Origin: Desulforhopalus sp.
GTDB taxonomy: Bacteria; Desulfobacterota; Desulfobulbia; Desulfobulbales; Desulfocapsaceae
Assembly: GCA_024710585.1 (NCBI GenBank)
Contig: JANJUM010000076.1
Location: 1-32,555 of the forward strand
Direction of reading: 5' to 3'
Length of the DNA: 32,555 nucleotides
The notes under the pieces are model-generated. The model was not told where the DNA came from and made no database searches. It was given only the letters and a program-made list of their open reading frames with translations. How positions within the stretch are numbered: position 1 is the first letter of the stretch; each line of letters starts with the position of its first letter. Below are positions 1 to 32,555 of the stretch, one piece after another. The position numbers and the translations under genes were made by a program.

Positions 1-1
1 C

Positions 2-106
2 GCCCTCTACAGCGGCATCTCCTCCATGGCCGCCCTCGGCTTCTCACTCTACCTGCTGCTCGACCGCCTCGAACGCCGCCTCTGCCTGTGGACGCTGAGC
101 CACTGA
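2..106 (+). CDS. C-terminal fragment of an ABC transporter inner-membrane permease
   Basis: The window opens inside a gene. Frame 2 reads 34 residues to a TGA at 104-106 and contains a hydrophobic segment (GISSMAALGFSLYLLL) followed by a basic tail (DRLERRLCLW). A last membrane helix followed by an L-ErR-l-W tail is typical of the C-terminus of permeases of the nitrate/taurine/sulfonate (NitT/TauT) ABC family. The start, the EAA loop and the rest of the operon lie outside the window, so the substrate cannot be inferred. The family call rests on a short tail only; another binding-protein-dependent permease is possible. Confidence 0.5.
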   Translation, partial: ALYSGISSMAALGFSLYLLLDRLERRLCLWTLSH

Positions 107-292
107 CGACCGCCCCGGTGAAAGCGGAGCAAAATGGCGCCGCGGGAAAATAGCTTTGCAAAAAGGCCGGCGACGGCGTAGCCTGAAACAAACCGCCCCC
201 GCCAACGTCGCGGGAGACTCGCGCCAGCAGGCGGCCGTGCGGCCGTGGCCTATACCCGCCAGCCTGGCACCCCATCACTCAGGAACCCGATT

Positions 293-814
293 ATGAGCAC
301 CATTGTCTTGACCGTAAGCGGCCCCGACCGGGTCGGCATCGTCGACGAAATCACCGGCACCCTGCTCGAGCTGGGGGCGAATATCGAAACCAGCCGCATG
401 GCTCGGCTGGGAGGGGAATTCGCCATCCTCATGCTGCTCACCCTTCCCGAGGGCCGCGACGGCCAGATGCAGGATACGGTGCAGCGGCTCATCGGCCGCG
501 GTTACAAGGTGACCACCGCCCCGACCAGGGCGGAAGGGGCTTTGCAGCACAGCGGCCGCCCCTACCGGCTCGAGGTGCAGGGCGCCGACCATGAGGGCAT
601 CGTCGCCTCCATCGCCCGCACCCTCGCCACCAAGGGCATCAGCATCGAGACCATGGATACCGGCAACACCCCGGCACCCAACAGCGGCATCCCCCTCTTC
701 ACCATGAAGGCGACGATTCTCGTGCCCAGCGCGCTGGAACAGAGCGAGTGGCGGGAGGAACTTGAGAACGCCGCCGCCGAGCAGCACGTCGACCTCGCCC
801 TCAGCCCGGCCTGA
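293..814 (+). CDS. Two-ACT-domain protein, glycine cleavage repressor (GcvR)-like
   Basis: A 173-residue soluble protein with two tandem ACT domains. The first begins near residue 3 (VLTVSGPDRVGIVDEITGTLLELGANIETSRMA) and the second near residue 90 (YRLEVQGADHEGIVASIARTLATKGISIETM). Each starts with the beta-strand plus G-D-x-x-GIV turn that binds amino acids in this family. The size and double-ACT layout match GcvR and related small regulators, which act by protein contact rather than by binding DNA. The ATG at 293 is chosen because AGGA lies 8 bases upstream; an open frame extends back to 245 but its translation is not ACT-like. It stands alone between the permease tail and the converging DUF456 gene, with no gcv genes nearby, so a glycine-specific role is not shown. 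Confidence 0.8.
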   Translation: MSTIVLTVSGPDRVGIVDEITGTLLELGANIETSRMARLGGEFAILMLLTLPEGRDGQMQDTVQRLIGRGYKVTTAPTRAEGALQHSGRPYRLEVQGADHEGIVASIARTLATKGISIETMDTGNTPAPNSGIPLFTMKATILVPSALEQSEWREELENAAAEQHVDLALSPA

Positions 815-981
815 TCCTGGGAAGAACGGGGCCGGCGCTGGCATTCCAGGTGTATCCTGGTTATGGCAGGGACAGACAACCTCGTCCCCTGTGAGTGGTC
901 AGATGCCGGTGTCCCCTCCAGGGAAGCAGCGCAGGCCGGCGGCCTGGGAGATGGCAGGCGCAGCCTGAAGGCCTGATCGCC

Positions 982-1461
982 TTAGAAGATATAGGCGAGG
1001 ATGAAGATGCCGACCATGGCGAAAGCCAGCATGAGCTTGGCGGCCATGCCCAGGACGAAGCCGATCCAGGCGCCGACGCCCACCGCCCCGGCCCGGCCGA
1101 GGTCGCGGCGCACCAGATACTCGCCGAAAACCGCCCCGATAAAGGGCCCGATAAAGACCCCGACGACGCCGAAGAAGAGGCCGACGACGGCGCCTACGGC
1201 GGCGCCGATCACCGCCTCGCGGCTGGCCCCGGTCTTCTTGGCGCCGATGCTGCCGGAAACCAGATCGACAACCAGGGCCAGGCCGGTGAGGAGGCCGAGA
1301 AAGACCATGGTCCACCCCGAGACGTAGGCGAAGCCGTCGCCCCAGGCGGCGAGCAGCAGCCCGGCATAAATGAGCGGCGTGCCGGGCAGGGCGGGGAGCA
1401 CCGTCCCGGCCAGGCCGACGAGTATCAGCGACAGGCTGACTATCCATAACAGCGGTGTCAT
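982..1461 (-). CDS. DUF456 family small membrane protein
   Basis: A 159-residue, very hydrophobic protein with about four to five membrane segments. It carries the hallmarks of DUF456: an N-terminal LVGLAGTVLPALPGTPLIYAG stretch, a central GAKKTGAS loop, the glycine-rich GAAVGAVVGLFFGVVGVFIGPFIGAVFGE segment and a final GFVLGMAAKL helix. The function of the family is not established; glycine-zipper-like helices suggest packing within the membrane. The ATG at 1459-1461 has an AAGGAG ribosome binding site 9 bases upstream on the minus strand. Just upstream of that is a perfect 8-bp hairpin (see 1485-1510) lying in the probable leader. The longer in-frame extension upstream looks non-coding. Confidence 0.8.
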   Translation of the reverse strand: MTPLLWIVSLSLILVGLAGTVLPALPGTPLIYAGLLLAAWGDGFAYVSGWTMVFLGLLTGLALVVDLVSGSIGAKKTGASREAVIGAAVGAVVGLFFGVVGVFIGPFIGAVFGEYLVRRDLGRAGAVGVGAWIGFVLGMAAKLMLAFAMVGIFILAYIF

Positions 1462-1784
1462 AGCGGCATTCTCCTTGTTTTTTCCCGCCCCGATTCTCCG
1501 AACGGGGCGGCAGCCATGCGGCAGATCTCTTCTTCCCGCGTCGCCTCCTGGCGAGTCTCTCCCTCTTTTCAAACCTCGCCTGCTCCTGGCCATAGTCCCC
1601 AAGTGGCTTTGCCGGCCCGGCGGCGGCAGCCGGCATGGCCATTATAGGTTCGATCCGCCAAATGGCAAGCAGGGCGGCCATGGCCTGGCGACACTGCGAG
1701 AACGCCGCCCCGGCCCATTTTCCATAACCCTTTCCTCACACGTTTTTAGCAGACAGCTCATATTGCCGGCATACAGTTGCCGGC
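1462..1784. other. Divergent intergenic region, 323 bp
   Basis: The region separates the DUF456 gene (minus) from the lipid-cassette operon (plus) and must hold promoters for both. I see the leader hairpin at 1485-1510 and a pair of short palindromes at 1763-1786. I see no convincing -35/-10 pair, no RNA gene and no coding frame supported by composition. Confidence 0.5.
1485..1510 (-). promoter_or_regulatory. Perfect 8-bp inverted repeat in the leader of the DUF456 gene
   Basis: CCGCCCCG at 1485-1492 and CGGGGCGG at 1503-1510 are exact inverted copies with a 10-base loop. Read on the minus strand the hairpin is followed by a run of A and then by the ribosome binding site of the DUF456 gene, ending 24 bases before its start codon. 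It has no following T run in either direction, so it is not a standard intrinsic terminator. A leader structure affecting translation or mRNA stability is possible; this is inference from position. Confidence 0.45.
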
Positions 1785-1786
1785 AT
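1763..1786 (+). repeat. Two direct copies of a palindromic 10-mer overlapping a start codon
   Basis: TTGCCGGCAT occurs at 1763-1772 and again at 1777-1786, a period of 14 bases. Its core TGCCGGCA is itself a perfect 8-bp palindrome. The second copy covers the ATG at 1785 of the 787-residue gene, which has no recognisable Shine-Dalgarno sequence. The arrangement could be an operator or could mask the start; the function is inferred only from position. Confidence 0.4.
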
Positions 1787-4148
1787 GAACGCTCTTCACA
1801 CCTCCCCCGAGCCTGTCCCCCTGTCCCCGGACGCCACCTTCGAGCTCCACCGCCGGCAGTTTTTTCGCGCTGTCGGCGACGCCGCCACCTTCCCCTTCTG
1901 CGGACAGGACGGCAGCGTCGGCATGGAATACGAGGTGCAGGTGGCGGTGCAGGGCGAGCCGGGCGCTGTCGACCTGCCACTGTCCATCGCCCAGTCGGCC
2001 TATGCGCGCAACCTCGCCCGGCGCGTCGCCCGCGGCGACCTGCCGCCGGGGGCCCTGGCGGAACTCGAGGAGGTGCTTCGCCATAACCACGAAAAGGTCT
2101 GGGAAAACAGCTGGGTGCGCTTTGACGGCGAACGTCTCTGCCCCCTGGCGCAGCGAGTCCTCGCCGCAGACCTGCGCGCCGACAGGAGCGACCCCCAGTC
2201 GCGACCGCGCAGCGACGCGCACCGCTTCCGTATCTCAGGCCAGGGCCGGGAACTGCTGCGCCTGCCGGTCAGCTACCTCCTCAAGCTCGCCCTGGCCGAC
2301 GCCATCGGCAGCGACCCGCTCCTGCCGGCACCCCTCGCCGCCACCGCCAAAGCGCTCCTCGACCATCTCCTCAGCGACAACACCTCGCCGGAGATTCTCA
2401 GCTTTTCCATTCCGATGGGGGGAGAGCGGTCCCTCGGCGACCTCGCCGCCGAGGAGAGCGCCCGCACCGGCCTGCTCTGCCAGCTGCTCGTGCAATACGC
2501 CAACAGCAGCTTCGGGCTGGTCGAGTCCGGGCAACGCTGCCTGCTCTATGCCGCGCCCCACGCCCCGCGACGCCAGAAGGTGCTCAACTCGCTCCTGCCG
2601 GACAGCTACTACCGCCACCTCTTCATCTCCCCCTGCCTCTCCGGCTGGAAGCGGGGCGAGGAGAAGTTCCGCTATATGGAGCTCTGCCACCGCACCTTGT
2701 CGCGCAGCCAGCTCAACACCATCGCCAAGCTCAAGGACGCAGGAATCCTCACCAACAACCTCATGGTACTGCCCAACACCTCCACCACCTGCCTGGCCAA
2801 CAACGGCATCCATGTCTCCCTCGGCAGCCGTAGCCTCTCCGATATGGCGAGAGACCCCGGCTCGCCTCTGACGGCAAAGGTGGAGAAGCACGTCGGCGAC
2901 CTGGTGACCAAGATCGTCGAGCACTTCCTGCCCCTCTTCGTCACCACCTACAGCGCCGCCCCCTACCGCCTCGATTTCGCCGACTTCCATCCGGAGCGGG
3001 TGCTCGGCTTTCTCCCCCACGAGCTCGACTACACCCATCTGCGCATGCTATGGCGTCGCTGGCGAAAAAAAGCCGGCCTCACCGTCTTCGGCCGCAGCAT
3101 CACCCCGTTCGGCCCGCGCCGCCTCGACCGCCTCATCGCCACGCTCTTTCGCCTCAAGGGCGACCTCGTCCCCGACTTCCGCCTCATCGATTACCTCGTC
3201 ACCCTGCTCTCCACCGAGAGCAGCCCGGGCTTGAACGGCGCCGTCGGCAACCACGAGCGGCTCAAGGAGGAGTTGGGCGAACTGGGGGTCTTCGACCCGC
3301 GCATGTCGATGTACCTGCCCTATCGTCAGCGGCTCTTCGCCGCCTCGGGCTATGTCGGCTTCGAAGGGCGCTGTTACTCCCTCTTCCATTCCCTGCGCGA
3401 CGACATGGCCCAGGCGGTCGACCTGCAGCACCTCGTCACCACCCTCGCCTACCGCTACGTGGTGGAAGGCCGGGTGCAGCACCACGACATCCCCGACCAG
3501 CCATCCATCGAGAGCGAGCGCCGCCAGATCTTTTTCGGCCGCGCCATCGGCCTGCCGACCTTCTTCGTGCGCGCCGACAGCGCCAACCGATTCCTGCGCA
3601 AGATCCTCACCGGGGTGACGAGACAACGCCACAGCAAGCGCTACAAGGGATACCTGCGCATCGACCACGACGACTACAGCCTCTCCCTGCTGCGCCTGCT
3701 CGCCAGGGACGGCGCCGACCTCATCGAGCGCCATGGCCTCGGCCCGCGGCTCCAGTCACTCGAGGCCCGCCTGCGCGGCGAGGAGCCCAGCGCCCTTGCC
3801 AAGATCGTCAGCGGCATAAGCGGCCATCTGCCGAAAAAGGCACTCCCCCTCGACGTCCCCGCCGAGGAGTACAACGGGGCCATGGAGCGCTATTACCGCA
3901 CCACCTTGAGAAGCGCCCACCTCGGCGAGGCCCTTCAGCTGGTGGTCGAAGACTGCGCGCGGATGGAGTCTGCGGCCAACCCCTTGCTGGCGGAAGTCAT
4001 GGCAACGACGGGCGAAGAGACCTCGGCCAGCCATTTCCTGCAGCGCCACAGGGAGGAGATCCTCGCCGAAACCGCCGGCCCGGAGCTGTTGCAGAAGCTG
4101 CTGCGCATCACCCTGGCCATCATCCACCATCACCGGAACAGAACATGA
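1785..4148 (+). CDS. Large unrecognised protein, first gene of a lipid-enzyme operon
   Basis: A 787-residue protein without signal peptide or membrane segment, so probably cytosolic. I do not recognise the family. A G-S-V-G-M-E-Y-E-V-Q-V stretch at about residues 43-53 faintly recalls the G-x-E-x-E-x-Q opening of glutamate-cysteine-ligase-like carboxylate-amine ligases, but I cannot trace the rest of that fold. Other stretches that look conserved are LPNTSTTCLANNGIHVSLGS near residue 330, LDYTHLRMLWRRWRKKAGLTVFGRSITPFGPRRLDRLI near 415-455, and GYVGFEGRCYSLFHSLRDDM near 520-545. The ATG at 1785 lacks a ribosome binding site and sits in a palindromic repeat; the next in-frame ATG (1923) would cut off the M-E-Y-E motif. 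Its stop overlaps the start of the decarboxylase-like gene by 4 bases, which implies coupled translation and a joint pathway. Confidence 0.7.
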   Translation: MNALHTSPEPVPLSPDATFELHRRQFFRAVGDAATFPFCGQDGSVGMEYEVQVAVQGEPGAVDLPLSIAQSAYARNLARRVARGDLPPGALAELEEVLRHNHEKVWENSWVRFDGERLCPLAQRVLAADLRADRSDPQSRPRSDAHRFRISGQGRELLRLPVSYLLKLALADAIGSDPLLPAPLAATAKALLDHLLSDNTSPEILSFSIPMGGERSLGDLAAEESARTGLLCQLLVQYANSSFGLVESGQRCLLYAAPHAPRRQKVLNSLLPDSYYRHLFISPCLSGWKRGEEKFRYMELCHRTLSRSQLNTIAKLKDAGILTNNLMVLPNTSTTCLANNGIHVSLGSRSLSDMARDPGSPLTAKVEKHVGDLVTKIVEHFLPLFVTTYSAAPYRLDFADFHPERVLGFLPHELDYTHLRMLWRRWRKKAGLTVFGRSITPFGPRRLDRLIATLFRLKGDLVPDFRLIDYLVTLLSTESSPGLNGAVGNHERLKEELGELGVFDPRMSMYLPYRQRLFAASGYVGFEGRCYSLFHSLRDDMAQAVDLQHLVTTLAYRYVVEGRVQHHDIPDQPSIESERRQIFFGRAIGLPTFFVRADSANRFLRKILTGVTRQRHSKRYKGYLRIDHDDYSLSLLRLLARDGADLIERHGLGPRLQSLEARLRGEEPSALAKIVSGISGHLPKKALPLDVPAEEYNGAMERYYRTTLRSAHLGEALQLVVEDCARMESAANPLLAEVMATTGEETSASHFLQRHREEILAETAGPELLQKLLRITLAIIHHHRNRT

Positions 4149-5200
4149 ACACCGCTATAGGACAGCCCTTCCCTCACCAGTTCATCGAGCGCGGCTCGCG
4201 TCGCATCGTCACCGAGCGGCCGGTGGGCGACCGCTTCGTCCACTTCCTCTACCACCGCCTGCGCGAAGACGCGCCAACCATGTTCCGCCTGCTCACCTCG
4301 CGGCGGGTCTCCTCGCTGCTCGCTTTCTGCCGCTACGACCTGCCCAGCAACAGCCGGCGCTGCGGCCGCTATCTGTTCGAGGGCATAGGCGCCGACTGGC
4401 GCGAGTGCTGCGAGCCGCTCTCCTTTTTCGACTCGCACCGCAAGGTCTTCGAGCGGCAGATCCGCTACTGGGAGACCCGGCCGATGGAGGCCGACGAGAG
4501 GGCGGTGCTCTCCCCCTGCGACGCCCGCCTGCTGCTGGGCAGCCTGACCAGGAACTCGTCGCTGTTCATCAAGGAGAAGTTTTTTTCCACCACCGAACTC
4601 TTCGGCCACGGCACACCATGGCCGAACCGCTTCGTCGACGGCGACTTCGCCATCTTTCGCCTCACCCCGGACAAGTACCACTACACCCACCTGCCGGTGT
4701 CGGGGAGGGTGGTCGACATCTACGGCGTCGACGGCCGCTACCACTCCTGCAACCCCGCGGCGCTGATCGTCATGGCCTCGCTCTACTGCAAGAACCGCCG
4801 CCTGGTGACGGTCATCGACACCGACGTCCCCGGCGGCAGCCAGGTCGGCCTGGTGGCCATGGTGGAGATCGTCGCGCTGATGATCGGCGACCTTGCCGAA
4901 GCCTACAGCGACCATCATTACGAACAGCCCCGCCAGTTGCGTCCGGGGGTCACCGTGCGCCGCGGCTGCCCGAGGAGCCTCTTCAAGCCGGGGAGTTCCA
5001 CCGTGGTGCTCATTTTCGAGCCGGGCCGCATCCGCTTCGCCGACGACCTCGTCGACAATGCCAGTCGTCGTGACGTCTTCAGCCGTTACAGCCATCGCTT
5101 CGGTCACCCGCTGGTGGAGACCGATGTCCGTGTCCGCTCGACCATCGCCTGCCGCAAGGCCTCGGCGCCACCCACCCCTATCCCAGGAGGAACCCCATGA
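4145..5200 (+). CDS. Phosphatidylserine decarboxylase-like pyruvoyl enzyme
   Basis: A 351-residue member of the phosphatidylserine decarboxylase family. Enzymes of this family cut themselves before a serine that becomes the pyruvoyl cofactor and decarboxylate an amino-acid lipid head group at the membrane face. The triad can be followed: Asp126 in VLSPCDARLL, His179/His182 in DKYHYTHLPVSG (family D-Y-H-R-x-H-x-P), and the processing site PGSSTVVLIFEPGRIRF near residues 282-298. There the GSST form leaves open which serine is converted. The first 120 residues are poorly conserved and contain no obvious membrane anchor. It overlaps both neighbours by ATGA junctions. The downstream partner is Lgt-like and no phosphatidylserine synthase is in view, so the true substrate may be a different aminolipid. 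Confidence 0.8.
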   Translation: MNTAIGQPFPHQFIERGSRRIVTERPVGDRFVHFLYHRLREDAPTMFRLLTSRRVSSLLAFCRYDLPSNSRRCGRYLFEGIGADWRECCEPLSFFDSHRKVFERQIRYWETRPMEADERAVLSPCDARLLLGSLTRNSSLFIKEKFFSTTELFGHGTPWPNRFVDGDFAIFRLTPDKYHYTHLPVSGRVVDIYGVDGRYHSCNPAALIVMASLYCKNRRLVTVIDTDVPGGSQVGLVAMVEIVALMIGDLAEAYSDHHYEQPRQLRPGVTVRRGCPRSLFKPGSSTVVLIFEPGRIRFADDLVDNASRRDVFSRYSHRFGHPLVETDVRVRSTIACRKASAPPTPIPGGTP

Positions 5201-6246
5201 ACGACATCCTCTTCGTCTCCGCCCTCGGCATCGTTCTCGCCCTGCTGCTGTCATGGGCCTTTCGCCGCCTGCCCGACGAACGCTGGCAGATGCTGGCGGT
5301 GGTCCCCACCCTGAAAACCTGCGGCAATGACTGGCAGGGCACCAACCTCACCTACTACGGCTTCTTTATCGCCACCAGTCAGCTGCTCGCCCTGGCCCTG
5401 CTGGTGGTGCTGCTGCGCTCGATGCATGTGTCGCTCTTCGCCTTGATGCTGGTGGTGCTCATCATCCTCTCCCTGTGCCTGCCGGCGGCGCGGCTGGTGG
5501 CACGGAGCGTCGAGAAGAAGCGCCACACCTTCACCATCGGCGGGGCCTCGTGCATCGGCATCCTCATCGCCCCGTGGACGGTCATCGGCGTGCAGCACCT
5601 CCTCCTCGACCAGGGCGCCTTCCTGCCCACCATGCCGGTGCTGGCGGCGCTGTCCATCGCCTACACCCTCGGCGAGGGGCTGGGCCGGCTCGGCTGCATC
5701 AGCTTCGGCTGCTGCTACGGCAAGCCGCTCGACGCCTGCCACCCGCTGCTGAGACGACTCTTCCGCCGCTACCACTTCGTCTTCCACGGAGAGACCAAGA
5801 AGGCATCCTACGAAGGGCGGCTGGGCGGCGAACAGCTGGTGCCGATCCAGGCGATCACCTGCGTGCTCTACTGTCTGGGCGCCCTGGCGGGTTCCCTGCT
5901 CTTTCTCCACGGCAGCTTCACCGCTGCCCTGCTGCTGACCATCATCCTCACCCAGCTGTGGCGCATCCTCTCCGAGACCCTGCGCGCCGACTTCCGCGGC
6001 TTCGGCCGCGTCACCGCCTACCAGAAGATGGGCATGGTCAGCGTCGCCGCCATGCTGCTGGTCACCCCGTTCCTGCCCTCCAGCGACTATATCGATCCCG
6101 AGATCGTCGTCGGCCTTGCGGCGCTCTGGGACCCGAGCCTGATCCTCGCCATGCAGATGCTGTGGCTGGTGTTTTTCCTCTACTTCGGCCGCTCGACGGT
6201 AACCACCGCCACCGTCACCTTCGGCCTGGTGCGCAAGCATATCTGA
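5197..6246 (+). CDS. Lgt-like (prolipoprotein diacylglyceryl transferase family) membrane protein
   Basis: A 349-residue polytopic membrane protein with about seven to eight helices. The signature is GEGLGRLGCISFGCCYGKPLDACHP near residues 158-182, matching the G-R-x-G-C-x-x-x-G-C-C-Y-G form of Lgt homologues. It is followed by VPIQAI at the place of the family H-P-x-Q-L-Y-E motif (the His is lost) and by RVTAYQKMGM near the C-terminus, where Lgt has R-x-S-x-x-Q. Lgt moves diacylglyceryl from phosphatidylglycerol to a cysteine thiol. The altered histidine motif, the insert near residues 185-210 and the operon setting argue for a specialised paralogue rather than housekeeping Lgt. AGGAGGA lies 7 bases before the ATG, which overlaps the previous stop. 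Confidence 0.7.
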   Translation: MNDILFVSALGIVLALLLSWAFRRLPDERWQMLAVVPTLKTCGNDWQGTNLTYYGFFIATSQLLALALLVVLLRSMHVSLFALMLVVLIILSLCLPAARLVARSVEKKRHTFTIGGASCIGILIAPWTVIGVQHLLLDQGAFLPTMPVLAALSIAYTLGEGLGRLGCISFGCCYGKPLDACHPLLRRLFRRYHFVFHGETKKASYEGRLGGEQLVPIQAITCVLYCLGALAGSLLFLHGSFTAALLLTIILTQLWRILSETLRADFRGFGRVTAYQKMGMVSVAAMLLVTPFLPSSDYIDPEIVVGLAALWDPSLILAMQMLWLVFFLYFGRSTVTTATVTFGLVRKHI

Positions 6247-6306
6247 CCCGGGAGGCGAGGAGGCCCTGCCCCTCGCCGCGGCGTCAGCCTTTTGGGCGGG
6301 ACGCGG

Positions 6307-6774
6307 TCACGCCCAGTGGTTGTCGCGCCAGCGACGGCGGAAATCGAGGAGGAACTCTGGGGTCATCAGCTGCATCACCCCCTGGAGGTCGGTGAAGAGC
6401 TGCACCGTGTAGCCGGCGGCGGCGAGTTGCCCCTGGGGGTTGCGGATGGTGTAGACGAAATTGAGGCGGGCGGTTTCCGCCCAGTGCAGGGAAGTCTCGA
6501 TGGTGATGCGGTCGTCAAAGCGCAGGGGTGACTTGTAATCGAGGTGCATCTGCACCACCGGGGCCATCACCTGGTTGTCGACGTAGGTGAAATAGGTCAG
6601 GCCGTAGCGGTCGCCGAAGGCGATGCGGCCATCTTCGAAGAAACTCGGGTAGCGCCCGTGCCAGACCATGCCGAGCACGTCGACCTCCTCGAAGCGCACC
6701 CGCCGCTCGCAAACGGCGGTGAGGGGCGGCGGGTCGCCCTCCTGACGAGGGAAATAGTTCTTGTTGAATGCCAC
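6307..6774 (-). CDS. Hotdog-fold acyl thioesterase (YbgC/4HBT type)
   Basis: A 155-residue single hotdog domain. The motif RFEEVDVLGMVWHGRYPSFFEDGR at about residues 27-50 fits the catalytic segment of the 4-hydroxybenzoyl-CoA thioesterase/YbgC family (Asp, then x-x-G-x-V-x-H-x-x-Y-x-x-F-E). It would hydrolyse acyl-CoA or acyl-ACP thioesters in the cytosol. Translation starts at a GTG (6772-6774), supported by GGGAGG 7 bases upstream; no better ATG exists. It follows the fused dehydratase on the minus strand with 21 bases between them. Together with the divergent ketosynthase genes this suggests a chain-release or editing thioesterase of the polyene pathway, as found in aryl polyene clusters. 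The role is inferred from context. Confidence 0.8.
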   Translation of the reverse strand: MAFNKNYFPRQEGDPPPLTAVCERRVRFEEVDVLGMVWHGRYPSFFEDGRIAFGDRYGLTYFTYVDNQVMAPVVQMHLDYKSPLRFDDRITIETSLHWAETARLNFVYTIRNPQGQLAAAGYTVQLFTDLQGVMQLMTPEFLLDFRRRWRDNHWA

Positions 6775-6795
6775 GTCGTTGCCTCCCAGAAAGAG

Positions 6796-7770
6796 TTAGC
6801 GCAGGAGACGGAGTCTCCCCGAAGAGATCGTCCTGCCATCGACCCGCTTGCCGGTGAAATCGACCACCAACGCCCCGGCCTCCTCGGCCATGGCGAGGGA
6901 CAGGGAGAGAGGGTCGCCGGGGCGGATCATCCCCTTGAACTTGACCTTCTCCCAGGAGAGGGGCGAAGGCGCCATGCCCAAGAGGCCTCCGGCGCCATGG
7001 CGTACCGCCGCCAGCTGCAGCACCGCCGGCAGAATGGGGTTGCCGGGAAAATGCCCGGCAAAGCCGGGGAACCCGGCGGGAAAGAGGCAGTCCAGCCGGC
7101 CGCGGCGCAACCCCGGAGCGGGGCTTTCCTCCAGCCAGCCCCGGCTGCAGCGGGCAAAGGCAGTGGCGAGGTCCGCTGCCATCGCGCTGTCGGCCGCCTG
7201 AAGGGCGTGCTCCACCACAGCCGCAGCCTCGGCCGGGCCCTGCGGCGGGAGGGTCTCCTCCTCCCAGACCTTGACCTCACCAGTGGCGAGCAGCCTGCCC
7301 TGACGATCCCTACAGGTCTCGCCGCTCTCCTCTCCGGCGCCCCCCCTGCCAATCTCGCACCCAGGCTCTTCGAGAAGGCGAACCTCGCCACGCACCACCT
7401 TCATCGGCCCGAAGACAAAGGCCACCTCGGTATGCACCGCGACCCGCGACCCGCCTGGTGCCCGCCCCGGCCAGGTGAAGCCGTCGACGCCGACGATCAT
7501 CCCGCTCCCGGGGCCGGCACCGGCCAGTGCGCGGTCATAGCAATTGCCGAGGGCGGCGGTCTGCGCCACCAGTTCGATGAAGTACTCGGCGACAAACCCT
7601 TCCTCTCCGGCAAAAAGGCCCTCCATGGGCAGTATCGCCTCGGCGGCGGCGCATGGCCCGGACCGGGCGACAAGGCGCTCGACGAGCAGCAGCGGCGGGC
7701 GGTGCGGCAAGAGGGCCGCGGCCTGCCAGGGCAGGGGATGGCTTGGGCGGGGATCGGCGCCGGAATTCAC
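6796..7770 (-). CDS. Fused double-hotdog 3-hydroxyacyl-ACP dehydratase (ApeP-ApeI-like)
   Basis: A 324-residue protein with two FabZ/FabA-like hotdog domains. The first (about residues 15-165) opens with LLPHRPPLLLVERLV and has IELVAQTAAL (Glu66) in the active-site helix but no G-H-F-P-G. The second (about 220-320) has AGHFPGNPILPAVLQLAAV with the catalytic His240, while the usual glutamate of the following helix is missing. The two half-sites therefore complement each other. In aryl polyene clusters ApeP and ApeI are separate dehydratases reported to work together, and this looks like both joined in one chain. It would dehydrate 3-hydroxyacyl-ACP during chain extension. The start is a GTG at 7768-7770 with GGAG 10 bases upstream. 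It is transcribed divergently from the ketosynthase operon. Confidence 0.8.
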   Translation of the reverse strand: MNSGADPRPSHPLPWQAAALLPHRPPLLLVERLVARSGPCAAAEAILPMEGLFAGEEGFVAEYFIELVAQTAALGNCYDRALAGAGPGSGMIVGVDGFTWPGRAPGGSRVAVHTEVAFVFGPMKVVRGEVRLLEEPGCEIGRGGAGEESGETCRDRQGRLLATGEVKVWEEETLPPQGPAEAAAVVEHALQAADSAMAADLATAFARCSRGWLEESPAPGLRRGRLDCLFPAGFPGFAGHFPGNPILPAVLQLAAVRHGAGGLLGMAPSPLSWEKVKFKGMIRPGDPLSLSLAMAEEAGALVVDFTGKRVDGRTISSGRLRLLR

Positions 7771-7901
7771 TCTCTGTTCTCCGTTTCTTCTCTCGGGAAA
7801 AGGGTCAGGGGCATTTCGCCGATATCTACCGGATGTGCGGCGGCCTGGTCAAGGGGCATCTCGCCTCCTGCCATAAAAGCGCCCCGTGCCTGCAAATATG
7901 C

Positions 7902-7930
7902 TTGAGAAGTCCAGCACTATTGATTTTATT
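7902..7930 (+). promoter_or_regulatory. Candidate sigma70-type promoter of the ketosynthase operon
   Basis: TTGAGA (7902-7907) and TTTATT (7925-7930) are spaced by 17 bases, matching the -35 and -10 consensus at 5 and 4 of 6 positions. The site lies in an AT-richer island 60 bases before the ATG at 7990, inside the divergent region between the dehydratase and ketosynthase genes. No promoter of similar quality was seen for the minus-strand pair. Confidence 0.4.
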
Positions 7931-7989
7931 GGTGGGCGGCGCATGGTGCGCCGGCATACGCGTTTTCGACACTTTTCAGGCGAGGGCCC

Positions 7990-9234
7990 ATGGAACGGCG
8001 ACGAGTGGTGGTCAGCGGGATGGGCACGGTCAACGCCGCCGGATGCGGCAGCGTCGACTTCGTCCAGTCCCTGCGCCAAGGCAGGAGCGGCATCGGGCCG
8101 GTGTCAGTCTTCGACACCGCCCTCTACCGCACCCATCTCGGCGGCGAGGTGCGCGACTTCCGCCCCGGGGAGCTGCTGCCACGCGGCATCCCCCGCCGCC
8201 ACATGTCGCGCTGCGACCTCATGGCCATGGTCGCCGCCTTCGAGGCCCTGGGCGACGCCGGCCTGCGCCCTCTGCCGCAAGCGCTGCAAAAAGCCATGGG
8301 GGTGGTCATCGGCGGCGGCGCCGGCGGCATGCTGGAGTGCGAAGAGGTGTATCGCCGCTGGCTGGAAGGAAAGGCCCGGCCGTCCTTCGCCCCGTTCGCC
8401 TCTTTCGGCTGCGCCGCCACCGCCGACCACCTCGCCGCCACCCTCGGCCTGATGGGCCCGAAGACCACTTTCATGACCGCCTGCTCTTCCGGGGCAACGG
8501 CCATCGGCTACGCCTGCGACCTCGTCCGCGACGGCTTCGCCGAAGTGATGCTGGCCGGCGGCGCCGAGCCCCTGTGCCGCATCACCTATTCGGCCTTCAA
8601 CGCCCTGCAGGCGGTGGACGCCGCGCCATGCCGCCCCTTCGACAAGAACCGCCAGGGCCTCAATCTCGGCGAGGGCGCCGCGATCCTCGTCCTCGAGGAG
8701 GCCGGCCACGCCCTGCGGCGCGGGGCGGTCATCTACGGCGAGGTCCTCGGCTGCGGGGTGAGCTGCGACGCCCACCACATGACCGCCCCCGACCCCGAAG
8801 GCGGCGGCGCGATCCTTGCCATGAGCCGCGCCCTGGCCGACGCCGGCGTGTCCCCCCAGCAGGTCGATTATATCAACGCCCACGGCACCGCCACCCCCAC
8901 CAACGACCCCATCGAGACGAAGGCCATCAAGACCCTCTTCGGCCCCCACGCCGTTCGCCTGGCGGTGAGTTCCACCAAGGCCATCACCGGCCATACCCTG
9001 GGGGCGGCCGGGGCCATCGAGGCGGTGGTCAGCCTGCTCGCCATCCACCACCGCTTCATTCCGCCGACCCTGCGCCACGAGGAGCCCGACCCGCAGTGCG
9101 ACCTCGACTACGTCAGCGAGGGGGCGCGGGACAGGGAGGTCGATATCGTCCTCTCCAACTCCTTCGCCTTCGGCGGCAACAACACAGCCCTGCTCTTCGG
9201 GCGCTACCGGGAAGGGGGGCACCGCGATGTCTGA
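7990..9234 (+). CDS. Beta-ketoacyl-ACP synthase (FabF/ApeO-like), catalytically complete
   Basis: A 414-residue condensing enzyme of FabF type. The Cys-His-His triad is intact: Cys165 in TACSSGATAIG, His298 in INAHGTATPTND and His335 in KAITGHTLGAAGAIEA. The C-terminal NSFAFGGNNTALLF glycine loop is also present. It would condense malonyl-ACP with an acyl or arylacryloyl primer in the cytosol. GAGG precedes the ATG at 7990. The coding sequence overlaps the next gene, a ketosynthase-like protein without catalytic residues, by 8 bases. A KS followed directly by a KS-like partner is the hallmark of ketosynthase/chain-length-factor pairs in type II polyketide and aryl polyene systems. A fatty acid housekeeping role is unlikely in this context. 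Confidence 0.88.
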   Translation: MERRRVVVSGMGTVNAAGCGSVDFVQSLRQGRSGIGPVSVFDTALYRTHLGGEVRDFRPGELLPRGIPRRHMSRCDLMAMVAAFEALGDAGLRPLPQALQKAMGVVIGGGAGGMLECEEVYRRWLEGKARPSFAPFASFGCAATADHLAATLGLMGPKTTFMTACSSGATAIGYACDLVRDGFAEVMLAGGAEPLCRITYSAFNALQAVDAAPCRPFDKNRQGLNLGEGAAILVLEEAGHALRRGAVIYGEVLGCGVSCDAHHMTAPDPEGGGAILAMSRALADAGVSPQQVDYINAHGTATPTNDPIETKAIKTLFGPHAVRLAVSSTKAITGHTLGAAGAIEAVVSLLAIHHRFIPPTLRHEEPDPQCDLDYVSEGARDREVDIVLSNSFAFGGNNTALLFGRYREGGHRDV

Positions 9235-10462
9235 CCCCATCGCCATCAGCGGCATCGGCATCGTCTCGCCGCTCGGCATAAGCCTGGCCTCCTTTGCCCC
9301 CCGTCTCTTCGCCGGAGACTGCGGCATCGCCCCCCTGACCCTCTTCGCCACGGGCGAGGGTGGCCCCCGGCTGGCGGCCCAGGTCGACGGCTTCCGCCCC
9401 CAGGACTATCTCCGCCCGGCCACGGCGCGGCGCATGGACCGCCTCTCGCAGATGGTGGCGGCGGCGGCGCGCATGGCCCAGGACGACGCCGGCCTGCCGA
9501 TCGACGCCGGCAACCGCGACCACATCGGCGTCACCGTCGGCACCTGCTTCGGCGGTACCGACGTCGCCGCCACCTTCGGCAAGGTGCTGTTCGACGAGGG
9601 GCCGCGGCGCGTCAACCCCATCCTTGTGCCCAACACGGTGATGAACGCCCCCGCCGGCCACCTCGCCATCGAGTTCGGCGTGCGCGGCGTCAACACCACC
9701 GTCAACCACCGCGAGGTGGCGGCGGAAACCGCCATCGGCCACGCCGCCGCGCTGCTGCGTCGCGGCCGTGCCGCCGCCATCTTCTCCGGGGGCGGCGACA
9801 TTCTCTCCCCCTTCGCCATGACCGTCTTCGCCCGCTTTGCCGCCCTGTCCCCCGGCGATGCTGGAGAAGAGGGCGCCTTCCCCTTCGACAGACGCGCCAA
9901 CGGCCTGGTCCTCGGCGAGGGAGCCGCCATACTCTGCCTCGAGCCGCTGTCGCGGGCCCGAGCCCGTGGCGTGCGCCCCTACTGCCTGCTGGCCGGCTGC
10001 GGCATGGCCTCCGCCCCGGCCCCGGCCACCGGCTGGCCGACCTCCCCCGAGGGCAGCGTCCTCGCCATGCAGCGGGCGCTGGCGGCGGCGGGCATAGAGG
10101 CCGCCCAGGTCGACGTGGTCTGCGCCTCGGCCAACGGCGCCCCGGCCCTGGACAGGCTCGAGGCGCTGGCCATCGCCCAGGTCTTCGCCGGCAGCCGCCC
10201 GCGGGTGGTAGCCGAAAAGGGCGCCCTCGGCGAGGGGCTGTCCTCGGGGGCGACCAGGGCGGCGGCCATGGCCCTGTCCCTGCGCGACCAGCGCCTCGCC
10301 CCGGTGGTCGGCCTCAGCCAGCCCATCGCTGACTTCGACTTCGTCCGCAAAGGCGACGCAGAGAAGCGGCCGCTGCGCTACGGACTGCTCAACGGCATCG
10401 CAGCCGGGGGCACCTTCGTCGCCCTGATCTTCAAGGCCATGGAGGAGGGCGAGGGACAATGA
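9227..10462 (+). CDS. Chain-length-factor-like ketosynthase homologue without catalytic residues
   Basis: A 411-residue ketosynthase-fold protein whose active site is lost. By hand alignment to the preceding ketosynthase the catalytic Cys is Glu163 (TTVNHREVAAETAIG), the first His is Asn303 (ASANGAPALD) and the second is Glu336 (EKGALGEGLSSG). The fold motifs remain, for example LGEGAAILCLE and the C-terminal LNGIAAGGTFVALIF. This matches chain length factors (ApeC-like in aryl polyenes, KS-beta in type II PKS), which form a heterodimer with the active ketosynthase and set product length. It overlaps the upstream gene by 8 bases and the downstream ligase by 4, so all three are likely made in step. 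Confidence 0.82.
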   Translation: MSDPIAISGIGIVSPLGISLASFAPRLFAGDCGIAPLTLFATGEGGPRLAAQVDGFRPQDYLRPATARRMDRLSQMVAAAARMAQDDAGLPIDAGNRDHIGVTVGTCFGGTDVAATFGKVLFDEGPRRVNPILVPNTVMNAPAGHLAIEFGVRGVNTTVNHREVAAETAIGHAAALLRRGRAAAIFSGGGDILSPFAMTVFARFAALSPGDAGEEGAFPFDRRANGLVLGEGAAILCLEPLSRARARGVRPYCLLAGCGMASAPAPATGWPTSPEGSVLAMQRALAAAGIEAAQVDVVCASANGAPALDRLEALAIAQVFAGSRPRVVAEKGALGEGLSSGATRAAAMALSLRDQRLAPVVGLSQPIADFDFVRKGDAEKRPLRYGLLNGIAAGGTFVALIFKAMEEGEGQ

Positions 10463-12000
10463 ATCTCGGCCAGTGGCCCGACAAGCGCGCCCTTCTCCAC
10501 CCGCGGCGGCCCTTTCTCTCCGCCCAGGGGAAAGACTACGACAACCAGAGCTTCGCCGCGCTCATCGGCCATGCCGCCCAGGGCCTGCTGAGCGCCGGCC
10601 TCACCAGGGGCGACCGCGTCGCCCTGCTCATGGGCAACAGCCCGGCCTTTCTGCAGCTGTTCTTCGCCTGCGCCCGCATCGGGGCGGTGCTGGTGCCGCT
10701 CAACCATGGGCTCGCCGTCCCCGAGCTGGCCCAGGTCATCAGGCACTGCCGTCCCCGCCTGGTGGTGCACTCGCCGGCCTTCGCGGCCGTCCTCGACGAG
10801 ATCGAGCGCCACGCCCCCCTGCCCTGCCCGCGCCTGGAGCATGGCGACCACGCCATCCCCGACGCCTTCGCCGCCTCGCAGGAGGAGGCGCCACTGCCGC
10901 CATGGCCGGTGGAGGAGAACGACCCGCTGCTGCTCATCTACACCTCCGGCAGCAGCGGCCGGCAGAAAGGGGCGGTGCTCACCCACCGCAACCTCCTCTT
11001 CGGGGCGGTACACAACCTGCTCAGCTACCCCTTCAGCCCCGTGACCCGCTCCCTGGTGGTGGCGCCGCTCTTTCATATTGGCGCATTGGGGGCCTCGGCC
11101 CTGCCGGTGCTCTATGCCGGCGGCTCGCTGGTGCTGAGGAGCTTCGACAACCCCTCGGAGATCCTTCACCTCATCGCCAGAGAGGGCATCACCTTCCTCT
11201 TCGCCGTGCCGGCGATGTTCAAAATGCTCACCAAGGCCCCGGCCTGGGCGGAAGCCGACTTCTCGCGGGTGGCCTTCTTCATGTCCGGGGGCGCGCCGCT
11301 GCCCGAGGAGCTCATTCGCACCTACCAGGAGGAGAAGGGGGTGGTCTTTGCCCAGGGCTACGGCATGACCGAGACCCAGCGCCTCACCGCCCTCGATCTC
11401 CACGATGCGAGGCGCAAGGCCGGGTCCATCGGCAAGGAGGTCTTCCACACCGCGCTGCGCCTGGTGGACGAACGGGGCGAGGAGGTGGCGCCAGGGGCGG
11501 TGGGCGAGGTCGTCGTCCAAGGGCCGACGGTGTTCAGCGGCTACTGGGACGACCCCGTCGCCACCGCCGAGGCCCTGCGCGACGGCTGGTTCCATACCGG
11601 CGACCTCGGCCGGCGCGACGAAGAAGGCTTCCTCTACATCGTCGGCCGCACCTCCGACCTGATCATCACCAGCGGCGAAAACATCTCCGCCAGGGAAGTC
11701 GAGCAGGCCCTGGAGGCCATACCCGAGATCGCCGAGGCCGCGGTGGTGGGCATCCCCGACGCGGTGCGCGGCGAGGCGGTGGTTGCCCTGGTAACCCTGC
11801 GCCCGGAGACGATGCTGACTGCCGAGGATGTCCTCGCCAGGCTCAAGCCGCGGCTCGCCCCCTACAAGCTCCCCAGACGGGTCCGCTTCGCCAGCATGCT
11901 GCCGCGCACCGGCAGCGGCAAAGTGGCCAAGGAAGACATCAAGAAGATCTTTGCCGGCCACGCATTGGCGGCCGAGGAGAACGGCGACCATGGATCATGA
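10459..12000 (+). CDS. AMP-forming acyl-CoA/ACP synthetase, arylacrylate ligase-like
   Basis: A 513-residue member of the ANL superfamily. Visible motifs are the P-loop IYTSGSSGRQKGAVLTHRN (160-178), the GYGMTET box (300-306), GWFHTGDLG (376-384), the hinge region VGRTSDLIITSGENIS, and the C-terminal catalytic lysine in RTGSGKVAKEDI (Lys488). It adenylates a carboxylate and loads it on CoA or a carrier protein. The length and motifs agree with 4-coumarate-CoA-ligase-like and long-chain enzymes alike. The ammonia-lyase gene overlaps its 3' end by 11 bases, so cinnamate or coumarate is the most economical substrate guess, priming the ketosynthase pair. Substrate identity is inference from context. 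Confidence 0.85.
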   Translation: MNLGQWPDKRALLHPRRPFLSAQGKDYDNQSFAALIGHAAQGLLSAGLTRGDRVALLMGNSPAFLQLFFACARIGAVLVPLNHGLAVPELAQVIRHCRPRLVVHSPAFAAVLDEIERHAPLPCPRLEHGDHAIPDAFAASQEEAPLPPWPVEENDPLLLIYTSGSSGRQKGAVLTHRNLLFGAVHNLLSYPFSPVTRSLVVAPLFHIGALGASALPVLYAGGSLVLRSFDNPSEILHLIAREGITFLFAVPAMFKMLTKAPAWAEADFSRVAFFMSGGAPLPEELIRTYQEEKGVVFAQGYGMTETQRLTALDLHDARRKAGSIGKEVFHTALRLVDERGEEVAPGAVGEVVVQGPTVFSGYWDDPVATAEALRDGWFHTGDLGRRDEEGFLYIVGRTSDLIITSGENISAREVEQALEAIPEIAEAAVVGIPDAVRGEAVVALVTLRPETMLTAEDVLARLKPRLAPYKLPRRVRFASMLPRTGSGKVAKEDIKKIFAGHALAAEENGDHGS

Positions 12001-13552
12001 GCTGCAACAAGGCCTCCCGGCCCCCGCCCCGCTGACCGTCGATGACGGCATGGTGTCCCTGAACGATCTCCTGGCGGTAGCCGCCAAGCGCCGCCAGGCG
12101 CGCCTCTCCAGCCAACCGGCCTACCTCGCCAAGCTGCAGCGCGGGCGGACGATCATCGAAACCTCGCTCTCCAGCGGCCACAAGATCTACGGGGTGTCCA
12201 CCGGGGTCGGCTACAGCTCGGGCACCACCATCGACGCCGACCACACCGCGGAATTCGCCTACCAGATCATCCGCCAGCACGGCTGCGGCCTGGGCGAGAT
12301 GCTCACTGCCGAGCAGGCCCGGGCGGTGGTTTTCGCCCGCCTGGTCAGCCTGGCCAAGGGCTACTCGGCGGTGCGACCGGAGCTGCTGCACGCCTTGTGC
12401 GACCTCCTCAACCACGACATTGTCCCCCTCATCCCCTCGCTGGGTTCGGTTGGCGCCTCCGGCGACCTCACCCCGCTCTCCTATGTGGCGGCGGCGCTTT
12501 CCGGGGAGCGCGAGGTGCTCTACCACGGCACCGTCTGCCCGGCGGCCGAGGCCTTGCGGCAGGAAGGGCTTGCCGTGCACCATTTCGTGCCCAAGGAGTC
12601 GCTGGCAATCATGAACGGCACGGCGATGATGACCGCCCTCGGCGCCCTGGTCACGCGCCGCCTCGACACCACCCTGACCCTCTGCGAGCGGGCCACCGCC
12701 CTCGCCGCCGAGGTGCTCCACGGCCGCTCCCAGGCCTACGCCCCCCTCGCCCACCAGCTCAAGCACCACCCCGGGCAGATCAGCAGCGCGGCGACCATCC
12801 GCGCCGCCCTCGAGGGCAGCCTGATGATCGACAGCGGCAAGGAGGAGGGGCGCATCATCCAGGACCCCTATTCGCTGCGCTGCGCCCCCCATGTCCTCGG
12901 CGCCGCCCGCGACGCCCTCCTGTGGACGGAGGAAGTCCTGACGCGGGAGCTGAACAGCGTCAACGACAACCCCCTGGTAGATCCCGAGCGCGGGGAGATG
13001 CTCTTTGCCGGCAACTTCTACGGCGGCCATATCGCCCTGACCATGGACCTCCTCAAGATCGCCGCGGCCTCGGTGAGCGACCTCGTCGACCGTCAGTATG
13101 CCCTCCTCGTCGACGCGCGCCTCAACGTCGGCCTGCCCGAGACCCTGGTCGGCTATCACGGCTGCGGCGTCAAGGCCCTGCAGCTGACCAGCAGCGCCCT
13201 GGCCGCCCTGGCGGTGCAGCGCTCGGCCGCCGACACCACCCTGTCGCGGCCCACCGAGGCCAACAACCAGGACAAGGTGAGCATGGGCGCCAACGGCGCC
13301 CTTAACTGCGGCGCGGTGGTCACCCTGCTGCAGCAGGTGCTGGCGGCCCTGCTCATCGCCCTCTCCAACGCCGCCGCCCTGCGCGACGAGAGCCGCTTCG
13401 CCCCCGCGGGCAAGCGCCTGCTGCGGGCCATCCGCCGCCACTCGCCGCCGCTCACCGCCGACCGCCGCCTCGACCACGACCTGCGCGGGCTGACCACGGC
13501 CATCGACTGCGGCGAGCTTGTCGCGGCAGCCGCCCCGCCGGCTGCCACCTAA
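11990..13552 (+). CDS. Aromatic amino acid ammonia-lyase (HAL/PAL/TAL family, MIO enzyme)
   Basis: A 520-residue ammonia-lyase. The MIO cofactor forms from Ala-Ser-Gly 156-158 in LGSVGASGDLTPLSYVA. The N-terminal IYGVSTGVG loop carries the catalytic Tyr67; IMNGTAMMTAL, NSVNDNPLVD and NNQDKVSMG are the other family blocks. In the selectivity helix (EFAYQIIRQHGCGLGE) I align Gln96-His97 with the pair that is His-Leu in bacterial tyrosine lyases and Phe-Leu in phenylalanine lyases. The histidine-lyase F-H-G is replaced by FYGGH (343-347). No other hut genes are near, and a lyase beside a ligase and ketosynthases is typical of aryl polyene clusters. It would therefore supply cinnamate or 4-coumarate. 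The ATG at 11990 is preceded by GAGGAGA and overlaps the ligase stop. Confidence 0.85.
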   Translation: MDHELQQGLPAPAPLTVDDGMVSLNDLLAVAAKRRQARLSSQPAYLAKLQRGRTIIETSLSSGHKIYGVSTGVGYSSGTTIDADHTAEFAYQIIRQHGCGLGEMLTAEQARAVVFARLVSLAKGYSAVRPELLHALCDLLNHDIVPLIPSLGSVGASGDLTPLSYVAAALSGEREVLYHGTVCPAAEALRQEGLAVHHFVPKESLAIMNGTAMMTALGALVTRRLDTTLTLCERATALAAEVLHGRSQAYAPLAHQLKHHPGQISSAATIRAALEGSLMIDSGKEEGRIIQDPYSLRCAPHVLGAARDALLWTEEVLTRELNSVNDNPLVDPERGEMLFAGNFYGGHIALTMDLLKIAAASVSDLVDRQYALLVDARLNVGLPETLVGYHGCGVKALQLTSSALAALAVQRSAADTTLSRPTEANNQDKVSMGANGALNCGAVVTLLQQVLAALLIALSNAAALRDESRFAPAGKRLLRAIRRHSPPLTADRRLDHDLRGLTTAIDCGELVAAAAPPAAT

Positions 13553-13579
13553 CCTGAATCAACACCCGAGGACAACGCG

Positions 13580-14587
13580 ATGAACCGCACCCTTGCCCCC
13601 CTTATCCTTCTCCTGGCCCTCCTCGCCCCCCTCCTCGCCAGCCCCCGTGGCGAGGCCCGTGAGCTCAAACTTGCCCACTTCATGCCACCGGTGCATACCT
13701 TGCACGAGAAGGTCTTCGTGCCCCTTGCCGAGGACCTCGCCAGGGAAAGCGGCGGCGAGCTGACCCTCGCCATCCACCCCGCCGGGGCCCTCGGCAAGGG
13801 CCCGGTACAACAGTACAAGCGGGCGGTGGAGGGGGTGGCCGACATCACCTTCTGCCTCCATAACTATACCCCGGAGCTCTTTCCCCGCAGCCAGCTGCTC
13901 ACCCTCCCCGGAATGTACCGCGACGCCATCGAGGGCACCGACAAGCTGTGGGCCGCGCTCGACCCCTATCTCAAGGAAGAATACAAGGATATCAAAGTGC
14001 TCGGCCTGTGGGCGATGTCGCCGACGGTGCTCATCACCAGGGAGCGGCCGGTGGCGCGGCTGGCCGACATAAAAGGCCTCAAGGTGCGCACCGGCTCCCC
14101 CGGCGAGGTCGAGGCGGTGCATGCCTGGGGCGGGGTGGCGGTGACCATGCCGATCACCGAGAGCTACAACGCCCTCAACACCGGCATCGTCGACGCCGTG
14201 CTCATCCAGGCCAGCGCCCTCTTCCAGCCCTGGAACCTGGCCGAGCCGGGCAAATACGTCACCGACCTTTTGCCGAGCCCGTCGACCATCGTCTTCCTCG
14301 CCATGAACAAGGCGAGCTGGGAGAGCCTCGACCCACCTCACAAGGCCATCCTCGACAGGTTGACCGGCCAAGAATTCAGCCGCCGCGCGGCAGCCATCTG
14401 GGCGGAAATGGACGTCGTCGCCCTGCGCCGCGCCGACAGCGACAAGGACATCAGCCGTATCGCCCTTGCCGCAGAGGAGCAGACGGCCTTTGCCGCGGCG
14501 GTGGCACCGCTGATCGACGGAGAGCTCGCCAGGCTCGCAAAGAAGGGGATCGACGGTGCCGCCGTCTACACGGCCATCAAGCCCTGA
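13580..14587 (+). CDS. dctP: TRAP transporter substrate-binding protein (DctP family)
   Basis: A 335-residue periplasmic binding protein with a Sec signal peptide (residues 1-26, hydrophobic core LAPLILLLALLAPLLA, cleavage likely after GEA). Family features are KLAHFMPPVHTLHEKVF at the mature N-terminus and GLKVRTGSPGEVE near 166-177. Arg170 is the residue that normally binds the substrate carboxylate. MPITESYNALNTGIVDAVLI is the usual hinge stretch. It lies 27 bases after the ammonia-lyase with a GAGGA site 7 bases before the ATG, so it probably belongs to the same transcript. The ligand is not evident; an aromatic or other organic acid would fit the neighbours, which is inference. Confidence 0.88.
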   Translation: MNRTLAPLILLLALLAPLLASPRGEARELKLAHFMPPVHTLHEKVFVPLAEDLARESGGELTLAIHPAGALGKGPVQQYKRAVEGVADITFCLHNYTPELFPRSQLLTLPGMYRDAIEGTDKLWAALDPYLKEEYKDIKVLGLWAMSPTVLITRERPVARLADIKGLKVRTGSPGEVEAVHAWGGVAVTMPITESYNALNTGIVDAVLIQASALFQPWNLAEPGKYVTDLLPSPSTIVFLAMNKASWESLDPPHKAILDRLTGQEFSRRAAAIWAEMDVVALRRADSDKDISRIALAAEEQTAFAAAVAPLIDGELARLAKKGIDGAAVYTAIKP

Positions 14588-15116
14588 ACGGGACGTCGGG
14601 GGATGGTGGCGGGCGCGCTTCGACCGCCTGGTGCGCCGGGTCGCCTTGTGGGGCGGCGGGCTGACCCTGCTGGCGCTGATCCTCCTCATCGTCTGCGACG
14701 TCGTCCTGCGCTATGTCTGCGATGCCCCGATTTTTGGCGCCCGCGACCTCGGCAAGCTCCTCTTGACCTCGATGATCGCCCTGGCCACCGCCTATAGCGC
14801 CCGCAGCGGCGGCCAGGTGGCCATCGAGGCCTTCAGCCGCTTTCTCGGCAGAAGGGGGCTGCGCCGGGTGGAGATCGCCGTGCGCCTCGGCGCCGCCCTG
14901 ATGCTGGCGGTGCTTTCCTGGCGCCTCCTTTTGGGCGGCTTGTCCGCCGGCCGCTATGGCGAGGCCTCGCTGTCCCTGGGCATCCCCTACGCCCCTTTCT
15001 ACTGGCTGCTGTCCGCCGGCATGGCCCTCTACGGCCTGGCGCTGGTGGTGGAGATCGCCCTGCTGCTGGGTGGCGCGGACATCGACCCGCAGCTCGTCGA
15101 CAGGAGGGAGCCATGA
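14556..15116 (+). CDS. dctQ: TRAP transporter small permease (DctQ family)
   Basis: A 186-residue membrane protein with four predicted helices, beginning at about residue 30 (LWGGGLTLLALILLIVCDVVLRYV). It includes the family pattern D-V-V-L-R-Y and a GARDLGKLLLTSMIALATAYSARSGGQVAIE loop. DctQ joins the binding protein to the large permease. The chosen start is the GTG at 14556, which overlaps the dctP end by 32 bases and has AAGGGG about 8 bases upstream. A later start would remove the positively charged cytoplasmic lead of the first helix. The gene overlaps dctM by 4 bases. Confidence 0.82.
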   Translation: MPPSTRPSSPERDVGGWWRARFDRLVRRVALWGGGLTLLALILLIVCDVVLRYVCDAPIFGARDLGKLLLTSMIALATAYSARSGGQVAIEAFSRFLGRRGLRRVEIAVRLGAALMLAVLSWRLLLGGLSAGRYGEASLSLGIPYAPFYWLLSAGMALYGLALVVEIALLLGGADIDPQLVDRREP

Positions 15117-16417
15117 GCCCCCTGGCCATCGGCACGGCCGGTCTGGCGGTCTTCTTCCTGCTCATGGCCCTGCGCATGCCCATCGCCATGTGCATGCTCA
15201 TCGTCGGCTTTGCGGGCATCGCCCTGATCAGCGGCCCGGCCGCCGCCCTGGCCACGCTGAGCGGCGAGACCTTCGAGCTTGCCGGCTACATCGACCTGGC
15301 AGTCATCCCCCTGTTCGTCTTCATGGGCAACATGGCCGCCACCTCGGGAATGAGCCGCGACCTCTACGACGCTGCCTACGCCTGGGTCGGTCACCGTCGC
15401 GGCGGCCTGGCGGCGACCACCATCGTCGGCTGCGCCGGCTTCGCCGCCTTAAGCGGCTCGTCCTTCGCCTCGGCGGTGACCATGGGCCGGGTGGCCCTGC
15501 CGGAGATGAAGCGCCACCACTACGACGACAGCCTGGCAACAGGCTGTGTCGCCGCCGGCGGCACCCTCGGCTACCTCATCCCGCCCTCGTCGGGCTTCGT
15601 CATCTACGCAGTGCTCACCGAACAGTCCATCGCCAGGCTGTTCATCGCCGGTATCATCCCGGGGCTGCTCCTCACCGGCCTCTTTCTCGTCACCATCGCC
15701 CTGTGGACGAGGCTTTGCCCGACGGCGGGCCCGGCGGGAACGGCCAACGACGGCCAGCGACGCTGGGCGACCCTGCGGCGCACCTGGATCTTCGCCACTG
15801 TGGTCCTCGTCACCATCGGCGGCATCTACGGTGGAGTAATGACCCCGGAGGAGGCCGCCGGGGTCGGCGCCTTCCTCACCCTGCTGGTGGCCCTGCTGCG
15901 CCGCAGCCTTTGCCGCGCGCGGCTGGAAGCGGCCATCCTTCACACCCTGCGCACCACCTCGCTGACCTTCATGATCCTCATCGGCGCCCATGTCTTCATC
16001 CCCTTCATGGCCCTGTCGACCATCCCCGGCAAGCTGGCGACGCTGGTCACCGGCCTGCCCCTCGGCCCCGGCGGCATCCTCTGCGTAGTGCTCGCCGCCT
16101 ATGTGGTGCTCGGCACCTTCCTCGAAGGCATCGCCATGCTGGTGCTCACCCTGCCGGTGGTCTTCCCGGTGATGCTGCAGCTGGGCTACGACCCGATATG
16201 GTTCGGGGTGATGATCGTCATCGTTCTCGAGATGGGGCTGATCAGCCCGCCGGTGGGGGTCAATGTCTTCGTCGTCAAGGGGGTGGCGGAGGAGGTGCCG
16301 CTCGGCACCATCTTCCGCGGCATCTGGCCCTTCTGGTTCGCCATGCTGCTCTGCCTGGCCATCCTCGCCCTCTTCCCGCAGCTCGCCCTGCTGCTTCCCC
16401 AGGCGATGCTTGGCTGA
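15113..16417 (+). CDS. dctM: TRAP transporter large permease (DctM family)
   Basis: A 434-residue inner-membrane protein with about twelve hydrophobic segments. Family blocks are IPLFVFMGNMAATSGMSRDLYDAAYAWVG near residues 65-93, the GFAALSGSSFASAVTMGRVALPEMKRHHYD segment near 105-135, and GYLIPPSSGFVIYAVLTEQSIARLFIAG near 150-180. The C-terminal half ends with EMGLISPPVGVNVFVVKG. It moves the substrate together with sodium ions. With dctP and dctQ it completes a transporter directly downstream of the lyase. It ends 20 bases before the converging RNase T2 gene; no intrinsic terminator is visible in that short gap. Confidence 0.9.
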   Translation: MSPLAIGTAGLAVFFLLMALRMPIAMCMLIVGFAGIALISGPAAALATLSGETFELAGYIDLAVIPLFVFMGNMAATSGMSRDLYDAAYAWVGHRRGGLAATTIVGCAGFAALSGSSFASAVTMGRVALPEMKRHHYDDSLATGCVAAGGTLGYLIPPSSGFVIYAVLTEQSIARLFIAGIIPGLLLTGLFLVTIALWTRLCPTAGPAGTANDGQRRWATLRRTWIFATVVLVTIGGIYGGVMTPEEAAGVGAFLTLLVALLRRSLCRARLEAAILHTLRTTSLTFMILIGAHVFIPFMALSTIPGKLATLVTGLPLGPGGILCVVLAAYVVLGTFLEGIAMLVLTLPVVFPVMLQLGYDPIWFGVMIVIVLEMGLISPPVGVNVFVVKGVAEEVPLGTIFRGIWPFWFAMLLCLAILALFPQLALLLPQAMLG

Positions 16418-16437
16418 GGCCGACTCCCGCTCAGGCG

Positions 16438-17463
16438 TCAGCGCCCGCTGGCCTCGATGGCAATGGCTTTCGGGCAACCGCCTGAAAAGGGTCGCGGACC
16501 GGCAGGGCCGTCTCCCTCGCCGACGCCGAGGAGCTCGACGAGGCTTGTCGCCGCGCCGAGCTGGCGCGGCAGGCGCAGGCGGATTTCGTAGAGATGGCCG
16601 CCGGCGCAGAGCAGGTCGACGCGCGCCCTGGCCCCCTTGCCGACGAGGCCGCGAAGGATGTCGTAGAAGCGCTCCCGGTCGATGGTGCCACCGATGTTGG
16701 CGGCGATATAGGCACCCAGCGGCGAGTCGTTGACCAGCCTGACATAGTCCACGGCACGGCGGAAGTAGCCGTCGTCGTCGAGCTGCCGCTGGCAGGCGCC
16801 GTGCTTCTTCCACTGATAGTTGCCGAAGCTGTCTTCGAAGTGGAAGTTGGGCATAAAGGGGCGGATAGCGGCGAGGGTCTCGGCGCTCAGCGCGATGTCC
16901 TCGGCAGGACAGTGTCCATAGGAGGTGCCGCAGCGACTGCTGTTCGGCCACAGACCGTGCAGGGTGAGATGAGAGACCGCGAGACTGCCTTCGGCCATGG
17001 CCCGGCACTCCCTCTTCCTCTCCTGTCCGGGGACATGCTCACAGAAACCGGGCTGCCAGGTCAGGGCGAGGACGAAGCTGTCGTACTCCTCGGCGCGGCT
17101 GCAGTCTGCCTGGGAAGCGGCGGGCTCGCCGCGGCCAAGGCGGAGGTCGTCGATGACCCCGCAGCCGGCCGACACCCAGCGCTGCTCGTCGCCCAGGCGC
17201 ACCCGCACCCAGGAAATCCGCTCGCCGTCGTCGACCTCGACCACGGGGTAGCGCTCGCCGGAGCCGACCTTGACCATGCCGGGGTTGGTGGCCTTGCGAA
17301 AGCTGCGGTAGGCCTCGCAGGGACGCAATACGCGGAAGTCGCCGCCGGCACCCTGGCTGGCCGCGGACAGGGCCGCGGCGCCGAGCTGCAGAGAGAGGAG
17401 AACGACGACGAGGGCCCTCAGGGCAAGGCCCCGCATGCCCTCCTGCCGTTTGCCAGCGCTCAC
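16438..17463 (-). CDS. Secreted ribonuclease T2 with an N-terminal SH3-like domain
   Basis: A 341-residue protein with a signal sequence (ALRALVVVLLSLQLGAAALSAA). After it comes a small SH3-like segment with paired cysteines (about residues 43-106, FRVLRPCEAYRSF to RWVSAGCG). The RNase T2 domain follows, with conserved segment 1 LTLHGLWPN (His169) and segment 2 YQWKKHGAC (Lys220, His221). Cysteines are abundant, as expected outside the cytoplasm. The enzyme would cut single-stranded RNA in the periplasm or medium. The GTG at 17461-17463 overlaps the stop of the DinB-like gene (GTGA). An ATG at 17434-17436 is an alternative and would give a more usual signal-peptide N-terminus, but its AGGAGG sits only 2 bases away. 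Confidence 0.85.
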   Translation of the reverse strand: MSAGKRQEGMRGLALRALVVVLLSLQLGAAALSAASQGAGGDFRVLRPCEAYRSFRKATNPGMVKVGSGERYPVVEVDDGERISWVRVRLGDEQRWVSAGCGVIDDLRLGRGEPAASQADCSRAEEYDSFVLALTWQPGFCEHVPGQERKRECRAMAEGSLAVSHLTLHGLWPNSSRCGTSYGHCPAEDIALSAETLAAIRPFMPNFHFEDSFGNYQWKKHGACQRQLDDDGYFRRAVDYVRLVNDSPLGAYIAANIGGTIDRERFYDILRGLVGKGARARVDLLCAGGHLYEIRLRLPRQLGAATSLVELLGVGEGDGPAGPRPFSGGCPKAIAIEASGR

Positions 17464-17960
17464 CGCCCCGGCCCGCCCTTCCTCGCCGCCTCGTCGAACA
17501 GCCGGAGATTGCGGTCGATGAGCTCGCGGTGGAAGGCGACATGGCGGATGAAGTGGTCCAGTCCCTCATGCAGGGTGAAGCCGCTGCCATCCGGGAAGAG
17601 GTAGCGGTAGCGGCCCCAGTCGTCGGCGGCGATGCGGCGCAGGTGGTCGGCCATAAGCGTGCGTACCGCCTTGATGGCCCCGACCGCCAGGGCTAAATCG
17701 CCGTGCTGATAGTCGAGGCGCGCGGTCCACAGGCTATCGAAGGAGAGCACCGTCGTCCCGGGGGAGACGATGCCCCAGCGGTAGCGGTGGAAGTTGGCAA
17801 TATCGAAATCGGCACAATGCATGACCTGCTCGACGATGGACCAGGCGTCGGCGAAGGGCCGATAGAGCACGACCTCTTCGGGGAGAAGGAGGGTATCGTC
17901 AAAGGCCGCGCCCAAAGCGACGAACTCTTCGATACGCGAGAGATTGTCAGCGGCAGTCAT
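17460..17960 (-). CDS. DinB/YfiT-like four-helix protein
   Basis: A 166-residue soluble protein with the metal-binding histidine pattern of the DinB/YfiT superfamily: His48 in WSIVEQVMHCADFDIAN, and His140 and His144 in the HVAFH stretch (FIRHVAFHRELIDRN) close to the C-terminus. Members are metal-dependent, some acting in thiol transfer or stress responses, but most have no known substrate. The ATG at 17960 is the first that begins with a family-like helix; the open frame upstream translates to unlikely sequence. The stop overlaps the RNase T2 start, and 43 bases separate it from the acetyltransferase gene, so it probably lies in one operon with both. Confidence 0.72.
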   Translation of the reverse strand: MTAADNLSRIEEFVALGAAFDDTLLLPEEVVLYRPFADAWSIVEQVMHCADFDIANFHRYRWGIVSPGTTVLSFDSLWTARLDYQHGDLALAVGAIKAVRTLMADHLRRIAADDWGRYRYLFPDGSGFTLHEGLDHFIRHVAFHRELIDRNLRLFDEAARKGGPGR

Positions 17961-18003
17961 CTGGCACCGTCTGGGATGGAGTGTAGGCTCGCGGCCGGGG
18001 CGT

Positions 18004-18531
18004 TCAATCGCCCGTCGCCGCAAAGCCGGGATGGAAGGCGACCTCGCCCTGCGGCATGGGCCCGGCGAAGGACAACGCGAAGAACACCTGCGGGGGAACC
18101 CCGGGGAGGCAGAGCCCCGCGACGTTGACGAAGCCGAAGCGCCGATAGTACTCGGGATGTCCAACCAGGCAGCAGCCCTTGCCACCCATGGCCTCGAGGC
18201 GCCGCAGGGACTCGCGCAGCAGTGCCGCACCGATGCCCTGGCGTTGCAGGGGCGGAGCCACCGAGAGCGGCCCCAGGCCATACCAGCCGGTTGTACCGTC
18301 GGAGACTGTCAACGGCGAAAGGGCGATATGGCCGACGACGACCCCGCCCCTCTCGGCCACCAGGGAGAGGGTCAGCGCCCCGGCGCGGCGCAGCGCCTCG
18401 ATAATATGGTGCTCGGTATGGCTGCTGATGGCCAGGTCCCTGAAGGCCTCGACGGTCAGCCGGGCGATGGCCGGGATGTCGGCGGCGGTTTCTTCGCGCA
18501 GGAGGAGGGGTGCTGATGATTCGCTGTGCAT
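18004..18531 (-). CDS. GNAT family N-acetyltransferase, YhbS-like
   Basis: A 175-residue acetyltransferase. The acetyl-CoA binding motif is GLGPLSVAPPLQRQGIGAALLRESLRRL (about residues 83-110), with Q-R-Q-G-I-G as the R/Q-x-x-G-x-G/A loop. The later GHPEYYRRFGF block is characteristic of the YhbS subgroup. Its substrate is unknown. The ATG at 18529-18531 is supported by AAGGA about 7 bases upstream; an earlier in-frame start at 18567 lacks such a site. It sits between rsgA (67 bases) and the DinB-like gene. Confidence 0.85.
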   Translation of the reverse strand: MHSESSAPLLLREETAADIPAIARLTVEAFRDLAISSHTEHHIIEALRRAGALTLSLVAERGGVVVGHIALSPLTVSDGTTGWYGLGPLSVAPPLQRQGIGAALLRESLRRLEAMGGKGCCLVGHPEYYRRFGFVNVAGLCLPGVPPQVFFALSFAGPMPQGEVAFHPGFAATGD

Positions 18532-18598
18532 AATGTCTTTCCTTTGCCTCTTGTGACCGTCTTCCACGTATGAACCGTAAAGGCGGCGGGCCTTGCCC

Positions 18599-19663
18599 TT
18601 AACGCCGCAGGTTCTTCTTGACTGTCTTGATCATTTTACCGAAGTCGCGGTCCTTGCGGCGCCTCTCGGCATGGGTCATGTGAAAGAACTCCGCTTCGCC
18701 GCGGAGCTTCTGGTAATTCTCCCACTGTTCGCGGCTCAGCTCGCCCGACTCCAGCGCCAGGGCGATGGCGCAGCCCGGTTCGCCGTTATGGCCGCAGTCG
18801 CGGTAACGGCAGGCGGCGGCCAGCCGCCCGATATCGGCGAAGCCGGCTTCGATGCTTTCTTCCGCGGCGACAATGCCGAACTCGCGCATGCCGGGATTGT
18901 CGATGACCATGGCGCCGCTGTCGAGCATGACCAACTCGCGGCGCACCGTGGTATGCCGCCCCTCCCCGCTGGCGCTGACCGCGGCCGTGTCGAGCCGGGC
19001 CCGGCCGAGGAGACGGTTGACGAGGGTGCTCTTGCCGACCCCCGAGGAGCCGACGAAGCAATAGGTTTGCCCCGCCAGCAGGGACGATTCCAGCCTGGCG
19101 ATGCCCTCGCCGGTGACGCTGCTCACGGTCAGCGGCGGCACGGCCAGGCCCAGGCGGTCGAGCTCGGCGAGCTGTTCGGCGAGGGTCTCCGCCGACACCA
19201 GGTCGGTCTTGGTCAGCACCACCCGCGCCTCCGCCCCGCCGTCGGCGACCATGACCACATAGCGCTGCAACCGCTTGGGGTTGAAGTCGTAGTGGCAGGA
19301 CTGGACGATGAAGACGCAGTCGATGTTGGCGGCGATGAGCTGCTCCTCCCCCGTCACGCCGACCGCCCTGCGCCGCAAGGCGGTTTTGCGCTGCAGCAGT
19401 CCCTGCACCATGGCGAAATCGTCCCCCGGCTGCCGCTCGACAGAGACCCAGTCGCCGACACAGGGCATGTCGCGGCCCTCGCTCTGGTAGAGATAGCTCC
19501 CGGAGAGCTTGGCGCGATAGGTTCCCGAGTCATCGATCATCAACAGCTGCTGACGATCCACCGCCGCCACCCTGGCGAAGGTTTGCAAAGAGTGCTGAGC
19601 GGCTCGCTGCGTAAACCAGCGGCTCCAGCCAAGCGGTTCCAGTCCGGAATAATTGCGTGTCAT
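18599..19663 (-). CDS. rsgA: Ribosome small subunit-dependent GTPase RsgA
   Basis: A 354-residue circularly permuted GTPase that checks maturation of the 30S subunit. It has an N-terminal OB-fold (about residues 28-100). The GTPase motifs follow in permuted order: G4 TKTD at 151-154, G1 GSSGVGKST at 205-213, a switch segment EGRHTTVRRE near 234-243 and G3 DNPGM at 255-259. The C-terminal zinc site is Cys285, Cys290, His292 and Cys298 (CRYRDCGHNGEPGC). The ATG at 19663 has no clear ribosome binding site, but the N-terminus LEPLGWSRWF is typical of the family. It is the first gene of the minus-strand group ending with RNase T2. Confidence 0.93.
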   Translation of the reverse strand: MTRNYSGLEPLGWSRWFTQRAAQHSLQTFARVAAVDRQQLLMIDDSGTYRAKLSGSYLYQSEGRDMPCVGDWVSVERQPGDDFAMVQGLLQRKTALRRRAVGVTGEEQLIAANIDCVFIVQSCHYDFNPKRLQRYVVMVADGGAEARVVLTKTDLVSAETLAEQLAELDRLGLAVPPLTVSSVTGEGIARLESSLLAGQTYCFVGSSGVGKSTLVNRLLGRARLDTAAVSASGEGRHTTVRRELVMLDSGAMVIDNPGMREFGIVAAEESIEAGFADIGRLAAACRYRDCGHNGEPGCAIALALESGELSREQWENYQKLRGEAEFFHMTHAERRRKDRDFGKMIKTVKKNLRR

Positions 19664-20059
19664 TGTTGTGAATGATGTTGAGGTGATGCCTTTGATCCGC
19701 CCCGGTCACCGAGGCGGAGACGATCCTAACGCATTTTCTGAAAATTGCCTATGAAAATCCGGTGAGTTCAAGGCCTTCGAGAGCAAAGGCTCATCCTCCC
19801 GCGTCGCAAAATCCAGCGCTGCGCCAACAGGCAAGGTCCCTTCCATGCCGATTTGCAGCGGCCGCCGCGACCCTGCCCCCACCATCTTCCCCGCCAGCTT
19901 TTACCAAAACAACATTTTCATAGACTTTGCCAACAAAATGGCCATTTCCAGGTTTACGGCAGGACCGCGATTCGCTACATTCGATATGCCCGACCGAGAG
20001 TTGACCCGCGGACGGCCAAATGACTTCCCCGACAACACCACCTGCAAGGAACGAGACCA
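19664..20059. other. Divergent intergenic region, 396 bp, with a palindrome and a weak promoter
   Basis: The region lies between rsgA (minus) and the DTGGY membrane protein (plus). A perfect palindrome ATTTTC-T-GAAAAT stands at 19733-19745, and a CCGCC/GGCGG hairpin lies just before it near 19697-19717. TTTACG (19953-19958) and TACATT (19976-19981), 17 bases apart, form a weak candidate promoter for the plus-strand gene. No small gene or structured RNA is supported. Confidence 0.35.
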
Positions 20060-21442
20060 ATGGCTTGGGCACTGGCCGTGGCGTTCGGCACCCTCACCCT
20101 GCTCTTCCCCGCGCTCTGGAACGGTTTTGCCCTGGTATTCTTCGATACCGGAGGCTACATCGATCGGGTCGTCGAGATGTCCCTCTATCCGGGGCGGTCG
20201 GTCTTCTACGGTTTCTTCCTCTGGCTCGCTTCCCTCGGCTGGTGGTCTTTCTGGGGGCCGATCGCCTGCAAATCGATCCTCTGCCTGTGGGTCATCCACC
20301 TCATCCTGCGCTGCCATGATCTGCCATCCGGGCCGATGAGCACCGCCCTCGCCTGCGCCGGGCTCAGCCTGGCCACCGGCATCTCCTGGTACACCAGCCA
20401 GCTGATGCCGGACATCCTGGTGGCGGTGGCGGTACTGGCCTTGTGGCTGCTCTTCTCCTCGTGGACCCTTTTAGGCCGCTGGGAGCGCTGCGGGCTGATG
20501 GCCACAACCCTGCTCGCCCTGGTCTCCCATAATTCCTGCCTGGCCCTGGCCATCGGGTTGCTGCTGGTCATGGCGCTGCTCAAAATCGTCATGCTCCGGC
20601 TCAACCGTAACGTATCCCTGCGGCTGTGGTCGCCAGCCGCGGTCGTGGCTGCCGGGCTGCTCCTCATCCCGGCGGGCAACTGGGCGGTTTCCGGAAAGCT
20701 CACCTACTCCTCGGGCGGTGAGGCCTTCCTGTTCGCTCGACTGGTGCAGGCCGGCATCGCCCAGCAATGGCTGGCCGAAAACTGTCCAGTGGCCAATGTC
20801 AAGCTCTGTGCCATGAAGGAGAAAATCCCCAAGACCTCCGATGAATTCCTCTGGTCCCGCACTTCCCCGTTTCAGGCCCTGGGCGACTGGACCGGGAGGG
20901 AAGCCAGAAAGGAATTGGGGTTTCTTGTCGAGGAGACGGTCAAAGAATATCCCGGCTGGGTGCTATGGAGTTCGCTGGAGGCGACAGTCGACCAGTTCCT
21001 GATGCTCGAAACCGGCGATGGTCTTGACAACTATCAGGATTACACACGCAAGGTCTTCAGCAGACTGTCGCCACAGATAGCGGAGGACTTCAACGCCGCC
21101 GACCAGCAGCGACGGGGGATAACGCAAAGGCTTTTTGACAGGCTCAATCGGGTGCATCTGCCCATTGCCTATGGCTCCCTTCTCGGCCTTGTCCTGGTGG
21201 CGGTGGCCGGAATTCGGCACAGAAGGTATGAGATGGCGGCGCTGGCCGGCTACGTGCTGGTCGCCCTGTGGGGCAACGCCTTTATCTGCGGGGCGCTGTC
21301 CAGCCCCTTCGACCGCTACCAGAGCCGATTGGTGTGGCTGGCGACGCTGGTGGTGGGCATGGCCGTGGCCGCCTGGTGGCCGCGCCGCCGGCGCGACGGG
21401 GCCACTCCGCTGCTCACGCCATACTCCGCTGCCCAGAGCTGA
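20060..21442 (+). CDS. Polytopic membrane protein with DTGGY motif (copy 1)
   Basis: A 460-residue integral membrane protein with about ten hydrophobic segments. I recognise no named family. After the first helix a periplasmic-side motif FFDTGGYIDRV occurs (about residues 27-37), then PGRSVFYGFFLW, RCHDLPSGP, TGISWYTSQLMPD and a larger soluble loop (about 225-350) with WLAENCPVANVKLC. The C-terminal part has SSPFDRYQSRLVW. An acidic residue in the first loop and a long soluble loop recall GT-C glycosyltransferases, but no firm motif proves this. AAGGA lies 9 bases before the ATG. A second, clearly homologous gene begins at 31599, so this genome carries paralogues about 10 kb apart. Confidence 0.7.
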   Translation: MAWALAVAFGTLTLLFPALWNGFALVFFDTGGYIDRVVEMSLYPGRSVFYGFFLWLASLGWWSFWGPIACKSILCLWVIHLILRCHDLPSGPMSTALACAGLSLATGISWYTSQLMPDILVAVAVLALWLLFSSWTLLGRWERCGLMATTLLALVSHNSCLALAIGLLLVMALLKIVMLRLNRNVSLRLWSPAAVVAAGLLLIPAGNWAVSGKLTYSSGGEAFLFARLVQAGIAQQWLAENCPVANVKLCAMKEKIPKTSDEFLWSRTSPFQALGDWTGREARKELGFLVEETVKEYPGWVLWSSLEATVDQFLMLETGDGLDNYQDYTRKVFSRLSPQIAEDFNAADQQRRGITQRLFDRLNRVHLPIAYGSLLGLVLVAVAGIRHRRYEMAALAGYVLVALWGNAFICGALSSPFDRYQSRLVWLATLVVGMAVAAWWPRRRRDGATPLLTPYSAAQS

Positions 21443-21515
21443 CGCGCTTTTTCGGAGAGGCCCACCGCCAATCATGGTCTCTAAAGTGACATGCTCCCGC
21501 ACCCCATAGCGGTGA

Positions 21516-21881
21516 TCACCGCCACCTTACCGCTCGCTCCTCTTCCTGCGCAGAAACAGGCATGCCGATTTCTGGCAAGGCAGCCCGATCGACAAAGGCG
21601 TACCAGGTCCTGGGAACGCTGAAAAGCCTCAATCCCAGCACCATGGAGGGCCCACTGCCTCGCTCCCATCGAGGAAGAGCTCTCACCTCATACACCTGGC
21701 CCTGCGCGGTGATGGTGAGATCAAGCGCCCTTCCTCGGCGGGCGAACCCCGCCGGAATGTCACTGACCAGCAATCCGGTGTAGGACACATTGCCGATCGA
21801 TCCCTGAAAAATTCGCTCCCCATCGGAAATTTTCACCGCCGTATTGGCGATGGGCGTTCTTGCTCGATGTCGTTTGTTCAC
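21516..21881 (-). CDS. PilZ domain protein, probable cyclic-di-GMP binder
   Basis: A 121-residue single-domain protein. The two cyclic-di-GMP contact motifs of PilZ are present: R-x-x-x-R at residues 4-8 (RHRAR) and N-x-S-x-x-G in GNVSYTGLLVSD near residue 31. The following beta-strands (ALDLTITAQ, MVLGLRLFSVP) fit the barrel. It would sense cyclic-di-GMP and pass the signal to a partner protein, which cannot be identified here. The start is GTG at 21879-21881, backed by a strong GGAGGAGG site 7-8 bases upstream. Two adjacent inverted repeats lie just above it. It converges on the DTGGY membrane protein gene. Confidence 0.8.
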   Translation of the reverse strand: MNKRHRARTPIANTAVKISDGERIFQGSIGNVSYTGLLVSDIPAGFARRGRALDLTITAQGQVYEVRALPRWERGSGPSMVLGLRLFSVPRTWYAFVDRAALPEIGMPVSAQEEERAVRWR

Positions 21882-21907
21882 GGATCATCCTCCTCCGAAC
21901 TGGTTAC

Positions 21908-21938
21908 ATTCAACGTGAATACGAGTGCAGGAACTCGT
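21908..21938 (-). promoter_or_regulatory. Two adjoining inverted repeats upstream of the PilZ gene
   Basis: ATTCA-ACG-TGAAT (21908-21920) and ACGAGT-GCAGGA-ACTCGT (21921-21938) are perfect inverted repeats that abut each other. They lie 27-57 bases upstream of the PilZ start codon. Such placement fits operator sites or a structured leader. No consensus of a known regulator was recognised. Confidence 0.35.
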
Positions 21939-22137
21939 GACAAGACTCCTGGCCTCATCTCACGTAGAGCCGTTGTGGCGTACACTGATGTGTTCCGACC
22001 TTCTTGGCGTAACTGTGCCGGATTTATATTATGGAAAGATGAGATTTGGTGCAGGGAACCAGCATATCCACAAACAATTCTAGCAAAGCGGAAACGGGAA
22101 CGTCAAGGAAGTGGCCCCTGCAGCCGCGACCGCAAAA

Positions 22138-22757
22138 CTACTGCCTGGCAACCGGGAAATTGCCGAGGTCGGGCAGCGGCTGCCGGCCATCCCGGCTCTT
22201 GGCGGTACGGATCTCCCCCAAGGTGGGGAAGAGGGCCTTGACGGACTCCAGGAAGAGTTTTTCACGATGCGCGGCGGGGTTCTCGCTGGAGCCGTGAAAC
22301 CTCGCGAGAAAGCGCGACGCCTCCCCCTCGGCGCTAATGATTTTCCCGCGTTTTCAGGCTAGCCCTTCCTGGACCATCTTGCCGGCGGCTGACCGCGCCT
22401 CGGGACGATGCGGTTGCGGTAGCCCTGTGTCTGATTGAGCACTTTCTTCCTGGTGACCTCGGCGTTGATGACCCGGTCTAAGGCATCCAGGACCTTGCTC
22501 GGGGGCATGATGGCAAAGATCCGCTTGAGAATACGGTAAGACCTGGCGGCAAGAAGCATTTCCGGGACGCCGTAACCCGACCCACGCGGTAGCCATTTAG
22601 AGTGGGCATGGGGAGAACAACCTCTGCCAGAACCTCTAACTAAAAACTCATATTTCCGTTGCATCTCCTCCCGGTTTGCGCTGGCCGCACCCTGCCAGAA
22701 GCCATCCCCGGTTTCACCACCCCCACCCGCAAACGCCGGCGTGCCGGAGGCTCCCAC
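22138..22757 (-). pseudogene. Probable decayed gene of unknown identity
   Basis: An open frame from 22757 to 22359 (132 codons, GTG start, no ribosome binding site) ends with a stretch that looks like real protein, YRILKRIFAIMPPSKVLDAL and VTRKKVLNQTQGYRNRIVP. A second open minus-strand frame from about 22368 to the TAG at 22138 reads ENPAAHREKLFLESVKALFPTLGEIRTAKSRDGR, again protein-like but without a start and preceded by a stop. The two could be parts of one gene broken by frameshift and stop. I recognise neither. The first 60 residues of the longer frame look like translated non-coding DNA. The alternative is that the whole stretch is intergenic and the frames are chance. Confidence 0.3.
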
Positions 22758-22964
22758 TGCTGGCCGTCATCTGCGGCAAGAGCGTCTTCTCTGCATAGGC
22801 GATTGAAACGGCAGAGGGCCAGAGGAGGCTGGCCATGATGATCTTCTAAGCGAAATTTAACCGGCTCCTGACGCGTTTTACGTACCTTCTTGGCAACTTG
22901 TCATGCGTTCCTGAATGCAGGATCGTACTTGCTGCACAACAACCTCATGTGAAAGGAGAAAATC

Positions 22965-24473
22965 ATGGTGCGTAAACTTACCGTGCTGGCTCTTGCCACC
23001 GGCACGTGTTGCCTCTCGGCAGGCGCCGCCCTGGCGGCCGACGACCTGCTCTTTACCCTCAACGATCCGATGGCAGCATTTCTCGAGACCCGCGCCTACG
23101 CGAAAAAGATGGGCGCCACGGCCGAGTTCAACAAGATGGAGGGGGTGGCCTACGACAAGAAAAACAACAAGATCTACATCGCCATGAGTTCCATCGAGAA
23201 GTCGATGAGCGACGGTCAGGGCGATATCAAGATTGCCGAGAACCCCTGCGGTATCGTCTACGAAGCAAAGCTCGACGCAAGCTTCAACATCACCAACCTC
23301 AAACCGGTGGTGATCGGCGGCCCCTATGACAAGGGCGCCAAATCGAGCGTGGTCTCGGGCTTCAAGGATCGCTGCGACGTCAACAACATCGCCAACCCCG
23401 ACGGCCTCTTTGCCGACCAGCACGGCAATCTGTGGATCTCCGAGGATACCAGCAACCACACCAACAACGCCCTGTGGCGCTGGGACGGCAAGAAGCTGGA
23501 GCGCTTTGCCACCGTCCCCACCGGAGCCGAGATCACCGGCATCATCGTCACCCCGAACGACGATGTCATGTTCAACGTCCAGCACCCCACCGCGATGAGC
23601 AAGTTCCCCTATAACCGCGGCACCGTGGGCATCGTCAACGGCTTCAAGACCAACGACAAGTTCAGCGAGGTCGGGGTGCCGAAGGGCGATGACATCTACG
23701 ACACCAAAGTCGCCAAAGGCTCCTACCAGATTCTCGCCAGGGTCGGTGAACCCATCCCCAACGATCTCTATGGCCAGCGCTTCGGCCAGGTCAACCGTAC
23801 CGACGGAACCCTGATGGAGATGTGCAACCATCCCGACGGCAACATGTTCCTGCCGATCACCGCCAAGGGCGACGAGGCCTATCTCTACACCAACTACGAA
23901 TGCCGCCCCGGCAATGTCGGCAAGATCTACATGAAGCGCAACGGCGAGAAGTGGGATGTCCTCGACGGCGAGAATGTCAGCTTCGCCTCGGTCAAAGGCA
24001 CCTGGAACAACTGCAACGCCAGCGTCACCCCCTGGAATACCGGCCTGTCCAGCGAAGAGTACGAGCCGGTGTCGGCCAAATCCGGATGGCAGAAAAACGT
24101 CGCCCAGATGAGCGACTACCTCGGTAAGCAGGCCAGCCCCTACGATTACGGCTACCCGATCGAGCTGATCCCCGACCCCAAGGGCGAGTCCGCCAAGACC
24201 CTGGTGGTCAAGCACTATGCCATGGGCCGGCTCAGCTATGAGATGAGCGTGGTAATGAACGACAAGAAGACCGTTTACAGCGGCGATGACGGTAGCGATG
24301 TGATCCTCGCCAAATTCGTTGCCGACAAGGAGGGCGACCTCAGTGCCGGGACGCTCTACGCCGGAAAAATCGCGCAAAAGGCCGACGCCAGCCTCGATAT
24401 CACCTGGATCGAACTCGGCCGCAGCAACAACGGCGACATCTACGAGGCCGTCAAGGCGGTGGCGCTGAAGTAA
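22965..24473 (+). CDS. Secreted PhoX-family protein (DUF839) with circularly permuted motif order
   Basis: A 502-residue exported protein with a Sec signal peptide (cleavage likely after ALA, residue 24). It has the blocks of PhoX alkaline phosphatases, calcium- and iron-dependent beta-propellers: MEGVAYDKKNNKIYIAMS (58-75), NPDGLFADQHGNLWISED (144-161), ITGIIVTPNDDVMFNVQHPT (190-209), LYTNYEC (307-313), WNNCNASVTPWNTGLSSEE (347-365), YDYGYPIEL (393-401) and MGRLSYEMSVV...VYSGDD (420-442). In standard PhoX the TPWGT, GRFSHE and VYLTDD blocks come first and the PDGL and VNIQHPG blocks last; here the halves are swapped. Most PhoX proteins use Tat, while this one shows no twin arginine. A strong AAAGGAG site precedes the ATG. 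It stands alone between a low-information region and a terminator. The phosphatase reaction is inferred from the family. Confidence 0.82.
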   Translation: MVRKLTVLALATGTCCLSAGAALAADDLLFTLNDPMAAFLETRAYAKKMGATAEFNKMEGVAYDKKNNKIYIAMSSIEKSMSDGQGDIKIAENPCGIVYEAKLDASFNITNLKPVVIGGPYDKGAKSSVVSGFKDRCDVNNIANPDGLFADQHGNLWISEDTSNHTNNALWRWDGKKLERFATVPTGAEITGIIVTPNDDVMFNVQHPTAMSKFPYNRGTVGIVNGFKTNDKFSEVGVPKGDDIYDTKVAKGSYQILARVGEPIPNDLYGQRFGQVNRTDGTLMEMCNHPDGNMFLPITAKGDEAYLYTNYECRPGNVGKIYMKRNGEKWDVLDGENVSFASVKGTWNNCNASVTPWNTGLSSEEYEPVSAKSGWQKNVAQMSDYLGKQASPYDYGYPIELIPDPKGESAKTLVVKHYAMGRLSYEMSVVMNDKKTVYSGDDGSDVILAKFVADKEGDLSAGTLYAGKIAQKADASLDITWIELGRSNNGDIYEAVKAVALK

Positions 24474-24498
24474 GCACAACCACCGTTTACGGCTGAGG

Positions 24499-24536
24499 GA
24501 AAGGCCCGGGCATCTCCCCCCGGGCCTTTCTTTTTT
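24499..24536 (+). terminator. Rho-independent terminator after the PhoX-family gene
   Basis: GAAAGGCCCGGG (24499-24510) and CCCGGGCCTTTC (24519-24530) form a perfect 12-bp stem with an 8-base loop, followed by six T (24531-24536). It begins 25 bases after the PhoX stop codon. The stem is preceded on the other strand by A-rich sequence too short to serve the converging cytochrome operon equally well, so its main direction is plus. Confidence 0.92.
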
Positions 24537-24606
24537 CATTCAACACCGGGGAAAGGCGTTTCGACCCGACCGCCCCCGGGCAAGCAGCGGCGCCTGCCCC
24601 TCATGC

Positions 24607-25692
24607 TCATGGCTGGGGCGACTGCTGCCACTCGACGACAAAGGCCACCACGTCATCGATCTCTTTGGGCGAAAATTTTCCCCCGGAAGAGCTCGCCCAG
24701 CCCTTCATCAAGGTTCCCGCGACACCATTTTTAACGATCGCCTTGCTCAAGAGGTCCGGACGCAGGGTCGATTTCGCCACCCGCAGGGCGGGCCCGAGAT
24801 AGCCCTCTCCATCGCTGCCATGGCAGCCGGCGCAACGCAGACGATAGAGCTTGCCGCCGAACGAAGTGTCGCCGCCGATGGGCTTGAAGCGGGTCAGCCG
24901 CAAGGGCTTGAAGTCGTTTTCATCGAGGGCCGGAGGGGTCATCAGCTGAGCGGCAATGGCCAGATCCTCCCCGGCCTTCTCCCAGGTAGTGACGTAGGTG
25001 GTGATCGCTTTGATCTCGCTGTTTTTCAACTCGCCGCCGAGCATCTGACTGAAGGGCCTCATCTGGGTGGTAGTCTTGCCCTCGCTGATTACGCGCTGCA
25101 CGCTGTCGGCGGTCAAGCCTTTGCCCATGCGGCCCTGCCCGTAGGTGAGATGGCAGCGGTAACAGTTGCGGGTGTAGAGCCAGCCGCCATGGGCGACCTG
25201 ATTGCTCTCCACCAGTTGCCGCAATTCCGCGGACAAGGTCGCCTCCCCCACTCCGGCCTGAGGAGCCTCGGCCCTCTCCCGGGCAACCTTGGCAGGCCTG
25301 GCCGGATCCTCGACCGCCTCGCTGGGTGGCGGCGGCAGAGGCGGCAAGAGAGGCGGCCCGCCCCCTTCCTCCCATTTGTTCACGTAAGCTACCAGGGCAT
25401 CGATCTCTCTTGCCCCCATAGGCCCCCCGTGCCTCCGCGCCCACGACACTTTGCAGCCGCCACCTTCGATTGCCTCGGCCAGTTCCTTGCCGCCGTCGTA
25501 CTCGCGGCCGAAACGATCCCTGCCATAGTCGCCATGGCACCCGAGACATTTCCACTGGTAGAGCCAGGCTCCCCGGGCGACGGGCTCCTCCGGGCCGTCG
25601 TCACCGCCTCCTGCGGCAAGCCCCGCCATGCCGGCCCAGCTGGCCAGCCAGCCACAGGCCAGCGCGATGGTAAGCCCTCTGCGTGTCGCCAT
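24607..25692 (-). CDS. Exported trihaem cytochrome c
   Basis: A 361-residue periplasmic protein with a signal peptide (residues 1-27) and three haem c sites: CLGCH (49-53), CYRCH (177-181) and CAGCH (287-291). Each lies in its own class-I-like cytochrome domain. A proline-rich linker (LLPPLPPPPSEA, about 115-126) separates domains one and two. Likely distal haem ligands are methionines such as those in GGPMG, QMRPFSQML and TLMKGW. It is the last gene of the cytochrome operon, starting 7 bases after the dihaem gene (ATG at 25690-25692). It would take electrons from the Rieske/b complex and pass them to a periplasmic acceptor, which is inference from context. Confidence 0.85.
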   Translation of the reverse strand: MATRRGLTIALACGWLASWAGMAGLAAGGGDDGPEEPVARGAWLYQWKCLGCHGDYGRDRFGREYDGGKELAEAIEGGGCKVSWARRHGGPMGAREIDALVAYVNKWEEGGGPPLLPPLPPPPSEAVEDPARPAKVARERAEAPQAGVGEATLSAELRQLVESNQVAHGGWLYTRNCYRCHLTYGQGRMGKGLTADSVQRVISEGKTTTQMRPFSQMLGGELKNSEIKAITTYVTTWEKAGEDLAIAAQLMTPPALDENDFKPLRLTRFKPIGGDTSFGGKLYRLRCAGCHGSDGEGYLGPALRVAKSTLRPDLLSKAIVKNGVAGTLMKGWASSSGGKFSPKEIDDVVAFVVEWQQSPQP

Positions 25693-25699
25693 CGGTAAC

Positions 25700-26494
25700 C
25701 TATCGGCTGAGAAAGGCAATGACCGCCGCGAGTTCGCTCTCGGTCAGCACCGCCCCGCAGTCCTGCCCTTTTCCGGGATCGGCGTAGCCCTCGCGGCGAT
25801 AGGCGGCCGGAATGAGGATTGACTCGCGGATGTATTCCTGGGCGGTCATCCCTTCCCGGCGACCGTTGCCCAGGGTGGCGATATTTGCCAATGGCGGCCC
25901 GGCGGGGCCGCTTGCGGCGCCGTTCGCAGCCCCATGGCAGCGCAGGCAGTGCTTCTCGAAAACCTGCTCGCCGCGGCTGATGGTCCTCGGGTCCTGGGGG
26001 TTCTGCTCAGGAAGCGACAGCGCCTTCAGCTCGACCTTGCCGGTGGCGGTGGCCTGCCAATTGAGCACGAAGTCGGCTATGGCGGCGATCTCGTCTGACC
26101 GCAGCATGCCGCCATGATCTTCATGCCAGGGCGGCATGACCGCGGTGGTGCCGTTGCCGGCATAGATCGGTCGGGTGCCCATCAGCCGCCCGTGACTGGT
26201 GGTCGAGACCACATATTCTCGCAACGTAGACTGCCAGCCCACCTCCTGGGACCTTTTGGTGAAGAAATGGCCATCACCAAGAGCCGGGCCGAGTTGGCCG
26301 ACCCCCTCGCCCCTGCTGCCATGGCAGGTCCGGCAATGCAGGCCATAGAGCATGGCGCCCTGCTCGATGACCGCTCCCGCCCGGCTCGCCGCATCCCTTT
26401 GCAGACGTTCCGCCTCGCCCGAGACGATCGGAACAAGACTTGCCGCGAGGAGCGCGGCGCTGGCGACGGCGCCCAGCATGGCTCGTTGTATCAT
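25700..26494 (-). CDS. Exported dihaem cytochrome c
   Basis: A 264-residue protein with an N-terminal signal or anchor helix (LGAVASAALLAASLVPIVSG) and two haem sites, CRTCH (54-58) and CLRCH (183-187). The first domain includes MPPWHEDHGGMLRSDEIAAIADFVLNW, a typical end of a class I cytochrome domain. The second contains ESILIPAAYRREGY. It resembles dihaem subunits that attach to bc-type complexes. The ATG overlaps the stop of the larger cytochrome b gene by 4 bases, which supports a role as its electron-accepting subunit. Confidence 0.85.
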   Translation of the reverse strand: MIQRAMLGAVASAALLAASLVPIVSGEAERLQRDAASRAGAVIEQGAMLYGLHCRTCHGSRGEGVGQLGPALGDGHFFTKRSQEVGWQSTLREYVVSTTSHGRLMGTRPIYAGNGTTAVMPPWHEDHGGMLRSDEIAAIADFVLNWQATATGKVELKALSLPEQNPQDPRTISRGEQVFEKHCLRCHGAANGAASGPAGPPLANIATLGNGRREGMTAQEYIRESILIPAAYRREGYADPGKGQDCGAVLTESELAAVIAFLSR

Positions 26495-27906
26495 GCCCCG
26501 CTCTCCTTGCCGGACACGACCGGCTCGACGGTGGCGCGGTGCAGGTAAATGACCTTCTCGGCGCTGGTCGGCTGACGCACTTCGCTCCCGTCAAGCCAGT
26601 GTATCCTCACCGTCACCCGCTTGAGCTCCGCCTGCCAGTCCTCGACCACCACCACGCAGCGCGGCTCGGCATAGCCGTGCCTGCCCAGCCTGGCGGTGGC
26701 CTGTCCAAGACGAGCAAGCCACAGCGCGAAATCGTCGTCGCTTTGCGCCCTGAAAGGGCCATCGATCTCGTAGACCCCCTGACGGAGAGTGTCGAACCGC
26801 AAGCTGCGCAGTGCCGATCGGCCCTCCTCCGGCGCCACCTCTTCGAGGAGAGCCGCCACCGGGTTGACATCGACCCCATAGCGCGGCAGCCCAAGGACAC
26901 TGAGGCCGGCAAAGAGCAGCAAGCCCGCCACCAGCAGCGGCAGCGCCAGCGGACGCTGCCGTAAGGGCTGGCGCGGCCGGCGGTCGAGATAGGGCAGGAC
27001 AAGCAGGCCGAGGAGAGAGAGCAGGGGAAAAACTACCCCCATGGCAAAGCTGTCGCCAAGTTTCAGCGCCCCCTGCAGCCAGAGAAAGAACCAGGGGGCA
27101 CGGGTATGGGCGGGGGTGTGTCGCGGGTCGGCATGATGTTCGAGCGGGGCGTCGTAGAAAGCGGTGACGACCACAACCAGCACCGCCAGGGTCGACATAC
27201 TGAGGGTCAGGTCGAGGAGCAGCCTGTCCGGGAAGAGTCGTCTTTTTTCCTTTTCCCGATCCGTGGGGCTTTTTGGCGAGAGCGGCGGAGCGATGCCATG
27301 CAGCCGCGCGACCCGGTAGTAATGGACAGAGAGCAGCACCAGCGCGAGCAGCGGCAGGACGACGATATGCAGCAGATAAAAGCGGAGCAGCCCGTCCTCG
27401 CCGAATTCGAGACCGCCGCGCAAAAGGATGGCCAGGTCCACGCCGATTCCGGGAATGGTATCGACCATGCTCGTGCCGATGGTTACCGCCCAGTAGGCCA
27501 GCTGGTCCCAGGGCAGCAGATAGCCGCTAAAGGCGAGACCAAGGGTGCAGACCAGGAGCAAAACGCCGGTAACCCAGGTGAACGCGAACTGTCCGCGGTA
27601 GGAGCCGGCAATAAAGATCCGCAGCATGTGCAGCAGCAGCACGACGATCATACACTCTCCGCCGAGCCGGTGAAGATCGCGGATCATCGCGCCAAAGGCC
27701 ACCTCGGTGCCGAGGCGCACAATGGACTCATAGGCCGCCTCGGGAGTCGGCACATAATAGACCATCAGCACGGCGCCGGTAACGCATTCCAGGACGAGGA
27801 AAAAGACCGAAAAAAAGCCCAGGTAATAGGTGTTGGCAAAACAAACCGATTCCGCATCGAAAGTCTGCGGGCGTATATGGAGAAGAAAGCTCTGGTGGCG
27901 CTTCAT
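26491..27906 (-). CDS. Cytochrome b (b6/subunit IV-like fusion) of a Rieske complex
   Basis: A 471-residue membrane protein. Haem ligands are His79/His93 (RDLHRLGGECMIVVLLLHMLR) and His180/His195 (YLLHIVVLPLLALVLLSVHYYR). The second pair is spaced 15 as in cytochrome b6, not 14 as in mitochondrial cytochrome b. SGYLLPWDQ (127-135) is the conserved quinol-site segment. A subunit-IV-like part follows, where the usual PEWY is replaced by APWF (270-273), losing the glutamate. The last 120 residues form a soluble tail (about 350-471) not found in standard cytochrome b. It starts 45 bases after the Rieske gene. It would oxidise menaquinol at the membrane with the Rieske protein. Confidence 0.87.
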   Translation of the reverse strand: MKRHQSFLLHIRPQTFDAESVCFANTYYLGFFSVFFLVLECVTGAVLMVYYVPTPEAAYESIVRLGTEVAFGAMIRDLHRLGGECMIVVLLLHMLRIFIAGSYRGQFAFTWVTGVLLLVCTLGLAFSGYLLPWDQLAYWAVTIGTSMVDTIPGIGVDLAILLRGGLEFGEDGLLRFYLLHIVVLPLLALVLLSVHYYRVARLHGIAPPLSPKSPTDREKEKRRLFPDRLLLDLTLSMSTLAVLVVVVTAFYDAPLEHHADPRHTPAHTRAPWFFLWLQGALKLGDSFAMGVVFPLLSLLGLLVLPYLDRRPRQPLRQRPLALPLLVAGLLLFAGLSVLGLPRYGVDVNPVAALLEEVAPEEGRSALRSLRFDTLRQGVYEIDGPFRAQSDDDFALWLARLGQATARLGRHGYAEPRCVVVVEDWQAELKRVTVRIHWLDGSEVRQPTSAEKVIYLHRATVEPVVSGKESGA

Positions 27907-27951
27907 TGCCTGGTTTCCGGTTCTGTCGCTTCTTGGGGCGGCGGTGACCGC

Positions 27952-28593
27952 TCAGCTCGTGCGCTCTTGCCCGGCAATGCGACGGCCGGTGTCCACCTGG
28001 ATGGCAAGAATCCTGGCAGGGGCCGGCTCCCGCACACCCTGGCCCTCCCCCTCTTCCCCCCTGAGCATGTCGGCGATCGGCATTGGCGCCTGCCCCTCCG
28101 AGCGGCGGATAGTCGTTCCCCGGTCGTCGACGAGCTGCACCGGGAAGCGATCGAGATCCCGCGTGGCCGGACCTTTCAACACTTTCCCGTCCCGAGAGAA
28201 TTCCGAGCCATGGCAGGGGCAGATAAAGAGCTGCTTTTCTTCGTCCCAGCCAAAGAGGCACCGCAAATGGGTGCAGCAATTGTAGACGGCATGGAGTCCG
28301 GCGTCATTGTGGACGAGCCAGAACCGGCCCTGCGGCACCAATTTCGGCGAAGCTCCCGGCTCGGCAAGCGCACTCAGGGGCCCGGCGTTGATCAGGCTGC
28401 CGAAGCTGTCCTTTTTTTGCGGCGGCTTGAGAAAGGCCAGGGACATACCGGCAATTTTCGATGCCACCACGCCGCAGACAACCAGCAAGCCGCAGCCCAG
28501 CAGCCAGCGGCGAAAGAGATTGAGGTTTTGAGATGTTTCCATGACAGAGAGCACGCGCTGAAAAAGGGAGAAGAAAGCCCTGGCCTCGGCCAT
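27952..28593 (-). CDS. Rieske iron-sulfur protein
   Basis: A 213-residue protein with one N-terminal membrane helix (about residues 29-46, WLLGCGLLVVCGVVASK) and a Rieske domain. The cluster is bound by CTHLRC (Cys107, His109) and CPCHGS (Cys125, His128), with Cys112 and Cys127 able to form the usual stabilising disulfide. LKGPATRDLDRFPV is the proline-loop segment. The ATG at 28591-28593 lies 2 bases past the stop of the upstream cytochrome b; it lacks a strong ribosome binding site, consistent with coupled translation. An in-frame ATG at 28542 is an alternative start. It carries electrons from quinol to cytochrome c. Confidence 0.92.
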   Translation of the reverse strand: MAEARAFFSLFQRVLSVMETSQNLNLFRRWLLGCGLLVVCGVVASKIAGMSLAFLKPPQKKDSFGSLINAGPLSALAEPGASPKLVPQGRFWLVHNDAGLHAVYNCCTHLRCLFGWDEEKQLFICPCHGSEFSRDGKVLKGPATRDLDRFPVQLVDDRGTTIRRSEGQAPMPIADMLRGEEGEGQGVREPAPARILAIQVDTGRRIAGQERTS

Positions 28594-28595
28594 GG

Positions 28596-29684
28596 TCAGC
28601 GGGGACCGCTGCCGACAATGCCCGCGACCATCTCTGCGTCTCGGGAACTTTCCCCGAGCAGGACGAGAAGCAGAACCAAAGCCGCCACCAGGCCCACGCC
28701 GAACAGGACACCGGGGCGCTGCCCGAGCGGGCGGCGCTGGCGGCGCTCGATCCAGGGAAGTGAGAAGAGCGGCACGATGATCGCCGCAGCAAAGAATATG
28801 CTCGACAGGGGATGAGGGCAGAGGGCCAGGGCGCCACGCAGCCAGAGGACGAACCACGCGGCGGAACTCTCCGTCACTGCCGCACCACCACTCATCGTCT
28901 CCACGGGGGCGTCATAGACAAAGATTGCCGCCAGGAGAATGGCGGCGACGAAATACAGGGCCAGCCGCAGCTCTCTTCGCGCCAGTGTCGGCCAGAAGGG
29001 CACCGGCCGGCGATCCTCGATACTGCGACGCGCGGTGGCGCAAACCGGCAGGGAGATGCCGTGGACCCAGTGGACCCGATAGTGATGGATGGCGACGAGG
29101 GTTGCCGCGACCAGCGGCAGAATCGCCACATGCAGGAGATAAAAGGACCCAAGGGCTGACGGGGCGGAGAACCCGATGTCTCCTCCGAGCGACGACAGAG
29201 CCGCCAGGGATCGCTCTCCCCCTGGCAAGACCATCCCGCTGCCCCAGAGGCCAATGATGACGAGAAAGAGCCCGAGGCCGCCAACCCAGGTAAAACGCCG
29301 TGGCCCCTTATAGGCGGCGGAGAGCACCACCCGGAGGAGATGCAGCAGGCATGAGGTCACCAGCAGGTCGGCGGTGAGCCGGTGGACGTCACGCACCCAG
29401 GCCAGGGCCGGATTTTGCGCCAGTTGCCATACCGAGAGTTGGGCGAACTCGGGTCGGGGATCGTAGGGCAAGAGCAGCACCAGGCCGGAGAACGCGAGGC
29501 TGACCAGCAGCAGCAGTGAGAAAAAGCCGAGGTAGAAGGTGTTGGCGAAAGCGACGCTGGCGGCGGCGTAGGAGTGCGGCCGCAAGCGCAGGAGCAGGGA
29601 CCAGGGCCAGCGGACAGTCCCTGGGGCATCAGGTGAGGACGGTCTGCCCACAATCGAGGCGGGGAGAGAATGTTCGGCATGCAT
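28596..29684 (-). CDS. Second cytochrome b of the Rieske complex, diverged
   Basis: A 362-residue membrane protein homologous to the cytochrome b at 26491-27906 (both share an F-A-N-T-x-Y-L-G-F-F-S first helix). Haem ligands are kept: His101/His115 (RDVHRLTADLLVTSCLLHLLR) and His185/His200 (YLLHVAILPLVAATLVAIHHYR), again with b6-type spacing. The quinol-site motif is degenerate: GSGMVLPGGE instead of SGYLLPWDQ, and AAWF instead of PEWY. It lacks the soluble C-terminal tail. It is the first gene of the operon. The ATG at 29684 has AGGAGGTG 5 bases upstream; the longer open frame to 29858 is not cytochrome-like. It may have a structural or electron-relay role rather than full quinol oxidation. 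Confidence 0.85.
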   Translation of the reverse strand: MHAEHSLPASIVGRPSSPDAPGTVRWPWSLLLRLRPHSYAAASVAFANTFYLGFFSLLLLVSLAFSGLVLLLPYDPRPEFAQLSVWQLAQNPALAWVRDVHRLTADLLVTSCLLHLLRVVLSAAYKGPRRFTWVGGLGLFLVIIGLWGSGMVLPGGERSLAALSSLGGDIGFSAPSALGSFYLLHVAILPLVAATLVAIHHYRVHWVHGISLPVCATARRSIEDRRPVPFWPTLARRELRLALYFVAAILLAAIFVYDAPVETMSGGAAVTESSAAWFVLWLRGALALCPHPLSSIFFAAAIIVPLFSLPWIERRQRRPLGQRPGVLFGVGLVAALVLLLVLLGESSRDAEMVAGIVGSGPR

Positions 29685-29746
29685 GGACACCTCCTGGCTG
29701 GGGGGACAGGGCAAAGATGCGACGACGGCCCTCGGAGCACGAGGGG

Positions 29747-29776
29747 ATAACCGTTTCACTCTCCTTAGCCTGTCAA
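29747..29776 (-). promoter_or_regulatory. Candidate promoter of the cytochrome operon
   Basis: On the minus strand a perfect TTGACA (29776-29771) is followed after 18 bases by GGTTAT (29752-29747), which matches the -10 consensus at only 3 of 6 positions. It lies 63 bases upstream of the first cytochrome b start codon in the divergent region shared with the nucleotidase gene. The weak -10 could mean dependence on an activator. Confidence 0.35.
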
Positions 29777-29980
29777 GATTAGGAAACCATGAGGAATCGG
29801 CGGGGAATTGTTTAGTGAGCGGAGCGCTCAGCGCCAGAGACGGCAGCGAAGGGCGCAATTAATCGATTTGTTACCAATCACTGATCGCAGCGAAACATTT
29901 ACCACCCATGGTGGGGCAAACGACGGCGCCGGAGCACGTGCCAGGTGAGCTCCGGCCAAACCCCAGCAATGGAGATTGCC

Positions 29981-31543
29981 ATGGATCATTTGCGCTCGCC
30001 AGGGAGACGACATTTCCTCGGGCAGTGTCTCTCCGCGTCCCTTGTCTTGGCGGCGGCCGGGGTAACGCCCGGCCTGACCCTGGGGCAGCCCTTCTCCCGT
30101 CAAACGGATCAAGACGGGATCCAGCGGCTCGACTTCGTACACGTCGCCGACATGCATGCCGCCTACAATCCCGATAGCGCCGGCAGCTGCCCGATGGCCC
30201 GGGTGCGCGGCTACCTGCAGGCGACAAGACGCGCCAATCCCTTCACCCTGTTCACCAACAGTGGCGACGACTACGAAAAGGGCTCGCTGGCCGAACAACT
30301 CAGCCATGGCGCGACTACCCGTCAGGTCGTCCAGGCCCTGGGCTATGACGTGCGCACCCTCGGCAACCACGACTTCGCCTGGGGCCTTGAGGAACTGCAG
30401 CGCTTCTGCGATGACGGGCGGGCAACGGTGCTCTGCGCCAACGCGAAACTGCCGCGAAGGGACAAGGCCACGCCAGGACCGGCTGATTTCGTGGCGCGCC
30501 GTGTCGGCAGGCTGACCATCGGCTTTTTCGGCCTTACTACCCGCCCCTATGGGTGCAATAACCGCCAGCACGACGGCCCCGTCTATGCCGAACACCCCGA
30601 GCTGGTCATGGATTTCGACCACCTCGCCATCGCCCGGCGCATCATCGCCCGCCACCGCCGCCTGGTCGATCTGCTGGTCCTCGTCAGCCACCTCGGCATC
30701 ACCGACGATGAGATCATCGCCAGAAAGACCGAGGGCATCGACATCATCCTCGGCGGCCACAGCCATACCGTGCTGAGCGAACCGCTGCGCGTGAACAACA
30801 CCACCATCATCCATGCCGGAAGCAATGGCGAGAGTTTCGGCCACCTCAGCATCACCTGCGAGGTGAACAGCGGCACCATCCGCTCCACCTCCTTCCGCCT
30901 CGTCGACAATCGGCCGGAGGCGGTCGGCCTAGAGGGCCTGCCGGCAGCCGACGCGGCGGTCGCGCAGAACATTGCCGCCATCCTCAGCCCCTATATGAAT
31001 GAAATGGAGGAAGTCGTCGGCATGGTCAGTCAGGCGCAGAACCGTTTCGACATGGCATCCCTTGCCGCCCGGGCGGCGGTGGCCGTGACCAGCGCCGATG
31101 CCGCCCTGATCGACCCGCATACGGTCTGGCAGGAGTGGCCAGCGGGCCAGCTCAACCGCCAGAACATCCTTGACGCTTTCCAGGTCGAGCGGGAGCCGGT
31201 CAACACCCCAGGCACCAGCAGCCTCTTCCTGGTACGGCTCACGGGGGCCGAGCTCCTGGTGGCACAACGGGAACTGGCCGACTGCGCCTATTGCGGGCCA
31301 ACCAGGGTAGACCCCCACGGATCCTATCTCCTCGCCATGCAGAAGAACCGACTCATCGGCCGCCCCGATCTCTTCTACAGCACCCCGTTCTCCCCGCCGC
31401 AGGCATCAGCCGAGCTATGGCAGGTGGTTTCCCGCCACGCCGAGGAACAGTGGCGACGCAACCTCGCCCTCGACCAGCGACACGCCGACGGCGGCATGGT
31501 CGCCCTCTCCAGCCCCCGGGCAAATGACCACCCGGCTCTATAA
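29981..31543 (+). CDS. Tat-exported 5'-nucleotidase/UshA-like metallophosphatase
   Basis: A 520-residue protein. The N-terminus PGRRHFLGQCLSASLVLAAAG is a twin-arginine signal (Arg9-Arg10). The calcineurin-like metal sites are complete: DFVHVADMHA (Asp57, His59), NSGDDY (Asp96), GNHDFAWG (Asn129, His130), LVSHLG (His237) and GGHSHT (His260, His262). A 5'-nucleotidase C-terminal domain follows (AALIDPHTVWQEWPAGQLNRQNILDAFQVE and LFLVRLTGAELL), which gives nucleotide specificity in UshA. It would release phosphate from nucleotides or related esters in the periplasm. The ATG at 29981 has GGAG 6 bases upstream; ATG 29969 and GTG 29945 are in frame but less well placed for the Tat motif. With PhoX it makes two exported phosphoesterases flanking the cytochrome operon. 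Confidence 0.87.
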   Translation: MDHLRSPGRRHFLGQCLSASLVLAAAGVTPGLTLGQPFSRQTDQDGIQRLDFVHVADMHAAYNPDSAGSCPMARVRGYLQATRRANPFTLFTNSGDDYEKGSLAEQLSHGATTRQVVQALGYDVRTLGNHDFAWGLEELQRFCDDGRATVLCANAKLPRRDKATPGPADFVARRVGRLTIGFFGLTTRPYGCNNRQHDGPVYAEHPELVMDFDHLAIARRIIARHRRLVDLLVLVSHLGITDDEIIARKTEGIDIILGGHSHTVLSEPLRVNNTTIIHAGSNGESFGHLSITCEVNSGTIRSTSFRLVDNRPEAVGLEGLPAADAAVAQNIAAILSPYMNEMEEVVGMVSQAQNRFDMASLAARAAVAVTSADAALIDPHTVWQEWPAGQLNRQNILDAFQVEREPVNTPGTSSLFLVRLTGAELLVAQRELADCAYCGPTRVDPHGSYLLAMQKNRLIGRPDLFYSTPFSPPQASAELWQVVSRHAEEQWRRNLALDQRHADGGMVALSSPRANDHPAL

Positions 31544-31598
31544 ATGCCGGGCAAGTGTCGAGTGCCCCTACCAGCAAACCTCAACCAATGACAGGTAC

Positions 31599-32555
31599 AT
31601 GACCCACTTCGCCACCCCCCTCGCCACCTCCCTGATCCGTCCGAGCCGCCTGGCGCGACTCCCGGTCTGGGGCGCCACGCTCTTCGTCTCCCTGGGACTG
31701 CTGCTCGCCCCGGCCCTGTGGAATGGCTTCCCGATCATCTTCCACGATACCGGGGGCTACATCGCCCGGGTCCTCGAAGGCAACCTCGGCCCCGGCCGCT
31801 CCTACTTCTACGGGGCCTTCCTCTACGCGACCTCTTTCGGCTGGCAGTGGTTCCTCGGGCCGGTGGTCGTGCAGAGCCTCATCGTGCTGCGCCTCGTCTA
31901 CCTGCTCTTCCGCTGCCACGACCTGCCCGCCGGCCCGCTGACCATCCTCCTGACGACGGCAGCGCTGGCCCTGTTCACCGGCATCTCCTGGTTTGCGGCG
32001 CAACTGATGCCCGACGTTTTCGTTCCCCTGACCGTTATCGCCCTGTGGCTGCTCGCCTTCCGCAGCAGCCGCCTCGATTCTGCCGAAAAATGTGAGCTCT
32101 GCGTAGCAGCCATGCTCGGCCTGCTCAGTCACATGTCGTGCATGGCCCTGGCCATCGGCCTTGCCGCCGCCATTCTCCTCGCCGCCTTCATTACCCGCCA
32201 CTGGCGGCTGGGGGAACGCGTCACCCCAGTGCTGCCGGTGAGCCTCGTCGCTGCCGCGGTGGTGCTCATGCCGACCCTTCACTGGCTGCTGTTCGGCCAC
32301 CTCGGCTTCACACCCGGCGGCCCGGCCTTCCTCTATGGCCGCCTGGTCCAGGACGGCGTCGCCCAGCGCTGGCTGGCCGAGAACTGCCCGGTACCGGGGG
32401 TCAGGCTCTGCCAGCTGCAGCATCGCTTGCCAGACACCGCCGACGATTTCCTCTGGAACGGCGGTTCACCCTTCGTCGATATCGGCAGCTGGAACGAAGA
32501 AGCGGCGCGGGAGCTGGGTTTCCTCGTCAAGAGAACTGTCATCGACCTGCCTGGC
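31599..32555 (+). CDS. Polytopic membrane protein with DTGGY motif (copy 2), truncated by window end
   Basis: The first 319 codons of a gene that runs off the window. It is a clear paralogue of the protein at 20060-21442: shared blocks are PALWNGF, DTGGYI, PGRSxFYGxFL, RCHDLPxGP, TGISW-xx-QLMPD, SHxSCxALAIG, RLVQxGxAQxWLAENCPV and ELGFLVxxTV. It has about 20 extra N-terminal residues. The ATG at 31599 is chosen, with AGG 4 bases upstream, because the frame has the right start for the first helix. It follows the nucleotidase gene by 55 bases on the same strand. The function is unknown; see copy 1. Confidence 0.7.
   Translation, partial: MTHFATPLATSLIRPSRLARLPVWGATLFVSLGLLLAPALWNGFPIIFHDTGGYIARVLEGNLGPGRSYFYGAFLYATSFGWQWFLGPVVVQSLIVLRLVYLLFRCHDLPAGPLTILLTTAALALFTGISWFAAQLMPDVFVPLTVIALWLLAFRSSRLDSAEKCELCVAAMLGLLSHMSCMALAIGLAAAILLAAFITRHWRLGERVTPVLPVSLVAAAVVLMPTLHWLLFGHLGFTPGGPAFLYGRLVQDGVAQRWLAENCPVPGVRLCQLQHRLPDTADDFLWNGGSPFVDIGSWNEEAARELGFLVKRTVIDLPG

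Follow-up and report, generated by a model that had tools for sequence, protein, structure and literature searches.

Can a metallophosphatase of the PhoX (DUF839) family be built from a chain whose two halves have changed places, and if so, what is such a protein doing beside a cluster of cytochrome genes? Both questions are raised by a gene of Desulforhopalus sp. on contig JANJUM010000076.1 (assembly GCA_024710585.1, genome G000), of which we analysed a stretch of 32,555 nt, hereafter the window. The gene and its parts are as follows.

22952..22958, plus strand: ribosome-binding-site-like AAAGGAG ahead of the ATG of the permuted PhoX gene (read from sequence)
22965..24473, plus strand: permuted PhoX gene, 502 aa (open reading frame; PF05787 match of 124.1 bits in two stretches, order swapped)
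22965..23039, plus strand: Sec-like signal peptide, about residues 1-25, without twin arginine (inspection and motif scan)
23064..23486, plus strand: blocks X1-X3, residues 34-174, lying within the C-terminal half of canonical PhoX (profile, PDB and block HMMs)
23490..23606, plus strand: block Y, residues 176-214, GAEITG...NVQHP (blastp, Pfam and block HMMs)
23607..23732, plus strand: fused linker, residues 215-256 (by-eye alignment; weak HMM support)
23733..24434, plus strand: blocks Z1-Z4, residues 257-490, the N-terminal half of canonical PhoX (profile, PDB, block HMMs and residue comparison)

Promoter and terminator scans around the gene returned nothing above chance. On the minus strand, an open reading frame of 553 aa (22878-24539) spans the entire PhoX gene and has protein-level matches at six of the eight orthologous loci, probably a composition effect.

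Two halves in swapped order

The initial annotation held that the motifs of PhoX/DUF839 are present with the halves of the protein swapped, and both parts of that claim are borne out by reading the sequence and by profile comparison. The first half carries ETR (residues 41-43), GAT (50-52), NPCG (93-96), PDGL (145-148), TPND (196-199) and FNVQHP (203-208), while the second carries TNYE (309-312), NC (349-350), TPWNT (355-359) and YGYPIE (395-400), followed towards the C-terminus by MGRLSYE (420-426), VYSGDD (437-442) and TLYAGK (463-468); TNYE, NC/TPWNT, MGRLSYE and GDD all fall in blocks Z1-Z4. The motifs had been recognised correctly in substance, but their spelling needs amending (TPWNT rather than TPWGT, TPND rather than F-T-P-D, and YGYPIE for YGY-x-E).

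Against PF05787, whose curated cut-off is 24 bits, the protein is matched in two separate pieces: residues 39-208 align to profile positions 325-514 and residues 335-490 to the earlier positions 149-317, so that the pieces do not overlap and stand in swapped order. By score the protein belongs to the family, but its blocks do not stand in the canonical order. Aligned apart to the same profile, each half is significant in its own right (residues 1-255, E = 7.6e-15; residues 256-502, E = 3.3e-19), again on swapped profile ranges. PhoX was the sole convincing match in a phmmer search of the PDB (E = 3.6e-8 overall), and comparison with Pseudomonas fluorescens PhoX returned the same swap: residues 37-210 align to 366-554 of the PhoX chain (24.8 bits) and residues 343-453 to 172-303, the latter at only 6.9 bits. 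Neither the standard order nor a single contiguous match arose. NCBIfam has no model that matches the window protein, and none of its PhoX models matched any of the three chain orders tested, namely the canonical one, the present one and a third described below.

Beta-propellers are internally repetitive, and it might be supposed that the profile pieces have settled on the wrong blades of a protein whose real order is canonical. We regard this as very improbable. The two pieces fall on different, non-overlapping ranges of the profile and are each significant alone; the family-specific blocks NC...TPWNT, MGRxSYE, PDGL and QHP each occur at a single place; and canonical proteins of the same taxonomic order give contiguous matches with the same profile. 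The specificity of these blocks leads us to reject a pseudo-symmetry artefact. With support from the profile, from the PDB sequence, from nine genomes (see below) and from residue comparison with canonical relatives of about 40% identity, this protein is, at the level of sequence, almost certainly a circularly permuted member of the PhoX (DUF839) metallophosphatase family.

Distribution of the permuted form

PF05787 was matched in 22 of 257 genomes of the host's taxonomic order (the class-level search covered the same 257), with a contiguous canonical match in 13 and a two-piece swapped match in nine: G000 (the window), G001, G025, G030 (a Desulfobulbaceae MAG), G142 (the isolate Desulfogranum mediterraneum DSM 13871), G493, G549, G555 and G560. 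By blastp the eight orthologs are colinear with the window protein and 69-79% identical to it; the alignment spans residues 21-501 for G001 and essentially the full length for the other seven. Counting that of the window, seven genera are represented. Another genome from the same genus as the window, G011, has the canonical form instead, and canonical relatives within the order share 37-40% core identity with the window protein.

The window's genome is split into 276 contigs, and the swapped order might accordingly be put down to faulty assembly or gene order in a fragmented genome. The open reading frame is, however, uninterrupted, and colinear orthologs occur in eight further genomes, one of them that of the D. 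mediterraneum isolate. Because independent genomes carry the same form, we reject an assembly artefact, the probability of which we put at next to nothing.

In a phylum-wide sample of 395 genomes, PF05787 was found in 13, with the permuted form in G000 and G142 only; G257 (contig end) and G353 (fragment) were too partial to type. The viral contigs scanned held no relative of the permuted protein. A scan of genome contigs with exact peptide patterns recovered two close orthologs only, a result that does not imply absence elsewhere. Among the canonical loci of the order that were looked at, three have PhoX next to a gene for a protein of about 1050 aa with PD40 propeller repeats (L072:6067-9234, L074:6274-9435 and L085:685-3753).

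A third chain order

Block HMMs, for which the underlying rotated alignment includes many of the proteins scored, give the canonical order as Z1-Z4, X1-X3, Y and that of the window group as X1-X3, Y, linker, Z1-Z4. At least seven of the eight blocks were found in 44 of 51 sources, which divide into 25 with Z-X-Y, nine with the window form X-Y-L-Z and ten with a third order, Y-L-Z-X. The last comprises haloarchaeal proteins (L091, L093, L098, L100-L103 and L112) and two from Pseudoalteromonas (L092 and L105). Block Y, the final block of canonical PhoX, is here the opening one; by blastp (L091-L093 and L098) the chain starts at the equivalent of window residues 174-178, inside a hairpin, and on L091, L092 and L093 the main Pfam match stops at profile position 453-454 of 515. 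Third-order proteins are annotated as alkaline phosphatase PhoX wherever the record is annotated, L092 being unannotated.

Two members of this group have features of their own. The L092 protein (L092:2234-4162, Pseudoalteromonas sp. NC201) has a lipoprotein-like start by inspection and a collagen-like Gly-rich repeat ahead of the propeller (Pfam Collagen, 1.1e-9, residues 24-80). That of L098 (2366-5071, Salarchaeum sp. JOR-1) is 902 aa long, with weak EF-hand/dockerin-like matches at its C-terminus that lie under the curated cut-offs. Separately, the plasmid L104, from Natrinema sp. SYSU A 869, has a second PhoX copy whose annotation splits it into a pair of genes (1357-1836 and 1833-3023).

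Where the chain was probably joined and opened

The linker of the window protein, PYNRGTVGIVNGFKTNDKFSEVGVPKGDD, matches by eye both canonical C-terminal tails (e.g. KGIVGYITGLP) and mature N-termini (e.g. VEFEQLSLPTTAEE), the old C-terminus (RGTVGIVNG) being joined in this alignment to the old mature N-terminus (FSEVGVP...) near residues 227-232. Both new ends fall in the region flanked by WIELG...EAVKA and DPMAAFLETR. Conservation is poor there, and the canonical rows looked at are longer by some 30-40 residues. From the linker alignment and the position of the new ends, it looks as if the old ends were joined and an old linker was opened.

HMMs of the fused junction were run on 25 canonical proteins. 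For the N-terminal half, 16 of the 22 proteins with a reported match had their best one close to the start of the mature protein (best E there 0.036; in L077 and L078 the match covers the inner end of the half only), and L075 had it just ahead of the PhoX domain (E = 0.0043). For the C-terminal half, the best match lay at the C-terminus in five of 18 reported, none of them significant. The HMMs thus give weak though consistent backing to the N-terminal side of the junction; the C-terminal side is visible by eye only, with little HMM support.

Under the scheme that we propose, the former C-terminal tail would have run on into the former start of the mature protein near residues 227-232, and the chain would have been broken in the linker, itself weakly conserved, by which the halves are connected in canonical PhoX; a Sec-like signal peptide would have come to stand at the new N-terminus. 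Tandem duplication followed by fusion and trimming is the standard route to circular permutation, and an in-frame version of it is the route we infer, rather than observe, here; a search for fossils of tandem duplication found no doubled block in the proteins displayed from the block-HMM scan.

Could the window order and that of haloarchaea and Pseudoalteromonas stem from a single fusion event, with the ring opened at two sites? The contiguous linker 215-256 is common to both orders, and the third-order group includes the highest core identities to the window protein outside its orthologs (36.7-47.2% over 381 trimmed columns, versus 29.3-42.9% for canonical proteins). In the tree, the window group and the third-order group each form one clade, but the maximum likelihood topology joins the window form with near-canonical proteins (p-AU 0.66, versus 0.21 for window and third order together and 0.16 for third order with near-canonical proteins; none is rejected). 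We rate a single fusion at slightly less than an even chance.

Active site, fold and export

In the numbering of the phmmer alignment, PhoX residues C179, E194, E273, D292, R385 and E387 correspond to C350, E365, E426, D442, K57 and E59 of the permuted protein, which keeps the Fe/Ca-site positions except for K57 in place of R385. C179, E194, E273 and E387 of PhoX have roles in its Fe/Ca site. For R385 and D292, a place in the PhoX active site is stated in PMC11098088. Ten positions (K57, E59, D146, D161, H207, C350, E364, E365, E426 and D442) are invariant in 34 sequences drawn from all three orders, a count that leaves out L090, which has R at 57. Of the 23 rows typed canonical, 22 have lysine at the R385 position; one of the 23 is the partial and mistyped L099. 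Since it is invariant across all three orders counted, this lysine is a trait of the subfamily and not a mark of permutation; it could change activity.

AlphaFold, run on three sequences (the window protein, L033 and L034), gave a pLDDT of 38.7, too low to be of use. We think it very probable that the permuted chain forms the six-bladed propeller of PhoX, closed by other terminal strands; the junction may lie between blades, as the initial annotation proposed. That it also retains the Fe/Ca site and is a putative periplasmic phosphomonoesterase is a proposition on which we are evenly divided.

Compared with P. fluorescens PhoX (PF05787; PDB 3zwu and 4amf), the permuted protein is homologous over both halves and has corresponding site residues, but its halves are swapped, it has K57 for R385, it carries a Sec-like rather than a Tat signal, and its gene adjoins a cytochrome cluster. 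Canonical relatives within the order (e.g. L071 of G011 and L072 of G020) share its conserved residues and its lack of twin arginine; unlike it they have the canonical chain, in three cases a PD40 neighbour, and no cytochrome cluster found in their flanks.

PhoX is described in PMC4223295 as exported by Tat. The initial annotation had read a Sec rather than a Tat signal in the window protein and had tied it to the unusual form. The first reading stands by inspection, and a simple pattern scan found a twin-arginine motif in none of the nine permuted proteins. The second finds no support, as the motif was found in six of ten third-order proteins but in just six of 25 canonical ones, being absent from 19 of the 25, including all 17 from the phylum except L090. 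We accordingly rejected the idea that a Sec signal distinguishes permuted PhoX: canonical relatives of the order likewise lack the twin-arginine motif. Its absence from 19 canonical proteins also makes a Tat signal a poor criterion for the family. That metal loading of the permuted protein takes place outside the cell is a guess.

A cytochrome cluster beside the permuted gene

Downstream of the PhoX gene in the window lies a cluster on the opposite strand.

24607..25692, minus strand: three-haem cytochrome c, 361 aa, CXXCH at 49, 177 and 287; convergent with the PhoX gene
25700..26494, minus strand: two-haem cytochrome c, 264 aa
26491..27906, minus strand: cytochrome b, 471 aa, with a C-terminal extension
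27952..28857, minus strand: Rieske 2Fe-2S protein (PF00355), the true start probably inside the open reading frame

The Rieske reading frames of five relatives are 191-231 aa long. Two further genes lie beyond. Immediately upstream of the Rieske gene is a second cytochrome b-like gene (28596-29858, minus strand), about 35-39% identical to the first, whose best match at orthologous loci is the cluster's own cytochrome b. Divergent from the cluster is a calcineurin-like phosphoesterase gene (29945-31543, plus strand; PF00149, 1.8e-5), of which G001 has an apparent relative about 0.34 kb ahead of its permuted PhoX gene.

At E <= 1e-20, the three-haem cytochrome c occurs in nine of the 257 genomes (seven of 69 genera), the same nine that carry permuted PhoX, and in none of the 13 canonical-PhoX genomes of the order. 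The cluster (Rieske, cytochrome b, two-haem and three-haem cytochrome c) adjoins the permuted gene or comes within about 3.3 kb of it in eight of the nine; in G493 the two are on different contigs. In G001 and G555 the permuted gene and the cluster share a strand, the gene coming first, and 85-86 bp separate them. In the other six linked genomes the two are convergent, and so do not form one transcript there. The spacing reaches about 3.3 kb in G560, and in G030 one reading frame of 193 aa intervenes. Contig ends interrupt the clusters of G025 and G030 in a manner consistent with linkage, the Rieske gene and part of cytochrome b of G030 being found at the end of another contig.

Cytochrome b has near full-length matches (E <= 2e-110) in seven permuted-form genomes and contig-edge fragments in G025 and G030. 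The next best match, 4.7e-63 in G004, adjoins a Rieske gene; in the 10 kb examined there, neither of the two cytochromes c has a relative. At canonical and third-order loci (L071-L112), none of the cluster's genes turned up in the flanks examined. By Fisher's test the co-occurrence has a probability of 9e-17 by genome and 9e-10 by genus, figures that assume an independence which fails, the association being inflated by physical linkage and shared ancestry. Distances among the permuted proteins correlate, at r = 0.44-0.84 for 15-28 pairs, with those among the proteins that the cluster encodes. No Pst/Pho genes were present among the neighbours scanned, which are part of all neighbours.

Phosphatase or partner in electron transfer?

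Overall, a permuted PhoX-type propeller held together with a bc-type complex is probably the best explanation of these observations. As to what the association means, a phosphatase that scavenges phosphate would not usually be expected beside cytochrome genes, which counts against such a role. Since the gene appears to be inherited together with a complex of Rieske protein, cytochrome b and two cytochromes c, we lean slightly towards a functional tie to that complex over general phosphate scavenging. Pointers towards a phosphatase role do exist, in the calcineurin-like neighbour and in the third-order genes of haloarchaea, some of which lie near phosphatase, 5'-nucleotidase or PhoU genes (L091, L100, L103 and the partial L099).

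A more radical reading is that the protein has been repurposed as a periplasmic partner of the bc complex, be it an electron-transfer-linked enzyme, an assembly factor or a sensor, and is no longer a phosphatase in vivo. The coincidence of the three-haem cytochrome with the permuted gene, and its absence from canonical-only genomes, would fit this, as would the retention of both in G493 on separate contigs and the co-directional placement of the gene ahead of the cluster in G001 and G555. Set against these are the putative metal-site positions, intact save for K in place of R385, the convergent arrangement in six other linked genomes, and the phosphoesterase gene nearby with its apparent relative in G001. 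On balance we consider loss of the phosphatase role unlikely. Slightly more doubtful still is the specific proposal that permuted PhoX is a dedicated periplasmic partner of the bc complex in this order of sulfate reducers, the permutation having rewired an Fe/Ca propeller so that its role shifted from phosphate scavenging to quinol-cytochrome c electron transfer. Were it correct, permuted PhoX and the bc-type complex should be kept or lost together. In cable bacteria, electrons are described in PMC12093952 as reaching the periplasm by way of Rieske and CytB, and PMC10030654 lists both; the main texts of these two papers contain no word starting with 'phosphatase'.

Implications for the PhoX family

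The enzyme family is known; its rearranged chain orders are ones for which we found no earlier report, the open-licence literature searched yielding no circularly permuted PhoX, and the genomic partner is unexpected. One published case may deserve a second look. Psip1 of marine picocyanobacteria is described, in PMC11098088, as having PhoX-like active-site residues with K for R385, a beta-propeller, and dependence on Fe and Ca, and it was suggested there to be possibly convergent with PhoX, as it lacks sequence identity. By that description, Psip1 shares the lysine with the window's subfamily, and the main text of PMC11098088 contains no word starting with 'permut'. The convergence reading merits a permutation-aware re-test.

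PhoX has a rare Fe/Ca cofactor, according to PMC4223295, and in the permuted protein both halves of the chain contribute residues that match the cofactor site. One catalytic family exists in three natural chain orders with about 37-47% core identity among its nearer members. Because the orders can be aligned residue by residue, the strand that closes the ring, the loading of the cofactor and the way in which permutation arises in propeller enzymes all become testable. Chain order of this kind goes unnoticed because plasmid annotation labels the third order plain PhoX. For the window's own form, co-occurrence with a cytochrome bc-type cluster offers a testable function beyond phosphate scavenging.
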